A stretch of DNA of 64,000 nt from Burkholderia vietnamiensis LMG 10929 (lineage in GTDB: Bacteria; Pseudomonadota; Gammaproteobacteria; Burkholderiales; Burkholderiaceae). The stretch lies in NCBI RefSeq assembly GCF_000959445.1, contig NZ_CP009630.1:1364001-1428000 (forward strand). Reading direction: 5' to 3'. Under the pieces are notes generated by a model that was not told where the DNA came from, did not search any database, and was given only the letters and a program-made list of their open reading frames with translations. The position numbers and the translations under genes are program-made. Below, one piece after another: positions 1 to 64,000 of this stretch; positions within the stretch are counted from its first letter, which is position 1, and each line of letters begins with the position of its first letter.

Positions 1-122
1 AGCAGCGTCTCGAACGGCTCGAACATCCGGTCGAGCGTGCGCTGCGCCTCGACCCATGCGAGCCCGGACGGGCCGTTCCATAGCGCGCTCTGTGCTTCGT
101 TGGGGCGGCTGTCTGTCATCAT
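1..122 (-). CDS. Class I SAM-dependent methyltransferase, N-terminal fragment cut by window edge
   Basis: Only the first 40 or so codons lie in the window, running leftwards off base 1. The reverse-strand reading gives a start region containing TDSRPNEAQSALWNGPSG followed by LAWVEAQRTLDRMFEPF, which resembles the N-terminus of UbiE/Methyltransf-type small-molecule methyltransferases (an asparagine-rich segment, then W-N-G and W-V-x-x-Q). The SAM-binding GxGxG loop would lie beyond the edge, so the class is inferred. Two adjacent ATGs (122 and 119) follow an AAAGG ribosome binding site at 129-133; I chose the first. It is divergent from the metallophosphoesterase gene and shares the roughly 130-bp gap with it. 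Confidence 0.55.
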   Translation of the reverse strand, partial: MMTDSRPNEAQSALWNGPSGLAWVEAQRTLDRMFEPFETL

Positions 123-256
123 CGTCATCCTTTGCGCTGCAGCGTTGATCGGAATCGCGACTATGCTGCTTCAAGCCGGCTTGAAGTCAAGGCTGCGCTC
201 GCCGACCGTTCATATTTCTTACATTCGCGCTGCGTATCGTTGACGGCTTTCCTACG

Positions 257-1726
257 GTGCCTTCCATGCCACGACTGCTCTCATCCGCGCTGTTCGCGCG
301 CTGCGCCGCGCTCGCCGCGGTCGCCCTGTCCGCGTGCTCGAACCACATCGACTCGCCCGCCGACCCCGCGAGCGCCGCGATCAACGTCCAGGCCGCATGG
401 GTCGAGATCGGCGACGCGAACCAGGCGATCGCACGCGTGATCACCAACTACAGCCCGGCTTCCGCGAGCGATCCGGTGTGTCCGCAACTATCGGTCGACG
501 GCAAGCAGTCGCGCATGACGCTGCGCGCCGGCGCCGCGACCGTCGCGCAACGGCCGACGGCCAGCGACCCGGCCGACTCGAAGCCGTCGAGCTTCCCCGT
601 GTCGGTGTGCGAGGCGACGTTGCCGGCCGATGCGCAGGCGGCGAGCGTCGCGGGCCGCACGCTGCCGCTGCCGAAGGCGCAACCCCAGCGCGTCGCGATC
701 ATCGCCGATACCGGCTGCCGGATGAAGAAGGCCGACAACGCATGGCAGGCGTGCAACGACGCGACCGTCTGGCCGTTCGACACGATCGCGGCGAGCGTCG
801 CGAAGCTGTCGCCGGACCTGGTGCTGCACGTGGGCGACTACCACTATCGCGAGAACGCTTGCCCGCCGGACATCGCCGGCTGCAAGGACAGCCCATGGGG
901 TTACGGCTGGGATGCGTGGCAGGCCGACCTGTTCCGCCCGGCCGCCCCGCTGTTCGCCAAGGCGCCGTGGGTGGTCGTGCGCGGCAACCACGAGGAATGC
1001 GCGCGCGCGGGACAGGGCTGGTATCGCTTCCTCGATCCGCGCCCGTATGCCGCGACGCGCACGTGCGACGATCCGGCCAACGACGCCGACGCGAACTACT
1101 CCGAGCCGTACGCGGTATCGCTCGGCGGCGGCACGCAGGTGATCGTGTTCGACAGCGCGAAGGTCGGGCGCAATCCGCTGAAGACGACCGACGCGCAATT
1201 TCGCATCTACCAGAAGCAGTTTCAGTCGGTGGCGTCGCTCGCGTCGAAGGCGGGGATGTCGACGACGATCTTCACGAACCATCATCCGATCCTCGCGTTC
1301 GCGCCGATCGCGGGCAGCACGCCGGCGCCGGGCAACCTCGCGCTGCAGTCGGTGATGGCGAGCCTGAACGCGCAGGCGTACTACCCGCCCGGCATCCATG
1401 TCGCGCTGCACGGCCACGTGCACGACTTCCAGGCCATCAACTTCTCGTCGGGACATCCGGCGACGATCGTGTCGGGCAACGGCGGCGACAACCTCGACGT
1501 CGCGCTGCCCGATCCGTTCCCGGCCGGCCTCACGCCTGCACCGGGCGCCGTGATCGAACGGCTGTCGCACAACAACAGCTTTGGCTTCCTGATCATGGAG
1601 CGGCGCCCGGCGCCCGCGACGGGCTGGCTGTTCCATGCCTATTCGGCGGCCGGCAAGCTGCTCGCGTCGTGCAGCCAGTCGGGCACGACGCTCGCCTGCG
1701 ACAAGACCGGATTCATCACGCCGTGA
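257..1726 (+). CDS. Lipoprotein metallophosphoesterase (calcineurin-like)
   Basis: Predicted to hydrolyse a phosphoester outside the cytoplasm using a two-metal centre; the substrate is unknown. The N-terminus is a lipoprotein signal with lipobox LSAC, so the mature protein should be anchored by an acylated cysteine. Metallophosphoesterase motifs occur in order: IADTG (metal ligand Asp), VGDYHY (GDxxx), RGNHEE (GNHE), TNHHP and GHVHD (GHxH). Length about 489 residues. The frame opens with GTG at 257; ATG at 266 (MPRLL) is an equally good start and neither has a strong ribosome binding site. The next gene follows on the same strand about 50 bases later. Family call is firm, role is not. Confidence 0.85.
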   Translation: MPSMPRLLSSALFARCAALAAVALSACSNHIDSPADPASAAINVQAAWVEIGDANQAIARVITNYSPASASDPVCPQLSVDGKQSRMTLRAGAATVAQRPTASDPADSKPSSFPVSVCEATLPADAQAASVAGRTLPLPKAQPQRVAIIADTGCRMKKADNAWQACNDATVWPFDTIAASVAKLSPDLVLHVGDYHYRENACPPDIAGCKDSPWGYGWDAWQADLFRPAAPLFAKAPWVVVRGNHEECARAGQGWYRFLDPRPYAATRTCDDPANDADANYSEPYAVSLGGGTQVIVFDSAKVGRNPLKTTDAQFRIYQKQFQSVASLASKAGMSTTIFTNHHPILAFAPIAGSTPAPGNLALQSVMASLNAQAYYPPGIHVALHGHVHDFQAINFSSGHPATIVSGNGGDNLDVALPDPFPAGLTPAPGAVIERLSHNNSFGFLIMERRPAPATGWLFHAYSAAGKLLASCSQSGTTLACDKTGFITP

Positions 1727-1779
1727 TCGACGCGATTCGAGCGACGGGTCGTTCGCCGAGGGATTGCGGCGAGGTGCTC

Positions 1780-3228
1780 GTGCGGCGCGCGGTTATGGTC
1801 GGATCGGCGGGCGCATATGGGTGGGCGAACGGCGCAGTCGCCGGTCCGGCGACTGCCTCGACTTCCAGCGTCGGCAGCCGGACGATACGCATGGCCGCTG
1901 CAGCGGCACTCGTTGGGATCGCCCTATCGGCGGCGCCGTCGACGCGGGCCGCACTGCCGGAAACGACGCTGCTGGCGGGCGCACCGCCGTCGCGCGTGGT
2001 CGGCACGATCGGCGACGGCACACCGCAGGTGGCGGGCAAGATCGATGCGGCTACCGCCCGTTTCGCGCCCGACCCGACGCTCGTCGCGCTCGGCCGTCGG
2101 ATCTTCTTCGATTCGCGGCTGTCCGAGCCGCGCGGCATGTCGTGCGCGGGCTGCCACGATCCGGCGCGCGCATTCGCGCCGACGCTGTCGGCCGCCGCAC
2201 TCGCGGGGCCCGGCGTGCCGGAAGGCAGCCGCCCGGGCCGCTTCAGCCGGCGCAACGCGCCGTCGCTGCTGTATGTGCGCTACGTGCCGCGCCGCCACTT
2301 CTACCAGGACGACGACGCGCCGGCGCCGGCGCCGTTCGGTGGGCTGTTCGACGACGGCCGCGCGGATACGCTCGCCGAACAGATCCGCGGGCCGCTGTTC
2401 GATCCGAACGAAATGAACAACCGGTCGCCGGCCGCGCTGCTGCGCAAGGTTGACGGCACCGAACTGGCCGGCGATCTCGCCGCGAGGTTCGGCGCGTCGG
2501 TGCGGCGCGATCCCGAACGGCTGGTGCAGGCGCTCGGGTCGGCGATGGAGGCTTATCTGCAGAGCGATGAAATGGCGCCGTTCACGTCGCGCTTCGACGC
2601 GTTTCTGCGCACGCGTGCGCCGCTTGCTCCGGCCGAGATGCGCGGCCTGGCGCTGTTTCGCAATCCCGACAAGGGCAACTGCATGAGTTGCCATACGCTG
2701 TCGGAGACGTCCAGCCGGCCGGAGCGCTCGCTGTTCACCGATTTCGGCTACGACGCGATTGCGGTGCCGCGCAACCGGGCGCTCGCCGCGAACCGCGATC
2801 CGCGGCATTTCGACAACGGACTGTGCGACACCGCCGCGCGCCTGCGCTGGCCGGAGCCGACGCAATGGTGCGGCTACCTGCGCACGCCGGGGCTGCGCAA
2901 CGTCGCGGTCAAGCAGACGTTCATGCACAACGGCGTGTTCCGCACGCTGCGCGACGCCGTCGCGTTCTACAACACGCGCTCGACCGACCCTGCGTTCTGG
3001 TATCACGGCGCACGGACGTTCGACGACGTGCCGGTGGCCTATCGCGGCAACATCAACGTCAATTCGACGCCGCTGAATCGTCGGCCGGGCACGCCGCCGG
3101 CGCTGACCGACGCCGAGATCGACGACATCGTCGCCTTCCTCGGCACGCTCACCGATGCGCGCTATGCGGAACTCGTGCCGCGGGGCGGTTCCGATGGAGT
3201 GGCCCGGGGCGCGGCGCGGACGCGCTGA
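1780..3228 (+). CDS. Di-heme cytochrome c peroxidase (CcpA/MauG family), periplasmic
   Basis: Predicted periplasmic di-heme enzyme of the bacterial cytochrome c peroxidase/MauG family, which reduces peroxide or carries out related heme oxidations. Two CxxCH heme-attachment motifs are visible: CAGCH and CMSCH, roughly 180 residues apart as expected for the N- and C-terminal heme domains. The C-terminal block contains FMHNGVFRTLRDAVAFYNTR, a family hallmark. An Ala-rich hydrophobic segment ending in STRAALP looks like a Sec signal. Start is uncertain: GTG 1780 has a GAGG five bases upstream; ATG 1795 and ATG 1891 are in frame. The much longer open frame upstream is a shadow of the preceding gene. 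It sits directly behind the metallophosphoesterase and may be co-transcribed. Confidence 0.85.
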   Translation: MRRAVMVGSAGAYGWANGAVAGPATASTSSVGSRTIRMAAAAALVGIALSAAPSTRAALPETTLLAGAPPSRVVGTIGDGTPQVAGKIDAATARFAPDPTLVALGRRIFFDSRLSEPRGMSCAGCHDPARAFAPTLSAAALAGPGVPEGSRPGRFSRRNAPSLLYVRYVPRRHFYQDDDAPAPAPFGGLFDDGRADTLAEQIRGPLFDPNEMNNRSPAALLRKVDGTELAGDLAARFGASVRRDPERLVQALGSAMEAYLQSDEMAPFTSRFDAFLRTRAPLAPAEMRGLALFRNPDKGNCMSCHTLSETSSRPERSLFTDFGYDAIAVPRNRALAANRDPRHFDNGLCDTAARLRWPEPTQWCGYLRTPGLRNVAVKQTFMHNGVFRTLRDAVAFYNTRSTDPAFWYHGARTFDDVPVAYRGNINVNSTPLNRRPGTPPALTDAEIDDIVAFLGTLTDARYAELVPRGGSDGVARGAARTR

Positions 3229-3627
3229 GTGGGGGGGATGGGCGCGTATGGGCGCGCGGGCTCGCCGGAGCCCGCGTACCGTTGCCTCGTCGCGCGAGGT
3301 TGTCGAAGCGAACCTGGCGGGAAGGCGCGGGGCGAACGGGGTGTCTGCACGTTGGGCGGTCGCTTCGCGTTGTAGTGCCTCGGATGCGACGGCCAAGGGG
3401 GCGAGAGTCGCTGCGCACGCGGTCTACCGTGTCGTCGGCGAGTGATTCATCTCGCGTATCGGCAGAGCTTTTTAAACGACCTCAACAAACCAGATTCCTG
3501 ACGGGCCCAATGCCCCGCGAGAAGATCAACTGATTCTTCAAAAGAACGATATAGCGGCCCTCGGCAATATTGAGAGGAATTGCGGAGCCACGCGACTACG
3601 ATTCGCTTTTTCCGCGAGGGCCAAATA
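3229..3627. other. Intergenic region, 399 bp, upstream of the T6SS cassette
   Basis: No convincing gene. The left half is GC-rich like the flanking genes. From about 3440 the composition becomes AT-richer, with runs such as GAGCTTTTTAAACGACC and TTCTTCAAAAGAACG, matching the composition of the effector cassette that follows. The junction near 3440 may be the left boundary of acquired DNA. I saw no clear promoter, repeat or terminator. Confidence 0.4.
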
Positions 3628-4200
3628 ATGAAAAGAAGAATCGCGTCTGTGGGCGACACGCTATCCAGTGGCGGCACTGTCCTACCGGCAGACGGGCCGC
3701 CAATGATCTTCATGGGCCACCAAGTCGCCCTGATTGGCGGTCAAGCATTTTGCACAGCGTGTGAAAGCAACGGCGTCATTGCCAAGTCCGGGGGACACTA
3801 CCGCATACGGTTCATAGCGGAGGTCGCGCTGGACGGCGACATCGTACTGTGCAGATGCCCGCGGCCGCCGCGTATTATTGCGGCGCTCAGCGGTGAGTCA
3901 TGGTGCGATGACGACCCGGGCGGTAGCGGGCAGCACAGCTACTCCCGTTTCGCTGCTGGTGATGTTGCCGCAGCCGGGACCGTAGCGCCCACTTTGGCCG
4001 ATGCCTACGACGAGCAAGTGAAGGTGACTGCTGATGCTCCGGAAGGCTACCCTTACTACGTTGAAACAACAGAAGGTCGTTTGTTTCAAGGGCAACTCGA
4101 CGCAAGCGGCATGCTACCGCGCATCCATACCGGCCATAACCCAAATGACTACACGGTTTACTGGGGAGACGATGCTATCGCCAAGCAAAACGAGGCTTAA
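3628..4200 (+). CDS. PAAR-domain protein with C-terminal extension, type VI secretion spike
   Basis: PAAR proteins form the sharpened tip on the VgrG spike of the type VI secretion system and carry or recruit effectors. The N-terminal 90 or so residues show the PAAR pattern: RIASVGDTLSSGG, then GHQVALIGGQAFC, GVIAKSGG and LDGDIVLCRCP. Residues of about 95-190 are an extension ending in EGRLFQGQLDASG and DYTVYWGDDAIAKQ, a module also seen behind PAAR and VgrG domains. Start ATG 3628 is set by a GCGAGGG ribosome binding site; an upstream in-frame start at 3580 adds residues unlike PAAR proteins. It lies two bases before the amidase gene, so this PAAR protein probably delivers that amidase. No other T6SS gene is in the window. 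Confidence 0.85.
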   Translation: MKRRIASVGDTLSSGGTVLPADGPPMIFMGHQVALIGGQAFCTACESNGVIAKSGGHYRIRFIAEVALDGDIVLCRCPRPPRIIAALSGESWCDDDPGGSGQHSYSRFAAGDVAAAGTVAPTLADAYDEQVKVTADAPEGYPYYVETTEGRLFQGQLDASGMLPRIHTGHNPNDYTVYWGDDAIAKQNEA

Positions 4201-4202
4201 CA

Positions 4203-4838
4203 ATGCCGAACAAACCGCTGAAGATTCGCTCGAACAATACGCCTGATTCAGTCAAGCCGGTCCAGTTGAAATCGATCACGTTTCAGGCGCTTTGGAACGC
4301 CTATCCAGGCAAAGATCCATACGACGACCCGACGGGTCAATACGAGAATCAATGTGCCATCCGCATGAGCGTCACCTTTCACAATATCGGAAGCGATATG
4401 AAGTCGTTTTCGCAGAAGGTCGTGAAGCCCATGCCTGGGAAGAAAGAGTTGGGCCGTCTCATACTCAACGGCAAGGCTACGGCGACCCGCGCCTATGAGC
4501 TGGCCGAGTGGTTGAAATTGCAACCGTTCTTGGGACTGGGCAAACCGGAGAACATCACTGGCACGGATTGGCAGAGCACGGTAAAAGGTCGAACGGGCAT
4601 CATCTACTTTTTCGGTTACTGGCGACAAGAAGGCGATTCCTCCGACAGCACCCTGACGGGCGGACACATCGACTTGTGGAACAAGGACACGTTGACCCCC
4701 AACTTGGCGTCGTTTCTTCGGTTCCGCGTGGGTATGTCCTCCATGCCGAACCCGTTGTCGTGGTTGCGAGGTCGAAGAGACAACGCGTTCTCCGATCTGG
4801 CCAACTCGAAAGAAATCCTTTTTTGGGAAGTGAAATGA
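4203..4838 (+). CDS. tae4: Type VI secretion amidase effector, Tae4 family
   Basis: Tae4 effectors are NlpC/P60-like amidases injected into the periplasm of rival bacteria, where they cut the peptide stems of peptidoglycan. The catalytic pair is visible: Cys51 in the motif ENQCAIRMS and His155 in GGHIDLWN, both in the expected Tae4 context. Length 211 residues, somewhat longer than classical members (about 160-180). It begins two bases after the PAAR gene and overlaps the next gene by ATGA, indicating one transcript. A canonical Tai4 immunity protein is not recognisable nearby; the overlapping small membrane protein is the candidate. GC is lower than in neighbouring housekeeping genes, consistent with horizontal transfer. 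Confidence 0.88.
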   Translation: MPNKPLKIRSNNTPDSVKPVQLKSITFQALWNAYPGKDPYDDPTGQYENQCAIRMSVTFHNIGSDMKSFSQKVVKPMPGKKELGRLILNGKATATRAYELAEWLKLQPFLGLGKPENITGTDWQSTVKGRTGIIYFFGYWRQEGDSSDSTLTGGHIDLWNKDTLTPNLASFLRFRVGMSSMPNPLSWLRGRRDNAFSDLANSKEILFWEVK

Positions 4839-5170
4839 AACGTACAGGGCTCGCGTTGTCGGGGTTCGTGTGGGGTTTGCTGGTCACATGGGCGTCCGGC
4901 TATACATTCAGCCATATGCACTGGCCCGCGCCTCCGTCACATTCCACGGGCTGTAACGATCTCGAGCATTGTGGCTCTCATGCCGCCTTTTTTCTGACGA
5001 CGCTAGGACTGCTGCTTTGGCCGGCGATCGTGTTCTGCGCGTTGAATGCAGTCGCCTATAAGCGATGGTCGAGTCGGAAATGGGGCGTTGTATTTGCCGT
5101 CGTGACGCTCTTCTCCGCGTTGTTCTATCTCGCCACTTACGCCGTACCTTCGTTGGGCCTCTTCGGCTGA
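4835..5170 (+). CDS. Small three-helix membrane protein, candidate immunity protein
   Basis: Unrecognised 111-residue protein. Three hydrophobic segments are visible: near residues 5-24 (LALSGFVWGLLVTWASGY), about 50-70 (FFLTTLGLLLWPAIVFCALN), and about 84-104 (VVFAVVTLFSALFYLATYAV). A loop between the first two holds two cysteines and three histidines (HMHW, GCNDLEHCGSH) and probably faces the periplasm. The start codon overlaps the stop of the Tae4 gene (ATGA at 4835-4838), the coupling usual for effector-immunity pairs. Tai4 proteins are small periplasmic dimers and this is not obviously one, so immunity is inferred from position only. It could instead be a gene of unrelated function carried along with the cassette. 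Confidence 0.6.
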   Translation: MKRTGLALSGFVWGLLVTWASGYTFSHMHWPAPPSHSTGCNDLEHCGSHAAFFLTTLGLLLWPAIVFCALNAVAYKRWSSRKWGVVFAVVTLFSALFYLATYAVPSLGLFG

Positions 5171-5505
5171 GGGCGAGGACTATCCGAAAGTCACCTGGGT
5201 CGGGTTGCGACGTGCCAGAGCGCCCATGCCAGACGCGCTCTGACCACTACCACCTTGAAGAAGCCATACCGCGTCAAGGCGGTCATTTGCTCAGTAGTTC
5301 CCTAACCATCGGTCTATCGCCGCGTCGACCAGGGAACGCTGAAACTTGTCACGCTGCGAGAGCGCTAGCGGCATCAGCGTCGAAAGCGTCGAGGTGATCA
5401 TGGCCTGCAACGGACGCCGCTCAACTGCCCCTTTCGCGCTCCTACAGCGCGGCCCTTCCTGCCACCTCCCGCACCTCCTAAGCCCCACATAGCTCGTCAT
5501 TGCAC
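5171..5505. other. Intergenic region after the T6SS cassette
   Basis: No intact gene. The minus strand of 5291-5410 can be read as the C-terminal end of a protein (see the separate pseudogene entry). No tRNA, transposase or clean terminator is visible at this right edge of the cassette. Confidence 0.4.
5291..5410 (-). pseudogene. Possible C-terminal remnant of an unidentified protein
   Basis: On the minus strand this stretch reads LQAMITSTLSTLMPLALSQR, then DKFQRSLVDAAIDRWLGNY and a stop. It has a natural amphipathic, globular composition, while the same frame further upstream is Arg/Cys/Ser-rich, typical of a shadow frame. No start codon or ribosome binding site gives an intact gene, so if real it is a decayed C-terminus. 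I do not recognise the family. Chance is possible. Confidence 0.25.
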
Positions 5506-5568
5506 TTGACAACCCGCTTCGCCCCAAATACTGTATGGATAACCAGCTGTATAACCAACCAGTATTGG
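5506..5568 (+). promoter_or_regulatory. Promoter with overlapping LexA-like tandem operator
   Basis: A consensus -35 (TTGACA, 5506-5511) is followed by a 17-bp spacer and the -10-like TACTGT (5529-5534). Overlapping the -10 are two directly adjacent 16-bp units, CTGTATGGATAACCAG (5531-5546) and CTGTATAACCAACCAG (5547-5562). Each matches CTGT-N8-(A/C)CAG, close to the gamma/betaproteobacterial LexA box. The pair is enclosed by an outer inverted repeat, CCAAATACTG (5524-5533) and CAGTATTGG (5560-5568). Placement over the -10 fits repression. The gene served is the one starting at 5685. Confidence 0.6.
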
Positions 5569-5684
5569 CGGCACCGGCACGAAGCACGCGCCACCGTCGG
5601 CAGGACTGGTTGTCGGCTCCGGGTCCGGCGTAGCGTTGCATCGCGGCCGGCCCGGTCGATCGACGAGAACACCCGGAGAGCCTT

Positions 5685-5984
5685 ATGCAACAAGGGTCCC
5701 TGTTTAAAGCGGAACATCTGGTCCGTATCGTCAACGACACCGATCGGCAAGTGCTCGCCTGGCTGCGTGCACAGGTCGGCGACGCCCGCGTCGAGCGCGC
5801 GGCGCGCCAGCTCGGCCATACGCGCAAGCCGTTTCCGTCCGCGCTTTGCCGCTATCTGGGCGTGAGCGCGCCGGCAACGCTGCGCCAGCCCGAGCGGTCG
5901 CGTGTCGCGCGCGACTTCTCCGTCGGCGATCGCTATCTGTCGCTGATCCGTCAGCACCTCGCCACGCATACGGTCGGTCGATGA
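5685..5984 (+). CDS. Hypothetical 99-residue protein behind a LexA-like promoter
   Basis: I do not recognise this protein. It is small, basic and probably cytoplasmic: no signal peptide or membrane segment. The sequence starts MQQGSLFKAEHLVRIVND and continues TDRQVLAWLRAQVGDARVE, rich in predicted helix, with many arginines in the second half. A ribosome binding site (GGAG, about 10 bases upstream) supports ATG 5685. The promoter about 120-180 bp upstream carries two LexA-like boxes, so SOS control is possible and would suggest a damage-related role, but this is inference. The next gene lies on the opposite strand and converges with it. Confidence 0.6.
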   Translation: MQQGSLFKAEHLVRIVNDTDRQVLAWLRAQVGDARVERAARQLGHTRKPFPSALCRYLGVSAPATLRQPERSRVARDFSVGDRYLSLIRQHLATHTVGR

Positions 5985-6125
5985 ACGCGCCGAAGTCATA
6001 CCGGTGGCGCAGCGTCGCACGGCGCGCGACCGGCGCAAGCACGACCCGCCATATCGGCCGCCCCGTCCCGCCGTCGCGGCAAACGGGCGCGGAAGGCTAC
6101 GCCCGTGCCGAGCCGGCGCCCGCGC

Positions 6126-7610
6126 TTACGCAGCGGCCGCCGCATCGCGTATCAATCGGCCAAGCGTTTGGATCGCCTCTTCGTGCGCCGCATCGAATAC
6201 CCGCGTGCAGGCAAGCCGAATGTACGCGTCGAAGCGGTCGGAATTCGAGAAGATCGAACCCGGCGCAATCCGTATCCCTTGGGCCAGCGCCACGTCGAAC
6301 AAGGCTTCGGAATGCACGCCGTCCGGCAGCGCGATCCACAGAAGCATGCCGCCCGGCGGGCGGTTCATTCTCGTGCCTGAAGGAAAATGCCGCGCGATCG
6401 CATCGATCGTCACGTCGCGCTGCACGCGAAGCTGTTCGCGGAACCGGTGCAGATGGCGATCGAACGCGCCGGAGCCGACGAACTCGGCCGCGACGGCCTG
6501 CAGCAACGCCGCGTTGTGCCGGCTGTGCGCGAACTTGAGCATCTTCACGCGCGCGTGCCAGCGGCCCGCACTGATCCAGCCGAGCCGCATGCCGGGCGCA
6601 AGCACCTTGTTGAACGACGGACAGTAGATCACCGTGCCGTCGCGATCCCAGGCCTTGACGGGCTTCACCGCGTGCGGCGCCTCGACGAGTTCGCGGTACG
6701 GTTCGTCTTCGATCACGGCAACGCCGTGTCGCGAACACAGCGCGACCAGCGCGGCCTTGCGCTCGTCCGGCATCACGCTGCCGAGCGGGTTCTGCAGATT
6801 CGGCACGACCACCACGGCGCGGATGTCCGGATACGCGGTCAGCGCCACGTCGAGCGCTTCGATCGACAGCCCGGTCGTCGGGCTCGCCGGAATCTCGAGC
6901 GCGCGCAGCCCGAGGCTCTCGAGCATCTGGATCAGGCCGAAGAAGGCCGGCGATTCGATCGCGATCGTGTCGCCGGGCTGCGCGACCGCACGCAGCGCGA
7001 GATTCACCGCGTCGACACCGCCGCTCGTCGACATCACGTCGTCCGGCGCGACGGTCACGCCGTAAGACAGCGCGCGTCGGGCCATCGTCTGCCGGAATTC
7101 GGGCGACCCGCCCACCGGCCCCGCATCGGTCAGCAGCGTCGGTTTGCGCCGCAGCAGCCGGATCGCGAGCGCCTGCAGCGGCTCGGCCGGATAGAGCGTC
7201 GCCGACGCGGAGGCACCACCGAGGTTCAGCGCATCGGACGCCGCATTGCCGCGATCGATTACGCGCGACACGCGCTCGTGCAGCCCCGCGAACGGCGGCG
7301 CGACACTCAGCGGCGGCGCTTCGGTTTCCGGCAACGTGCCGAGCGCCGCCGCGGCGCGGCGTCGCACGAAATAGCCCGAGCGCGGCTTCGCCTCGCACCA
7401 ACCCGTATCCTCGAGCCGCCGGAACGTCTGGATCGCGGTCGACAAACTCACCGCATGTTGCGCCATGAACGCGCGGACCGACGGCATCCGGTCGCCGGGC
7501 GACAGTGTGCCGGCCGCAATGATGCGGCGGTAATGCTCGGCGAGCCGCTCATAGAGCGGTGCGCCGGTCATCGGCAAGGGCGTGCGGGACGGGGCGTCGA
7601 TGGGCGTCAT
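6126..7610 (-). CDS. MocR-family regulator (GntR-type wHTH fused to PLP aminotransferase domain)
   Basis: MocR/PdxR-type transcription factors join an N-terminal GntR winged helix to a fold-type I aminotransferase-like domain that senses PLP or an amino compound. Residues about 15-80 hold the wHTH (PLYERLAEHYRRIIAAGTL, SPGDRMPSVRAFMAQHAVS, then LEDTGWCEAKPRSGYFV). The rest is aminotransferase-like, with the PLP lysine expected in the YCPSFNKVLAPGMRLGW segment. Start ATG 7610 gives 494 residues; upstream in-frame codons are Arg-rich and unlikely. It is divergent from the DUF2917 gene, which is its probable target, since MocR regulators commonly control a divergent neighbour. ACAGAT half-sites lie in the shared gap. 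Confidence 0.88.
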   Translation of the reverse strand: MTPIDAPSRTPLPMTGAPLYERLAEHYRRIIAAGTLSPGDRMPSVRAFMAQHAVSLSTAIQTFRRLEDTGWCEAKPRSGYFVRRRAAAALGTLPETEAPPLSVAPPFAGLHERVSRVIDRGNAASDALNLGGASASATLYPAEPLQALAIRLLRRKPTLLTDAGPVGGSPEFRQTMARRALSYGVTVAPDDVMSTSGGVDAVNLALRAVAQPGDTIAIESPAFFGLIQMLESLGLRALEIPASPTTGLSIEALDVALTAYPDIRAVVVVPNLQNPLGSVMPDERKAALVALCSRHGVAVIEDEPYRELVEAPHAVKPVKAWDRDGTVIYCPSFNKVLAPGMRLGWISAGRWHARVKMLKFAHSRHNAALLQAVAAEFVGSGAFDRHLHRFREQLRVQRDVTIDAIARHFPSGTRMNRPPGGMLLWIALPDGVHSEALFDVALAQGIRIAPGSIFSNSDRFDAYIRLACTRVFDAAHEEAIQTLGRLIRDAAAAA

Positions 7611-7649
7611 GCGAGCGATCGTGCCCGCGCGCCTTCCCGGGCGCCAGAT

Positions 7650-7730
7650 ACAGATGTCAGGAAAACCCACCGATACAGCGCGACCAAATCGCCGCCTGCA
7701 CCGCAACAGATCGCGGCTCGCTGAATCTGT
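7650..7730. promoter_or_regulatory. Repeated ACAGAT half-sites in the divergent MocR/DUF2917 gap
   Basis: ACAGAT occurs at 7650-7655 and 7706-7711, and its reverse complement ATCTGT at 7725-7730. The last two form an inverted pair 13 bases apart. MocR proteins usually bind repeated short half-sites in the divergent intergenic region, so these are candidate sites for the regulator at 6126-7610. No footprint evidence; a six-base motif three times in 80 bp could be chance. Confidence 0.35.
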
Positions 7731-7813
7731 CCCGCTCGCACGCGTTTTCTTAATCTTGTCTCACGCTATCGTCCCGCCGTCGCGGGGCCGCGGAACCTGG
7801 AAAACGACTCGCC

Positions 7814-8164
7814 ATGCGCACGGAACATATCCGGCTCGACGCCGGGCAAAGCCACTTTGCGTGGTTCGACAAAGGCAGCCGGATCGTCGTGCTCGACGGC
7901 GCGCTCGCGGTCACTTGGCGCCACGGCGGTCTCGACTGGCTGCCCGAGACGCCGCCGTACATGCGCCGCGTGCTCGACGAAGGCGAATGCATGGCGATCG
8001 ACACGGCCGGCCACCTGATGTTGTCCGCTGACGGCTCGCGGCCGAGCGGCGCGAGCATCGCGCCACCTGCGCCGCGGCCCGGTATGTTCGCGATGTTGCA
8101 AGCATGGCTGCGGCGGTGCGTGGCGCAGGCGCTCGGCGCGCGTCATGCGCGTGAACGGCCGTAA
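7814..8164 (+). CDS. DUF2917 domain protein
   Basis: A 116-residue protein of the DUF2917 family, found mostly in Burkholderiales. No function is established. Visible features are a short beta-rich domain (FAWFDKGSRIVVLDGALAVT, WRHGGLDWLPE) resembling a small cupin-like fold, followed by an Ala/Pro-rich C-terminus with a short amphipathic segment (MFAMLQAWLRRCVAQAL). No signal peptide. Start ATG 7814 is close to the family's usual N-terminus. It is transcribed divergently from the MocR-type regulator, a common pairing for this family, and is probably regulated by it. Confidence 0.75.
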   Translation: MRTEHIRLDAGQSHFAWFDKGSRIVVLDGALAVTWRHGGLDWLPETPPYMRRVLDEGECMAIDTAGHLMLSADGSRPSGASIAPPAPRPGMFAMLQAWLRRCVAQALGARHARERP

Positions 8165-8366
8165 CGCGGCGGCTATAGACGGGCCGCGTCGTCACGACCC
8201 CGTACGCCGTGTTGCCGCGTGCCCTCGGCGTTTCGCGCCGTCTGCCGTCTGCCGTGTCACCGTGCGTCCGTGCACCTGCAGAAGCAATTCAAACGAGCGA
8301 CCCCACCGCTGTCACCGCCCAGCGATGAACACCGCCCGACCACGCCCGCTCCCCGCCTCCCTGCCA

Positions 8367-8786
8367 CTAAGCGTTCCGCCGCCGCTCGATCCATTCGAAC
8401 AACACCATCCCGACCAGCATCGCGGCAACGAACGCGCTGCCCTTGAGCGAGCCGAACCCGACCGATACGATCGCCGGCCCCGGGCAGAATCCGGCCAGCC
8501 CCCAGCCGATGCCGAACACGGCGCTGCCCGCGACGAGCCGCACCGTAATCGCCCGCGCAGCCGGCAACTGGATCGGCAAGCCGAGCAGCGATAGCGTGCG
8601 GCGCTTCGCCCATGCGAACGCGAACACGGCAACGCCGATCGCGCCGGCCATCACGAACGCGAGCGACGGATCCCAGCGACCGGCCAGATCGAGAAAACCG
8701 AGCACTTTTTCCGGATTCGCCATCCCGGACACGATGAGCCCCGCGCCGAACAGCAGTCCCGCCAGAAACGCAAATCCTGCCTGCAT
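8367..8786 (-). CDS. YeeE/YedE family membrane protein, second half-transporter
   Basis: A 139-residue member of the YeeE/YedE (sulf_transp, DUF395) family, which imports thiosulfate or related sulfur species. Four hydrophobic segments are visible, with the family motif MANPEKVLGFLDLAGRWDPS after the first and FGIGWGLAGFCPGPA, containing the conserved cysteine, in the third. The full-length family is split here into two genes: this one follows the partner at 8788 with one base between stop and start. The two halves probably pair in the inner membrane. They share an operon with the ArsR-type regulator upstream. Confidence 0.85.
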   Translation of the reverse strand: MQAGFAFLAGLLFGAGLIVSGMANPEKVLGFLDLAGRWDPSLAFVMAGAIGVAVFAFAWAKRRTLSLLGLPIQLPAARAITVRLVAGSAVFGIGWGLAGFCPGPAIVSVGFGSLKGSAFVAAMLVGMVLFEWIERRRNA

Positions 8787-8787
8787 G

Positions 8788-9222
8788 TCAGCCTCCGAGC
8801 ACGTGCCTGCGCACGAATACGGTCGCGAAACCCGCCACCATGAACACCGCCGTCGCGACGATCGATCTGACCGCGCCGCGCGACAACCCGCACACCCCGT
8901 GACCGCTCGTACATCCACCCGCATAGCGCGTGCCGATGCCGACCAGCAACCCGGCCGCCAGCAGTTCGCCCCAGCCGGCATTGACCTGCGGCATCGCACC
9001 GCTGCCGGCGACGCGCATCATCAGCGGCGCGGCGATCAACCCGGCGACGAATGCGGCGCGCCACGCGCGCTCGCCGCCGCGGGCCGTGAGCAGCCCCCCG
9101 ACGATGCCGCTGATCCCCGCGATACGCCCGTTGAACGCGACGAGCCACGCGGCGGCCAGTCCGATCAGCACACCACCGGCAAGCGATAGCGCCGGCGTGA
9201 AATGAAACGTATCAATCTGCAT
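8788..9222 (-). CDS. YeeE/YedE family membrane protein, first half-transporter
   Basis: A 144-residue integral membrane protein of the YeeE/YedE family. It has about four hydrophobic segments and the signature GGCTSGHGVCGLSRG near residue 115, with the two cysteines that pass sulfur species through the channel in studied homologues. The start ATG 9222 overlaps the end of the regulator gene by about 11 bases, and its stop is one base from the next YeeE gene, giving a tight three-gene operon. Together with a BigR-like regulator this points to uptake or export of sulfur compounds, perhaps within sulfide detoxification; no persulfide dioxygenase is in the window. Confidence 0.87.
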   Translation of the reverse strand: MQIDTFHFTPALSLAGGVLIGLAAAWLVAFNGRIAGISGIVGGLLTARGGERAWRAAFVAGLIAAPLMMRVAGSGAMPQVNAGWGELLAAGLLVGIGTRYAGGCTSGHGVCGLSRGAVRSIVATAVFMVAGFATVFVRRHVLGG

Positions 9223-9562
9223 GACGCCTCCTCGTCGCGGCCGGGCCGCAGAATTGTTCGTAGAGCACACCCATCACCGCGATCGCGGCCGGGCTGTCGA
9301 GCGAGTAGTGAATGTTCTTGCCTTCGCGACGCGTTCGGACGAGCGCGTTGTCGCGCAACACGCCGAGTTGCTGCGACAGCGTCGGCTGCCGAATGTCGAG
9401 CCGCGCTTCGAGATCGCTCACACAGCGCTCGCCCTGCGACAGTTCGCACAGCAGCAGCAGCCGGTCGGGATTGGACAGCACCCTGAGCAACGCGCACGCC
9501 GACTCGGCGGCGGCGCGCATTTCGTCGGGCTCGGGCAGTCCAGAGACGGAATCTGCGTTCAT
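9212..9562 (-). CDS. ArsR-family regulator, BigR/SqrR-like persulfide sensor
   Basis: A 116-residue winged-helix repressor. The helix-turn-helix lies at about residues 47-72 (CVSDLEARLDIRQPTLSQQL) with the wing TRREGKNIHYSL. Cysteines are at residues 39, 47 and 105 (CELSQGERC and YEQFCG). In BigR, SqrR and YgaV, a pair of cysteines, one in the second helix and one in the last, reacts with sulfane sulfur and releases DNA; Cys47 or Cys39 and Cys105 fit this. It heads an operon with two YeeE-type transporters and probably represses its own promoter, which contains an AT-rich dyad. The metal-binding ELCVCDL motif of arsenic-type ArsR is absent. Confidence 0.85.
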   Translation of the reverse strand: MNADSVSGLPEPDEMRAAAESACALLRVLSNPDRLLLLCELSQGERCVSDLEARLDIRQPTLSQQLGVLRDNALVRTRREGKNIHYSLDSPAAIAVMGVLYEQFCGPAATRRRHAD

Positions 9563-9589
9563 CGGTACCCTCGCTACGATTTCAGTTGG

Positions 9590-9621
9590 AATATTATATC
9601 GTTGTATATATTGTTTGTCGG
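9590..9621 (-). promoter_or_regulatory. Promoter and AT-rich operator of the BigR-like/YeeE operon
   Basis: On the minus strand CCGACA (9616-9621) and TATAAT (9593-9598) are separated by exactly 17 bp. Between and over them lies an imperfect inverted repeat, AATATTATA (9590-9598) and TATATATTG (9605-9613). The placement suits a repressor blocking RNA polymerase, and BigR-type operators are AT-rich dyads of this kind. The start codon of the regulator lies 28 bases downstream. Confidence 0.6.
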
Positions 9622-9726
9622 CAGTGCGCTCGCGCGGCACTCGGTCGCAGCGAGACGGAAAAGGCAAACGGAGGGATGCGCGACGCGACAACTGCGCCGC
9701 GCCGCGTGCTGCTTCGCTGCGACGGC

Positions 9727-11001
9727 TCAGACGCCGTCGCAGGACGCCGTATCGGTATCGTCGAGCATCAGCGTGCCGACCCGCGCGGGCACGAGCGGCG
9801 TGCGCGGCGCGGGCGGCGTCCAGCCGAACAGCGCGTGCGCGGCCGCGCCGCACACGCGGCCTTGGCACGCGCCCATCCCGCAGCGCGTCTGCAGCTTCGC
9901 GGCCGTCCAGCCGTGGGCCGGCGCGACGGCGTCGTAGCGCACGTCCTCGCAACGGCACAGCAGCGTATCGGGCCGTGCGAGCCGGCGGATCGGCTCGCGG
10001 ATCGCAAAGCGCTCGCGCACCGCATCGCCGAATGCCTGCCAACGCGCGCGCTGCTCGACCAGCGCGGCGAGCCGCGCCGTCTGCCCGGTCGCCGCATGAC
10101 CGGCGATTTCGCCTTCGACCATCGCCAGCTCGCTGCCGCCGACGCCCGTACATTCGCCCGCCGCGAAACAGCCGTCGCGGCTCGTGCGCTGGTGCGCGTC
10201 CACCACGACCGCGCCGTGCTCGATCCGGCAGCCGAGATGGCTCGGCAACACGGTGTTCGGCACGAGCCCGAAGCCGCACGCGAGCCGATCGCAGTCGACC
10301 TCGTACTCGCGCTCGCCCTGCCGGATCCGCACGCGCTCGAGCCGTTGGTCGCCGAACGCTTCGACGACGTACGCATCCGGCCGATAGACGGCCGTGGCGA
10401 GCTTCGCGGCCTGCGCGAGCTTCGACGGCCAGCGCCACAGCCCTGCGCCGAAACCGGCGACATCGCGCCACGCGGCCTGTTCGAGCACGTGCGACACCCG
10501 CGCGCCGGCGTGCCGGGCCGTCGCCGCGCTCGCGAGCAGCAGCGGGCCGCTGCCGGCGATCACGATGCGCTGTCCGCGCACGTCGAGGCCGTATTTGATC
10601 AGCGCCTGCAGGCCGCCCGCGCCGGTTACGCCGGGCAGCGTCCAGCCGGGGAACGGCAGCAGCAGCTCGCGCGCGCCGCTACAGACGATCAGCGTGCGGA
10701 ATTCCAGCAGAAAGCCACGCTCGTCGTCCTCGAGCAGCAGCGTGCCCGGCTGCGTTTCGGCGACGATCCGCGTAGCTGCGAGATGCGTGACGTTCGGCCG
10801 GCGCAGCACCGCGAGCCGTTCGGCGGCGGCCGGCGCCGGCGTCGCGTCGACTGCCTGGCGCCAGATCTGCCCGCCGGCGCGCGGGTTGTCGTCGACGATC
10901 GCGACCGTCGCGCCGCTGCGCGCGGCGGCGCCCGCGGCCGACAGCCCCGCCGGCCCCGCGCCGACGACCGCGACGTCGACGCTCAGTCGTTCCTGTTTCA
11001 T
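9727..11001 (-). CDS. D-hydroxyproline dehydrogenase, FAD/NAD(P)-binding alpha subunit (HcnB/LhpF-like)
   Basis: One of three subunits of a flavoprotein dehydrogenase that oxidises cis-4-hydroxy-D-proline to pyrroline-4-hydroxy-2-carboxylate. The first FAD loop is VAVVGAGPAGLSAAGAAARSG near residue 10, and a second dinucleotide-binding loop IVIAGSGPLLLASAA appears mid-protein. The C-terminus is a BFD-like iron-sulfur domain with cysteines in LLCRCEDV and RCGMGACQGRVC. Start ATG 11001 overlaps the stop of the small 2Fe-2S subunit (ATGA). This organisation (alpha, 2Fe-2S, DAO-like beta) is like hydrogen cyanide synthase HcnABC and opine oxidases; the neighbouring epimerase makes hydroxyproline the likely substrate. 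Confidence 0.85.
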   Translation of the reverse strand: MKQERLSVDVAVVGAGPAGLSAAGAAARSGATVAIVDDNPRAGGQIWRQAVDATPAPAAAERLAVLRRPNVTHLAATRIVAETQPGTLLLEDDERGFLLEFRTLIVCSGARELLLPFPGWTLPGVTGAGGLQALIKYGLDVRGQRIVIAGSGPLLLASAATARHAGARVSHVLEQAAWRDVAGFGAGLWRWPSKLAQAAKLATAVYRPDAYVVEAFGDQRLERVRIRQGEREYEVDCDRLACGFGLVPNTVLPSHLGCRIEHGAVVVDAHQRTSRDGCFAAGECTGVGGSELAMVEGEIAGHAATGQTARLAALVEQRARWQAFGDAVRERFAIREPIRRLARPDTLLCRCEDVRYDAVAPAHGWTAAKLQTRCGMGACQGRVCGAAAHALFGWTPPAPRTPLVPARVGTLMLDDTDTASCDGV

Positions 11002-11231
11002 CGCGTGCGCTCCACCCGCATCCCGTCGCGGCACAGCGTCTGGCAAGCCAGCCGGCGCCGGCCGTCGATCGTCATCCTGCACTCCTGGCAGATTCCCATG
11101 CCGCAAAACGGCGCACGCGCGGTGCCCGTGCACGACACGCGCGTCGTATCGTCGCCGCTCGCCGCGACGGCGGCCGCGACGGTTGCGCCGTCGGCCACGG
11201 TCAGCGCGCGGCCGTCCAGATGAATGATCAT
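10998..11231 (-). CDS. (2Fe-2S)-binding small subunit of D-hydroxyproline dehydrogenase
   Basis: A 77-residue ferredoxin-like subunit (HcnA type). Cysteines lie in VSCTGTARAPFCGMGICQEC and again in RLACQTLC, matching a plant-type 2Fe-2S binding loop (C-x-G-x-x-x-x-x-x-C-G-x-G-x-C-x-x-C). It probably carries electrons between the two flavin subunits or to the respiratory chain. Start ATG 11231 overlaps the end of the DAO-like subunit gene; its TGA overlaps the next ATG. Tight overlaps indicate a 1:1:1 complex made from one transcript. It is easily missed because a longer Arg-rich shadow frame covers it. Confidence 0.85.
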   Translation of the reverse strand: MIIHLDGRALTVADGATVAAAVAASGDDTTRVSCTGTARAPFCGMGICQECRMTIDGRRRLACQTLCRDGMRVERTR

Positions 11232-12358
11232 GAAGAATGCGCTCCGGCTACGGGGGACGTCGCGAGAAAACGTCCCGGCAAATACGGTTCGATGTCGATG
11301 GGCGGCCGCTCGCCGGTCATCGCCGCGGCGACGAGCCGGGCGCTGACCGGCGCGGTCGTCACGCCGAGCCCTTCGTGCCCGACCGCGAGCCACACGCCCG
11401 GCCGCGCCGGATGCTCGCCCAGCAGCGGCAGGCCGTCGGGGCTCGCCGAACGGAAGCCCGTCCATGCGCGAATGCCGTTCAAGTCGGCCAGCTCCGGCAG
11501 ATAGCCGGCCGCGCGGCGCAGCATTCGCGCGAGCACCGGCTGCTCGACGCGCGCGTCGTCGGTGTCGAACTGGCGCGATGAGCCGATCAGCAACTGGCCG
11601 GTCGGCCGCGGCTGCACGTTGAACGCCACCGACGTGCCGTCGCTCGCGTGCGCGCTCGCCGCATAGCCGAGCTCGACGAGCTGGTGCGACACGCGGCCGG
11701 GATAGCGGTCGGTGATCAACAGGTGGCCCTTCTTCGGGCGCAACGGCAGTTCGGGTAACAGCGCGCGTGCAGCGACGCCGTTGGCGACCACCACGCGCTG
11801 CGCGCGCAGCGTGTCGCCGCTCGCGAGCGTCACGCTCGCGCCGTCGACCGCCACCGCGCGATCGCGGCGCAACGCGACGCCCGGCGCGCGCTGCAGCAGC
11901 CAGCTGGCTGCGACGGGCGCATAGAGAATCGCATCGCCGGGGATCTTCAGCGCGCCGCCGAGGCCCGCGCGCAGCATCGGCTCGAGCCGCGCGAGCGTCG
12001 CCGCGTCGATCAGCTCGCCGGCCACGCCGTGCGCGGCGAGCGTCGCCTGCTTCGCGCGCGCGAGATCCATCTCGTGCGCGTCGGCCGCGAGCCACAGCGT
12101 GCCGCAGTTGCGGTACGCGCAGCCCTGCGGCATCTGGTCGGCGAGCGCGCGCCACAGCCCGATCGAATAATGGCTCAGCGCGAGCTCGGCCGCGTTGTCG
12201 TCCATCGCGACGAGATGGCCCATGCCGGCGCCGGTCGCGCCGCCGCTGGCGTCGTCGACCACCAGCACACGCAGCCCGCGCTGCGCCAGCTCGTGCGCAC
12301 ATGCCGCGCCGACGATGCCGGCGCCGATCACCACGACGTCGGTCGTCGTCCCGCTCAC
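11228..12358 (-). CDS. D-hydroxyproline dehydrogenase, DAO-type FAD subunit (HcnC/LhpB-like)
   Basis: Catalytic flavin subunit of the D-amino acid oxidase family (376 residues). The N-terminal FAD site reads [21 protein letters not shown]; the C-terminal FAD contact is [18 protein letters not shown]. In this family the protein takes hydride from the C-alpha of a D-amino acid such as cis-4-hydroxy-D-proline. The start is GTG at 12358, overlapping the epimerase stop (GTGA), so translation is coupled. The next gene, the 2Fe-2S subunit, overlaps its end. Assignment to hydroxyproline rather than another opine or amino acid rests on the adjacent epimerase. Confidence 0.86.
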
Positions 12359-13287
12359 GACACGATGCCCCAGCCGAACGGATCGTCTTCGTCGATCAAC
12401 AGCGTCGCTTCCGCGCTCAGGTGGGCGCTGCCGCGAATCGTCGGCACGATGCCGCCGTCGGCGAGCGCATAGCTCGCATGGAACACGCTGCCGATCACGC
12501 TCGCCTGCCGCCACACGACGCCCGGTTCGAGCTTGCCGTCGGCCGCGAGGCACGCGAGCTTCGCGCTCGTGCCGGTGCCGCAGGGCGAGCGATCGTACGC
12601 ATGGCCGGGACACAGCACGAAGCTGCGGCTGTCGTGCTCGGGGTCGTCGGCGAACAGTTCGATATGGTCGATCTCGCCGCCGTTCGCGCCGGTGATGCCG
12701 GCGCGCTCGAGCCCCGCGCGCACCGCCGACGAATACGCGGTCAGCGCCGCGACGTTGTCGCCGGCGACGCGCTGGCCGTGCTCGCTGATCAGGAAGAACC
12801 AGTTGCCGCCCCAGGCGATGTCGCCCTTCACCGGGCCGTAACCCGGCACGTCGACCTCGACCGCCTTCGCATGGCGATACGCGAGCACGTTGCGCACGCT
12901 GACCGACAGGTCGTCGTGCAGCGTCGCCTCGACGGTGCCCACCGGCGTCTCGATCAGATGCACGCCCGGCCCGATGCGGCCCATGTGATGCAGCGTGCGC
13001 ACGACGCCGATCGTGCCGTGGCCGCACATCCCGAGGTAGCCGCTGTTGTTGAAGAAGATCACGCCGGCCGCCGCGTCGGGCGACACGGGCTCGCACAGCA
13101 GCGCGCCGACCAGCACGTCGCTGCCGCGCGGCTCGAGGATGCAGGCGGTGCGGTAGCGATCGTGCTCGCGCGCGAGCACGTCGCGACGCTCGGCCATCGT
13201 GCCGTTGCCGAGCGAAGGAAAGCCGGACACGACGAGCCGCGTGGGTTCGCCGCCCGTGTGCGAATCGATGATCTGAATGCGCTTCAT
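12355..13287 (-). CDS. lhpA: 4-hydroxyproline epimerase
   Basis: Converts trans-4-hydroxy-L-proline to cis-4-hydroxy-D-proline, the first step of bacterial hydroxyproline catabolism. The two catalytic cysteines of the proline racemase superfamily are present: in [12 protein letters not shown] and in [11 protein letters not shown]. The second cysteine is threonine in the related 3-hydroxyproline dehydratases, so epimerase is favoured. From ATG 13287 ([19 protein letters not shown]) the protein has 310 residues, the family length. However a strong GGAGG site five bases before ATG 13317 suggests a 10-residue longer form beginning [10 protein letters not shown] may be made. First gene of a four-gene minus-strand operon with the D-hydroxyproline dehydrogenase subunits. 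Confidence 0.9.
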
Positions 13288-13368
13288 CATGAGCCGTCCG
13301 AGATGGGAAAGGAGCATAGCTTCCTCCGTCGCGCGTCGGCCCGCTTGTGGGTTTTCGATGAGGCCGAC

Positions 13369-13431
13369 GACGAAATCGGCACAGCGTCGGGCGCCGCCCG
13401 GACGCGCGCCGCGCATTGTGCCGATTTCGTC
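13369..13431. promoter_or_regulatory. Perfect 15-bp inverted repeat upstream of the hydroxyproline operon
   Basis: GACGAAATCGGCACA at 13369-13383 is matched exactly by its reverse complement TGTGCCGATTTCGTC at 13417-13431, with 33 bp between the arms. It lies 50-110 bases upstream of the epimerase gene, in the gap before the divergent dehydrogenase arm. Arms this long with this spacing suit a dimeric or tetrameric regulator. No regulator gene for this pathway is within the window. A transcript hairpin is less likely because no T-run follows. Confidence 0.6.
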
Positions 13432-14144
13432 ATTCCGCTCCGCGATACGGCTCAAGCGTGATGGGCACCGGCACGGCGATACTGGTTGCAGGTCGCCGCG
13501 CCGGTCGTCGATCGAGATGCGGCAGGCGTACGCGGTGCGCCGGGACGTCGGCCACAAGCGGCGGACTTCGCGCCGCGCCCGGCAGCCGGCCGGTGCGCGG
13601 GCGGTGTTAAGCCGCTTTCGTCACGGCGCACCGCGCCGGCCGTGCGTCATTGGTCAGCGGTCAGCGGGCGAACCGCCGAACGTGCGGGGCAGGCGCTTGC
13701 CGGCAGCGCGGCGGCGGCACACCGCCGCTTCGCCATTTGCGTGCCCGGCATCGCCGGCGCCGAGCCCGTTCGCCGCAGCGCGCCGCGCGCGGCGCATGAA
13801 TGGCCGGCGCCCGCGCCGCTCGTCCGGACCGGCCGCCACCCGCACCGGCCCCGGCCCCGATACATCCCAGGAGACGCACCCATGCCAGCCCAAGGCAACG
13901 CCCATCCGCCCGTCCCGTTGCCCCGCTCCGCGGCGGCTTCGGCGGCATCGGCCGGCTCGCGCATCCGTACGACACGGCGGTCGTCGCGGCAGTCGCGCTC
14001 GTCCTCCATTACTGGGGCGCCCGCACCGGCATCCGTGCCGACGAGCTGCAGCTCGACGACGACGAAGGCGGACGCCCCGCTTTCCGCTCCCTTCCACTCC
14101 GGCCGCACGCAGTGCGCGCGGCGCCGCATTTTCCAAGGAACCCC
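13432..14144. other. Long gap between the divergent hydroxyproline arms; possible decayed ORF
   Basis: No intact gene. At 13882 an ATG follows a good GGAGA ribosome binding site ([15 protein letters not shown]) but its frame soon becomes Ser/Arg/Thr-rich. In the +1 frame, about 13945-14100 reads [40 protein letters not shown], which has natural protein composition and no start of its own. A frameshift could join the two, giving a small degenerate gene. That frame runs into the dehydrogenase without a stop, so it may also be chance. AAGGAA just before 14145 is the ribosome binding site of the next gene. Confidence 0.3.
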
Positions 14145-15737
14145 ATGCAACTCACAGGCCAGCTCCTGATCGGCCAGACGGCCGTCGCCGGACGGAACGG
14201 CACCTTTCACGCGATCGCCGCCGCGACCGGCGAGCCGCTCGCGCCCGCATTCGGCGGCGCGAGCCCGCACGACCTCGACACGGCCTGTGCGCTCGCCGAC
14301 GCCGCCTTCGACACCTATCGCGACACGCATCCCGAGCAACGCGCCGCGTTTCTCGAGGCGATCGGCCGCAACATCGTCGCGCTCGGCGACGAGCTGATCG
14401 AACGCTGCGTCGTCGAAACCGGGCTGCCGCGCGCGCGCATCGAAGGCGAGCGCGGCCGCACGGTCGGCCAGCTCGCGCTGTTCGCGGCGCTGCTGCGTGA
14501 CGGCGCTTACATCGATGCGCGCATCGACCCCGCGCGCCCCGAGCGCAAGCCGCTGCCGCGCGTGGACCTACGGCTGCGCAACGTCGCGATCGGCCCGGTG
14601 GCCGTGTTCGGCGCGTCGAACTTCCCGCTCGCGTTCTCGGTGGCGGGCGGCGACACCGCGTCGGCGCTGGCCGCCGGCTGCCCGGTGATCGTCAAGGCGC
14701 ACTCGGCGCATCCGGGCACGTCCGAGCTCGTCGGCCGCGCGATCCAGCAGGCCGTGCGCGACTGCACGCTGCCGGCCGGCGTGTTCTCGCTGCTGTTCGA
14801 CGCGTCGCGCGAGATCGGTCAGGCGCTCGTCGCCGACGCGCGCATCAAGGCGGTCGGCTTTACCGGCTCGCGCGGCGGCGGCGTCGCGCTGATGCACATC
14901 GCGGCCGTGCGCCACGAGCCGATTCCCGTCTATGCGGAAATGAGCTCGATCAACCCGGTGCTGCTGTGCCCGGCCGCGCTCGCCGAACGCCACGATGCGA
15001 TCGCGGCGCAGTTCGTCGCGTCGCTCACGCTCGGCGCCGGCCAGTTCTGCACGAACCCCGGCCTGGTGCTCGCGATCGACGGCCCGGCCCTGCGTGCGTT
15101 CGAGGGCGCGGCGGTCACCGCCATCCAGGCGAGCGCGGCGCAGACGATGCTGACGCCGCACATGCATGCGAGCTATACGCGCGGCGTGATCGCGCAGCGT
15201 GCGCACGGCGCGGTCGAGCTGCTTGCCGAAGGCGCCGAGGGCGGCCGCTACCAGGCGCGCGCCGCGCTGTTCGCGACGTCGGCCGACGCGTTCGTCGCGC
15301 ACCCCGAATTGCGCAATGAAGTGTTCGGCCCCGCGTCGCTGATCGTGCGCTGCCCGGACGCCGATACGCTGCATCGCGTGCTGAAGTCGCTCGAAGGCCA
15401 GTTGACGATCGCCGCGCACCTCGCCGCCGACGACGCGCCGCTGTTCGCCGCGCTGCGCCCGACGCTCGAGCGCAAGGCCGGCCGCATTCTGGTCAACGGC
15501 TTCGGCACGGGCGTCGAGGTCGGCCACGCGATGGTGCACGGCGGCCCGTTCCCGGCGACGTCCGACACGCGCACCACGTCGGTCGGCGCACGCGCGATCG
15601 AGCGGTTCCTGCGGCCGGTGTCGTACCAGGACGTGCCCGACGCACTGCTGCCCGACGCGCTCCGCGACGGCAACCCGCTGAACGTGCCGCAACGCATCGA
15701 CGGCGTGCCGGCGCTGCGGGCAGCGCGCGATGTCTGA
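14145..15737 (+). CDS. NADP-dependent alpha-ketoglutarate semialdehyde dehydrogenase
   Basis: Oxidises alpha-ketoglutarate semialdehyde to alpha-ketoglutarate, the last step of hydroxyproline degradation (also used for sugar acids). It is a 530-residue aldehyde dehydrogenase of the NADP(+)-type subfamily. The nucleophile is Cys302 in [11 protein letters not shown] and the general base Glu265 in [10 protein letters not shown]. The cofactor and oxyanion region reads [23 protein letters not shown] 14145 has an AAGGAA site eight bases upstream; longer in-frame starts are in unconserved sequence. It overlaps the next gene by eight bases. Its position opposite the epimerase operon makes the hydroxyproline role likely. 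Confidence 0.88.
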
Positions 15738-16752
15738 GCCGCGCGCCGACGTCGTGCTGGCGCTCGACGACGTCCATGCACTCGCGCTGCGGGTGCTGAT
15801 GCACCACGGGATGTCGCTTGCACACGCGCATGCGATCGCCGACGTCATCACGCAGGGCCAGCGCGACGAGTGCCACTCGCACGGCGTGTATCGGCTGCTC
15901 GTGTGCGTGCGCACGCTGAAGAAAGGCAAGGTCGATCCACGCGCCGTGCCGACGCTGCGACGCCTGTCGTCGTCGATCGTCGCGCTCGACGCGCATCGCG
16001 GCTTCTCGCTGCTGAGCTTCAAGACGGGGCTGCCGGTGCTCGTCGGGATGGCGAAGCAACACGGCATCGCGGCGATGGCGATCAACAACTGCTACCACTT
16101 CTCGGCGCTGTGGCCCGAAGTCGAAGCGATCGCCGCCGAGGGGCTGGCCGGCATCGCGATGAACCCGAGCCACAGCTGGGTCGCGCCGGAAGGCGGCCGC
16201 GAACCGGTGTTCGGCACGAATCCGATCGCGTTCGCTTGGCCGCGCCCGGGCGGACTGCCGTTCGTGTTCGACTTCGCGACCAGCGCGATCGCGCGCGGCG
16301 ACATCGAGCTGCACGCGAAACGGGGCGACGCGATCCCGCCGCACTGGGCGATCGACGCCGACGGCCGGCCGACCACCGATCCGCACGCCGCCCTGCGGGG
16401 CGCAATGCGCACGTTCGGCGGGCACAAGGGCTCGGCGCTCGCGGCGATGGTCGAGCTGCTCGGCGGCGCGCTGATCGGCGACCTGACGAGTCAGGAGTCG
16501 CTGGCGTTCGACGGCGGCGTCGGCGCCACGCCGTGCCACGGCGAGCTCGTGGTCGCGTTCGACCCGAAGGTGTTCCTCGGCGACGACCTCGACGCGGGTC
16601 TCGCGCGCGGCGAACGGCTGTTCGACGCGATCACCGCGCAAGGGGCGCGACTGCCGTCGCAGCGGCGCTTCGACGCCCGTGCGCGCAGCATCGCGCACGG
16701 CGTGCGGATTCCGCGGGCGCTGTACGACGAGATTCTCGCGCTGGTCGAGTGA
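15730..16752 (+). CDS. Ldh-family NAD(P)H imine reductase (DpkA/pyrroline-2-carboxylate reductase type)
   Basis: A 340-residue member of the malate/L-lactate dehydrogenase family (Ldh_2), which includes delta1-piperideine-2-carboxylate/delta1-pyrroline-2-carboxylate reductase. The active-site histidine segment is [13 protein letters not shown] and the conserved nucleotide-binding block [16 protein letters not shown]. In hydroxyproline and proline pathways such enzymes reduce a cyclic imine to L-proline, so it could link trans-3-hydroxyproline or a side imine to proline. It overlaps the preceding dehydrogenase by eight bases, so the two are co-expressed. Malate or ureidoglycolate dehydrogenase activity is not excluded by sequence. 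Confidence 0.8.
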
Positions 16753-16886
16753 GGCGTGGCGGTGCGGGCCGGCCTACACGGCCTGCCCTGCGCGCCGCGG
16801 CCCGCGGCCGCTCATCGCCGATGGAATGGCCAAACCCGGTGCCCCACCACCCGCTCCCACCGCCGGCGCACGCCCGGCGGCTGTGG

Positions 16887-16892
16887 GATAAT
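16887..16892 (+). promoter_or_regulatory. Putative -10 element of ilvD
   Basis: GATAAT at 16887-16892, preceded by TGTGG in an otherwise very GC-rich stretch, resembles an extended -10 element. It would give a leader of about 100 bases before the ilvD start. No clear -35 and no branched-chain-rich leader peptide or attenuator hairpin were seen. Confidence 0.4.
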
Positions 16893-17000
16893 TGCCCCGT
16901 TTGCCCAGGGCGCAGCTCAAGAGGTTGTTCGCACGGGCGCGAGAGAGGCCTTTATTCCCGTGCCTCCACCCTTTTCCGCGATATTTCTTCAGCCATCACA

Positions 17001-18860
17001 ATGCCCACATACCGCTCCAAAACCTCCACCGCCGGCCGCAACATGGCGGGCGCGCGCTCGCTGTGGCGCGCCACCGGCATGAAAGACGACGATTTCTCGA
17101 AGCCGATCATCGCGGTCGTCAATTCGTTCACGCAATTCGTGCCCGGGCACGTCCACCTGAAGGATCTCGGCCAGCTGGTCGCGCGCGAGATCGAGGCTGC
17201 CGGCGGCGTCGCGAAGGAATTCAACACGATCGCCGTCGACGACGGCATCGCGATGGGCCACGACGGGATGCTGTACTCGCTGCCGAGCCGCGACATCATC
17301 GCCGACTCGGTCGAGTACATGGTGAACGCGCACTGCGCGGACGCAATGGTCTGCATCTCGAACTGCGACAAGATCACGCCGGGGATGCTGATGGCCGCGA
17401 TGCGCCTGAACATCCCGGTGATCTTCGTGTCGGGCGGGCCGATGGAAGCCGGCAAGACGCGCCTCGCGAACCCGGTCACCAAGACCATCGAGCTGAAGAA
17501 GCTCGACCTCGTCGACGCGATGGTGATCGCAGCCGACCAGTCGTACTCCGACGCCGACGTCGCCGAAGTCGAACGCTCGGCATGCCCGACCTGCGGTTCG
17601 TGCTCGGGCATGTTCACCGCGAACTCGATGAACTGCCTGACCGAAGCGCTCGGCCTGTCGCTGCCCGGCAACGGCACGGTGGTCGCGACGCACGCCGATC
17701 GCGAGCAGCTGTTCAAGCGCGCCGGCCGCCGGATCGTCGAGCTGACCCGCCAGTACTACGAACAGGACGACGTGCGCGTGCTGCCGCGCTCGGTCGGCTT
17801 CAACGCGTTCGAGAACGCGATGACGCTCGACATCGCGATGGGCGGCTCGACCAACACGATCCTGCACCTGCTCGCGATCGCGCGCGAAGCCGGCATCGAC
17901 TTCACGATGAAGGACATCGACCGCCTGTCGCGCGTCGTGCCGCAGCTGTGCAAGGTCGCGCCGAACACGAACAAGTACCACATCGAAGACGTCCATCGCG
18001 CGGGCGGCATCATGGCGATCCTCGGCGAGCTCGACCGTGCGGGCCGGCTGCACACCGACGTGCCGACGGTCCACGCGCCGACGCTGAAAGATGCGCTCGA
18101 CCAGTGGGACATCGTCCGTACGCAGGACGAAGCGGTGCGCAAGTTCTACCTGGCCGGCCCGGCCGGGGTCCCGACGCAGATCGCGTTCAGCCAGGACACG
18201 CGCTGGCCCAGCCTCGACCTCGACCGCGCCGAGGGCTGCATCCGCTCGTACGAGCACGCGTTCTCGAAGGAAGGCGGCCTCGCCGTGCTGACCGGCAACA
18301 TCGCGCTCGACGGCTGCGTGGTGAAGACGGCCGGCGTCGACGAGAGCATTCTCGTGTTCGAGGGCTCCGCGCACGTGACCGAGTCGCAGGACGAAGCGGT
18401 CGAGAACATCCTGAACGACAAGGTCAAGGCCGGCGACGTGGTGATCGTGCGCTACGAAGGCCCGAAGGGCGGCCCCGGCATGCAGGAAATGCTGTACCCG
18501 ACGAGCTACATCAAGTCGAAGGGCCTCGGCAAGGCATGCGCGCTGCTGACCGATGGCCGCTTCTCGGGCGGCACGTCCGGGCTGTCGATCGGCCATTGCT
18601 CGCCGGAGGCGGCCGCGGGCGGCGCGATCGGCCTCGTGCGCGACGGCGACCGCATCCGCATCGACATCCCGAACCGCACGATCGACGTGCTGGTGTCGGA
18701 TGAAGAACTCGCGCGCCGCCGCGAAGAGCAGAACGCGAAGGGCTGGAAGCCGGCGCAGCCGCGTCCGCGCAAGGTGTCGGCGGCGCTGAAGGCCTATGCG
18801 AAGCTCGTGATGTCGGCGGACAAGGGCGCGGTTCGCGACCTGTCGCTGCTCGACGACTGA
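17001..18860 (+). CDS. ilvD: Dihydroxy-acid dehydratase
   Basis: Dehydrates 2,3-dihydroxy-isovalerate and 2,3-dihydroxy-3-methylvalerate to the 2-keto acids in valine, leucine and isoleucine synthesis, in the cytoplasm. The protein is 619 residues, the length of the E. coli-type enzyme. Iron-sulfur cysteines are in [12 protein letters not shown] and [19 protein letters not shown]. The C-terminal block [20 protein letters not shown] is a family signature. Start ATG 17001 ([19 protein letters not shown]) matches the conserved N-terminus. The gene stands alone; a hairpin and a rho-independent terminator follow at 18875-18985. No regulatory leader was recognised. Confidence 0.97.
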
Positions 18861-18874
18861 CCGTCGCCTTAGAG

Positions 18875-18908
18875 GCCGGGAACGGGCCGAGACGGGCTCG
18901 TTCCCGGC
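18875..18908 (+). terminator. Stem-loop just after ilvD
   Basis: GCCGGGAACGGGCC (18875-18888) pairs with GGGCTCGTTCCCGGC (18894-18908) across a short loop, with one mismatch. Only TTC follows, so it is a stable hairpin rather than a classical rho-independent terminator; it may protect the ilvD transcript 3' end. Confidence 0.5.
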
Positions 18909-18958
18909 TTCTACCCGAGCCCCACCCGCAGCCCACCGGCCGGATCGGCAAGCTGCCC

Positions 18959-18985
18959 AAGCCGCTCTTCGGAGCGGCTTTTTTT
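18959..18985 (+). terminator. Rho-independent terminator downstream of ilvD
   Basis: GCCGCTC (18961-18967), loop TTCG, GAGCGGC (18972-18978), then seven T residues. The UUCG tetraloop makes it very stable. It ends plus-strand transcription between ilvD and the convergent SH3-domain gene. Confidence 0.9.
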
Positions 18986-19013
18986 CGTCCCGCGCCAACG
19001 CGGGCGCCGCGTG

Positions 19014-19838
19014 TCAGCGGCGAAACTCGTCGTTGCCGACGCCGCCACCGTGGCCGCCGCCGGCATTTCCGCCACCTTGCGACCGGCCGCCGTAACCGCC
19101 GCCACCGGGGTTTCCCTGCGGCGGCAGCATGCGCGGCCCGCCGCCCGGCCCGGGCGCCGGGCGCACGACGGCTGGACCGGGCCCGGGTGGCGGCGCCGGG
19201 TGCGGTGCGGCTGCCGGGCCCGGTTGCGGCGCCGCGTGCGGTACCGGCGCCGGCTGGGGCATCGCCTGCGGGGCCGGCATGCGGTTCGGTCCACCCCAGC
19301 CGCCGCGCGTGGCCGACGGCCGCGTATCGTGCTGCGACGGCGGAGCGCCGCCGGGCGCGCGCTGGATCGGGCCGCCCGGCTGCGGGTGTCCCTGTCCCGG
19401 CGGGAGCCCTCCCGGACCGATGCGCGGCTCGGCGCGACGCTCCCAGCGATCGCGATCGTGGAACCACGGGCGATTGCGGTAATAGCGGTCCCAGTACGCG
19501 CCGATCGCGAACCCGGTGACCGGTACGCCGACGATCGCGCCGTATTCGATCAGCGGCACGTAGTAGCCCTGGTAGGGATAGTCGAGCTGCTCCGCGTCGA
19601 TCCAGCCGCGCACGCCAGGCAGCGCGACGTCGCACCACGAGTAGTCGCTCAGACAGCCGAACACGTCCACCGCGGTGCCGGGCGGAAGTTGCGCGACCAC
19701 CGGATAGTCGGGTGCCGGCCCGGCATAGAGCGCCGCGACCGAGTTCGTGTAGGCGCTGCTTTGCGCGGCGGCGATGCCCGGCGCCGCGGCGATGCCGAAC
19801 AGGACGACGCACAGACTTCGGATGATCGTTTTGCTCAT
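19014..19838 (-). CDS. Secreted SH3-domain protein with Pro/Gly-rich tail
   Basis: A 274-residue exported protein of unknown role. A Sec signal peptide (SLCVVLFGIAAAPGIAAAQ) is followed by a bacterial SH3 domain at about residues 28-90 (YTNSVAALYAGPAPDYPVVA, LPPGTAVDVFGCLSDYSWCD, then GWIDAEQL), which in other proteins binds cell-wall peptides. The remainder, from about residue 135, is low-complexity: Pro/Ala/Gln-rich and then Gly-rich (GGGGYGG, GGGNAGGGHGGG). ATG 19838 has a GGAG site. It lies 33 bases behind the lipoprotein gene at 19872, so both are probably one operon of envelope proteins. Confidence 0.8.
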   Translation of the reverse strand: MSKTIIRSLCVVLFGIAAAPGIAAAQSSAYTNSVAALYAGPAPDYPVVAQLPPGTAVDVFGCLSDYSWCDVALPGVRGWIDAEQLDYPYQGYYVPLIEYGAIVGVPVTGFAIGAYWDRYYRNRPWFHDRDRWERRAEPRIGPGGLPPGQGHPQPGGPIQRAPGGAPPSQHDTRPSATRGGWGGPNRMPAPQAMPQPAPVPHAAPQPGPAAAPHPAPPPGPGPAVVRPAPGPGGGPRMLPPQGNPGGGGYGGRSQGGGNAGGGHGGGVGNDEFRR

Positions 19839-19871
19839 GGTGCTCTCCCGCGCGGTTCAGCCGCGCGTCCT

Positions 19872-20330
19872 TCAGTGTCGATGGCCGCCGTGGTGTCCGC
19901 CGCCCCAGTGCCCGCCGCCGCCCCAGTATCCGCGGAAACCGAAGCCGATCGAGATGGGCGGCCCGTACCAGCCGGGGTAGTACGCCGGATAGTACGCGGG
20001 GTAATAGACCGGATACGGCACGTAGGCCGGCGCGACATAAACGGGGGGCGGCGCGTAGGTGTAATCAGGCGGCGGCTCGGCTGGAGCTGGAGCTGGAGCC
20101 GGAACCTGGGCTTGGGCCCGAGCAGGCGCCCGAGCGGGGGCCGGCGTCGGCGCCGGTGCAGCCGCGGACGCCCCGCTCGCCGGCGCGACGGGAAGCTCGC
20201 GCTGCGACAGCAGTGCGGGCGCCGGTGCGTAATACGGTGCATAACCGTACGGCCCCGTGTAATAGCAACCACTCAGCGCAAGCATGACCAACGCCATCGC
20301 AGGTCGCTTCGCAGCGGAAAGGGAAATCAT
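19872..20330 (-). CDS. Tyr/Pro/Gly-rich lipoprotein
   Basis: A 152-residue predicted lipoprotein with lipobox LALSGC after a hydrophobic segment (AKRPAMALVMLALSG). The mature part is low-complexity: a Tyr-Tyr/Pro-rich start, an Ala-Pro repeat region, then tandem YYPAYYPAYYP, and a Gly/His tail (GGGGHWGGGHHGGHRH) that could bind metal. Function unknown. Start ATG 20330 places the lipobox about 21 residues in; longer in-frame starts put a charged segment before the signal. Followed 33 bases later by the SH3-domain gene. Confidence 0.75.
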   Translation of the reverse strand: MISLSAAKRPAMALVMLALSGCYYTGPYGYAPYYAPAPALLSQRELPVAPASGASAAAPAPTPAPARAPARAQAQVPAPAPAPAEPPPDYTYAPPPVYVAPAYVPYPVYYPAYYPAYYPGWYGPPISIGFGFRGYWGGGGHWGGGHHGGHRH

Positions 20331-20641
20331 CGAATGCTCCGTACGAAATCGGCGCGCCGCCGCGCGGCGCGCGCCTGTGTCTAGCTTACGTCCCCTACAT
20401 ATTTCTGCGGGTTTGATCGGTGACTTTTTGTTTCGCCGCATGAATCGGGCCGATGCGGCCCCACAGGCACGCCGCCTGCTTGCGCGTCTGCCGCGCCGAC
20501 ATTGAAGTTGGCGCGATCGCCCTCACGTTGGATATCGAGTCAGGCTGGCCGGCGCGGACGGGCGTTCGCGGCCCCCGGCGACCTGAAACCCGCGGACCTT
20601 TGGCCCGCCCATACAGGAGCGCGGCTCACGCCGCTATCGAC
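20331..20641. other. Divergent gap between lipoprotein and sigma-factor genes
   Basis: 311 bp with no gene. A GC hairpin, GCGCGCCGC (20352-20360), CGC, GCGGCGCGC (20364-20372), lies in the leader of the lipoprotein gene. Next to it is a less GC-rich patch around 20385-20440 (GTCCCCTACATATTTCTGCG, GTGACTTTTTGTTTCGCC) that probably holds the lipoprotein promoter on the minus strand. I could not fix promoter elements for the sigma-factor gene. Confidence 0.4.
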
Positions 20642-22198
<1,557 letters not shown>

Positions 22199-22388
22199 GC
22201 GGCCACGCGCGACGCGCCGCACACCGGTGCGAATGCGCGCGTGTGGGCTGCCGCACGCCCGCAACGTTCGCCGTTGATGCGCGTCAATTTCCATCCGTCA
22301 CGGGCCGCGACAATGTGCTGAAATGAAGCGTGCTGCGGCGCATTGCGCGCCGCGTCCATCCCGTTTGCGCTTGCCCCGGTCCCGCGCC

Positions 22389-23267
22389 ATGGAAACGACC
22401 ATCAGCCACACCGACGAGGAAAACCGGCAGATCGCCGACCATCTGCGCGAGGCCGCGCAGTTGCTTGCCGACCAGGGAGCGAATCCGTATCGGGTGGCCG
22501 CCTACCGCGCGTCCGCCGATACGATCGAATCGCTCGACGAAGCGCTGCGCGCGCGGTTCGACGCGGGCGGCGTGGATGCGCTGGGCGCGCTGCCGGCAGT
22601 CGGCGCAGGCGTCGCGCAGGCGATCGCCGAACTGCTGGTGAGCGGCCGCTGGCGTCTGCTCGACCGGTTGCGCGGCGACGCCGAGCGCGTGTCCGCGTTC
22701 GAGGCCGTGCCGGGCATCGGCCACGGGCTCGCGCTGCGCATTCACGACCAGTTGCAGATCGATACGCTCGAGGAGCTGGAGCGCGCCGCGCGCAGCGGCC
22801 AGCTCGAAGCGATCGCGGGCGTCGGCCCGCGACGTGCGGCCGGCATCCGCGCCGCGCTCGACGACGTGTTGAGCCGCCGCCGACGCTGGCAAGGCCATGC
22901 GCGCGACGCCGGCCTCGGCACCGAGCCGCCGGTCGAACTGCTGCTGTATATCGATCGCCTGTACCGCAACAAGGCGGCCGCCGGCATGCTGCCGACCCTC
23001 GTGCCGCGCCGCCTGAACGCGGACGTCAGCGTGTCGCCGCCCGTGATGCACATGACGAAGGGCGGCTGGCATTTCACCGCACTGGCCGCGTGCCCTGCCC
23101 GCGCGCAGGAACCGTCCGCGACCGCCGATTGGGTCGCGCTCTATTTCTACGATGCAACGCAACGCGAACAGTTGCGCACCGTCGTCACCGGGACGCTCGG
23201 CGCGCTCGCCGGCAAGCGGGTCGTGCGAGGACGCGAGATGGAATGCCGCGTGTACCACGCGGGATGA
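22389..23267 (+). CDS. Helix-hairpin-helix protein related to the PolX N-terminal domain
   Basis: A 292-residue cytoplasmic protein. Residues about 5-165 resemble the 8-kDa HhH domain of family X DNA polymerases: NRQIADHLREAAQLLADQGANPYRVAAYR, with HhH turns LPAVGAGVAQAIAEL, VPGIGHGLALRIHD and IAGVGPRRAAGI. The polymerase palm with its catalytic aspartates is absent. Instead, residues about 180-292 form an uncharacterised domain (ELLLYIDRLYRNKAAAG, GGWHFTALAACPARAQE). It probably binds gapped or nicked DNA; partner and role are unknown. It lies about 190 bases downstream of the sigma-factor gene. Confidence 0.75.
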   Translation: METTISHTDEENRQIADHLREAAQLLADQGANPYRVAAYRASADTIESLDEALRARFDAGGVDALGALPAVGAGVAQAIAELLVSGRWRLLDRLRGDAERVSAFEAVPGIGHGLALRIHDQLQIDTLEELERAARSGQLEAIAGVGPRRAAGIRAALDDVLSRRRRWQGHARDAGLGTEPPVELLLYIDRLYRNKAAAGMLPTLVPRRLNADVSVSPPVMHMTKGGWHFTALAACPARAQEPSATADWVALYFYDATQREQLRTVVTGTLGALAGKRVVRGREMECRVYHAG

Positions 23268-23301
23268 CGGGCCGTACGGCGTTCTAGCCCGTTCTGGCTC
23301 G

Positions 23302-23727
23302 TCAAGGGCTATCCGGTTTCGTCCGGCGCGCCGGGGCGCGATGCGCGGCGATGCGCAGCAGCTTGCGAAACGACGGACATTCGAGATGGCTCGGCGCCGG
23401 ACAGGCGGCTGCATGTCGCAGCGCGTCGCGCACCGAGCCGAGGCGGCGGATCGTACGGTCGAGTTCGTCGGCCTTGCGCTCGAGCGTCGCGCGGTCGATC
23501 GCCGGTCGGCCGTCCGCGCCGAACATCGCCAGCATGTCATCGAGCGAGAAACCGGCTTCCCGGCCGAGCGCGATCAATGCGAGACGCTCCAGCACCGACG
23601 CGTCGTACTGACGCCGCAGCCCATGCCGTCCGCTCGGCACGATCAAGCCCTTTTCCTCGTAGTAGCGCAGCGTCGAGGCGGGGAGCCCCGAGCGGCGCGC
23701 GACCTCGGCGATATCCAGACGATTCAT
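23302..23727 (-). CDS. MerR-family regulator with C-terminal cysteines
   Basis: A 141-residue MerR-type activator/repressor. The winged helix-turn-helix is at residues 3-70 (DIAEVARRSGLPASTLRYYE, EKGLIVPSGRHGLRRQYD), followed by the dimer helix. The C-terminus carries cysteines in HAAACPAPSHLECPSFRKLL, which could bind a metal or sense redox state; metal specificity cannot be called. The start ATG 23727 matches the family N-terminus. A MerR-type dyad lies directly upstream, suggesting autoregulation. No obvious metal-efflux or redox target is adjacent; the neighbouring CoA-transferase runs in the same direction. Confidence 0.85.
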   Translation of the reverse strand: MNRLDIAEVARRSGLPASTLRYYEEKGLIVPSGRHGLRRQYDASVLERLALIALGREAGFSLDDMLAMFGADGRPAIDRATLERKADELDRTIRRLGSVRDALRHAAACPAPSHLECPSFRKLLRIAAHRAPARRTKPDSP

Positions 23728-23732
23728 GCTTG

Positions 23733-23752
23733 GCCTCGAGTGAACTTGAAGC
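23733..23752 (-). promoter_or_regulatory. MerR-type operator upstream of the MerR gene
   Basis: GCCTCGAG-TGAA-CTTGAAGC (20 bp, 23733-23752) is an imperfect dyad with four central bases; six of eight arm positions pair. Its shape matches operators of SoxR/MerR-type regulators, which lie in the promoter spacer. It ends six bases before the MerR start codon, so it would overlap a very short leader. Confidence 0.45.
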
Positions 23753-23920
23753 CGCAAGATAGTCGCTCGACCGTTCCGATACAAGCGCGACGCGTGCGTG
23801 CCGCCGCAGGGGTTGCGGCGTGATTGGAGCCGCCCGCCGCGCATGCAGCGCGGAAGCGACAAATTAACGGCGCGGCGGGGGCGCACGCGCGGCGCACGCC
23901 CCACTCCGCGCCGGTCAGGC

Positions 23921-25435
23921 TCAGACCTTCATCGAGCCGGTGCGCACGAAGCGCTCGTGCCACGACAGCGACTCGGCGAGCAGATGCGGCGTGTGCTTGC
24001 CGAAGCTCTCGCGCGACGCGCGCTCGAAGTAGTCCTCGAGCATCGGCCGGTAATCCGGGTGCGCGCAGTTCGCGATGATCTTGCGCGCGCGCTGCTTCGG
24101 CGACAGGCCGCGCAGATCGGCGAGGCCCTGCTCGGTGACGACCACCGCGACGTCGTGCTCGGTATGATCGACGTGGCTCGCCATCGGCACGATCCGCGAG
24201 ATCGCGCCGCCCTTCGCGGTACTGGCCGACATGAAGCACGACAGATAGCCGTTGCGCGCGAAGTCGCCCGAGCCGCCGATGCCGTTCTGGATCTTCGTAC
24301 CCATCACGTGCGTCGAGTTCACGTTGCCGTAGATGTCGGCTTCGATCATCCCGTTCATCGCGATGCAGCCGAGGCGGCGCACGAGTTCCGGATGGTTGCT
24401 GATCTCCTGCGGACGCAGCAGGATCTTTTCGCGGAACGTCGCGATCTCGTCGGCGAAACGCTGCACGGCCGGCGGGCTCAGCGACAGCGCGGTGGCCGAC
24501 GCGAAGCTCAGCGTGCCGTCGTCGAGCAGGTCGAGCATGCCGTCCTGGATCACCTCGGTGTACGCGGTGAGGTTCGAGAAGCCGGCCGTGCTCAGTTCGG
24601 CGAGCACCGCGTTGGTGATGTTGCCGACGCCCGACTGCAGCGGCAGCAGGTTTTCCGGCAGCCGGCCGCGCTTCACTTCATGACGCAGGAAGTCGATCAG
24701 TTGCGTCGCGATCTGCTTCGACGTGGCGTCCGGTGCGGAGAACGCGTTGCTGCGATCGGGCGCGTCGGTTTCGACGATCGCGACGATCTTCTCGGCCGGG
24801 CAGCGCAGGTACGGTTCGCCGATGCGGTCGTCGCTCTTCGTGAGCGGAATCGGCTTGCGGTGCGGCGGCAGCGCGGTGCCGTAATAGACGTCGTGCATCC
24901 CGTCCAGGCCGAGCGGCTGGCGCGAGTTGACTTCGAGGATCACGTGCTTGGCTTGCTCCAGCCACGTCTTGTTGTTGCCGATCGACGCGGACGGAATCAG
25001 CAGGCCGTCCTCGCGGATGCCCGCGACTTCGACGATCGCGACGTCGAGATCGCCGTACAGGCCGAACCATGCGTACTGGGCGACGTGGCTCAGGTGGACG
25101 TCCTGGTAATCGACTTCGCCGTTGTTGATCTTGTCGCGCAGCGTCGGGTCGGACTGGTACGGCAGACGCATCGAGATGCCGTCGGTGCGGGCGAGCGCGC
25201 CGTCGAGTTCAGGCGCGGTCGACGCGCCCGTCAGCACGTTGATCCGGAACGTTTCGCCGCGGGCGTGGGCCGCCTCGATGTGCGCGGCGAGCGCGGCCGG
25301 CACGGCCTTCGGATAGCCGGAGCCGGTGAAGCCGCTCATCGCGACGGTCATGCCGGGACGGATCATCGCGGCGGCTTCGTCGGCGGTGCGGACGAGCGAA
25401 CGCAAAGCGGGAGCAAGGATGCGTGAAGAAGACAT
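23921..25435 (-). CDS. Acetyl-CoA hydrolase/transferase family (succinyl-CoA:acetate CoA-transferase type)
   Basis: A 504-residue class I CoA-transferase (Ach1/Cat1/AarC family). These enzymes move CoA between succinate, acetate and propionate; some are listed as acetyl-CoA hydrolases. The conserved glycine-rich loop is NGIGGSGDFARNG near residue 395 and the nearby EADIYGNVNSTHVMGTK is a family hallmark. The catalytic glutamate is expected in VVVTEQGLADLRG or the preceding segment; I did not resolve it. Start ATG 25435 (MSSSRILAPALR) is close to the family N-terminus; the longer frame upstream is not protein-like. The gene has its own long upstream region. Confidence 0.88.
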   Translation of the reverse strand: MSSSRILAPALRSLVRTADEAAAMIRPGMTVAMSGFTGSGYPKAVPAALAAHIEAAHARGETFRINVLTGASTAPELDGALARTDGISMRLPYQSDPTLRDKINNGEVDYQDVHLSHVAQYAWFGLYGDLDVAIVEVAGIREDGLLIPSASIGNNKTWLEQAKHVILEVNSRQPLGLDGMHDVYYGTALPPHRKPIPLTKSDDRIGEPYLRCPAEKIVAIVETDAPDRSNAFSAPDATSKQIATQLIDFLRHEVKRGRLPENLLPLQSGVGNITNAVLAELSTAGFSNLTAYTEVIQDGMLDLLDDGTLSFASATALSLSPPAVQRFADEIATFREKILLRPQEISNHPELVRRLGCIAMNGMIEADIYGNVNSTHVMGTKIQNGIGGSGDFARNGYLSCFMSASTAKGGAISRIVPMASHVDHTEHDVAVVVTEQGLADLRGLSPKQRARKIIANCAHPDYRPMLEDYFERASRESFGKHTPHLLAESLSWHERFVRTGSMKV

Positions 25436-26080
25436 GGCTATATATCTGAAGCTTCTGGTCTGTCGTTGACGTCGCGGGGGGTGTCTCCTGAGCGACGCGA
25501 AGCCCTTGGGGCCGCGAGGGCGGCCCGGCACCACGGGCACGGTCCGAGTATCGCAGACGCCGTCGTCGCGAAATGTCAGCCCGAATGAAAAAGATTCTTG
25601 CCGGATGCGCCTGATATCGAACGGCACTTCTGTGTCAGTCGGTCGTAATTCGACCGAATGCGACAGAAAGGCATTAGAAAGAAAACGGCCATTCTCGCCC
25701 GGACAGCTTACGAAATGCTGAACGTCGACCGAGCGAAAACCGTCCGGATCCGGCGTCGGCAACCGGGCAATCCGCGCACGCCGAGCGCTTCGCGAATCGC
25801 TGCTGCGAATTGTCGCGCGGCGCCCCATCCCGACCCGTGACCGAGATCAAAGCCGCACGCCCGCGCGGATCCGCGCCGAGCGCCGCTGCGCGGCCCGCCG
25901 GCCCTTGACGGCGGCGCCCGGCGAACCCCGCTGGAACCGGTACGATCCGCAGGCGGGAACGTCAATTCACGGGCCCGGATTACAACTGGCCAACACCCGG
26001 AATACTCCATAACACAGGCACATGTCAGGACATTGGTCCAAGGAAAAGCAACAAATTACAATTCCGTATATATTTCGCCG
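25436..26080. other. Divergent gap between CoA-transferase and phosphonate operon
   Basis: 645 bp without a convincing gene. The first 100 bases are the leader of the CoA-transferase gene, and AT-richer patches around 25570-25700 may hold its promoter on the minus strand. From 25980 the sequence is AT-rich and holds the plus-strand promoter of the phosphonate operon (separate entry). No regulator gene for the phosphonate operon is present. Confidence 0.45.
26033..26062 (+). promoter_or_regulatory. Candidate promoter of the phosphonate-lipid operon
   Basis: TTGGTC (26033-26038) and TACAAT (26057-26062) are 18 bp apart. Transcription would begin near 26069, only about a dozen bases before ATG 26081, and that short leader has no Shine-Dalgarno sequence. 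Either the first gene is translated from a very short leader or the true promoter is further upstream. Confidence 0.5.
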
Positions 26081-26836
26081 ATGGACCAAAGAAAAACCGC
26101 CAACCGTTCCGAGCCCCCCCTGCCCCGCACCTGGGATGCGCGGCTCGCGCGCGCGCTCGTCCGACCGCTGATCGACACGCCCGTTACCCCCAACCACCTC
26201 ACCACCCTGCGCCTGCTGATCGGCGTCGCGGGCGCGTGGTGCCTCGCGCAAGGCGGCTTCGGCTGGATCAACGCCGGCGCGCTGCTGATCGTGCTGTCCA
26301 ACTTCGTCGACCATACCGATGGCGAGCTCGCCCGCATCAGCGGCAAGTCGAGCAAGATCGGTCACTTTTACGACCTCGCCGCCGATGCGCTCGTCACGGT
26401 CGCGCTGTTCGTGAGCATGGGCGTCGGCGTCGTCGCACAGGGCGGCCAGATGATCGCGTCGCCGGTGCTGCTGGGCGCCGCGGCCGGCGCGGCCGTCGCG
26501 CTGATCTTCTTCCTGCGGATGCGGATCGAATCGATCGCCGGCAAGGCAGGCACCAAACAGGCATTCGCGGGCGGCTTCGAGACCGAAGACGTCCTCTACC
26601 TGCTGCCGCTCGTCACGCTCGTCGACGGCGTGCAGCCGTTCCTGCTCGCGGCGTCGATCGGCGCGCCGCTGTTCGCCGCATGGGTCGTGATCGATTGGTG
26701 GCGCGTCGTGCGCCGCGACGGCGCCGCGCAATCGAACGCCGCGCCGCAGGTCTTCATGTCCCCGTCGAGCGGCCGCGCACGCAGCGACAGGCCGGGCGGC
26801 ACTCAAAATCAAACTGAAATCCAGGCTTCCAAATGA
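26081..26836 (+). CDS. CDP-alcohol phosphatidyltransferase, proposed AEP-lipid synthase
   Basis: Integral membrane enzyme of the CDP-alcohol phosphatidyltransferase superfamily (251 residues), which joins a CDP- or CMP-linked group to an alcohol such as diacylglycerol. The signature DGxxARx8GxxxDxxxD is complete: Asp77, Asp80-Gly81, Ala84-Arg85, Gly94, Asp98, Asp102. Several hydrophobic segments surround it. As first gene of an operon for 2-aminoethylphosphonate, it is the natural candidate for transferring AEP from CMP-AEP to diacylglycerol to form a phosphonolipid, by analogy with ethanolamine phosphotransferase. That substrate is inferred. ATG 26081 lacks a clear Shine-Dalgarno site. It overlaps the next gene (ATGA). 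Confidence 0.85.
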   Translation: MDQRKTANRSEPPLPRTWDARLARALVRPLIDTPVTPNHLTTLRLLIGVAGAWCLAQGGFGWINAGALLIVLSNFVDHTDGELARISGKSSKIGHFYDLAADALVTVALFVSMGVGVVAQGGQMIASPVLLGAAAGAAVALIFFLRMRIESIAGKAGTKQAFAGGFETEDVLYLLPLVTLVDGVQPFLLAASIGAPLFAAWVVIDWWRVVRRDGAAQSNAAPQVFMSPSSGRARSDRPGGTQNQTEIQASK

Positions 26837-27642
26837 CTTCTAGCACGCGCGACGACTCCGTGCTGAGCCCGGCACGCCCCGCGCCTGCGCGCGCGGCGGC
26901 GGCCGATCCCGATCGCACCGTGGCCGACTGCGTCGGCCGTCTCGACGTCGATCGCCTGCGCGGCGACTACACGCGCCAGGGATCGTTCCTGTATCTGGAC
27001 AGCTTCCTGCCGCCCGACGCGCACGCGAAACTCGCGGCCGCCGCACGCGCGATGCAGGCCGGCCTGAACCGCAATTACCTGCCCGGCCACAAGCAGGGCG
27101 GCAGCGTGAGCCGGCACACGATCGACGAACAGGCGCCGTACATCGCCGAGCTGTACCGCTCGAAGGCGCTGATCGGCTTCCTCGAGAAAATCACCGGCGA
27201 CAAGCTGATGCTGTCGCCGGACGACGATCCGCACGCTTACGCGCTGTACTACTACACGAAGCCGGGCGACCACATCGGCTGGCACTACGACACGTCGTAC
27301 TACGACGGCCGCCGCTACACGCTGCTGTTCGGCGTGATCGACGATTCGACGTGCCGGCTCGACTACGAACTGCACACCCGCAACCCGGACGTGCCCGACG
27401 AAGCGGGCTCCGTGCAGATCGCCGACGGCGGCATCGTGCTGTTCGACGGCGACAAGCTGCGCCATCGCGTCACCCCGCTCGGCCAGAACGAGATGCGCGT
27501 GTCCCTCACGTTCGAATACGTGACCAATCCCGGCATGCGGCCGTGGAAGCGCTTCGTCTCGAACATGAAGGACGCGATCGCCTATTTCGGCTTCCGCCAG
27601 GTGTTCAAGCAGCTGGCGACGCGACGCGCGACCGGGTCATGA
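26833..27642 (+). CDS. 2-oxoglutarate/Fe(II)-dependent oxygenase
   Basis: A 269-residue 2OG-Fe(II) dioxygenase. Metal ligands are His151 and Asp153 in HIGWHYDTSYYDGRRYT and distal His211 in DKLRHRVTPL; Arg222 in EMRVSLTFEY is placed to bind the 2OG carboxylate. The core is preceded by an Ala-rich N-terminus of about 40 residues. Embedded in an AEP-lipid operon, it could hydroxylate AEP at C1 (1-hydroxy-AEP is known in other organisms), the phosphonolipid headgroup, or an acyl chain as LpxO and Ols enzymes do. The sequence does not decide between these. Both ends overlap neighbours by ATGA. Confidence 0.88.
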   Translation: MTSSTRDDSVLSPARPAPARAAAADPDRTVADCVGRLDVDRLRGDYTRQGSFLYLDSFLPPDAHAKLAAAARAMQAGLNRNYLPGHKQGGSVSRHTIDEQAPYIAELYRSKALIGFLEKITGDKLMLSPDDDPHAYALYYYTKPGDHIGWHYDTSYYDGRRYTLLFGVIDDSTCRLDYELHTRNPDVPDEAGSVQIADGGIVLFDGDKLRHRVTPLGQNEMRVSLTFEYVTNPGMRPWKRFVSNMKDAIAYFGFRQVFKQLATRRATGS

Positions 27643-28640
27643 CACGCGCTGGCCTGATCCTGCTGTCCGTCGGAACGGCATTGTTCGTCGCGCTGCTCGC
27701 GTGGCAAGGCGTCGGCGCGGTCGCGTCGACGTTCCTCGCGGCCGGCTGGGGCCTCGCGCTCGTCGCGGCGTTCCACGTCGTGCCGCTCGTGATCGACGCG
27801 CTGGCGATCTCGGCGATGTTCCGCCGCGGCCAGCCCGGCGCCGCGCTCGGCAACGCGCTGCGCGCGCGCTGGGTCGGCGAATCGGTGAACAGCCTGCTGC
27901 CGGCCGGTCAGATCGGCGGCCCCGTGCTGATGGTGCGCTACCTCGCGCAGCGCGGCACGCGGATGGCCGACGCGGCCGCCACGGTCACCGTCAGCACGAC
28001 GATGCAGGCGCTCGCGCAGATGGCGTTCGCGTTGATCGGCATCGCCGCGTTCAGCGCGTATGCGACGCACGAATCGGTCACGCACCTGCGCACGCCGGCG
28101 CTGATCGCCACCGGCGTGCTCGGCGCGCTCGCCGTCGCGTTCTACGCGGCGCAGCGGCGCGGGCTGTTCGGCCGCGGCATGCGTCTCGCGTCGAAGCTGC
28201 TCGGCCCACGCGACTGGTCGTCGCTCGCGACGCGCGCCGACGCGATCGACCACGCGGTCGGCGCGCTGTACCGCGATCGCGCGAAGGTCGCGAAGACCTT
28301 CGCACTGAGCCTCGTCGGCTGGATCGTCGGCACCGCCGAGGTGTGGCTCGCGCTGCACTTCCTCGGCCACCCGGTCAGCTGGCTCGACGCACTGCTGCTC
28401 GAGAGCGTCGGCCAGGCGATCCGCGGCGCCGCGTTCGCGATTCCCGGCTCGCTCGGCGCGCAGGAAGGCGGTTATCTGCTGCTCGCGCCGCTGGTCGGAC
28501 TGCCGCCCGACGCGGCGCTCGCGCTGTCGCTCGCGAAGCGCGCGCGCGAACTCGCGCTCGGCCTGCCCGGCCTGCTCTATCTGCATTTCAGTGAAAGAAA
28601 CTGGCAACGGCGCCATGCGCCGCAGCCGCTCGCCGACTGA
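27639..28640 (+). CDS. HpnL/YbhN-type multipass membrane protein (LPG synthase TM family), putative lipid flippase
   Basis: A 333-residue protein with about eight hydrophobic segments, of the lysylphosphatidylglycerol synthase TM region/UPF0104 family that includes HpnL. Characteristic segments are WVGESVNSLLPAGQIGGPVLMVRYL, the SLVGWIVGTAEVWLALHFLG block and the C-terminal FAIPGSLGAQEGGYLLLAPL. Members are linked to moving lipids across or between membranes. In this operon it may flip or export the phosphonolipid. It overlaps the oxygenase gene by ATGA and is followed after about 35 bases by the nucleotidyltransferase gene. Confidence 0.83.
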   Translation: MTRAGLILLSVGTALFVALLAWQGVGAVASTFLAAGWGLALVAAFHVVPLVIDALAISAMFRRGQPGAALGNALRARWVGESVNSLLPAGQIGGPVLMVRYLAQRGTRMADAAATVTVSTTMQALAQMAFALIGIAAFSAYATHESVTHLRTPALIATGVLGALAVAFYAAQRRGLFGRGMRLASKLLGPRDWSSLATRADAIDHAVGALYRDRAKVAKTFALSLVGWIVGTAEVWLALHFLGHPVSWLDALLLESVGQAIRGAAFAIPGSLGAQEGGYLLLAPLVGLPPDAALALSLAKRARELALGLPGLLYLHFSERNWQRRHAPQPLAD

Positions 28641-28675
28641 TCGTTCAGATCGCCGGCTTTTTGGTTGGAGAACCC

Positions 28676-29443
28676 ATGCGAGCCATCATTCTTGCGGCAG
28701 GCCTCGGCTTGCGCCTGCAACAACCACCCGAGGCGCAATTTCCGAAATGCCTGCTGCGCTTCGACGACGTGTCGCTGCTCGAGCGCCATCTGCGCGTGCT
28801 CGACGCCGCGGGCGTCGATGAAATCGTGCTCGGGCTCGGCTTCCAGGCCGCGAAGGTCGAACAGGAATTGAAGCGCCTCGGCCGCAGCGCCGAGATCGTG
28901 CTGAACGAGCGCTACGACCTCGGCAGCGTGCTGACCGTGCACACCGTCGCCGACGCGATGACGCGCGGCGGCGACGTGCTGCTGATGGACGCCGACGTGC
29001 TGTACGACGAGAACATCCTGCACGCGCTGGTGGCGAACGCGGACCGCCCGGTCGATCGCCTGCTGATCGATCGCGACTTCGAGGCCGGCGACGAGCCCGT
29101 CAAGCTGTGCCTGAAGAACGGCGTGCCGGTGGAACTGCGCAAACAGCTCGCAGTCGATCTCGACTACGACACGATCGGCGAATCGGTCGGCTTCTTCCGC
29201 TTCACCGAGGCCACCGCGCGCCGCCTCGCGACGATCGTCGCCGGCTACGTCGACAGCGGCCGCGCGAACCTGCCGCACGAGGAAGCCGTCCGCGATCTGC
29301 TGCTCGAGGGCGGCCATTCGTTCGACGTCGCCGACGTCACCGGCATGCCGTGGATCGAGATCGACTTCCCGAACGACGTCGCACGCGCGACCCAAGACAT
29401 CCTTCCCCTGATCCAACGCACGACCGCAGGAGCCGCACGATGA
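28676..29443 (+). CDS. Stand-alone nucleotidyltransferase, PntC-like CTP:AEP cytidylyltransferase candidate
   Basis: A 255-residue NTP_transferase/MobA-like protein. It begins [25 protein letters not shown], a version of the LAAGxGxRL-PK nucleotide-binding loop, has the metal-binding [10 protein letters not shown] segment near residue 102, and ends [13 protein letters not shown], equivalent to the GxWxDVDxxxD motif. In bacteria PntC enzymes activate AEP as CMP-AEP and lie beside pepM genes, so that role is likely here. ATG 28676 has a TTGGAG site. It overlaps the next gene by ATGA. A second such domain is fused to the mutase, so the division of labour is open. Confidence 0.85.
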
Positions 29444-31125
29444 ACGCACGCGAACCCAACTTCTCCGAATCGCGCAGCGCGCGACTGCGCCGCATGCTGG
29501 TCAGCGACCAGCTCGAGTTCCTGATGGAAGCGCACAACGGCCTGTCGGCACGGATCGTCCGCGAAGCCGGCTTCAAGGGGATCTGGGCGTCGGGCCTCGC
29601 GATCTCCGCGCAATTCGGCGTGCGCGACAACAACGAGGCGAGCTGGACCCAGGTCGTCGACGTGCTCGAGTTCATGGCCGACGCGAGCGACCTGCCGATC
29701 CTGCTCGACGGCGACACCGGCTACGGCAACTTCAACAACGTGCGCCGCCTCGTGAAGAAGCTCGAGCAGCGCGGCATCGCCGGCGTGTGCATCGAGGACA
29801 AGCAGTTCCCGAAGACCAACAGCTTCATCGACGGCGAGCGCCAGCCGCTCGCCGAGATCGAAGAATTCTGCGGCAAGATCAAGGCCGGCAAGGATTCGCA
29901 GAGCGACCCCGACTTCTCGATCGTCGCGCGCGTCGAGGCGCTGATCGCCGGCTGGGGGATGGACGAGGCGCTGCGCCGCGCGAACGCGTATGCCGAAGCC
30001 GGCGCCGACGCGATCCTGATCCACAGCAAGCTGTCGCGCCCCGACGAGATTCTGCAGTTCGCGCGCGAATGGAGCGGCAAAGCCCCGCTCGTGATCGTGC
30101 CGACCAAGTACTACAGCACGCCGACCGACGTGTTCCGCCAGGCCGGCATCAGCACCGTGATCTGGGCGAACCATCTGATCCGCGCGTCGGCCTCCGCGAT
30201 GCAGGCCGTCGCACGCGAGATCCACGAGAACGAAACGCTGATCAACGTCGAGGACCGCGTCGCGTCGGTCAACGAGATCTTCCGCCTGCAGGACGCCGAC
30301 GAATACTCGGCGGCCGAGCGCATCTACCTGTCGTCGTCGTCGCGTGCGTCGAACGCCGCGATCGTGCTCGCCGCGAGCCGCGGCAAGGGGCTCGAGGCCG
30401 TCACCGAGGACAAGCCCAAGGTCATGCTGCCGGTCGCCGGCAAGCCGCTGCTGCGCTGGCTCGTCGACGGCTTCAAGAAGCATGGCGTGAACGACATCAC
30501 CGTGGTCGGCGGCTATCGCGCCGACGCGATCGACACGTCGGGCATCAAGCTGGTCGTGAACGAGCGCCATGCGCAGACGGGCGAGCTCGCGTCGCTCGCA
30601 TGCGCGGCCGAACGCCTGACCGGCGACACCGTGATCTCGTACGGCGACCTGCTGTTCCGCAGCTACATCCTGCGCGACCTCGCGGAGAGCGAGGCGGAGT
30701 TCAGCGTCGTCGTCGATTCGTCGCTGACCGAAACCAACCAGAGCGTGCGCGACTTCGCGCTGTGCTCGGCGGCCGACGATCGCGGGCTGTTCGGCCAGAA
30801 GACGTATCTGCAACGCGTGTCGAGCGACGTTGCCGCCGGCGCGCCGCACGGCCGCTGGATCGGCTTGCTGAACGTGCGCGGCGCGGGCGTCGAGCGGCTG
30901 AAGGCGATGCTCGCAACGCTGCAGGCGCGCGCCGACTTCGACACGCTCGACATCCCGTCGCTGCTCAACGAGCTGATCGCCGCCGGCGAGAAGATCGAAG
31001 TGCAGTACGTGCACGGCCACTGGCGCGGCGTCAACGATCTCGAAGACTTCCGTCGCGCGGGCGACTTCGCGCACGGCCAGACGCCGCTGTCGGAGCCGGG
31101 CACCGCCAACGGAGGCGCGCAATGA
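29440..31125 (+). CDS. aepX: Phosphoenolpyruvate mutase fused to a second nucleotidyltransferase domain
   Basis: PEP mutase converts phosphoenolpyruvate to phosphonopyruvate, the step that makes the C-P bond. Residues about 1-300 form the mutase TIM barrel: [13 protein letters not shown] (metal site) and the diagnostic [11 protein letters not shown] near residue 119, which separates mutases from methylisocitrate lyases. Residues about 306-561 form an NTP_transferase domain: [40 protein letters not shown], and [15 protein letters not shown]. The loop glycine that follows LAA in the family motif is serine here, but other residues are kept. Mutase-nucleotidyltransferase fusions occur in other phosphonate clusters. 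Both ends overlap neighbours by ATGA. Confidence 0.93.
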
Positions 31126-32303
31126 TCGAAGCGGCGCAGTTCGTCGAGGCCGCGCGCGAGCGCGGGTTCGACTGGTACGCGGGCGTGCCGTGCTCCTACC
31201 TGACGCCGTTCATCAACTACGTGCTGCAGGATCCGACGCTGCATTACCTGTCGGCGGCCAACGAAGGCGACGCGGTCGCACTGATCGCCGGCGCGACGCT
31301 CGGCGGCAAGCGCGGCATCGCAATGATGCAGAACTCGGGCCTCGGCAACGCCGTGAGCCCGCTCACGTCGTTGACGTGGACGTTCCGGCTGCCGCAGCTG
31401 CTGATCGTCACGTGGCGCGGCCAGCCGGGCGTGCCCGACGAGCCGCAGCATGCGCTGATGGGGCCGATCACGCCGGCGATGCTCGACACCATGGAGATCC
31501 CGTGGGAGACGTTCCCGACCGACCCCGAACAGGTCGGCCCGGCGCTCGACCGCGCGGTCGCGCACATGGACGCGACGGGCCGTCCGTACGCGCTCGTGAT
31601 GCAGAAAGGCAGCGTCGCGTCGTATGAGTTGAAGGCGAACCCGGCGGCCGCGCCGCGCGCGCACGTCGCCGCGCAGTCGGGCGCGCGCGCCGCATCGCCG
31701 GCCGCGTGGCCGACGCGCCACGACGCGTTGCAGCGCGTGATCGCGCATACGCCGGTCGATTCGACCGTCGTGCTCGCGTCGACCGGCTTCTGCGGCCGCG
31801 AGCTGTATGCGATCGACGATCGGCCGAACCAGCTGTACATGGTCGGCTCGATGGGCTGCGTGACGCCGCTCGCGCTCGGTCTTGCGCTCGCGCGCCCGGA
31901 CCTGCGCGTGGTGGCCGTCGACGGCGACGGCGCCGCGCTGATGCGCATGGGCGTGTTCGCGACGCTCGGCACCTATGGGCCGTCGAACCTCACGCACGTG
32001 CTGCTCGACAACGGCGCGCACGAATCGACGGGCGGTCAGGCGACCGTCTCGCAGCATGTGTCGTTCGCGGGCGTGGCTGCCGCGTGCGGTTACGCGTCGG
32101 CCGTCGAGGGCGACACGCTCGACGTGCTCGATGCGACGCTCGCGGCGCAGGCCGACGGCGCACAGTTCGTACGGGTCGCGATCCGCACCGGTGTGCCCGA
32201 CGGGCTGCCCCGCCCGACCGTCACGCCAGTCGAAGTGAAGACGCGCCTGATGCGGCATATCGGCGCCGCACGGACCGAAGCCCACGTTGAAGGAGCCCAT
32301 TGA
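31122..32303 (+). CDS. aepY: Phosphonopyruvate decarboxylase
   Basis: ThDP-dependent enzyme that decarboxylates phosphonopyruvate to phosphonoacetaldehyde and pulls the unfavourable mutase reaction forward. A 393-residue single-chain form with the PYR half first ([17 protein letters not shown] contains the conserved ThDP glutamate) and the PP half second, with the metal/diphosphate motif [11 protein letters not shown] near residue 267 through [13 protein letters not shown]. The ATG overlaps the mutase stop and the TGA overlaps the next ATG. A linker (about residues 170-205) is Ala-rich. Function follows from family and from its place between mutase and transaminase. Confidence 0.93.
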
Positions 32304-33367
32304 TGCTGCTGCTCAATCCCGGCCCGGTCACGCTCAGCGAACGCGTGCGCCGCAGCCTGCTGCAACCGGACCTGTGCCATCGCGAAAGCGAATTCTTCGA
32401 TCTGCAGGACGAGGCGCGCGCGCGGCTCGTCGCCGCGTATGAGCTCGATCCGGCCGAATGGGCCGCCGTGCTGATGACCGGCTCGGGCACCGCCGCCGTC
32501 GAAAGCATGATCGCGGCGCTCGTGCCGCAGGACGGCAAGCTGCTCGTGATCGAGAACGGCGTATATGGCGAGCGCATCACGCAGATCGCGACGCAGTACG
32601 GGATCGCGCACGACGTGCTGAAGCACGAATGGATGCAGGCGCCCGATGTCGCGGAAGTCGCCGCGCGGCTCGACGCGGGCGGCTATTCGCACGTCGCGGT
32701 GATTCATCATGAGACGACGACGGGCCGGTTGAACGATCTCGGTGCGATCGCCGACGTGTGCCGTGCCCGCGGCGTGAGGATGCTCGTCGATGGCGTGAGC
32801 AGCTTCGGCGCCGAGGCGATCGACTTCGGCGGCGGCGTGATCGATGCCGTTGCCGCGACCGCGAACAAGTGCCTGCACGGCGTGCCCGGTGCCGCGTTCG
32901 TGATCGTGCGTCGCAGCGCGCTCACGAAGGCCGCGAGCCGGACTTACTATCTCGATCTCGGCCGGCTGGCGAAGCTGCAGGATCAGCGCAATACGCCGTT
33001 TACGCCTTCGGTGCATGCGTATTACGCGCTCGTCGAAGCGTTGCGCGAGTTCGACGAAGCCGGCGGCTGGCGCGCGCGGCATGCGCGTTACAAGGCGCTC
33101 GCCGATCAGGTTCAGGCCGGGCTCGCCGCACGAGGGATGCCGCTGGTGTTGCCTGACGGTGAATCGTCGGTCGTGTTGCGTGCGTACCGGTTGCCGCAGG
33201 GCGTGGCGTATGAAGCGCTGCACGACGGGTTGAAGGCGCGCGGGTTCGTCATCTATGCCGGGCAAGGCGGGTTGTCGAAGGAGCTGTTCCGCATCTCGAC
33301 GATGGGCGCGATCGAGGCCGCGGATGTCGAGCGGTTGCTGGAGGGGTTTACGGCGTTGACGCGGTGA
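32303..33367 (+). CDS. phnW: 2-aminoethylphosphonate transaminase (biosynthetic direction)
   Basis: Class V PLP aminotransferase (354 residues) interconverting phosphonoacetaldehyde and 2-aminoethylphosphonate. The family opening LLLNPGPVTLSERVR is present and the PLP lysine is Lys189 in TANKCLHGVPGAAFV. With PEP mutase and decarboxylase upstream it works in synthesis, as AepZ/PhnW enzymes do; no phosphonoacetaldehyde hydrolase, the usual catabolic partner, is adjacent. ATG 32303 follows an AAGGAG site; its A is shared with the stop of the decarboxylase. Last gene of the operon, followed by a terminator at 33395. Confidence 0.92.
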   Translation: MLLLNPGPVTLSERVRRSLLQPDLCHRESEFFDLQDEARARLVAAYELDPAEWAAVLMTGSGTAAVESMIAALVPQDGKLLVIENGVYGERITQIATQYGIAHDVLKHEWMQAPDVAEVAARLDAGGYSHVAVIHHETTTGRLNDLGAIADVCRARGVRMLVDGVSSFGAEAIDFGGGVIDAVAATANKCLHGVPGAAFVIVRRSALTKAASRTYYLDLGRLAKLQDQRNTPFTPSVHAYYALVEALREFDEAGGWRARHARYKALADQVQAGLAARGMPLVLPDGESSVVLRAYRLPQGVAYEALHDGLKARGFVIYAGQGGLSKELFRISTMGAIEAADVERLLEGFTALTR

Positions 33368-33394
33368 GTGGTGGTTGCAGGTTGCGTCAAGGAA

Positions 33395-33416
33395 AAGGCC
33401 CGTGAGGGCCTTTTTT
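33395..33416 (+). terminator. Rho-independent terminator of the phosphonate operon
   Basis: AAGGCCC (33395-33401), loop GTGA, GGGCCTT (33406-33412), continuing into a T-run to 33416. It separates the phosphonate operon from the arsenic operon. Confidence 0.9.
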
Positions 33417-33465
33417 GTTGGGTAGTCGATCTTGAACGAATCGAGCAGACCGGACAAACACCTTG

Positions 33466-33500
33466 TTGCTCCCGCCCATCATTTCGACTATATTCGAAAT
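33466..33500 (+). promoter_or_regulatory. arsR promoter and dyad operator ending at the start codon
   Basis: TTGCTC (33466-33471) and TATATT (33489-33494) are 17 bp apart. Over the -10 lies a perfect dyad, ATTTCGA (33481-33487), CTATAT, TCGAAAT (33494-33500), whose last base touches the ATG of arsR at 33501. Transcription would begin at about the start codon, so arsR is probably translated from a leaderless transcript and repressed by its own product. Confidence 0.65.
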
Positions 33501-33824
33501 ATGGAAAACAAAGATGCTGTCCGCGCTTTCGCCGCGCTTGCTCACGAGCTGCGCCTGAACGTATTCAGGATGCTCGTCGTCGCAGGCCCGGCCGGATTGA
33601 CGCCCGGCGCCATCGCGGCGCAACTCGACATTCCCAACGCCACCCTCTCGTTCCATCTGAAGGAATTGACGAACGCGGCGCTCGTCACGCAGGAGCGCGA
33701 TGGCCGCAGCCTGATCTACCGAGCTGCCTTCGAGCAGATGAACGCGCTGCTCGGCTTTCTCACCGAGAACTGTTGCCGCGGCGAGCCGTGCGTCGCCGCG
33801 GCCGCCGATTCCTGCAAGTGCTGA
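33501..33824 (+). CDS. arsR: ArsR-family arsenite-responsive repressor
   Basis: A 107-residue winged-helix repressor of the arsenic operon. The helix-turn-helix covers LTPGAIAAQLDIPNATLSFH, with the wing QERDGRSLIYRA. The C-terminus is cysteine-rich (ENCCRGEPC, then SCKC), a site type that binds As(III) in the betaproteobacterial ArsR subgroup; the helix-3 CVC motif of E. coli ArsR is absent. No Shine-Dalgarno sequence precedes ATG 33501, and an operator-like dyad ends directly at it. First gene of the arsenic operon. Confidence 0.9.
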   Translation: MENKDAVRAFAALAHELRLNVFRMLVVAGPAGLTPGAIAAQLDIPNATLSFHLKELTNAALVTQERDGRSLIYRAAFEQMNALLGFLTENCCRGEPCVAAAADSCKC

Positions 33825-33836
33825 AGGATCACGTTC

Positions 33837-33950
33837 ATGAGACGGTTTTACATTCGCGCCGACATCCGCGCTCCGGCGGCCAGCGTCGCGGCAGCTCTGC
33901 GCCAACCCAACTTGTGCGCGACATCAGCAAGCGATAAGGCACGCCCGTGA
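33837..33950 (+). CDS. Short 37-residue ORF between arsR and arsC, possible decayed gene
   Basis: Reads MRRFYIRADIRAPAASVAAA followed by LRQPNLCATSASDKARP. It begins 13 bases after arsR, preceded by AAGGATCACG as a possible ribosome binding site, and its TGA overlaps the GTG start of arsC (GTGA), so translating it would couple arsR to arsC. The beginning M-R-R-F-x-I faintly resembles small glyoxalase-type arsenic proteins (ArsI), which start similarly, suggesting a truncated remnant. Chance or a pure coupling peptide is equally possible. Confidence 0.35.
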   Translation: MRRFYIRADIRAPAASVAAALRQPNLCATSASDKARP

Positions 33951-34444
33951 CGACGACCAACGTACTCATTCTCTGCACCCACAATTCCGCGCGCAGCGTG
34001 CTCGCCGAGGGCATGCTGAACCACTGGGCGCAGAAGCTCGGCAAGGATGTGCGCGCATATAGCGCCGGCAGCGCACCGAGCGGCCGGGTCAACCCGTTCG
34101 CGCTCGAAGCGCTCGCGAACGCGGGCGTCGATACGCGCGACTATCGCAGCAAAAGCTGGGACGAATTCGCAGCCGACGACGCACCGCGCATGCGCATCGT
34201 CATCACGGTGTGCGACAGCGCAGCCGCGGAACAATGTCCGTTCTGGCCGGGCGCTCCGGTCAAGGTCCACTGGGGCTATGCCGATCCGTCGAATGCGCCG
34301 GGCGGCGATGACGGCAAGCGGCAGGCGTTCGAACTCACGCGCGAGGCCATCGGCTATCGCATGCTGCAATTGCTCGCCCTTCCGCTCGACCGTCTGAGCG
34401 ATGCCGAACTCCTGCACGCGCTCGACGGCATCCTGAAAAGCTGA
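33947..34444 (+). CDS. arsC: Arsenate reductase, low-molecular-weight phosphatase type
   Basis: Reduces As(V) to As(III) using a cysteine cascade, in the cytoplasm. The nucleophile Cys10 sits in the phosphatase-like loop CTHNSARS (CX5R); Cys89 and Cys97 (TVCDSAAAEQCPFW) are placed to form the resolving disulfide as in the thioredoxin-coupled family. Length 165 residues. The start is GTG 33947, overlapping the end of the short ORF before it. The product feeds the ACR3 pump encoded next. Confidence 0.92.
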   Translation: MTTTNVLILCTHNSARSVLAEGMLNHWAQKLGKDVRAYSAGSAPSGRVNPFALEALANAGVDTRDYRSKSWDEFAADDAPRMRIVITVCDSAAAEQCPFWPGAPVKVHWGYADPSNAPGGDDGKRQAFELTREAIGYRMLQLLALPLDRLSDAELLHALDGILKS

Positions 34445-34467
34445 GCGCTCCTTTTGCGAATCGCCCC

Positions 34468-35547
34468 ATGACCGCTACCGACCTTACCGCTTCGAACAAG
34501 CCGCCCGCGAAGCCGCCCATCGGCTTCTTCGAGCGCTACCTCACCGTCTGGGTCGCGCTCTGCATCGTCGCCGGCGTCCTGGCCGGCCAGTTTTTCCCTG
34601 CGATGTTCCAGACGATTGGCCGCATGCAGTACGCGCAGGTCAATCTGCCCGTGGGCCTGCTGATCTGGGTGATGATCATCCCGATGCTCGTGAAGGTCGA
34701 CTTCGGATCGTTGCACGAGGTACGCCAGCACCTCAAGGGCATCGGCGTCACGCTGGTGGTGAACTGGCTCGTCAAACCCTTTTCGATGGCGTTGCTCGGC
34801 TGGCTGTTCATCAAGCACCTGTTCGCTCCGATGCTGCCTGCAGCGCAACTCGACAGTTACGTTGCGGGCCTCATCCTGCTGGCCGCCGCGCCCTGCACGG
34901 CGATGGTGTTCGTCTGGAGCCGGCTGACCGGCGGCGATCCGCTGTTCACGCTGTCGCAGGTGGCGCTCAACGACAGCATCATGGTGGTGGCCTTCGCGCC
35001 GCTTGTCGGCCTGTTGCTCGGCATCTCGGCCATCACGGTGCCCTGGGCGACGCTCTTCACTTCGGTCGTGCTCTATATCGTGATCCCGGTAGCCGTGGCG
35101 CAGTTGCTTCGCAAGGCGCTGCTCGCAAGAGGACAGGCAGCATTCGACGCAGCCATCGCGAAGATCGGCCCCTGGTCCATCACGGCGCTGCTCGCGACGC
35201 TCGTCCTGCTGTTCGCGTTCCAGGGCGCGGCCATCCTCGACCAGCCGCTCGTGATCGCGCTGCTCGCAGTACCGATCCTGATTCAGGTGTTCTTCAACTC
35301 GGCGCTCGCGTACTGGCTCAATCGCGCGGTGGGTGAAAAGCACAACGTGGCGTGCCCGTCCGCGCTGATCGGCGCATCCAATTTCTTCGAGCTGGCGGTC
35401 GCGGCGGCCATCAGCCTGTTCGGCTTCAATTCGGGCGCGGCGCTGGCCACCGTGGTGGGCGTGCTCATCGAAGTGCCGGTCATGCTGCTCGTGGTCCGTA
35501 TCGTCAACCGGACGAAGGACTGGTACGAGCGGGGTGATAGATGCTGA
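34468..35547 (+). CDS. arsB: ACR3-type arsenite efflux permease
   Basis: Ten-helix inner-membrane arsenite exporter of the Bile/arsenite/riboflavin transporter superfamily (359 residues). Family motifs visible: LAAAPCTAMVFVWSRLTGGD with the conserved cysteine, ALNDSIMVVAFAP, and NFFELAVAAAISLFG followed by VLIEVPVMLLVV. Start ATG 34468 is 23 bases after arsC. With ArsA encoded downstream, arsenite export may be energised by ATP as well as by membrane potential. It is unrelated to E. coli-type ArsB despite shared naming. Confidence 0.94.
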   Translation: MTATDLTASNKPPAKPPIGFFERYLTVWVALCIVAGVLAGQFFPAMFQTIGRMQYAQVNLPVGLLIWVMIIPMLVKVDFGSLHEVRQHLKGIGVTLVVNWLVKPFSMALLGWLFIKHLFAPMLPAAQLDSYVAGLILLAAAPCTAMVFVWSRLTGGDPLFTLSQVALNDSIMVVAFAPLVGLLLGISAITVPWATLFTSVVLYIVIPVAVAQLLRKALLARGQAAFDAAIAKIGPWSITALLATLVLLFAFQGAAILDQPLVIALLAVPILIQVFFNSALAYWLNRAVGEKHNVACPSALIGASNFFELAVAAAISLFGFNSGAALATVVGVLIEVPVMLLVVRIVNRTKDWYERGDRC

Positions 35548-35667
35548 AGCGGTCGAACATGAGAGGCGTCAGCCGCTATCGATGTCAGGACTGCGCGGCA
35601 CGATCGCGAGCGATGCATCGCCATTCCGCATACGAATCATCACGACACACTTGAAGGAGCGGCGGTC

Positions 35668-36513
35668 ATGAGCACACCTGTGGACGAAATTCGCCGGGCA
35701 GTCGCCACGGACTTCGACCGCATCGTCGCGTTGCTGAACCTGTGCGGGCTGCCGGCCAGCGATCTCACACCACAGAGCCTCGACGGCTTCCATGTCGCCA
35801 TACTCGCCGGTGAGATCGTCGGAGTGGCAGGACTGGAACAATCCGGCGATGCGGCCCTGTTGCGCTCGGTCGCAGTTCGGCCGGAAATGCGCCAATCCGG
35901 CCTGGGGAGCCGCCTCATCGACGCCTCCATTGCGCTAGCGCAAACGCGATCGCTGCGCGCGCTCTACCTTATTCCGAACGATGAACCTGCGCTCGCGTTC
36001 TTTGTGCGGCGCGGCTTCACGCAGATCGAGCGACGCCACCTTCCCGAGGCGATTCGCGGTCTGCCCGAATTCACGCACCTGTGCCCACAGACGCATCCGT
36101 GCCTGTGGAAAGCGCTGAATTTCGATTGCCTTGAGGAAAGTGCCATGAAGAAGCTCGAAGTGTTCGATCCGGCGATGTGTTGCTCGACGGGCGTTTGCGG
36201 TGTGGACGTCGACCCGGTGCTGGCGCAATTCGCCGCCGATCTGAAGTGGGTCGAGGCGCACGGCGTGACCGTGGCCCGCTACAACCTGGGTCAGCAGCCG
36301 CAGGCATTCGCCGCCAACGCGGCGGTGGTCAAGGAAATGGAAGCGGGTATGGAGCGGCTGCCGATCCTCGCGATCGACGGCCACATCGTATCGACCGGCA
36401 TGTATCCGTCCCGCCAGCAGCTTGCGCAGAAGCTGGGCATCGCGCTGACGACGGCGGACAAGCCTCATGTCAAGGCCGGCAGTTGCTGCTCGCCCGGCTC
36501 CGGCTGCTGCTAG
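35668..36513 (+). CDS. Fusion of ArsN2-like GNAT acetyltransferase and ArsD arsenite chaperone
   Basis: A 281-residue protein joining two arsenic genes that are usually separate. Residues 1 to about 150 form a GNAT domain with acetyl-CoA loop VAVRPEMRQSGLGSRLID, like ArsN2. Residues 160-281 are ArsD: MKKLEVFDPAMCCSTGVCGV holds the As(III) cysteines, and the tail SCCSPGSGCC adds two pairs. ArsD hands arsenite to ArsA, encoded next. There is no stop between the domains, but an internal AGGAAAG site precedes the ArsD ATG at 36145, so free ArsD may also be made. ATG 35668 has an AAGGAG site. Confidence 0.88.
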   Translation: MSTPVDEIRRAVATDFDRIVALLNLCGLPASDLTPQSLDGFHVAILAGEIVGVAGLEQSGDAALLRSVAVRPEMRQSGLGSRLIDASIALAQTRSLRALYLIPNDEPALAFFVRRGFTQIERRHLPEAIRGLPEFTHLCPQTHPCLWKALNFDCLEESAMKKLEVFDPAMCCSTGVCGVDVDPVLAQFAADLKWVEAHGVTVARYNLGQQPQAFAANAAVVKEMEAGMERLPILAIDGHIVSTGMYPSRQQLAQKLGIALTTADKPHVKAGSCCSPGSGCC

Positions 36514-36522
36514 GGAGCGCAC

Positions 36523-38286
36523 ATGTCCCTCCCTGACACGCGGACCCGCTATCTGTTCTTCACCGGCAAAGGCGGCGTCGGCAAGACCTCGCTTTCCTGT
36601 GCGACCGGGCTGGCGATGGCGGATGCCGGCAAGAAGGTGCTCATCGTCAGCACCGACCCGGCGTCCAATCTCGACGAGGTACTCGGCGTCGGCCTGAGCC
36701 AATCGCCGACGGCCGTGCCCGGCGCGCCCGATCTGTTCGCCTTGAACATCGATCCCGAAGCGGCCGCGCAGGCGTACCGCGAGCGCATGGTCGGACCGTA
36801 TCGCGGCGTCCTGCCTGCCGCGGCGATCCGCAACATGGAGGAGCAGTTCTCCGGTGCCTGCACGGTCGAGATCGCGGCTTTCGACGAATTCTCCAAACTG
36901 CTCGGCGATCCCGCCGCGACGGCCGATTTCGATCACGTCATCTTCGATACGGCACCGACCGGCCATACGCTGCGCCTGTTGACGTTGCCTTCCGCGTGGA
37001 ACGAGTTCATTTCGTCGTCGACCGGGGGCGCCTCCTGCCTCGGGCCGTTAGCCGGACTGGAGAAGCAGAAGGCGCTGTACGCGGCGACCGTCGAACGACT
37101 GTCGAGCGCGGTGGACACCACCGTCGTCCTGGTGAGCCGGCCGGAAGTCGCCGCGTTGCGCGAAGCGAATCGCACGCGGCACGAACTGGCCGAGCTCGGC
37201 ATTCGCAACCAGGTGCTGGCGATCAATGGCCTCTTTGCCACCGAGCGGCATGACGACGCGATTGCAACCGCGATGGCCGAGCGCGCGCGACAGGCACTGG
37301 CCGACATGCCGCGCGAGCTGTCGGTGCTGCCGCAGACGCGCATTCCGTTTCTGCCGCGCGGCACAGTCGGACTGGACGCGCTGCGCGACATGGCGCACCC
37401 CGAACGCGTGCGCATGCCGACCGAGCGCCGCATGCCCGACACCGCATTGCCGCCCGGCCTCGGCGGGCTCGTCGACGCGCTGTCGGCTACGGGCCACGGC
37501 GTAATCATGACGATGGGCAAAGGCGGCGTGGGCAAGACCACAGTTGCGGCCGCCATCGCCGTCGCGCTCGCGGGGCGCGGACACGACGTGATCCTGTCGA
37601 CCACCGACCCCGCTTCGCACGTGGCTGCCACGGTCGACGGCGTGGTGCCGCGGCTGAGCGTCACCCGCATCGACCCGGCGCGCGAAGTACAGCAGTACAC
37701 CGAAGAGGTGCTGGCGAAAGCGGGATCGCACCTCGATGCGGGCGGCCGGGCCATGCTCGAGGAAGACTTGCGCTCGCCGTGCACCGAAGAAATTGCGGTC
37801 TTTCGCGCGTTCGCACGGACGGTGGATCAAGGCAAGTCCGGCTTCGTGGTGCTCGATACGGCGCCGACCGGGCATACCATTCTGCTGCTCGACGCTGCCG
37901 AGGCTTATCACCGCGAAGTGATGCGCACGCAGGGCGACATGCCGGAGTCGGTCCGCCAGTTGCTGCCGCGTTTGCGCGATCCGGATTACAGCCGCATCCT
38001 CATCGTCACGCTGCCTGAAGCGACGCCGGTTCACGAAGCCGAACGCCTGAGCGCCGACCTCGCCCGTGCCGGGATCACGCCATATGCCTGGGTCATCAAC
38101 CAGTCGCTGTTGGCGAGCGGCACGACCGATCCGATGCTGTGTCAGCGCGGCACGTACGAGGTCCCGTTCGTGCGCCGCGTGGCGGACGATCTGGCGCAGC
38201 GGACCGCGCTGATTCCGTGGCTTGCGGAGGCGCCGGTCGGGCCAGTGGGGCTCGAGCATGTGATCAGGGCGGGGGCTGGTGCGTAG
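36523..38286 (+). CDS. arsA: ArsA, arsenite-stimulated ATPase
   Basis: Cytoplasmic ATPase (587 residues) that takes arsenite from ArsD and energises the efflux permease. It has the duplicated architecture of ArsA: P-loops FTGKGGVGKTSLS near residue 13 and TMGKGGVGKTTVA near residue 330, and two DTAPTGHTLRLL/DTAPTGHTILLL signal segments. As(III) cysteines are expected in GACTVEI and SPCTEEI, both visible at equivalent positions. It begins ten bases after the ArsD fusion gene, the last gene of the operon. Confidence 0.95.
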   Translation: MSLPDTRTRYLFFTGKGGVGKTSLSCATGLAMADAGKKVLIVSTDPASNLDEVLGVGLSQSPTAVPGAPDLFALNIDPEAAAQAYRERMVGPYRGVLPAAAIRNMEEQFSGACTVEIAAFDEFSKLLGDPAATADFDHVIFDTAPTGHTLRLLTLPSAWNEFISSSTGGASCLGPLAGLEKQKALYAATVERLSSAVDTTVVLVSRPEVAALREANRTRHELAELGIRNQVLAINGLFATERHDDAIATAMAERARQALADMPRELSVLPQTRIPFLPRGTVGLDALRDMAHPERVRMPTERRMPDTALPPGLGGLVDALSATGHGVIMTMGKGGVGKTTVAAAIAVALAGRGHDVILSTTDPASHVAATVDGVVPRLSVTRIDPAREVQQYTEEVLAKAGSHLDAGGRAMLEEDLRSPCTEEIAVFRAFARTVDQGKSGFVVLDTAPTGHTILLLDAAEAYHREVMRTQGDMPESVRQLLPRLRDPDYSRILIVTLPEATPVHEAERLSADLARAGITPYAWVINQSLLASGTTDPMLCQRGTYEVPFVRRVADDLAQRTALIPWLAEAPVGPVGLEHVIRAGAGA

Positions 38287-38622
38287 CGCGACGCGTCTGG
38301 TTGATTTGCCAACCGGCGAATGCGATGTGGACGCTGAGGGCCGGTTGGTGAACGGGTGGCTAAAGCGGGTTTTCCGGTTGGGTGAGCAAGCAATCTGTAG
38401 ACGCACGTGCCGCCACCGCGTCCTGCCACCCCGCTTTTGCAACGCGACCACCGCGCGCAGGCCTCGGAACCGTTACGGTCGACAGATTTACTGCGCAACA
38501 CTGGCGTCGTCTGATCCGGTATCGATTGAATAGACGAGTCGCCGATGTCGCGTAGGCAGGCCGTCCCCGATTGCAACCAAAGATTGGCCGATCATCGATG
38601 ACGGTCGGGCGCGGCTGCTATT
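38287..38622. other. Intergenic region between arsA and the GST gene
   Basis: 336 bp between two convergent genes. I see no gene, repeat or clear terminator. Both strands contain short open frames with shadow-like Arg/Ser-rich composition. Confidence 0.4.
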
Positions 38623-39306
38623 TCACGCGAGCGCCGGCTGGTTCTTGACGCTTGGGCGCTGCCGCATTCTCACGTACCAATCTACAAGGGCCTCGCACTC
38701 CGTAGGCACGGGCAACTTCACGATTGACGCAAAGACCAGTCCGCCGATAACGGTGATGTCGGCCATAGAGAACGCATCTCCAGCGACAAATGGCTGCCTT
38801 TTCAGAACGTCATTGAAGTAGTGCATGCCTCTCAGGGCTTTGTCGCGCTGACGAAGCCCCCATTCGGCGTTCTGATAGAGCTCGACGTTAGGTCCTAACC
38901 CTGGCGTGGCATGGTGGAAATAGACGCTGATTGCGTCGAGCAACTCCAGCTCGGCGCGCTTGCTCATCATGTGGATCACACCCTTTTCGAGTGGTGTCCG
39001 GCCGGTCAGCGTGGGCGCACCATCGAGCGTATCGAGGTATTCGGTAATGGCGGTGCATTCGGCAATGCACGTTCCGTCTTCGAGCTCGAGGACCGGCAGC
39101 GTTCCCGAGTAGTTTTTCTCGGAGATGAACTCGGGCCTTTTGTGCTCCCCTTTGTAAAGGTCGACCATCACGAACTCGACGCGCGATCGCAGCCCCTTCT
39201 CGGCCAGGGCGATACGGACGCGTGTCGGATAGGGTCCTTTGGGGAAATCGTAGATCGTCATGATCGGAAGTTTGGTTACGTCGAAGTTCATGCTGCTGGA
39301 AGCCAT
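38623..39306 (-). CDS. Glutathione S-transferase family protein
   Basis: A 227-residue cytoplasmic GST. The thioredoxin-like N-domain begins MTIYDFPKGPYPTRVRIALA, with the glutathione-binding GTLPVLELEDGTCIAECTAI segment (cis-Pro, then E-C/S). The all-helical C-domain follows, with FVAGDAFSMADITVIGGL containing the conserved N-capping aspartate. The family conjugates or reduces electrophiles; substrate unknown. It is divergent from a TetR regulator and shares with it an operator-like palindrome, so it is probably its target. ATG 39306 gives a 15-residue leader before the conserved strand. Confidence 0.88.
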   Translation of the reverse strand: MASSSMNFDVTKLPIMTIYDFPKGPYPTRVRIALAEKGLRSRVEFVMVDLYKGEHKRPEFISEKNYSGTLPVLELEDGTCIAECTAITEYLDTLDGAPTLTGRTPLEKGVIHMMSKRAELELLDAISVYFHHATPGLGPNVELYQNAEWGLRQRDKALRGMHYFNDVLKRQPFVAGDAFSMADITVIGGLVFASIVKLPVPTECEALVDWYVRMRQRPSVKNQPALA

Positions 39307-39372
39307 GCGTGCCTCTCTCTAAGCGGTCTGTCACACGGGGGGCGGACGATATCCGGCCTGTCACCTACATCC

Positions 39373-39392
39373 AACCTAACGTTAGTTAGGTT
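39373..39392. promoter_or_regulatory. TetR-type palindromic operator between GST and tetR genes
   Basis: AACCTAAC (39373-39380), GTTA, GTTAGGTT (39385-39392): eight-base arms pair perfectly. A consensus -10 TATAAT at 39405-39410 lies just downstream for the tetR gene, so bound repressor would cover the -35 area. It is also about 70 bases upstream of the GST start. Both genes are probably controlled from it. Confidence 0.75.
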
Positions 39393-39442
39393 TACGTTAG
39401 AGCGTATAATTGCTCGTGTCAACGGTCGCGGAGGCGGTAGCA

Positions 39443-40018
39443 GTGAAGAATGATTCAGGCCTGAGCTCCAGGGAGCGAATCCTGGTGGCAGCCACAAAGA
39501 TTGCGCAGGCCCATGGCTACAGCGGCTTGAATTTCCGTGATCTCGCCGAAGCTGTCGGCATCAAGGCTGCGAGCATCTACCACCACTTCGCAAGCAAGGC
39601 CGATCTCGGCGCAGCAGTGGCAAGGCGGTATTGGGAGGAATCAGCAGCGACTCTGGATGCGCTTTTGGCCGAATCCGCAGATCCGCTCGATTGCCTGCGC
39701 CACTATCCCGATACGTTTCGCAAGGCGCTTGAGCGCGGCAATCGCATATGCCTGTGTAGCTTCCTGGCTGCCGAATCTGATGACCTGCCGGAAACGGTGG
39801 TGAAAGAGATTCAGACTTTTGCGGATGTCAATGTTGCGTGGCTGAGCAAGGTGCTGTCCGCCGCGGCCGTGGTCAGCCCCGAGGATATCGAGCGGCGTGC
39901 TCGCGCCATCTACGCGGCCGTCGTCGGCGCTCAGCTCGTTGCCAGGAGTCGCTCGGACATTTCTCTCTATGACGGATTGATTGAAAGTTATCGCATCGCT
40001 GGTCTTCTGCCGGCATAG
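39443..40018 (+). CDS. TetR-family transcriptional regulator
   Basis: A 191-residue TetR repressor. The DNA-binding helices are in the first 60 residues: RERILVAATKIAQAHGYSGL, NFRDLAEAVGIKAASIYHHF, ASKADLGAAV. The C-terminal ligand domain is unclassified. I chose GTG 39443, with a GGAGG site eight bases before it, over TTG 39410, which overlaps the -10 element. It reads away from the GST gene, with a perfect palindrome between them, so autorepression and GST control are likely. Confidence 0.9.
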   Translation: MKNDSGLSSRERILVAATKIAQAHGYSGLNFRDLAEAVGIKAASIYHHFASKADLGAAVARRYWEESAATLDALLAESADPLDCLRHYPDTFRKALERGNRICLCSFLAAESDDLPETVVKEIQTFADVNVAWLSKVLSAAAVVSPEDIERRARAIYAAVVGAQLVARSRSDISLYDGLIESYRIAGLLPA

Positions 40019-41472
<1,454 letters not shown>

Positions 41473-41489
41473 GCGGCACGAGGCGACAT

Positions 41490-41505
41490 CGCGCGTGCAC
41501 GCGCG
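41490..41505. other. 16-bp GC palindrome between convergent genes
   Basis: CGCGCGTGCACGCGCG is a perfect palindrome between the ends of pip and the convergent 41513 gene. It has no T-run. It may act as a weak bidirectional terminator or be compositional. Confidence 0.35.
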
Positions 41506-41512
41506 ACTGCGC

Positions 41513-41785
41513 TCACAACGCGGCTTCGACGATGGTCCGGCCGCTGATCGCCCGCTCGACGAGCCGTTCGTCGCCGACCTTGCGGATCGCATCGTCGAGC
41601 AGCCCTTCCGGCGCCTCGGTCGCGACCTTCAGCAGCCCCGACAAGCCGCGCGCGTCGAGCACCACCAGCGTCTCCATCGAATCCGCGCGGCTCACGAGCA
41701 CGCGCCGAAATGCCGGGCCCGCGCCGAAGCTCGCGCAAAGCGCGATCGTCTGATCGTCGAGCGTGTAGTCGAAGTGCTTGATCAT
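41513..41785 (-). CDS. Small hypothetical protein downstream of the ATP-grasp/transglutaminase cluster
   Basis: A 90-residue protein starting MIKHFDYTLDDQTIALCASF, acidic and soluble, no signal or membrane segment. Composition is natural and the frame is used consistently, supporting a real gene. I do not recognise the family. It is in the same orientation as the transglutaminase block ending at 41971 and lies about 185 bases after it, so it could belong to that operon or be separate. No function is offered. Confidence 0.55.
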   Translation of the reverse strand: MIKHFDYTLDDQTIALCASFGAGPAFRRVLVSRADSMETLVVLDARGLSGLLKVATEAPEGLLDDAIRKVGDERLVERAISGRTIVEAAL

Positions 41786-41970
41786 GGATGCCGCCCCTGC
41801 ATTCGGCCGGCGACGCGCGTCGGCGCGCCGTCATCGCGGCGGCGCACCCGCACGTGCCACCGGCGCCGGACCAGCGTGCGATCCGTTCGCCAGCATCACC
41901 ATGCTAAGCCGGCAGTATTAACGAAGACTTAAACGCAGGGCGCGCGGCGCGCGCGGCCGATCATGCCGCG

Positions 41971-43062
41971 TCACGCTCCCTCGTCGAGCGGCTCGACCGT
42001 CACGCCGACCTTCAGCTCCTGATCCGCGCCGCCGCCGCGGATCACGCCGCGCAGCGGCGTCACGTCCGCGTAGTCGCGGCCGATCGACAGCATCACGTAG
42101 TCGTCGCCCGGCGCGCGGTCGTTGGTCGGATCGAGCTGCAGCCATCCGCCATCTTCGGGCCACGCCGGATCGTACACGTCGACCCACGCATGCGATGCAT
42201 CGGCGCCGATCAGCCGCGGCTGGCCGGGCGGCGGCTGCGTCAGCAGATACCCGCTCACATAGCGCGCGGCCAGCCCGAGCGAGCGCAGCGCGCCGATCAT
42301 CACGTGCGCGAAATCCTGGCACACACCCTTGCGCAAGCGCAGCGCATCGAGCGCGGTAGTCGTGATGTCGGTGCTGTTCGGCGTGTACGCGAAGTCCGCG
42401 TGAATCCTCCGCATCAGGTCCCACGCGGCCTGCACCAGCGGACGCTGCGGCGTGAAGCTCACGGCCGCATACGCGGCCAGTTCCGGATCGCACGCGACAT
42501 GCGGCGACGCGAACACGAATTCGCTCGCCGCATCGTACGGCGCACCGGCGCGGAACCGCAGGCGCTCGCGCACGGCCTCCCACGCGGTCGCATGATCGGC
42601 ATCGGGGTTCGCGATCGCCGGCGGCGGCGCGCCGCGCGCGCCCCGCGACCACACGGGCGGCGTCACGCGCACGGTGCTGCAGCTGCGCACGAGCAGCGCA
42701 TCGTGCGGCTGGTTCAGCGCGAACGAGGCACGCGCGTTGCCGAACGCGTCGACGTCGGTGCCGACCGTCTCCGGCACCGGCTCGATGTCGAGCGCGAACG
42801 ACAGCACCTGCTGGCGCGGCGTCGCGAGCGGCTGCAGCCGCGCCTGGTGCTGCGCCGATTCGACGCGCGCCGCGTAGCGGTATTCGGTGTCGTGCGTGAC
42901 GCGCAACAAGCGCCCGCGCGCGCCGGCCGATGGCGTCGATGCGGTCGATGCTGCCGATGCGGCGATCGCGCCCTCCGTCTGCTTCGCGCCGACGGCATCG
43001 CCAGCCTCGCCGTTCGCCTGTGCCTTCGCCTTCGTCTTCGTCGCATGTTTGCTCGTCACCAT
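41971..43062 (-). CDS. Transglutaminase-like protein (COG1305), last of the amide-ligase cluster
   Basis: A 363-residue transglutaminase-superfamily protein. After a charged Lys/Ala/Thr-rich N-terminus of about 45 residues comes the Bact_transglu_N domain (LLRVTHDTEYRYAARVESAQ) and then the catalytic core: nucleophile Cys in RKGVCQDFAHVMIGAL, His in DASHAWVDVYD and Asp in LQLDPTND, all present. Such enzymes hydrolyse or transfer on amide bonds. Its ATG overlaps the end of the fused ATP-grasp/alpha-E gene. The same three partners occur together in the cluster predicted to make peptide-like amides; the substrate is unknown. Confidence 0.85.
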   Translation of the reverse strand: MVTSKHATKTKAKAQANGEAGDAVGAKQTEGAIAASAASTASTPSAGARGRLLRVTHDTEYRYAARVESAQHQARLQPLATPRQQVLSFALDIEPVPETVGTDVDAFGNARASFALNQPHDALLVRSCSTVRVTPPVWSRGARGAPPPAIANPDADHATAWEAVRERLRFRAGAPYDAASEFVFASPHVACDPELAAYAAVSFTPQRPLVQAAWDLMRRIHADFAYTPNSTDITTTALDALRLRKGVCQDFAHVMIGALRSLGLAARYVSGYLLTQPPPGQPRLIGADASHAWVDVYDPAWPEDGGWLQLDPTNDRAPGDDYVMLSIGRDYADVTPLRGVIRGGGADQELKVGVTVEPLDEGA

Positions 43063-45701
43063 AGCGTCCTGCCCGCCTCGCGCACATGACTGAAATAGCG
43101 CTCGCCGATCCGGTTCGACAGATCCCACACGGCCTTCACGGTCTCGTCGAGCGCGGCGAGCAGCCGCTCGTGCCGGCCGCCTTCGGTCTCGCACAGTTCG
43201 TGCAGCGACCACGCCGGCACGTCCGGGATCGTCTCGGCCAGCTCGGACAACGCATAGCCTTCGCTGCGCTCGACCTTCGTGAGCCGGCCGCGCAGCGCCT
43301 GCACGACCCAGCCCAGCGAGCGCGGGTTGTCGGTGTCGAGCACCAGCAGCGACAGCAGCGGCGCGATGTCGAAGCGGCGCTGGAACCGCGAGCGGAACGT
43401 GATCGTGCTGTCGAACAGCTCCAGCACGAGCTCGAAGCCGTCCTGCCGATGCACCGCGCCTTCGTCGAACGCGAACTTCAGCACGCTGCAGAGGAAGTCG
43501 AGCCGATCGATCTGCCGGCCGATCGACAGCAGGCGCCAGCCGTCGTCGCGCGTCATGTGGTCGGTCTGCGCGCCGGTAATCGCGCCGAGCAGCAGGCCGA
43601 CGCGCTCCAGCAGCTGCAACGCCTCGTTGCCGATCTGCTCCTCGGCTTCGGGATGGTCGGCGCTGTCGGCGAACAACTGCGTCGCGTCGTCGATCAGTCG
43701 CCACTGCTCGCTCGACAGCCGCTCGCGGATCGCGGCCGCCGCGCCGCGCATCCCGAACAGGCAGGACGCGATGCCCGAGGTGCGATCCGCGCCGCGCGTC
43801 AGCGACGTCGCGAGCGCATGCTGGAACGCGCGCGGCGCCTCGACGGCATTCGGCGCATCGGCGGCGACCAGCCCGGTGTCGCGGCACAACGTGTCGATCA
43901 GCTCGAGATGCGCGGGGCTGTCGACGTCGTCCTCGCCGCGCAGGCGCTCCAGCGCCGCACGCGCGAGGCGCATCAAATTGGTCGCGCGCTCGGTGTAGCG
44001 GCCGAGCCAGAACAGGTTCTCGGCCGCCCGGCTCGCGATCGCGCGCGGCCGCCCGACCAGATCGTCGGGGCCGAGGCGCGCCTGCAGCAGCGTCGTCGAA
44101 TCGACGATGCCGTCGGTCATCACCCAGGTATCGACGGTGCTACCGCCGCGCGGCATCGGCGCGTTGAACAGCGTGTCGCGCGTGCCGACCCGCGACAGCC
44201 CGCCCGGCAGCATCCGCCAGCGCTGCGCACCGTCGGCCAGTGCGAACACGCGCAGCAGCAGCGGCTTCGGCACGATGCGCGCGCCGCCGTGACCGTCGGA
44301 CGTGCCGTTCCCCGGCCAGGTCGGCGCCTGCGACAGCGGCAGATCGGCCTGTATCGTGTAGTGCTCGGGCTGCGCCAGAATCCGCGCGCGCCACTCGGCC
44401 AGCTGCGCCGACGTGAGCCGCGCGCCGATCACCGGGTCGAATGCGCCGCCGGCCTGCACGTCGGGCGGATACGACGGCTTCACGATGCAGCGCGCCAGTT
44501 GCGGCAGCGCGTCGTCGCACGCAGCCGCCTCGCCGCACCACCACGAATGCACGGCGGGCAGCGTCAGCGTTTCGCCGAGCAGCGCCTCGGCGAGCCGCGG
44601 CAGGAACCCAAGCACGCCGGGCGATTCGAGAAAGCCGGAGCCCGGCGCGTTCGCGAGCAGCACGTTGCCCGCGCGCACCGCCTGCAGCAGCCCCGGCACG
44701 CCGAGCAGCGAATCGGGCCGCAGCTCGAGCGGATCGAGCCAGGCGTCGTCGACGCGCCGCAGGATGCCGTGCACGGGCTCGAGCCCGCCGAGCGTCTTCA
44801 GGAACACGTGGTTGTCGCGCGCGGTCAGATCGCCGCCCTCGACGAGCGTCAGCCCCAGGTAGCGCGCGAGATACGCATGCTCGAAATACGTCGCGCTGTG
44901 CGGCCCCGGCGTCAGCAGCACGATCCGCGAGTTCTTCGCCGTCGGGCTCAACGCCTGCATGCTTTGCAGCAGCGACCGGTACGCGGATGCGAGCCGCTGC
45001 ACGCGCAGCCCGCGAAACGCGCGCGGAAAGAGCCGCGACACGATCAGCCGGTTCTCCAGCAGATAGCCGAGCCCGGCCGCGCCCTGCGTATGCTGCGCGA
45101 CGATGCGCCACTGCCCGTCGGGGCCGCGCGCGAGATCGAACGCAACGACGTGCAGCCACGTATCGCCCGGCACGCGCGCGCCGCGCATCGCGCGCAGATA
45201 GCCGGGATGGCCGGTGACGAGCGCGGGCGGCAGCAGCCCGCGCTCCAGGAGCGTCTGCGGGCCGTACAGGTCGGCCATCGTCGCGTTCAGCAGCCGCACG
45301 CGCTGCAGCACGCCGCGCTCGATCGCGGCCCAGTCGTCCGGCGTGACCATCAGCGGCAGCAGATCGAGCGACCACGGGCCGGCGGCGCCGTCGCCCACGC
45401 GTTGTTCATGGAGCTGGTAGAACAGGCCGTTCTCGCGCATGCGCCGTTGCAGCGCGTCGGCGCGGCGATCGAGGTCGGCGACGCCGTCGCTGCCGAGCGA
45501 CGTGAAGAAACTGCGCCACGCGGGCGCGAGCATGGGTGCGTTCAGGCCGGCGGCGCTGCCGCGCAGCTCGTCGTAGCGGCCGGCCGCAGCCGGCGCCGCG
45601 AGCGCGGCGGCGAGTTCCGCGGCGTCCGGCTGAGCGCCGGTATCGAAAAGCGTGGGCATCGCGTCGGCGTCGGCGAGATCGTCGGGGTATAAGGGCGGCA
45701 C
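43056..45701 (-). CDS. Circularly permuted ATP-grasp protein fused to alpha-E domain
   Basis: An 881-residue fusion. Residues about 70-500 form the circularly permuted type 2 ATP-grasp domain (LLTPGPHSATYFEHAYLARY, LVEGGDLTARDNHVFLKTLG, APGSGFLESPGVLGFLP), predicted to form amide bonds using ATP. The C-terminal 330 residues are the helical alpha-E domain (ASRAAENLFWLGRYTERATN). In the neighbouring set at 50384-52809 the same two domains are separate genes, so this is a fused paralogue. The start is GTG 45701; ATG 45659 is possible and neither has a good ribosome binding site. Overlaps the transglutaminase gene at its end. Confidence 0.88.
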   Translation of the reverse strand: MPPLYPDDLADADAMPTLFDTGAQPDAAELAAALAAPAAAGRYDELRGSAAGLNAPMLAPAWRSFFTSLGSDGVADLDRRADALQRRMRENGLFYQLHEQRVGDGAAGPWSLDLLPLMVTPDDWAAIERGVLQRVRLLNATMADLYGPQTLLERGLLPPALVTGHPGYLRAMRGARVPGDTWLHVVAFDLARGPDGQWRIVAQHTQGAAGLGYLLENRLIVSRLFPRAFRGLRVQRLASAYRSLLQSMQALSPTAKNSRIVLLTPGPHSATYFEHAYLARYLGLTLVEGGDLTARDNHVFLKTLGGLEPVHGILRRVDDAWLDPLELRPDSLLGVPGLLQAVRAGNVLLANAPGSGFLESPGVLGFLPRLAEALLGETLTLPAVHSWWCGEAAACDDALPQLARCIVKPSYPPDVQAGGAFDPVIGARLTSAQLAEWRARILAQPEHYTIQADLPLSQAPTWPGNGTSDGHGGARIVPKPLLLRVFALADGAQRWRMLPGGLSRVGTRDTLFNAPMPRGGSTVDTWVMTDGIVDSTTLLQARLGPDDLVGRPRAIASRAAENLFWLGRYTERATNLMRLARAALERLRGEDDVDSPAHLELIDTLCRDTGLVAADAPNAVEAPRAFQHALATSLTRGADRTSGIASCLFGMRGAAAAIRERLSSEQWRLIDDATQLFADSADHPEAEEQIGNEALQLLERVGLLLGAITGAQTDHMTRDDGWRLLSIGRQIDRLDFLCSVLKFAFDEGAVHRQDGFELVLELFDSTITFRSRFQRRFDIAPLLSLLVLDTDNPRSLGWVVQALRGRLTKVERSEGYALSELAETIPDVPAWSLHELCETEGGRHERLLAALDETVKAVWDLSNRIGERYFSHVREAGRTLW

Positions 45702-45869
45702 GGTCAGGGCGTTGCGTCGTCAGGATGGGATGGCAGCTGCGCGCTGCCGCCCGGCATGCGGTCACGGCCGGCGCGTCGGCCGGCCGCGGCCTGTCGGCAT
45801 CCTAGCACCTGACGCGGCGTGCCGGGGGCGCGCGAAACGCGCATCGTGGTCCGTCCTTTCATCGGCGAT

Positions 45870-48800
45870 TCAGGGCCGTCGCAGGTCGAGCGTGAACGGA
45901 AATTCACGGCTCGGCGCGACCGGCGATACGGCCATCCGCCCCGGCGTATGCCCCATCGCGACGAAGCGCGCGAGCCGCCGGCTCTCGGCCTCGTACGCGT
46001 TCACCGGGAACGTCGCATAGTTGCGGCCGCCCGGATGCGCGACGTGATACCGGCAGCCGCCGAGCGAGCGCTCGAGCCACGTATCGACGATGTCGAACGT
46101 GAGCGGCGCATGCACGCCGATGGTCGGATGCAGCGCGGACGGCGGCGCCCATGCCTTGTAGCGCACGCCCGCGACGTATTCGCCGGCGGTGCCGGTCGGC
46201 TGCAGCGGCAGCGCGCGACCGTTGACGGTCACGACGTGCCGGTTGTCGTTGAGCCCCGTCACGCGCACTTCGAGCCGTTCGAGCGACGAATCGACGTAGC
46301 GCACGGTGCCGCCGGCCGCGCCCTCTTCGCCCATCACGTGCCACGGCTCCAGCGCGCCGCGCAGCGACAGCTGCATCCCGTTCACCGCGATCTGCCCGAA
46401 CAGCGGGAAGCGGAATTCGAAATGCGGCGCGAACCACGCCGCATCGAATGCGAAGCCGGCATCGCGCAACTCGGCGAGCACGTCGTCGAAGTCCATCTTC
46501 AGGAACGCGGGCAGCATGAAGCGATCGTGCAGCGCGGTGCCCCAGCGCGTGAGCGGCGTCGTGTACGGCGCGGCCCAGAAGCGCGCGACGAGCGCGCGCA
46601 GCAGCAGTTGCTGCACGATGCTCATCCGCGCATGCGGCGGCATCTCGAACGCGCGCAGCTCGAGCAGCCCGAGCCGCCCGGTCGACGAGTCGGGCGAATA
46701 CAACTTGTCGATGCAGAACTCGCTGCGGTGCGTGTTGCCCGTCACGTCGATCAGCAGGTTGCGCAGCACGCGGTCGACGAGCCACGGCGGCATGTCCTGG
46801 CCATAAAGCAGCTTGTTGCGCTGGATCTCCGCGAACGCGATGTCCAGCTCGTACAGCTGGTCGTTGCGCGCTTCGTCGACGCGCGGCGCCTGGCTCGTCG
46901 GCCCGATGAACAACCCCGAGAACAGATACGACAGCGACGGATGGTTGTGCCAGTACGCGATCAGGCTCGCGAGCAGGTCGGGGCGGCGCAGGAACGGGCT
47001 GTCGGCCGGCGTCGCGCCGCCGAGCACGAAATGGTTGCCGCCGCCGGTGCCGACGTGCCGGCCGTCGACCATGAACTTCTCGGTCGACAGGCGCGACTGC
47101 CACGCGGCGTCGTAGAGGAATTCGGTCTGGTTAACCAGCTCGTCGAAGCTCTTCGCCGGATGGATGTTCACCTCGATCACGCCGGGATCGGGCGTGACCT
47201 GCAGCAGCTTGAGCCGGGCATCGCGCGGCGGCGGGTAGCCTTCGAGCACGAGCTTCACGTCGAGCGCGTGCGCGGTCAGCTCGATCGCCGCGAGCAGTTC
47301 GAGATAGTCCTCGAGCGCGGCGAGCGGCGGCATGAACAGATACAGGATGCCGTTGCGCACCTCCGCGCACAGGGCGGTGCGCGTGATCCACGCGGCCGAT
47401 TCGAAGCGCTCGGGGCGGCGCTGTGCGTCGTGCTCCCCATGCTCCCCGCGCCCGCCGTCGGCCGGCCGGCTGCGTTCGACGCTGCCGTCGCTGCGCCACT
47501 GCATCACCGTGTGCGCCGGCGCTTCGCGCTGCACGCCGGCCAGGTAGCGCGGCGCGTCGGCGGCGCCCGCATGACGCGCGCGGAACGCGGCCGCGTCGGG
47601 CAGCACGTCGCGCGGCGCGAACGGATCGCGCTCGACGAGATACGGATAGTCGGCATCGGCGACCCACGGCAGCGAATCGAGCGGCAACCGATAGCCCATC
47701 GGCGAATCGCCCGGCACGAGGTACATCCGCTCGTCGCGGAAGAACCACGGGCCGGTCTGCCAGCGCGGACCGTCGAGTGCCGCCCCTTCGTCGACGCGCT
47801 TGATCGGCAGCACGTAACCGACCACGCTGTCGAGTTGCCGGTCGAACACCTTGCGCAGTCGCGCGCGTTCGAGCTCGTCGTCGAGCCGCGAGTCGAACGG
47901 ATCGACGTTGACGGGCAGCCGGCGCTCGCGCCACAGGTAGTACCACACGTCCTCGTAGCCGGGTACGACGAATTCGTCGGTCAGGCCGAGGCGCGCGGCC
48001 AGTGCGTCGATGAAGCGCTTCGCGTCGTCGGTCGTGCATGCGGACGGTTCGCGCTCGTCGGCGAACAGCGACGGGTCGTGCCACACCGGCTGGCCGTCGG
48101 CGCGCCAGTAGATCGACAGCGCCCAGCGCGGCAGCTGCTCGCCCGGATACCACTTGCCCTGCCCGAAATGCAGGAAGCCGCCGTCGCCGTATTCGGCACG
48201 CAGCCGCTGCACCAGTTCGGTCGCGTAGCCGCGCTTGGTCGGGCCGAGCGCATCGGTGTTCCATTCGGCGCCGTCGCGATCGTCGATCGACACGAAGGTC
48301 GGCTCGCCGCCTTGCGTCAGCCGGACGTCGCCTGCCGTCAGCGCGCGGTCGACCTGCCCGCCGAGCGTGCACACGGCGTCCCACTGCGTGTCGGTATACG
48401 GCTTGGTCACGCGCGGCGATTCGTACACGCGCGTCACCACCATCTCGTGCTCGAACGCGACTTCGCATTCGTCGATCAGCCCCTCGACCGGCGCCGCGCT
48501 CGTCGGCTGCGGCGTGCACGCGAGCGGAATATGCCCCTCGCCGGCGAGCAACCCCGAGGTCGGATCGAAGCCGATCCAGCCCGCTCCCGGCAGATACACC
48601 TCGCACCACGCATGCAGGTCGGTGAAATCGACCGACGTGCCGCTCGGGCCGTCGAGCGCCTTCACGTCGGGTGTCAGCTGGATCAGATAGCCGGACACGA
48701 ACCGCGCGGCGATGCCGAGATGGCGGCACAGCTGCACGAGCAGCCATGCGCTGTCGCGACACGAGCCCGATGCGAGCTCGAGCGTCTGCTCGGGCGTCTG

Positions 48801-49307
48801 CACGCCCGGCTCCATCCGCACCAGATAGCCGATGTCGCCCTGCAGCTGCTGGTTCAGCGCGACGAGGAAGTTCACGGTGCCGGCCGGCGTGCGGTCGACG
48901 CCGTCGAGATAGGCGCGGAACAGCGGCGCCGCGCTCGTCTGCGCGTCGCACGCGAGATACGGCGCGAGCTCGGTCTTCAGCGCGTCGTCATAGCTGAACG
49001 GATATTGCTCCGCGCTCGCTTCGAGGAAGAAGTCGAACGGGTTGTACACCGACATCTCGGCCACGAGGTCGATCGTGACCTCGAAGTGTTCGGTGCGCTC
49101 CGGAAACACCAGCCGCGCGAGATAGTTCGAGAACGGATCCTGCTGCCAGTTGATGAAATGCTGCGCGGGCTCGACCGTCATCGAATACGAGAGGATCGGC
49201 GTCCGGCAGTGCGGCGCGGGCCGCAGCCGCACGATCTGCGGCCCGAGGTTGATCGGCCGGTCGTAACGGTAGCGGGTGGTGTGATGCAGCGCGACGTGGA
49301 TGGGCAT
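45870..49307 (-). CDS. Large transglutaminase-like protein with DUF2126 domain
   Basis: A 1145-residue cytoplasmic protein. The N-terminal 330 residues are a Bact_transglu_N plus transglutaminase core: HVALHHTTRYRYDRPINLGP, nucleophile Cys in ASGSCRDSAWLLVQL, His in DLHAWCEVYLPGAGW, and Asp in GFDPTSG. The remaining 800 are DUF2126, predicted to be a ligase-like domain related to ATP-grasp/GS-type amidoligases, with conserved segments LTQGGEPTFVSIDDRDGAEW, GGNHFVLGG and VTGNTHRSEFCIDKLYSPDS. It sits centrally in the cluster between the two ATP-grasp/alpha-E sets. Peptide or glutamate-chain modification is predicted, not shown. Confidence 0.88.
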   Translation of the reverse strand: MPIHVALHHTTRYRYDRPINLGPQIVRLRPAPHCRTPILSYSMTVEPAQHFINWQQDPFSNYLARLVFPERTEHFEVTIDLVAEMSVYNPFDFFLEASAEQYPFSYDDALKTELAPYLACDAQTSAAPLFRAYLDGVDRTPAGTVNFLVALNQQLQGDIGYLVRMEPGVQTPEQTLELASGSCRDSAWLLVQLCRHLGIAARFVSGYLIQLTPDVKALDGPSGTSVDFTDLHAWCEVYLPGAGWIGFDPTSGLLAGEGHIPLACTPQPTSAAPVEGLIDECEVAFEHEMVVTRVYESPRVTKPYTDTQWDAVCTLGGQVDRALTAGDVRLTQGGEPTFVSIDDRDGAEWNTDALGPTKRGYATELVQRLRAEYGDGGFLHFGQGKWYPGEQLPRWALSIYWRADGQPVWHDPSLFADEREPSACTTDDAKRFIDALAARLGLTDEFVVPGYEDVWYYLWRERRLPVNVDPFDSRLDDELERARLRKVFDRQLDSVVGYVLPIKRVDEGAALDGPRWQTGPWFFRDERMYLVPGDSPMGYRLPLDSLPWVADADYPYLVERDPFAPRDVLPDAAAFRARHAGAADAPRYLAGVQREAPAHTVMQWRSDGSVERSRPADGGRGEHGEHDAQRRPERFESAAWITRTALCAEVRNGILYLFMPPLAALEDYLELLAAIELTAHALDVKLVLEGYPPPRDARLKLLQVTPDPGVIEVNIHPAKSFDELVNQTEFLYDAAWQSRLSTEKFMVDGRHVGTGGGNHFVLGGATPADSPFLRRPDLLASLIAYWHNHPSLSYLFSGLFIGPTSQAPRVDEARNDQLYELDIAFAEIQRNKLLYGQDMPPWLVDRVLRNLLIDVTGNTHRSEFCIDKLYSPDSSTGRLGLLELRAFEMPPHARMSIVQQLLLRALVARFWAAPYTTPLTRWGTALHDRFMLPAFLKMDFDDVLAELRDAGFAFDAAWFAPHFEFRFPLFGQIAVNGMQLSLRGALEPWHVMGEEGAAGGTVRYVDSSLERLEVRVTGLNDNRHVVTVNGRALPLQPTGTAGEYVAGVRYKAWAPPSALHPTIGVHAPLTFDIVDTWLERSLGGCRYHVAHPGGRNYATFPVNAYEAESRRLARFVAMGHTPGRMAVSPVAPSREFPFTLDLRRP

Positions 49308-49400
49308 GGGAGAGCCGCTCGGTTCGGGTTGAGCCGGCCGCGCATCGCGCGTCGCCGCCGATACGGCGGGACGGCGCGGCGGCCTGGGCAGAGTTGCGGG

Positions 49401-50375
49401 TCAGACGAGTTCGGGCGACTGCACGACGCTGATCTCGACGCCGACGGTGCTCGCGCCGAGCCCCGTCACGGGCTGCGCGTCGCGATAGTCGAGGCCGACG
49501 GCGATGCGCACGTAGCGCTCGTCCGGGCAGCGGTTCATGAACGGATCGAAGCCGACCCAGCCGAGCCCTTCGACATGAGCCTCGGCCCACGCGTGTCCGG
49601 CCGGCTGCTGCATCAGCGCGGCCGGTTGCGGCTGTGCGCCGAGCGCCGCCAGCGGCACGCGCTGCGACTGCGCGGCGTGCGACGCGCCGAGCACCTGCTG
49701 CATGCCGTCGGCGCTTTGCAGCGCGAGCGCTTCCTCCTGTTCGTCGTCCGCCGCGCTCTGCTTCGCGTCGGCCATGCGCTGCATCGCGCCGTCGGCGAGC
49801 ACGTAGCCCGAGATGTAGCGCGCCGGCACCTTCAGCGCGCGCGCGGCCGCGATGAACGCATGCGCATGATCGCGGCTCGTGCCCTCGCCGTTTTGCAGCG
49901 CCGTTTCGGCATCGACGGGCGCGTCGGTCAGATTCGGTGCATACGCGATGCGGCCGTGCACTTCCGTCATCAGCCAGTGCAGCGCATCGAGGCTGTGCGG
50001 CTCGATCGGCAACGCCTGCGTCAACTCGCGCACGGTGTCGCCGGCCTTCGTGAGCGCGGTCTCGCGCTCGAAGATCCACGGCGGCGCATAACCGTCCTGA
50101 TTGCCGAGGATGCCCGCGCGGTCCTGCGTCTCGACGACGCCGGCCGCGACCACGACGATCTCCGGCTTCGCGCCGCGCTCGTGACGCACGAGATCGACGC
50201 GGTTGCCGAGCCCGTCCGCATAGGACAACGTCGGCTCGACGCCGTCGATCGTCACCTGCCACGCGCGCACCGTCTGCCCCGGCCCGGATTGCGGCCGCAG
50301 CCGCAGCCGCTGCAGCGCGTGGGACGCCTGCTCGTCGAACTGATAACGCGAGATGTGTCGGATAGCGAGTCGCAT
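49401..50375 (-). CDS. Transglutaminase-like protein with Ser in place of catalytic Cys
   Basis: A 324-residue paralogue beginning MRLAIRHISRYQFDEQASHA. The core aligns with its neighbours, but the nucleophile position reads GEGTSRDHAHAFIAAAR: serine (codon AGC) replaces the cysteine found in the other two proteins (GVCQD, GSCRD). The catalytic His (GHAWAEAHVEGLGW) and Asp (GFDPF) remain. An insertion of about 60 Gln/Ala-rich residues lies between YVLADG and the histidine block. It may be a non-catalytic partner or use serine. It lies eight bases after the alpha-E gene. Confidence 0.85.
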   Translation of the reverse strand: MRLAIRHISRYQFDEQASHALQRLRLRPQSGPGQTVRAWQVTIDGVEPTLSYADGLGNRVDLVRHERGAKPEIVVVAAGVVETQDRAGILGNQDGYAPPWIFERETALTKAGDTVRELTQALPIEPHSLDALHWLMTEVHGRIAYAPNLTDAPVDAETALQNGEGTSRDHAHAFIAAARALKVPARYISGYVLADGAMQRMADAKQSAADDEQEEALALQSADGMQQVLGASHAAQSQRVPLAALGAQPQPAALMQQPAGHAWAEAHVEGLGWVGFDPFMNRCPDERYVRIAVGLDYRDAQPVTGLGASTVGVEISVVQSPELV

Positions 50376-50383
50376 GGCAAGTC

Positions 50384-51325
50384 TCAGTCGAAGTTGTAGG
50401 CCTGGGCGATGTCGACGCCGAGGCTGTTGTTGCGGCCGATGAAGTCGGTCAGGAACTCGTGCAGGCCGCTCTTGAAGATCCGCTCGACCGACGTGTCGGA
50501 CAGCATCTGCAGGATCTTGGTGGCCGTGTCGTGACACGGATGTGTCACGCCGTAATCCTTCGCGAGCAGGTTCAGGCTCGACACCACGCGCCCGTAGCAA
50601 TAGCGCAGCGAACGCGGCATGCGGCCGTTCAGGATCAGGTAGTCGGCGATGTTCATCGGCTTGTACTGGACGTCGTACACCCAGCGGTACGAACGGTGCG
50701 CGGCCACGCAGCGCAGGATCGTCTCCCACTGGTAGTTGTCGAGAATCGTGCCGACGTGCGACACCGACGGCAGCAGCAGGTGGTACTTCACGTCGATGAT
50801 CCGCGCGGTGTTGTCGGCGCGCTCGACGAACGCGCCGATCTGCGCGAAATCGAAGATCTCGTTGCGCAGCATCGTGCTGTAGAAGCTGCCGAGGATCAGC
50901 GCGGTCTCGCGCTTCACTTCGTCGAGCACCGCGGGCAGCGCGCTCTCCGGCACCGGCCGCGCAAGCGCCTGGCGCAGCGCGAGCCACGCGCCGTTCACGC
51001 TCTCCCACGCCTCGCGCGTCAGCGCCGTGCGCACCATCCGCGCGTTCGAGCGCGCGGCTTCGATGCACGACAGCACGCTCGACGGATTGTCGCGGTCGCG
51101 CAGCAGATAGTCGGTCACGGTGTCGGCGGCATACGCGTCGTATTTGCGCCGATAGCCGTCGTCGGCGCCCGAGCTGACCAGCACCGACGACCATTCGGCC
51201 GGCGCGTCGGACGTGCGCGTGAGCGCCATCCGCAACCCGGCGTCGACGATGCGCGCGATGTTCTCCGCGCGCTCGATATAGCGGTACATCCAGTACAGAC
51301 CGCTCGCAGTTCGTCCCAGAAGCAT
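50384..51325 (-). CDS. Alpha-E domain protein
   Basis: A 313-residue all-helical protein of the alpha-E (DUF403) family: LLGRTASGLYWMYRYIERAE at the start, FVERADNTARIIDVKYHLLL in the middle and SGLHEFLTDFIGRNNSLGVD near the end. The conserved R-x-x-E and ERADN motifs suggest a bound ligand or catalytic role, but the activity is unknown. In genomes it is nearly always next to a circularly permuted ATP-grasp protein and a transglutaminase, as here. It follows the ATP-grasp gene by about 70 bases. Confidence 0.88.
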   Translation of the reverse strand: MLLGRTASGLYWMYRYIERAENIARIVDAGLRMALTRTSDAPAEWSSVLVSSGADDGYRRKYDAYAADTVTDYLLRDRDNPSSVLSCIEAARSNARMVRTALTREAWESVNGAWLALRQALARPVPESALPAVLDEVKRETALILGSFYSTMLRNEIFDFAQIGAFVERADNTARIIDVKYHLLLPSVSHVGTILDNYQWETILRCVAAHRSYRWVYDVQYKPMNIADYLILNGRMPRSLRYCYGRVVSSLNLLAKDYGVTHPCHDTATKILQMLSDTSVERIFKSGLHEFLTDFIGRNNSLGVDIAQAYNFD

Positions 51326-51393
51326 CTCGTGTCCACTCCGTCTTCGTTCGGTTCGCGCGCCGGCTGTGGCGCGCGCGTGCGTGCGTTCCCGGC

Positions 51394-52809
51394 TCAGTCG
51401 GCCAGCACCCAGGTGTCCTTGGTGCCGCCGCCCTGGCTCGAGTTGACGACGAGCGAGCCTTCCTGCAGCGCGACGCGCGTGAGGCCGCCGGGCGTGATGC
51501 GGATGCGGTCCGACACCAGCACGAAGGGCCGCAGGTCGACGTGGCGCGGCGCGAGGCCGGCGTCGGTCAGGATCGGCGTCGTGGACAGCGCCAGCGTCGG
51601 TTGCGCGATGTAGTTCGCCGGCCGCGCGCGCAGCTTCGCGGCGAACGCGGCGAGCTCGGCCTTCGACGCGCACGGGCCGACCAGCATCCCGTAGCCGCCC
51701 GAGCCGTGCACTTCCTTCACGACCAGCTCGTCGAGATGGGCGAGCACGTATTCGAGGCTGTCGGCGTCGCCGCAGCGCCACGTCGGCACGTTCTCCAGCA
51801 GCGCCTTGCGGCCGGTGTAGAACTCGACGATCTCCGGCATGTACGAGTAGATCGCCTTGTCGTCGGCGATGCCGGTGCCGGGCGCGTTCGCGATCGTGAT
51901 GTTGCCGGCGCGGTAGACGTCCATGATCCCGGCCACGCCGAGCACCGAGTCGGGCCGGAACGTGAGCGGATCGAGGAACGCGTCGTCGACGCGGCGGTAC
52001 AGCACGTCGATCGCGCGAAAGCCTTCGGTCGTGCGCATCGCGACGCGGCCGTCGATCACCTGCAGATCGCTGCCTTCGACGAGATGCACGCCCATCTGGT
52101 CGGCGAGGAACGAATGTTCGTAGTACGCGGAGTTGTGGATGCCCGGCGTGAGCACGGCGATGGTCGGATTGTCGGCGTTGCCGCCGGGCGGGCACACGGC
52201 CGCGAGCGACTGGCGCAGCATCTGCGGATAGGTCTCGACCGGGCGTACCTTGACCTGCTGGAACAGCTCCGGAAAGAGCTGCATCATCGTCTCGCGGTTC
52301 TCCAGCATGTAGGACACGCCGGACGGCGTGCGCGCGTTGTCCTCCAGCACGTAGAACTGATCTTCGCCGGTGCGCACGATGTCGACGCCGATGATGTGCG
52401 TATAGACGTTCCCGGGCGGCCGGAAATCGATCATCTCGGGGATGAACGCCTCGTTGTGCGCGATCAGATGCTTGGGCACGATGCCCGCGCGCACGATCTC
52501 CTGGCGATGGTAGATGTCGTCGAGGAAGGCGTTGAGCGCCATCACGCGCTGCTCGATGCCGAGCGACAGGCGGCTCCATTCGGCGCCCGAGATGATGCGC
52601 GGCACGATGTCGAACGGGATCAGGCGCTCGGCCGCCTGGGCGTCGCCGTAGACGGCGAACGTGATGCCCGTCCTGCGGAACACGGCCTCCGCATCGTGGG
52701 CCTTCTGGGCGAGGCTGGCAGGGTCCTGCGTGTCGAGCCACTGCTTGAGGCGCGCATAAGGCGCCCTCACCATGTCGCCGGATTGCAGCATTTCATCGAA
52801 TGGCTTCAT
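51394..52809 (-). CDS. Circularly permuted type 2 ATP-grasp protein
   Basis: A 471-residue protein predicted to catalyse ATP-dependent amide formation. Visible family blocks: GIEQRVMALNAFLDDIYHRQ, VLEDNARTPSGVSYMLENRE (metal and ATP contacts), VLTPGIHNSAYYEHSFLADQ, LVEGSDLQVIDGRVAMRTTE, APGTGIADDKAIYSYMPEIV, KEVHGSGGYGMLVGP. First gene of the block, with a GGAG site about ten bases before ATG 52809. It and the alpha-E gene are the unfused equivalents of the 43056 protein. Prior comparative genomics predicts peptide-like metabolite synthesis; no substrate is known. Confidence 0.9.
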   Translation of the reverse strand: MKPFDEMLQSGDMVRAPYARLKQWLDTQDPASLAQKAHDAEAVFRRTGITFAVYGDAQAAERLIPFDIVPRIISGAEWSRLSLGIEQRVMALNAFLDDIYHRQEIVRAGIVPKHLIAHNEAFIPEMIDFRPPGNVYTHIIGVDIVRTGEDQFYVLEDNARTPSGVSYMLENRETMMQLFPELFQQVKVRPVETYPQMLRQSLAAVCPPGGNADNPTIAVLTPGIHNSAYYEHSFLADQMGVHLVEGSDLQVIDGRVAMRTTEGFRAIDVLYRRVDDAFLDPLTFRPDSVLGVAGIMDVYRAGNITIANAPGTGIADDKAIYSYMPEIVEFYTGRKALLENVPTWRCGDADSLEYVLAHLDELVVKEVHGSGGYGMLVGPCASKAELAAFAAKLRARPANYIAQPTLALSTTPILTDAGLAPRHVDLRPFVLVSDRIRITPGGLTRVALQEGSLVVNSSQGGGTKDTWVLAD

Positions 52810-53383
52810 CGATCTTTTTCTCCATCGATCATTCTTCCCGGCATTGCGCATGCCGGACCGGCGTAAATACTGCTTTGCAAGGACCGTGCCTTGCCGTACC
52901 CGTGCGTTTCCCCCGTTTTGCACCGCCCCGCGCACGCTTGCGCGCCATGCCGCACCATGTCGGTGCAACGGCGGCCCGGCGCGTCGCATCGACAGCGTGC
53001 AATTGCGCGATCACCGCGCCAGACGTCGAACTTAGTGCGCGTGCGTGTCACGCGTATGCAATCTGCACCGCGACGATTCGCCGGCACGCCGCGGCCCCGA
53101 ATCGCGGCTGAAGCGGGCCGGCCACGGTTGCCGCGGCCGGCCCTTGGGGAAGTACCGTCTGCGGCGCCCGGTTCGACGCGATGAACTAACCGGTTAGCCG
53201 GTTCCGGCGTCTCAAACTTATGCAGCCGTAATGCCGCCGACAATGCCCATGCATATTTCGACTGACACCGATCGAAAAAAAACATCGGTCTGCTCGCGGC
53301 GAGGCGCGGTACGCTAGAAAGTTCGTGCAGCGAATCCGTGGCGCCGCGCCGTGGGCGCCCGACTATAAAAAGCGAAGAAAGAA
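52810..53383. other. Divergent gap between the ATP-grasp cluster and the lysR gene
   Basis: 574 bp with no gene. A perfect 12-bp palindrome, CTAACCGGTTAG (53186-53197), followed by GCCGGTT, lies near the lysR side. AT-rich DNA at 53260-53290 (GATCGAAAAAAAACATCGGTC) probably holds the lysR promoter. The left half is GC-rich and featureless. Confidence 0.45.
53186..53197. promoter_or_regulatory. Perfect palindrome upstream of lysR gene
   Basis: CTAACCGGTTAG reads the same on both strands, and the next bases CCGGTT repeat half of it. It lies about 190 bp upstream of the LysR-family gene and 380 bp upstream of the ATP-grasp gene. A candidate operator only; the binding protein is unknown. Confidence 0.35.
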
Positions 53384-54376
53384 ATGGAAGCAAAGTGGCT
53401 GGAAGATTTCCTGAGCCTCGCGGATACCAAGAGTTTTTCCCGAGCCGCGCGTCATCGGCACCTGACGCAGTCGGCATTCAGCAGACGAATCGCCGCGCTC
53501 GAAACTTGGATGGACGCCAAGCTGGTCGACCGCAGCATCAACCCGGTCGCGCTGACGCCGGCCGGACAGATGTTCCGCGCGCTGGCGGCGGACATCCTGC
53601 GCAGCATGTACGCGGCACGCAACCTCGTGAACGGCTACGACCAGTTCGCCGCCAGCGATCAGGTCGTGCGCTTCGCGGTCGCGCATACGCTGGTATTCAC
53701 GCTGTTCCCCGAATGGCTGAAGCAGTTGAACGGCGAAGTCGGCAATGTGACCGCCCGCGTGAATGCGGTGAACGTGCCGGAAGGCGTGCAGCAGCTCGTC
53801 GAAGGTGAATGCGATCTGCTGCTCGGCTATCACCATCCGCAACTGCCGATCGTGCTCGATCCCAACCATTTCCCGTTCGTCACGCTCGGCGTCGAGCGGA
53901 TTCTGCCGGTGTCGACGCCCGATGCGCACGGCAAGCCCGTATTCGAGCTGCCGGGCGCCGCCGATGCGCCGCTGCCGCTGCTCGCCTACTCCTCCGGCGC
54001 GTTTCTCGGCAACGTCGTCGAAATGCTGCTGCTGAATGCGGCGGGGCCGTATGCGCTGCACCGGTGCTTCGAGACGCATATGTCCGAGGCGCTGAAAGGC
54101 ATGGTGGTGGCCGGCCACGGAATCGGCTGGCTGCCGGAGAGCTGCGTGGCGAAGGAGCTCGCCGACGGCTCGCTGGTGCGCGCGGGGTCCGCCGAGTGGG
54201 TCACCGAGCTGGAGATCCGGCTGTACCGCTCGGCGCGCCAGCGCGGGCTCGCGGCCGAGCAGCTGTGGACCTACATCATGAACCGGCCACGCGCAGCGAA
54301 CGACGCCGCCGTGGGCGGCCAGTCGCCTGCCACGGCAGCGGTGCGCGTCGCGCGCGGCAGCGCGCGCGGGCGGTAG
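53384..54376 (+). CDS. LysR-family transcriptional regulator
   Basis: A 330-residue LysR-type regulator. The winged helix-turn-helix is at residues 1-65 (WLEDFLSLADTKSFSRAARH, LTQSAFSRRIAALE) and the periplasmic-binding-like effector domain follows to about residue 290; the last 35 residues are Ala/Arg-rich. The start segment is like HypT/QseD-type members, but I would not name a signal. LysR genes often control a divergent neighbour, here the ATP-grasp/transglutaminase block, or the genes downstream. Confidence 0.9.
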   Translation: MEAKWLEDFLSLADTKSFSRAARHRHLTQSAFSRRIAALETWMDAKLVDRSINPVALTPAGQMFRALAADILRSMYAARNLVNGYDQFAASDQVVRFAVAHTLVFTLFPEWLKQLNGEVGNVTARVNAVNVPEGVQQLVEGECDLLLGYHHPQLPIVLDPNHFPFVTLGVERILPVSTPDAHGKPVFELPGAADAPLPLLAYSSGAFLGNVVEMLLLNAAGPYALHRCFETHMSEALKGMVVAGHGIGWLPESCVAKELADGSLVRAGSAEWVTELEIRLYRSARQRGLAAEQLWTYIMNRPRAANDAAVGGQSPATAAVRVARGSARGR

Positions 54377-55041
54377 CGGCGTCGCGGTTCGCGGGGTACG
54401 TCGGCGGCGATCCTGCACGCGCCGGCCGATCGCCCAGGCGGGCGCGGCTGCACATTTTTCGAGCCTGTGCCGGTAAATATGCAGGCAGCCGCACGCCCGA
54501 TCAAATCGGCCATCACGCCAAACGTTTGCGAATCCGGACCGCCGTTATTGCCGAATGCAAAATCGATCGCCGCCGCTGCGCGATTCGTATGCCGGAAATA
54601 CCTCGTTACAAAACAAAATAAAAATCCCGACTTGCGCGCAATGGTGATAATCACCAAAAACGTCGCACCCTCATTTACTGCCGATTGAATCTGTGCATTC
54701 GCCGTCACTGCAGCGCGTCGAATACAGACGCAAATGTTTCTTTTATCAGTCGTTATTTTTCGGCACGAAGTTCGGTACAACCACCACGCAGAGACCTGCT
54801 TCCTGCCATTCCTACCGCGGCCCAATTTCGACGACCGGAAATAGCGACTTTGTTCAGAGCTGATTCATTTCGTCCAATTAATCCATATTCCGTTTAAATA
54901 ATACCTTTAAAGCGCGTCCGATATCCGCCACCCGTGGTTGTTTGTTCAAAATCCATCGTGTATCAATAGCGTGTCGCAAAAGAACGCCGTTAATTTCGAC
55001 CCGGAATAAATCAGTGCGATGAATTCCGGATGGAGGTGACA
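54377..55041. other. 665-bp AT-rich regulatory region before the PNAG operon
   Basis: No gene is visible. The region is much more AT-rich than its surroundings, with patches such as CGTTACAAAACAAAATAAAAA and TCTTTTATCAGTCGTTATT. It contains a perfect 15-bp palindrome at 54642-54656. Bacteria often place large AT-rich regions of this kind, bound by nucleoid proteins, upstream of exopolysaccharide operons, so this is probably the control region for the genes starting at 55042. Confidence 0.5.
54642..54656. promoter_or_regulatory. 15-bp perfect palindrome in the PNAG operon upstream region
   Basis: TGGTGAT-A-ATCACCA: seven-base arms pair exactly around one central base. It lies about 390 bp upstream of the operon start. 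The spacing fits a dimeric repressor or activator site. No matching regulator is known from sequence alone. Confidence 0.45.
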
Positions 55042-55473
55042 ATGTCTTCCTCGTCGCTCAAGGAGCATGCGCGCGTGCTCGTCGGCGTCGTCGCATTCGC
55101 ATGTCTCGCGCATGCCGGCGCCCAGACGCAGCCAGGCGGCGGTGCACCTGCGTCGGGCATCGCGCCCGGTCGCTACATGATTTCGTACATCTGCGGCGAC
55201 GCACGCATCGACGGAACCGCGCCGCTGCCGCCTGACGGTCGCCCGTACAACCTCGGCGTGTCGTTCGTGTCGGGCGGCACCGGGCAGCCGCTGTCGAACG
55301 TTCAGGTGCGGCTCAGACGACATGGCCGCGTACTCGTCGAGTTCAAGTCGAGCGGGCCGCGCTGCCTGTTCAGCGTGCCTGACGCGAGTTACCGGATCGA
55401 AGGAACCTATGCGGGCGCGACACAGTTCGCGGTCGTCGAAACGGGGGCGCTCACCACGCAACTGAAGTGGTAG
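55042..55473 (+). CDS. Exported protein of unknown function, first gene before the pga genes
   Basis: A 143-residue predicted secreted or periplasmic protein. A signal peptide is present (ARVLVGVVAFACLAHAGAQT). The mature part is beta-rich, like a carboxypeptidase-regulatory or Ig-like sandwich (GRYMISYICGDARIDGTAPL, LSNVQVRLRRHGRVLVEFKS), with two cysteines that may pair. A strong GGAGGTGAC site sets ATG 55042. It lies 62 bases before the next gene and is probably part of the PNAG operon, perhaps interacting with the polymer or the secretion apparatus; this is inference. Confidence 0.65.
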   Translation: MSSSSLKEHARVLVGVVAFACLAHAGAQTQPGGGAPASGIAPGRYMISYICGDARIDGTAPLPPDGRPYNLGVSFVSGGTGQPLSNVQVRLRRHGRVLVEFKSSGPRCLFSVPDASYRIEGTYAGATQFAVVETGALTTQLKW

Positions 55474-55535
55474 GCGCCGGCCGATCGCGCGCGGTTGCGC
55501 CATCCATCGGATCCGCGCGCACCGAGGAGCATCGA

Positions 55536-56300
55536 ATGACTCGTGGAGAACGACCGGGCGACTCCCCCGCCGGGCCACCGAAACCCTCGTGGGGCCCCGG
55601 CAGGAATGCGGCGCTCAGCGTCGTGGCGTTTGCCGCGATCTTCGGCGCGTTTGCGCTCGTCGAGCGCAACCCGGGCCGCGGCCACGCAAGCATCGCCCGC
55701 GACGTGGCGGGCGAGATCGGCACGGCCGTCGGCAGGTATCGCAACGCATTCGTCGCCGCGTCGGCACCGGTCGGCGCCGCATCGACGGCCGCGCTGTCGG
55801 CGTCGCTCATCCCGCCTGCATCGGCCGCGGACGCGGAAGCGGCCGCCGCACCGCAAGCGGACGCCGGTTCCGCCGCGAAACCGCCGCGCGGTGCGGACCC
55901 GCGGCACGCGGCGCTCGCGACGAGCCCGCACGACACATCGGGCGGCGCGCGCGCAACGGACACCGGCGACACGCACCGGACGTCGCGTTCGCCAGCGCCG
56001 GGACACACGCGCAGGCACCGCGCGGCTGCGTCGCAACTGCGGCCCCCACCGCAACAGCAGCTTCCTGCGCAGCCGCCCGCGCCGGCGCAGTCGTATCTGA
56101 CCGACGCGGCCCGGATGGAGACCACCAGCGTCACGCACGACGAGCTCGCAAGCGCTCGTGCGCTGGCAAGAGCGCGCCGGTGCGCGCAGCTCGACCAGTG
56201 GCAATGCGTCGAGCAAAACGCGAGCCGTGCGCTCGCCATCGATCCGACGAATAGCGAATCGCGTGCGCTGCTTGGGCAAGCGATACGCAATCGTCTGTAG
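55536..56300 (+). CDS. Membrane-anchored protein with C-terminal TPR-like end
   Basis: A 254-residue protein with one transmembrane segment near residues 20-38 (NAALSVVAFAAIFGAFALVE), a long Ala/Pro/Gln-rich periplasmic linker, and a C-terminal helical hairpin (RRCAQLDQWQCVEQNASRAL, AIDPTNSESRALLGQAIRNR) that looks like a single TPR unit. GAGGAG precedes ATG 55536. Nothing like this exists in the E. coli pga operon. Because PgaA also uses TPR repeats, this protein may be a scaffold or inner-membrane partner of the exporter. Confidence 0.6.
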   Translation: MTRGERPGDSPAGPPKPSWGPGRNAALSVVAFAAIFGAFALVERNPGRGHASIARDVAGEIGTAVGRYRNAFVAASAPVGAASTAALSASLIPPASAADAEAAAAPQADAGSAAKPPRGADPRHAALATSPHDTSGGARATDTGDTHRTSRSPAPGHTRRHRAAASQLRPPPQQQLPAQPPAPAQSYLTDAARMETTSVTHDELASARALARARRCAQLDQWQCVEQNASRALAIDPTNSESRALLGQAIRNRL

Positions 56301-56402
56301 ACGGTCCACGGCCGGCGGGCATGGCCGCCCGCCCGCGCGATCGCGGCGACGTGCGTCGCCGGGCGCGCAACGGTCGTGACCGATTCGGACAGAGGAGACA
56401 TC

Positions 56403-59189
56403 GTGGCCAGCAATCGCCAGCAACAATGCACGTCCGTCGCGCCGCCCAACCGGCGGATCCTGCTGCATGCGCCCCTGCTGTTGCTGCTCGTCGCGTCGGG
56501 CTCGTGTCTGGCCGGCGAAGGCGATGCGTCAGCTCTCGGCGCGCGCGAAATCGCCGAGGCCGACGCCGGCGGCGGGCGCGATGCGCTGCCGCCCGATATG
56601 CAGCCGGCCGGTACGACGGTGCAAGTCGTGCAGGTGGCCGACGCCGAGCCGCCCACGGCGCCGACCCCGATCGCCCGGGCCTCCGATGCATCGATGCAGG
56701 TCGCGCAGGCGCGGCAGGCGTCGGCGATGCCGACCACGATCGTCGTCGAGCCGGATACGTCGCCGCCAAGCGAACCGCGTGCGGTCGAGCCGGCGCTGGC
56801 CGCTCCGGTTCGGTCGATGGACGCGGTCGGCACGTCGGACGCCGCCTCCGCGGACACGATGCCGGACACGACGCCGGCCGCTGAGCATACGCCGGATGGA
56901 TCGCTGCACAGTTCGCCGGGTGCGGCTGAGTCGATGTCGTCGGTGTCCTCGATGTCGTCGCCACCTTCACCACCCGCTACACCGCCGACGCGCACGCCTA
57001 CTGCGCCGCCTACATCCGCGTTCGCCCTGCCCCAACCGCCCACACCAGCGCAGCCCACGCCGGCCATGCCGCAACTGCTAGCCCAGGCCGCGCCCCCCGC
57101 TGCACCGACCCGAACCGCCCCGGCATCCGCCCCGCCGCTGCCGGACGCGCCCACCCTGCGGCCGCCCGGCGCGCAACCGTCCACGCTCGACGCGCCGAAC
57201 TCGCAGTCGCCCGGCGCCCAGCTCCCCGGCGATACGCCGCAGCGCTCGCAAGGCCCCGACGTCGAAGCGCCGAACGCGCAGGCACCGAACCTGCGAACCG
57301 CCGACGTCGCCACCGTGCGCAACGACGTATTCGGCCTCGCGGCGAGCGGTGGCGCGGTCAAGGCGCTCGAGGAAGCGAAGGCACGGCCCGACGCATTCTC
57401 GGCGGTCGACGTCGCGCAACTGGATGAACTGTCGATACGCCAGCAGGTCCGCGGCGGCCGCGACAAGTCGCGCTCGATGACGAGCGCCGACCGCTTCGAC
57501 GGGATCGACGACGCGCTGCGCGCCGCCGACGATCTCGACCAGCGGATGCCGCCGACCCCCGAGTATTCGCCGGTCCGCACCGCGCTCGCCGGCGACCGCA
57601 CGATCGCGCATGCGGCACGCGGCGACATGAAAACGGCCGTCGCGACGTTCGAGACGATCCCGTCCAACGCGGAGATCTCGATCGACGCGCTCGCGGCCGT
57701 CGGCGATGCCTACCTGTACCTGAGCGAACCGGCCAAAGCGCACGCCGTATACGAGCGTGCGCTGAAACAGGCCACCGCATCGCCGACGGACCGCGCGACC
57801 CGCGGCTTCCAGTACGGCGCCCGCACGCGCGCGATCGAACTGCGCGAAGGGCTGTTCTGGTCGTACGTCGACCAGGGCCGCGCGGCCGACGCCGGAAAAG
57901 TGCTCGACGACATGCGCACGTCGCTGCCGCCCGCGAAGGAGGTACGCAACTACGGCCCGGAAGAAAGCGATTATTTGCGCTACTACCGGCTGCGCGCGCA
58001 ATACCTGATCGTCACGGGGCACGTCGACGAAGGGATCGCCGCGCTCGAACAGCTCGAGAAGGAGGTGCCGTTCAATGCGGAAATCCGCGCGGCGCACGCC
58101 GACGCGGTGTCGGGCCAGTCGCATCCGCGCCAGGCGATCTCGATGTACCGCGCCTCGCTGACCGATCATCCGGACAGCGTCGAGATGCTCGCCGGTCTCG
58201 GCCGCGCGGCGCTCGCGGCCGACGACTACGCGAGCGCGAAATACGCCGATCAGACGCTCGGCAACACGTTCCCCGACAGCGGCGCCGTGCGCAGCTTCAA
58301 GCGCGACTACAACGCCTATCGCAGCCCCGTGTTCACGACGGAACTGAGCTACGAACACGGCAACAGCGCACTGGCCGACAACAGCTTCACGTCGGACAGC
58401 TATCTGTACTCCCAGCCGTTCGGCGACAACTGGCGCGTGTTCTCGCATACGTTCTTCGGCTACGCGCAGACCGATGCCGGCAGGATCAGCCGCACGCGCA
58501 CCGGCGTCGGCGGCGACTACCGGCACGGGCCGCTGACCGTGCAGGCGGAAGCCACGCGCTCGCTCGGCACCGATGGCCGAACCGGCGGCCGCGGCACGAT
58601 CGCCTACGCGCTGAACGACTACTGGACCGTGAGCGGCGCGCTCGACAGCAACGACAACTCGCTCCCGTGGAAGGCCTATGCGGCGCACATCTGGGGCCGC
58701 TCCGCGAACGTCGCGGTCGTGTATCGCCAGAACGATCGCCGCGAGGTTCGGCTCAGCTACGGCGTGAACCGCTACAGCGACTCGAACCTGCATCAGGAGA
58801 TCGCGGCGAGCGCGACGCAGCGCGTGTACACGTCGGCCAACCAGCTCGTCAACGTGTCGCTCGATCTCGGCACCGACAGCAACACGCGGCAGGACGCGCC
58901 GTACTTCAGCCCCGGCCGCGACTATGCGGCGGCCGCCACCGTGATGCACCAGCTGACGCTGTGGAAGAAGGGCGACATGGGATTGCGGCAGCGCGTGTCG
59001 GTGTCGGGCGGCATGTACAACGAGCGCGGTTTCGGCACGAGCGCGCTGTGGAGCGCGCGCATCGAACACGCGTGGACCTTCAAGCGCGACATCACGCTCA
59101 GCTACGGCATCGAGGTGAGCAGCCACGCGTATGACGGCCAGCGCGAGCGCTCCGAAACCGGCTTCCTGTCGGTCAACCTGCCGTTCTAG
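56403..59189 (+). CDS. pgaA: PgaA, poly-N-acetylglucosamine outer-membrane export porin
   Basis: Exports partially deacetylated PNAG through an outer-membrane beta-barrel. From GTG 56403 (GAGGAG upstream) the protein has 928 residues: signal peptide ILLHAPLLLLLVASGSCLAG, then about 250 Pro/Ala/Thr-rich residues not found in E. coli PgaA. A TPR superhelix follows (about residues 300-630, for example DAYLYLSEPAKAHAVYERAL), then a barrel of about 290 residues ending ETGFLSVNLPF, with terminal Phe as expected for outer-membrane proteins. The TPR part binds PgaB in E. coli. Followed 15 bases later by pgaB. Confidence 0.92.
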   Translation: MASNRQQQCTSVAPPNRRILLHAPLLLLLVASGSCLAGEGDASALGAREIAEADAGGGRDALPPDMQPAGTTVQVVQVADAEPPTAPTPIARASDASMQVAQARQASAMPTTIVVEPDTSPPSEPRAVEPALAAPVRSMDAVGTSDAASADTMPDTTPAAEHTPDGSLHSSPGAAESMSSVSSMSSPPSPPATPPTRTPTAPPTSAFALPQPPTPAQPTPAMPQLLAQAAPPAAPTRTAPASAPPLPDAPTLRPPGAQPSTLDAPNSQSPGAQLPGDTPQRSQGPDVEAPNAQAPNLRTADVATVRNDVFGLAASGGAVKALEEAKARPDAFSAVDVAQLDELSIRQQVRGGRDKSRSMTSADRFDGIDDALRAADDLDQRMPPTPEYSPVRTALAGDRTIAHAARGDMKTAVATFETIPSNAEISIDALAAVGDAYLYLSEPAKAHAVYERALKQATASPTDRATRGFQYGARTRAIELREGLFWSYVDQGRAADAGKVLDDMRTSLPPAKEVRNYGPEESDYLRYYRLRAQYLIVTGHVDEGIAALEQLEKEVPFNAEIRAAHADAVSGQSHPRQAISMYRASLTDHPDSVEMLAGLGRAALAADDYASAKYADQTLGNTFPDSGAVRSFKRDYNAYRSPVFTTELSYEHGNSALADNSFTSDSYLYSQPFGDNWRVFSHTFFGYAQTDAGRISRTRTGVGGDYRHGPLTVQAEATRSLGTDGRTGGRGTIAYALNDYWTVSGALDSNDNSLPWKAYAAHIWGRSANVAVVYRQNDRREVRLSYGVNRYSDSNLHQEIAASATQRVYTSANQLVNVSLDLGTDSNTRQDAPYFSPGRDYAAAATVMHQLTLWKKGDMGLRQRVSVSGGMYNERGFGTSALWSARIEHAWTFKRDITLSYGIEVSSHAYDGQRERSETGFLSVNLPF

Positions 59190-59204
59190 CAAGGAGATCG
59201 GACA

Positions 59205-61298
59205 ATGCAATCGAGACGGACCTTCATGTGCGGATGCGTCGGCACGTTTGCTGCCTGTTCGTTGTTCCCGGGCGTGACGGGGGCCAAGATGATCGACCTG
59301 CTGCCGCCGTCCGATCCGGCCGACGGCAAGACGTTTCGCGTGATCTGCCTGCATGACGTGCGCGACAACCTGATGGCGTCGTTCTCGTCCGCGTCGGCGA
59401 TGGTCGACCCGTTCGCGGTCGACACCGGCACGCTGACGGCGATCTTCTCGTGGCTGCAGACCAACAACTATCACACCATCACGGTCCGCCAGATCGAGGA
59501 GTCGCGGCGCGGCGGCAAGCCGCTGCCGCCGCGTGCGGTGCTGCTCACGTTCGACGACGGCTACCGCAGCCACTACACCAAGGTGCTGCCGCTGCTCGAG
59601 CGCTTCCAATATCCGGCCGTGATGGGCATCGTCACCGCGTGGATCGACGCGCCGCCCGATCTGCCGATCCGCATCAGCGACAAGGTCCAGGTGCCGCGCG
59701 ACTACTTCATGTCGTGGGACGAGGTGAAGCAGATCGGCCAGTCGCACCTCGTCGAGCTGGGCTGCCACACCCACAACCTTCATCACGGCGCGGTCGCGAA
59801 CCCGCAAGGCAACGAGCTGCCGGCGACCACGTCGCATCTGTATCTCAAAGACGAGAAGCGCTATGAAACCGACGCCGAGTTCGAAGCACGCGTGCACGAC
59901 GACCTGCAAACCTGCGTGCGGCAGATCCGCGAGCGCACCGGCATCGTCGCGCGCGCGATGGTGTGGCCGTACGGTGCGGAAAACCAGCCCGTGCGCAGGA
60001 TATCGACGTCGCTCGGCATGGACATCCAGTTCAGCCTCGATGCCGGCCCGAACACGCCCGACGTGCCGTTGGACCGGCTGAGGCGGATCCTGATGATGTA
60101 CGACGTCGACATCGGCGGGTTCGAGCGCTCGATGCGCGAGCCGGCGTCGAACCGCGGCGACGTCGACGTGCCCGAGCGCATCGTGCAGGTCGATCTCGAT
60201 CAGGTCTACGATCCGGACCCGGCGCGCCAGGAAGCCAATCTCGGCAAGCTGATCGAGCGCATCTACCGGATGCAGCCGAAGTCGGTCTACCTGCAGGCCT
60301 ATGCGGACCCGAAGGGCACGGGCGTCGCCGAAGCCGTGTATTTCCCGAACCGCCATCTGCCGATGCGCGCCGACCTGTTCTCGCGCGCCGCGTGGCAGCT
60401 CAACACGCGCTCGAACGTGCAGGTGTACGCGTGGATGCCGGTGCTCGCGTTCCGGCCGCCGCCCGACAAGCTGCGCGGGCTCGCGGCCGTCACCGCATAC
60501 GGCGGCGCGCCGGCGCGCGAGAACGGCACGCGCGTGTTCCGGCTGAGCCCGTTCGATCCGGATGCGCGACTGATGATCGAGCAGATCTACGAGGATCTCA
60601 GCAAGCACGCGTCGTTCAGCGGCATCCTGTTCAGCGACGACGCCGTGCTCGACGATTACGAGGACGCAGGCCGGCATGCGCTGCACACCTATTCGCTGTG
60701 GGGGCTGCCGGCCGATGTCGGCAAAATCCGCGAGAGCCCCGACCTGATGAAGCGCTGGACCCGCCAGAAGTCGCGCTACCTGATCGACCTGACGCGGCAG
60801 CTCGAACAGATCGTGCTCGCCTATCAGAACGTCGGCGACGTGCTGACCGCGCGCAACCTGTTCGCGCTGCCGGTGATCAAGCCCGAGTCCGAGGCGTGGT
60901 ACGCGCAGAACTACGACGACTTCCTCGCGACCTACGACTACGTCGCGTTGATGGCGATGCCGTACATGGAGCAGGCGAGCGACCCGGAGCGCTGGCTGGA
61001 CCAGCTCGTGCGCACGGTGCGCGCGAAGCAGCGCGGGCTGCAGCGCACCGTATTCGAACTGCAGTCGTACGACTGGCATGCGCGCAAGGAGGTGTCGGCC
61101 GGCACGCTGCTCGCGCAGATGCGGCGCTTGCGCAGCGAGGGCGCGGTGAACTTCGGCTACTACCCCGACAACTTCCTCAACGGCCAACCCGAGCTCGACG
61201 CAATGCGCGACGTGATGTCGCTGAAGTCGCGCCTCGACCCGACATCGATCAACGCGCTGATGCAGATGCAGAACGCGCAGGGGACCCGGACGCCATGA
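59205..61298 (+). CDS. pgaB: PgaB, PNAG N-deacetylase and hydrolase
   Basis: Periplasmic or outer-membrane enzyme (697 residues) that removes some acetyl groups from PNAG and has a C-terminal glycoside hydrolase domain. A Cys-containing signal region (FMCGCVGTFAACSLFPGVTG) may serve as a lipoprotein anchor. The carbohydrate esterase 4 deacetylase motifs are HD in ICLHDVRDN, TFDDGYRSHY and HTHNLHHG. The C-terminal TIM barrel begins at about residue 330 (VYLQAYADPKGTGVAEAV). ATG 59205 has an AAGGAGA site. It overlaps pgaC by ATGA. Confidence 0.93.
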   Translation: MQSRRTFMCGCVGTFAACSLFPGVTGAKMIDLLPPSDPADGKTFRVICLHDVRDNLMASFSSASAMVDPFAVDTGTLTAIFSWLQTNNYHTITVRQIEESRRGGKPLPPRAVLLTFDDGYRSHYTKVLPLLERFQYPAVMGIVTAWIDAPPDLPIRISDKVQVPRDYFMSWDEVKQIGQSHLVELGCHTHNLHHGAVANPQGNELPATTSHLYLKDEKRYETDAEFEARVHDDLQTCVRQIRERTGIVARAMVWPYGAENQPVRRISTSLGMDIQFSLDAGPNTPDVPLDRLRRILMMYDVDIGGFERSMREPASNRGDVDVPERIVQVDLDQVYDPDPARQEANLGKLIERIYRMQPKSVYLQAYADPKGTGVAEAVYFPNRHLPMRADLFSRAAWQLNTRSNVQVYAWMPVLAFRPPPDKLRGLAAVTAYGGAPARENGTRVFRLSPFDPDARLMIEQIYEDLSKHASFSGILFSDDAVLDDYEDAGRHALHTYSLWGLPADVGKIRESPDLMKRWTRQKSRYLIDLTRQLEQIVLAYQNVGDVLTARNLFALPVIKPESEAWYAQNYDDFLATYDYVALMAMPYMEQASDPERWLDQLVRTVRAKQRGLQRTVFELQSYDWHARKEVSAGTLLAQMRRLRSEGAVNFGYYPDNFLNGQPELDAMRDVMSLKSRLDPTSINALMQMQNAQGTRTP

Positions 61299-62566
61299 CC
61301 AGCCACAGCCTCATCCAGCGCGTGCAGGACTTCGTGTTCTACTACCCTTTCTTCATGTCGTATCTGTGGATGATCGGCGGCGTCGTTCACTACTTCCTGC
61401 TCGAGGAAGGCCGCACGCTCGGCACGCGCGCGATCGCGGCGAGCGGCATTCCGAAGGTCTCGATCGTCGTGCCCTGCTTCAACGAGGCCGCGAACGCGCG
61501 CAGCGTGATCCGCCACCTCGATGCGATGGATTATCCGAACTACGACGTCATCGCGGTCAACGACGGCAGCAAGGACCGCACCGGCGAGATCCTCAACGAA
61601 CTGGCCGTCGAGATTCCGCGCCTGCTCGTGATTCACCACGCGCGCAACGAAGGCAAGGCGGTCGGACTCACCACCGCCGCAGCGGTATCGAACGCCGAGT
61701 ATCTGCTGTGCATCGACGGCGACGCGCTGCTCGCGCACGACGCGATCGGCTGGATGCTCGAGCATTTCGTGACCGATCCGGGCGTCGGCGCGGTCACCGG
61801 CAACCCGCGCATCCGCACGCGCACGTCGCTGCTCGGCCGCATGCAGGTCGGCGAATTCTCGTCGATCGTCGGGCTGATCAAGCGCACGCAGCAGGTGTAC
61901 GGCCGCATCTTCACAGTGTCGGGCGTGATCACGATGTTCCGCAAGACCGCGCTCGCCGACGTCGGCTACTGGAGCTCGGACATGCTGACCGAGGACATCG
62001 ACATCAGCTGGAAGCTGCAGTGCCGCGACTGGCGCGTGGTCTACGAGCCGCATGCGCTCAGCTGGATCCTGATGCCCGAGACGCTGAAAGGACTGTACCG
62101 ACAGCGGCTGCGCTGGGCGAAGGGCGGCATCCAGGTGCTGCTCAAGTACGCTGGCACGCTCGCGCGGCCGACCCAGATGATGATGTGGCCGCTGTTCGCC
62201 GAGTATCTGATCGGCATCGCATGGGCGTACGCGATGTCGTTCATCCTGCTGCTCGCGCTGATCGACGTGGTGTACCCGCTCCCGGCGAACTGGCATGTGT
62301 CCGTGGTGCCGCACTGGCACGGGATGCTGCTGGTCGCAACCTGCATCCTGCAGCTGATCATCGGCAGCATGATCGATCGTCGTTACGACGAAAAACTCCT
62401 GATGTACTTCCTTGACACCATCTGGTACCCCGTGGCGTTCTGGCTGATCAGCATGATCACCACCGTCGTCGCGTTACCCGCCGTCGTACTGCGGGGCCGC
62501 GGCAAGCGCGCCGTGTGGGTCAGTCCCGACCGAGGCATTCAACATGAAGAACGCGCCGATTATTGA
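61295..62566 (+). CDS. pgaC: PgaC, poly-beta-1,6-N-acetylglucosamine synthase
   Basis: Inner-membrane family 2 glycosyltransferase (423 residues) that polymerises UDP-GlcNAc. Visible features: an N-terminal membrane segment, VSIVVPCFNEAANARSVIRH, the UDP-contact Asp in AVNDGSKDRTGEIL, the DxD-like CIDGDALLAHDAI, the acceptor TEDIDISWKLQ and QRLRWAKGG (QxxRW). C-terminal segments cross the membrane about four times. Start ATG 61295 overlaps the pgaB stop. Its end overlaps pgaD by 23 bases. Confidence 0.96.
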   Translation: MTSHSLIQRVQDFVFYYPFFMSYLWMIGGVVHYFLLEEGRTLGTRAIAASGIPKVSIVVPCFNEAANARSVIRHLDAMDYPNYDVIAVNDGSKDRTGEILNELAVEIPRLLVIHHARNEGKAVGLTTAAAVSNAEYLLCIDGDALLAHDAIGWMLEHFVTDPGVGAVTGNPRIRTRTSLLGRMQVGEFSSIVGLIKRTQQVYGRIFTVSGVITMFRKTALADVGYWSSDMLTEDIDISWKLQCRDWRVVYEPHALSWILMPETLKGLYRQRLRWAKGGIQVLLKYAGTLARPTQMMMWPLFAEYLIGIAWAYAMSFILLLALIDVVYPLPANWHVSVVPHWHGMLLVATCILQLIIGSMIDRRYDEKLLMYFLDTIWYPVAFWLISMITTVVALPAVVLRGRGKRAVWVSPDRGIQHEERADY

Positions 62567-63032
62567 CCTTTCCCTGCGTGCGCCGCACGAGATGATCGCG
62601 GAGCGCGGCACGCTCGTCGGCCCCGTGCTGGTCGCATGGTTCCGCCTCGTGCGGCCCGCGCTGGTGGGCGGGGTCTGGGCATCGATCTGCATCTATACGT
62701 ACCGCTATCTGCTGCCCTTCAACGAGGCCGAGATGCCGATCGAGCAGATCGTGTTCTATGTGACGAGCATCGCGCTGATCGCCGGCACCATCGTCACGTG
62801 GCTGATCGCGGGGCGCGTCGTGCATCCGCTCGCGTACCGGCTGCGCGTGTCGAAGATGCTGCGGCGCTCGGCCAGCGTGCAGGCGCGCGCGGTGCCCGCG
62901 AACGCGCTGGCCGGCGCACGCCGCCACGGCGCGCGGCGCACGACGCGCATTCTGGTCGCGTCGCATGACGCGAACGGCTCGATCGCCGGCATCGAATGGA
63001 TCGCGCACGCGGGGCCGCAGCCCCGCGAGTAG
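62544..63032 (+). CDS. pgaD: PgaD, PNAG synthase accessory protein
   Basis: Small inner-membrane subunit (162 residues) that stabilises PgaC and takes part in cyclic-di-GMP activation in E. coli. Two transmembrane segments are visible (VGGVWASICIYTYRYLLPF and IVFYVTSIALIAGTIVTWLIAG); an Arg-rich cytoplasmic tail follows (SKMLRRSASVQARAV and ARRHGARRTTRIL), longer than in E. coli. It starts inside the end of pgaC (23-base overlap), keeping synthase subunits coupled. Sequence conservation in this family is low, so the call leans on position and topology. Confidence 0.85.
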   Translation: MKNAPIIDLSLRAPHEMIAERGTLVGPVLVAWFRLVRPALVGGVWASICIYTYRYLLPFNEAEMPIEQIVFYVTSIALIAGTIVTWLIAGRVVHPLAYRLRVSKMLRRSASVQARAVPANALAGARRHGARRTTRILVASHDANGSIAGIEWIAHAGPQPRE

Positions 63033-63123
63033 GTCGGCGTGCGCGTCCGTCCGCGCGCGGCGCATCGTTCGCTTTGCGCCGCGCGCCGGGCGGCAACTTC
63101 CCGTTCTGTAGACGAGGTGAATC

Positions 63124-64000
<877 letters not shown>

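Follow-up and report, generated by a model that had tools for sequence, protein, structure and literature searches.

A phosphonolipid gene cluster has been predicted in a lichen Nostoc, and the legend to Fig. 7 of that 2018 report names a homologous cluster in Burkholderia (PMC5987646). The parts given in the legend are a CDP-alcohol phosphatidyltransferase, a 2OG-Fe(II) oxidase, hpnL, an NTP transferase, pepM, ppd and a 2-aminoethylphosphonate (AEP) transaminase; its abbreviations include HAEP (1-hydroxy-2-aminoethylphosphonate) and DAG, and the pathway was based on that of Yu et al. (2013 PNAS). The idea of a phosphonolipid cluster is already published, as a prediction. In the Pnt pathway of Treponema denticola and A. 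rimae, AEP is activated to CMP-AEP by PntC (PMC6697681). A sphingophosphonolipid containing HAEP is recorded for Bdellovibrio stolpii (Watanabe 2001, as cited in PMC8154272). PbfA acts specifically on R-HAEP (PMC8154272).

Seven adjoining genes and their signals

We analyzed a stretch of 64,000 nucleotides from Burkholderia vietnamiensis LMG 10929 (the window), in which positions 26081–33367 of the + strand carry seven genes arranged head-to-tail, with a terminator hairpin at the 3' end. The features are:

26056–26076, + strand: conserved non-coding element TTACAATTCCGTATATATTTC, ending 4 bases 5' of the first ATG
26081–26836, + strand: cdpOH, CDP-alcohol phosphotransferase, 251 aa (PF01066)
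26833–27642, + strand: 2OG-Fe(II) oxygenase, BesD/HalD fold, 269 aa (HxD...H triad)
27639–28640, + strand: HpnL-type membrane protein (LPG_synthase_TM), 333 aa (TIGR03476, PF03706)
28676–29443, + strand: stand-alone nucleotidyltransferase, PntC-like, 255 aa (PF12804, 6pd1)
29440–31125, + strand: PepM-NTP fusion gene, 561 aa
29485–30300, + strand: PEP mutase domain of the fusion (TIGR02320)
30355–31125, + strand: C-terminal nucleotidyltransferase domain of the fusion, with altered loop (PF12804)
31122–32303, + strand: Ppd, phosphonopyruvate decarboxylase, 393 aa (TIGR03297)
32303–33367, + strand: AEP transaminase, 354 aa (TIGR03301)
33392–33415, + strand: intrinsic terminator, hairpin with 10-bp stem and T run

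Four of the junctions are ATGA overlaps (at 26833, 27639, 29440 and 31122) and the Ppd and AEP transaminase genes meet in a TGATG overlap (32301–32305); the sole intergenic gap, of 35 bp, lies between the membrane protein and the stand-alone nucleotidyltransferase. All seven reading frames are open, with GC3 values of 0.84–0.93. Translation of the AEP transaminase could alternatively begin at a TTG at 32300. The terminator is absent from the output of a simple consensus scan; folding gives −18.3 kcal/mol over a 37-nt stretch (z −3.75), a value equaled by 0 of 200 shuffles. An earlier note on this DNA had described a seven-gene operon with overlaps and a terminator, and coordinates, junctions and hairpin were all verified; the protein families that it assigned to the seven genes agree with Pfam and NCBIfam profiles.

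In an alignment of 27 sequences (the window and 26 loci of L006–L033), 19 of the 21 columns of the non-coding element are invariant, and the sequence upstream of it diverges. Within the window, it has one match at up to 2 mismatches, compared with 0.01 expected by chance. The element may serve as core promoter for a transcript with almost no leader, and a consensus promoter scan at this site found none. In the genus with a split operon (see below), a related element with 2–4 mismatches precedes the four-gene block; within 4 mismatches, it was absent at the separate pepM loci of this genus that were examined and from L076, L081 and L083, three further loci with all seven genes. The ATG at 26081 is kept in 27 of 27 alignment rows. 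An N-terminal extension of the phosphotransferase from a TTG at 26033 was rejected, as a stop codon interrupts the added frame in L006.

A proposed two-module pathway

We propose, with a probability of roughly 60%, that the operon consists of two modules serving the formation of a hydroxylated aminophosphonolipid. In the first, the PepM-NTP fusion, Ppd and the transaminase would convert PEP to AEP. We infer that the second module, a block of the first four genes, builds the lipid: the BesD-fold oxygenase would hydroxylate the aminophosphonate, with C1 as the most likely site and HAEP as the product; the PntC-like stand-alone enzyme would use CTP to activate the aminophosphonate; the CDP-alcohol phosphotransferase would shift it from CMP to a lipid of the diacylglycerol type; and the HpnL-type protein would carry the resulting lipid across the membrane.

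Synthesis and proposed activation of the aminophosphonate

AEP synthesis by PepM, Ppd and the transaminase is nearly certain from the protein sequences, because all three exceed curated cut-offs: the PEP mutase domain reaches 407.5 bits against TIGR02320 (cut-off 319.55), Ppd 481.1 bits against TIGR03297 (cut-off 312.5) and the AEP transaminase 396.3 bits against TIGR03301 (cut-off 360.8). The EDKxxxxxNS motif of PEP mutase is present in 89 of 89 sequences, the window included.

The two nucleotidyltransferases noticed previously do belong to the families given for them, but they are unalike, as the fused domain has no loop arginine and the stand-alone enzyme is the one kept with the lipid block. 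The latter (51.7 bits against PF12804, cut-off 27) has T. denticola PntC-AEPT as its best solved relative (6pd1, E-value 1.1e-10, residues 2–246). It has both the whole-domain relationship and the metal- and nucleotide-binding residues that mark a PntC enzyme, and G9, G11, R13, K24, D105, D107, E228 and D230 are found in 57 of 57 sequences. Two glutamates of T. denticola PntC contact the AEP amine; Glu104 aligns with Asp105 of the stand-alone enzyme, and Glu196 lies where the alignment is poor, next to Glu202 and Glu203, both likewise present in 57 of 57. This imperfect correspondence counts against the proposed pathway. In each of ten split-type genomes, the lipid block includes the stand-alone enzyme, and six of the ten have a second copy beside pepM. 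This enzyme probably activates the aminophosphonate with CMP.

The fused domain (50.5 bits against PF12804, cut-off 27) is nearest to LicC among solved structures (1jyk, E-value 3.7e-14). An altered loop replaces the usual LAAGxGxRL, reading ASRGKGL in 68 of 89 sequences, and the arginine of the usual GxGxR loop is missing from all 89.

Proposed transfer to a lipid and transport

The signature of CDP-alcohol phosphotransferases, DxxDGxxAR(x8)GxxxDxxxD, is complete in the first gene product (55.5 bits against PF01066, cut-off 22), with D77, D80, G81, A84, R85, G94, D98 and D102 in 50 of 50 orthologues. The nearest NCBIfam models are inositol-lipid enzymes, far below cut-off. We propose that the enzyme encoded at 26081–26836 is a CMP-aminophosphonate:diacylglycerol phosphonotransferase; that its acceptor is a lipid of some kind seems likely. 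The membrane protein scores 374.4 bits against TIGR03476 (HpnL, cut-off 195.65) and 94.8 bits against PF03706 (cut-off 33.4). The HpnL name derives from the hopanoid pathway and not from the one proposed here. The odds that this protein flips the lipid product are, in our estimate, about even.

As the CDP-alcohol phosphotransferase superfamily accepts varied acceptors, AEP or HAEP could instead be destined for a glycan such as LPS or capsule; the phosphotransferase would then use a sugar-lipid intermediate, which the membrane protein would flip. Characterized PntC systems indeed adjoin LicD-like or glycosyltransferase genes (PMC6697681). However, neither LicD nor a glycosyltransferase is encoded among the seven genes, and the type of transferase and the HpnL-type protein both indicate membrane lipids, which makes a glycan destination improbable next to the proposed aminophosphonolipid.

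A predicted head-group hydroxylase

The oxygenase has a Pfam HalD match and is annotated by NCBI as "HalD/BesD halogenase". In halogenases, Gly (or Ala) replaces the Asp of the facial triad. The HxD...H triad is intact in 50 of 50 orthologues, and Asp153, which aligns with the Gly of HalD (7u6h), is likewise present in all 50. Halogenase identity was rejected on the presence of this Asp; since it is kept, hydroxylase chemistry is expected. The closest solved folds to the predicted structure (mean pLDDT 68) are HalA, HalB, HalD and BesD, with the best fit to the BesD group. Enzymes of the BesD fold group act on small free amino compounds, which makes AEP, either free or bound to CMP, a likelier target of the oxygenase (by hydroxylation) than an acyl chain. 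On this structural model, we lean towards a hydroxylase of the aminophosphonate head group, of which both substrate and site are predicted.

The HalD match and halogenase names would also suit a diffusible phosphonate natural product, perhaps halogenated. This reading is very improbable: Asp153 takes the place of the HalD Gly throughout, there is no evident use for a membrane-lipid type of transferase or for an HpnL-type protein in making a soluble product, and occurrence of the operon genes in 40 of the 41 same-genus genomes listed is unlike an accessory natural product.

Distribution and a split operon

Whole-genome co-occurrence searches covered the oxygenase, the phosphotransferase and the fused mutase. 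All three were found in 173 of 299 family genomes, none in 119 and part of them in 7, raw counts that are inflated by genome relatedness. The earlier note's expectation that the genes travel together is thereby borne out for these three, with the seven exceptions. Five absences within the genus can be named, three of them reduced 1.2-Mb genomes.

Of 80 named loci, 30 contain all seven genes side by side, so the arrangement is not due to chance; contig ends truncate one further locus, L023. No cdpOH, oxygenase or hpnL gene was seen at 49 of the 80 pepM loci in the flank examined, some flanks being short. The operon is divided into separate four-gene and three-gene loci in one genus, presumably Paraburkholderia, which generally retains the two halves. 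We rejected a loss of the lipid genes from Paraburkholderia, as whole-genome searches located them elsewhere in the genome. The modules are also apart in the named soil laboratory strain P. xenovorans LB400, which has its three-gene locus at L038 (10001–13999) and its four-gene block at L160 (1136–4388), so that either half could be deleted alone.

Outside the family, one genome unites all seven functions in a single cluster, in a different order. In an order-wide sample, the oxygenase occurred in 5 of 250 genomes, three of them from the same family and one of these the window's own; a phylum-wide sample (3 of 299) contained the same three. Genome G460 has an oxygenase-like gene at 33%, with no further operon gene in its 13.3-kb region and no Ppd or close PepM genome-wide. 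The orthologue alignments drew on loci L006–L138 that matched the query at 50% identity or more across 75% or more of its length, leaving out L001–L005 and L086–L115; a species may recur in them via different sources.

Predicted lipid-block genes without AEP synthesis

Within the split genus, four genomes (G065, G143, G219 and G242) have the phosphotransferase and oxygenase, and searches for PepM and Ppd found neither in any of them. The four-gene block is whole, with intact catalytic residues, in the three of the four from which it was retrieved. The block may therefore have another substrate or source. Matches to TIGR03261 in a search for an AEP importer in this context were all below cut-off (9 of 9 genomes). 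The phosphonolipid scheme suggested earlier is still the best supported in gene functions and logic, but it does not explain these four genomes. The further suggestion of the earlier note, that the lipid takes the place of phosphatidylethanolamine, is supported by none of the present results.

They would fit a block that makes another CDP-alcohol-derived lipid, with phosphoethanolamine, inositol phosphate or another amino alcohol phosphate, the AEP genes being a separate pathway joined to it by happenstance in many genomes. The separation of the modules in the split genus points the same way, as do the best NCBIfam matches of the stand-alone nucleotidyltransferase and the phosphotransferase, which include an inositol-phosphate pair, below cut-off. 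Against a chance association speak the genomes with genes of both modules or of neither, the relative from another family with both in a single cluster, and the AEP cytidylyltransferase as best solved relative of the stand-alone enzyme. We regard such a lipid as rather unlikely, even slightly more so than the glycan.

A wider extension of the aminophosphonolipid reading is tentative, and on balance doubtful. The four-gene block might be a self-standing assembly unit for hydroxylated aminophosphonolipid, independent of C-P synthesis of its own and fed by PepM in most of the Burkholderiaceae that possess it; some Paraburkholderia would have lost PepM and Ppd and would scavenge AEP or HAEP. The oxygenase clade would then represent aminophosphonate hydroxylases, a new function for the BesD fold, and the Burkholderiaceae of soil would be a large unrecognized source of the HAEP degraded by other bacteria. 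A block running on scavenged AEP or HAEP would, if true, be a salvage route into phosphonolipid.

Significance and comparison with known systems

If the proposed lipid is real, many Burkholderiaceae would have membrane lipids that resist phospholipase cleavage at the C-P bond and hold phosphorus in reduced form. It would also open phosphonolipid function to genetics, identify a source of HAEP by name and revise the function of a large group of proteins currently labeled halogenase.

In IPCT/DIPPS pairs, made up of an inositol-phosphate cytidylyltransferase and a CDP-alcohol phosphotransferase, the latter uses a soluble CMP donor. The window likewise pairs a MobA-like cytidylyltransferase with a CDP-alcohol phosphotransferase, but as separate genes, far below the family cut-off and in an AEP gene neighborhood. 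The oxygenase shares its fold and weak sequence similarity with the BesD/HalD amino-acid halogenases and their hydroxylase homologues; it differs from the halogenases in keeping the triad Asp and presumably in acting on a phosphonate.

Pnt clusters, like the window, have a Ppm-fused and a nearby separate nucleotidyltransferase, whereas LicD-like or glycosyltransferase genes stand in their neighborhoods where the window has the CDP-alcohol phosphotransferase, the oxygenase and the HpnL-type protein (PMC6697681). The B. stolpii lipid, as recorded in PMC8154272, resembles the proposed one in having hydroxylated AEP as membrane-lipid head group, but is a sphingolipid.

All seven parts given in the legend of PMC5987646 are present in the window; the legend additionally names "unk" genes and higBA, neither of which is among the seven. 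The earlier note had held the combination to be uncharacterized in Burkholderia. This agrees with the literature searched as regards the product, of which no demonstration was found, but not as regards the cluster and the proposal, both of which are in print in PMC5987646. The passages of that paper considered here contain no 4+3 split, nucleotidyltransferase duplication or PepM-less genomes. As far as we have seen, the division into four-gene and three-gene loci, the duplicated cytidylyltransferase and the four genomes that combine phosphotransferase and oxygenase without AEP synthesis are new.

Co-occurrence of the operon genes

The earlier note had proposed that the seven-gene operon serves phosphonolipid synthesis, and had named joint travel of the genes as a check. 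It encodes a CDP-alcohol phosphotransferase, an oxygenase, HpnL, a stand-alone nucleotidyltransferase (NTP), a PepM-NTP fusion, Ppd and 2-aminoethylphosphonate (AEP) transaminase. Joint travel was borne out for the oxygenase, the phosphotransferase and the fused mutase in an even draw of 299 family genomes, the host genome included: 173 had all three and 119 had none, with the proviso that related genomes in the sample are not independent. Individually, the oxygenase was detected in 179 genomes (E ≤ 1e-10), the phosphotransferase in 180 (E ≤ 1e-20) and the fused mutase in 174 (E ≤ 1e-100). All three are jointly absent within genera otherwise having them in G223, in G026, in G007 and G028, and in G010; only G223 and G026 weigh much, because the others are reduced 1.2-Mb genomes.

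One genome (G215) had mutase and phosphotransferase without oxygenase, and one piece of it (L138) carries fragments of several operon genes. Six had oxygenase and phosphotransferase without mutase (G065, G143, G173, G219, G242 and G272). The assemblies of G173, G272 and G215 are highly fragmented (430-640 contigs). Genome searches of G065, G143, G219 and G242 revealed no PEP mutase and no Ppd, and mutase-superfamily relatives there were only ~30% identical. The block of phosphotransferase, oxygenase, hpnL and NTP genes is whole in G065, G219 and G242, with intact catalytic residues; G143 gave weaker matches only (oxygenase 4.1e-70, phosphotransferase 7.1e-22). Retention of phosphotransferase and oxygenase in four genomes without AEP synthesis counts against the phosphonolipid reading; it implies either aminophosphonate scavenging or another substrate for the block. 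Matches to the AEP-binding transporter model TIGR03261 stayed below its cut-off in 9 of 9 genomes and speak neither for nor against scavenging.

Split loci and NTP duplication

All seven genes were found together in 30 of 80 named pepM loci (27 loci, L006-L033 without L023, plus L076, L081 and L083). In 49, the phosphotransferase, oxygenase and hpnL genes were missing from the available flank, and the last (L023) is a contig fragment. Among 20 chosen oxygenase regions, 6 had all seven genes and 14 had the four-gene block without pepM, all of the latter from a single genus (g20) that we take, judging by the named loci, to be Paraburkholderia.

Ten genomes from which named loci came, nine of Paraburkholderia and one of a Burkholderia sp., were searched for the stand-alone NTP; six had been chosen because a full-length NTP gene adjoins pepM and four for the lack of one. 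Two copies were found in each of the six and one in each of the four, and a copy was located inside the four-gene block in 10/10 genomes. In L084, from one of the single-copy genomes, a 52-residue match to the NTP (9831-9986) immediately precedes pepM, at the place of the full copy in other genomes; it may be what is left of a lost duplicate. Most simply, an ancestral operon would have broken apart with duplication of the NTP gene, and on loss the copy beside the phosphotransferase would have stayed, which fits a direct relation between the maker and the user of the donor.

Operon layout and neighbors

The host genome comprises 6.93 Mb in 4 contigs, with the window on contig 2. Gene calls agreed with the earlier note on the positions of the seven genes and on their nearly continuous overlaps; the terminator that it had claimed after the operon is backed by folding, and a simple scan did not list one.

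23921-25426, minus strand: succinyl-CoA:acetate CoA-transferase, ScpC type, divergent from the operon
26056-26080: conserved non-coding stretch, TTACAATTCCGTATATATTTC then GCCG, adjoining the first ATG of the operon
26081-33367: seven-gene operon
33432-35547: ArsR-type regulator, arsenate-reductase-like protein and ACR3 arsenite efflux transporter, directly downstream of the operon

The TTACAATTCCGTATATATTTC element is identical in 19 of 21 columns (27 aligned sequences), and a related stretch, CCCGTATATATTTC, precedes the four-gene block in the split genus. The stretch before the first ATG has no clear ribosome-binding site, and the element may be the promoter of a nearly leaderless transcript.

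Composition shows no sign of recent import, as the GC content of the seven genes (0.688) resembles that of the window (0.683). Relatives of PepM in Burkholderia latens and B. territorii are 98% identical in the best segment, which probably places the host close to the cepacia group of Burkholderia. The ScpC-type gene is retained upstream of the operon in L006-L032, except for the short L023. In the arsenic cluster, ACR3 scored 388.9 bits (cut-off 282.8) and the arsenate-reductase-like protein 72.6 bits, under its cut-off of 174.3. Operon and arsenic cluster seem to adjoin in few strains, since none of the 80 named pepM loci gave a match to ArsR.

Family assignments

PepM, Ppd, AEP transaminase and HpnL passed curated cut-offs, and the first gene product is a CDP-alcohol phosphotransferase according to Pfam. 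Its catalytic motif was whole in all 50 orthologues drawn from the collected loci; the nearest NCBIfam models, archaetidylinositol- and inositol-phosphate enzymes, were all far under cut-off. The operon enzyme need not do housekeeping phospholipid synthesis, because the host genome has three further members of the same Pfam family. In NCBI records, among them P0001, P0007 and P0013, proteins of the oxygenase clade bear the name "HalD/BesD family halogenase". The halogenase-defining substitution is absent from the clade and the triad is of the hydroxylase type, so that the public name is probably wrong.

Outside the family, the oxygenase is rare: it was found in 5/250 genomes of an order sample, three of them from the same family, and in 3/299 genomes of a phylum sample, all from the same family. 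One outsider (G324) has oxygenase, stand-alone NTP, pepM, ppd, transaminase and phosphotransferase genes in a row. Next to them, a membrane protein encoded on the opposite strand scores above the Pfam cut-off for LPG_synthase_TM; with the HpnL model it reaches 144.7 bits, below the cut-off of 195.65. The oxygenase of this draft assembly lies in two reading frames (L144 6000-6719 and 6020-6313), reflecting either sequencing error or decay. The second outsider of the order sample (G460) has a distant oxygenase only.

Comparison with known systems

The gene cluster and its phosphonolipid reading are already in print as a prediction. The legend to Fig. 7 of PMC5987646 lists these operon parts for a lichen Nostoc and says that the figure includes a homologous cluster from Burkholderia; the pathway proposed there is taken from Yu et al. 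2013. Among titles and abstract openings, with subscription literature mostly outside the search, we found no announcement of an experimentally shown phosphonolipid in Burkholderia or its kin; the flavophos of PMC12871164 is a different Burkholderia phosphonate. The earlier note had seen the operon correctly and read it correctly for the most part, but both cluster and proposal had been published. The operon is a known prediction with a putative product. To it we add that the genes co-occur genome-wide even where they are separated, that the NTP gene is duplicated in some genomes, that other genomes lack PepM, that the triad is of the hydroxylase type despite the public halogenase name, and that a conserved element lies directly ahead of the first ATG.

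The conserved variant loop of the fused NTP domain (gene 29440-31125, residues 309-320) replaces GxGxR and reads ASRGKGL in 68 of 89 sequences, a close variant in the others; the usual loop Arg is absent from 89/89, and Lys327, Asp403 and Asp533 are kept in 88/88 relatives. For the canonical stand-alone enzyme, the closest solved structure, over nearly the whole length, is PntC-AEPT of T. denticola, described in PMC6697681 as having AEP cytidylyltransferase activity and solved as a CMP-AEP complex. Three clusters drawn in that paper likewise combine a Ppm-fused nucleotidyltransferase with a separate one nearby.
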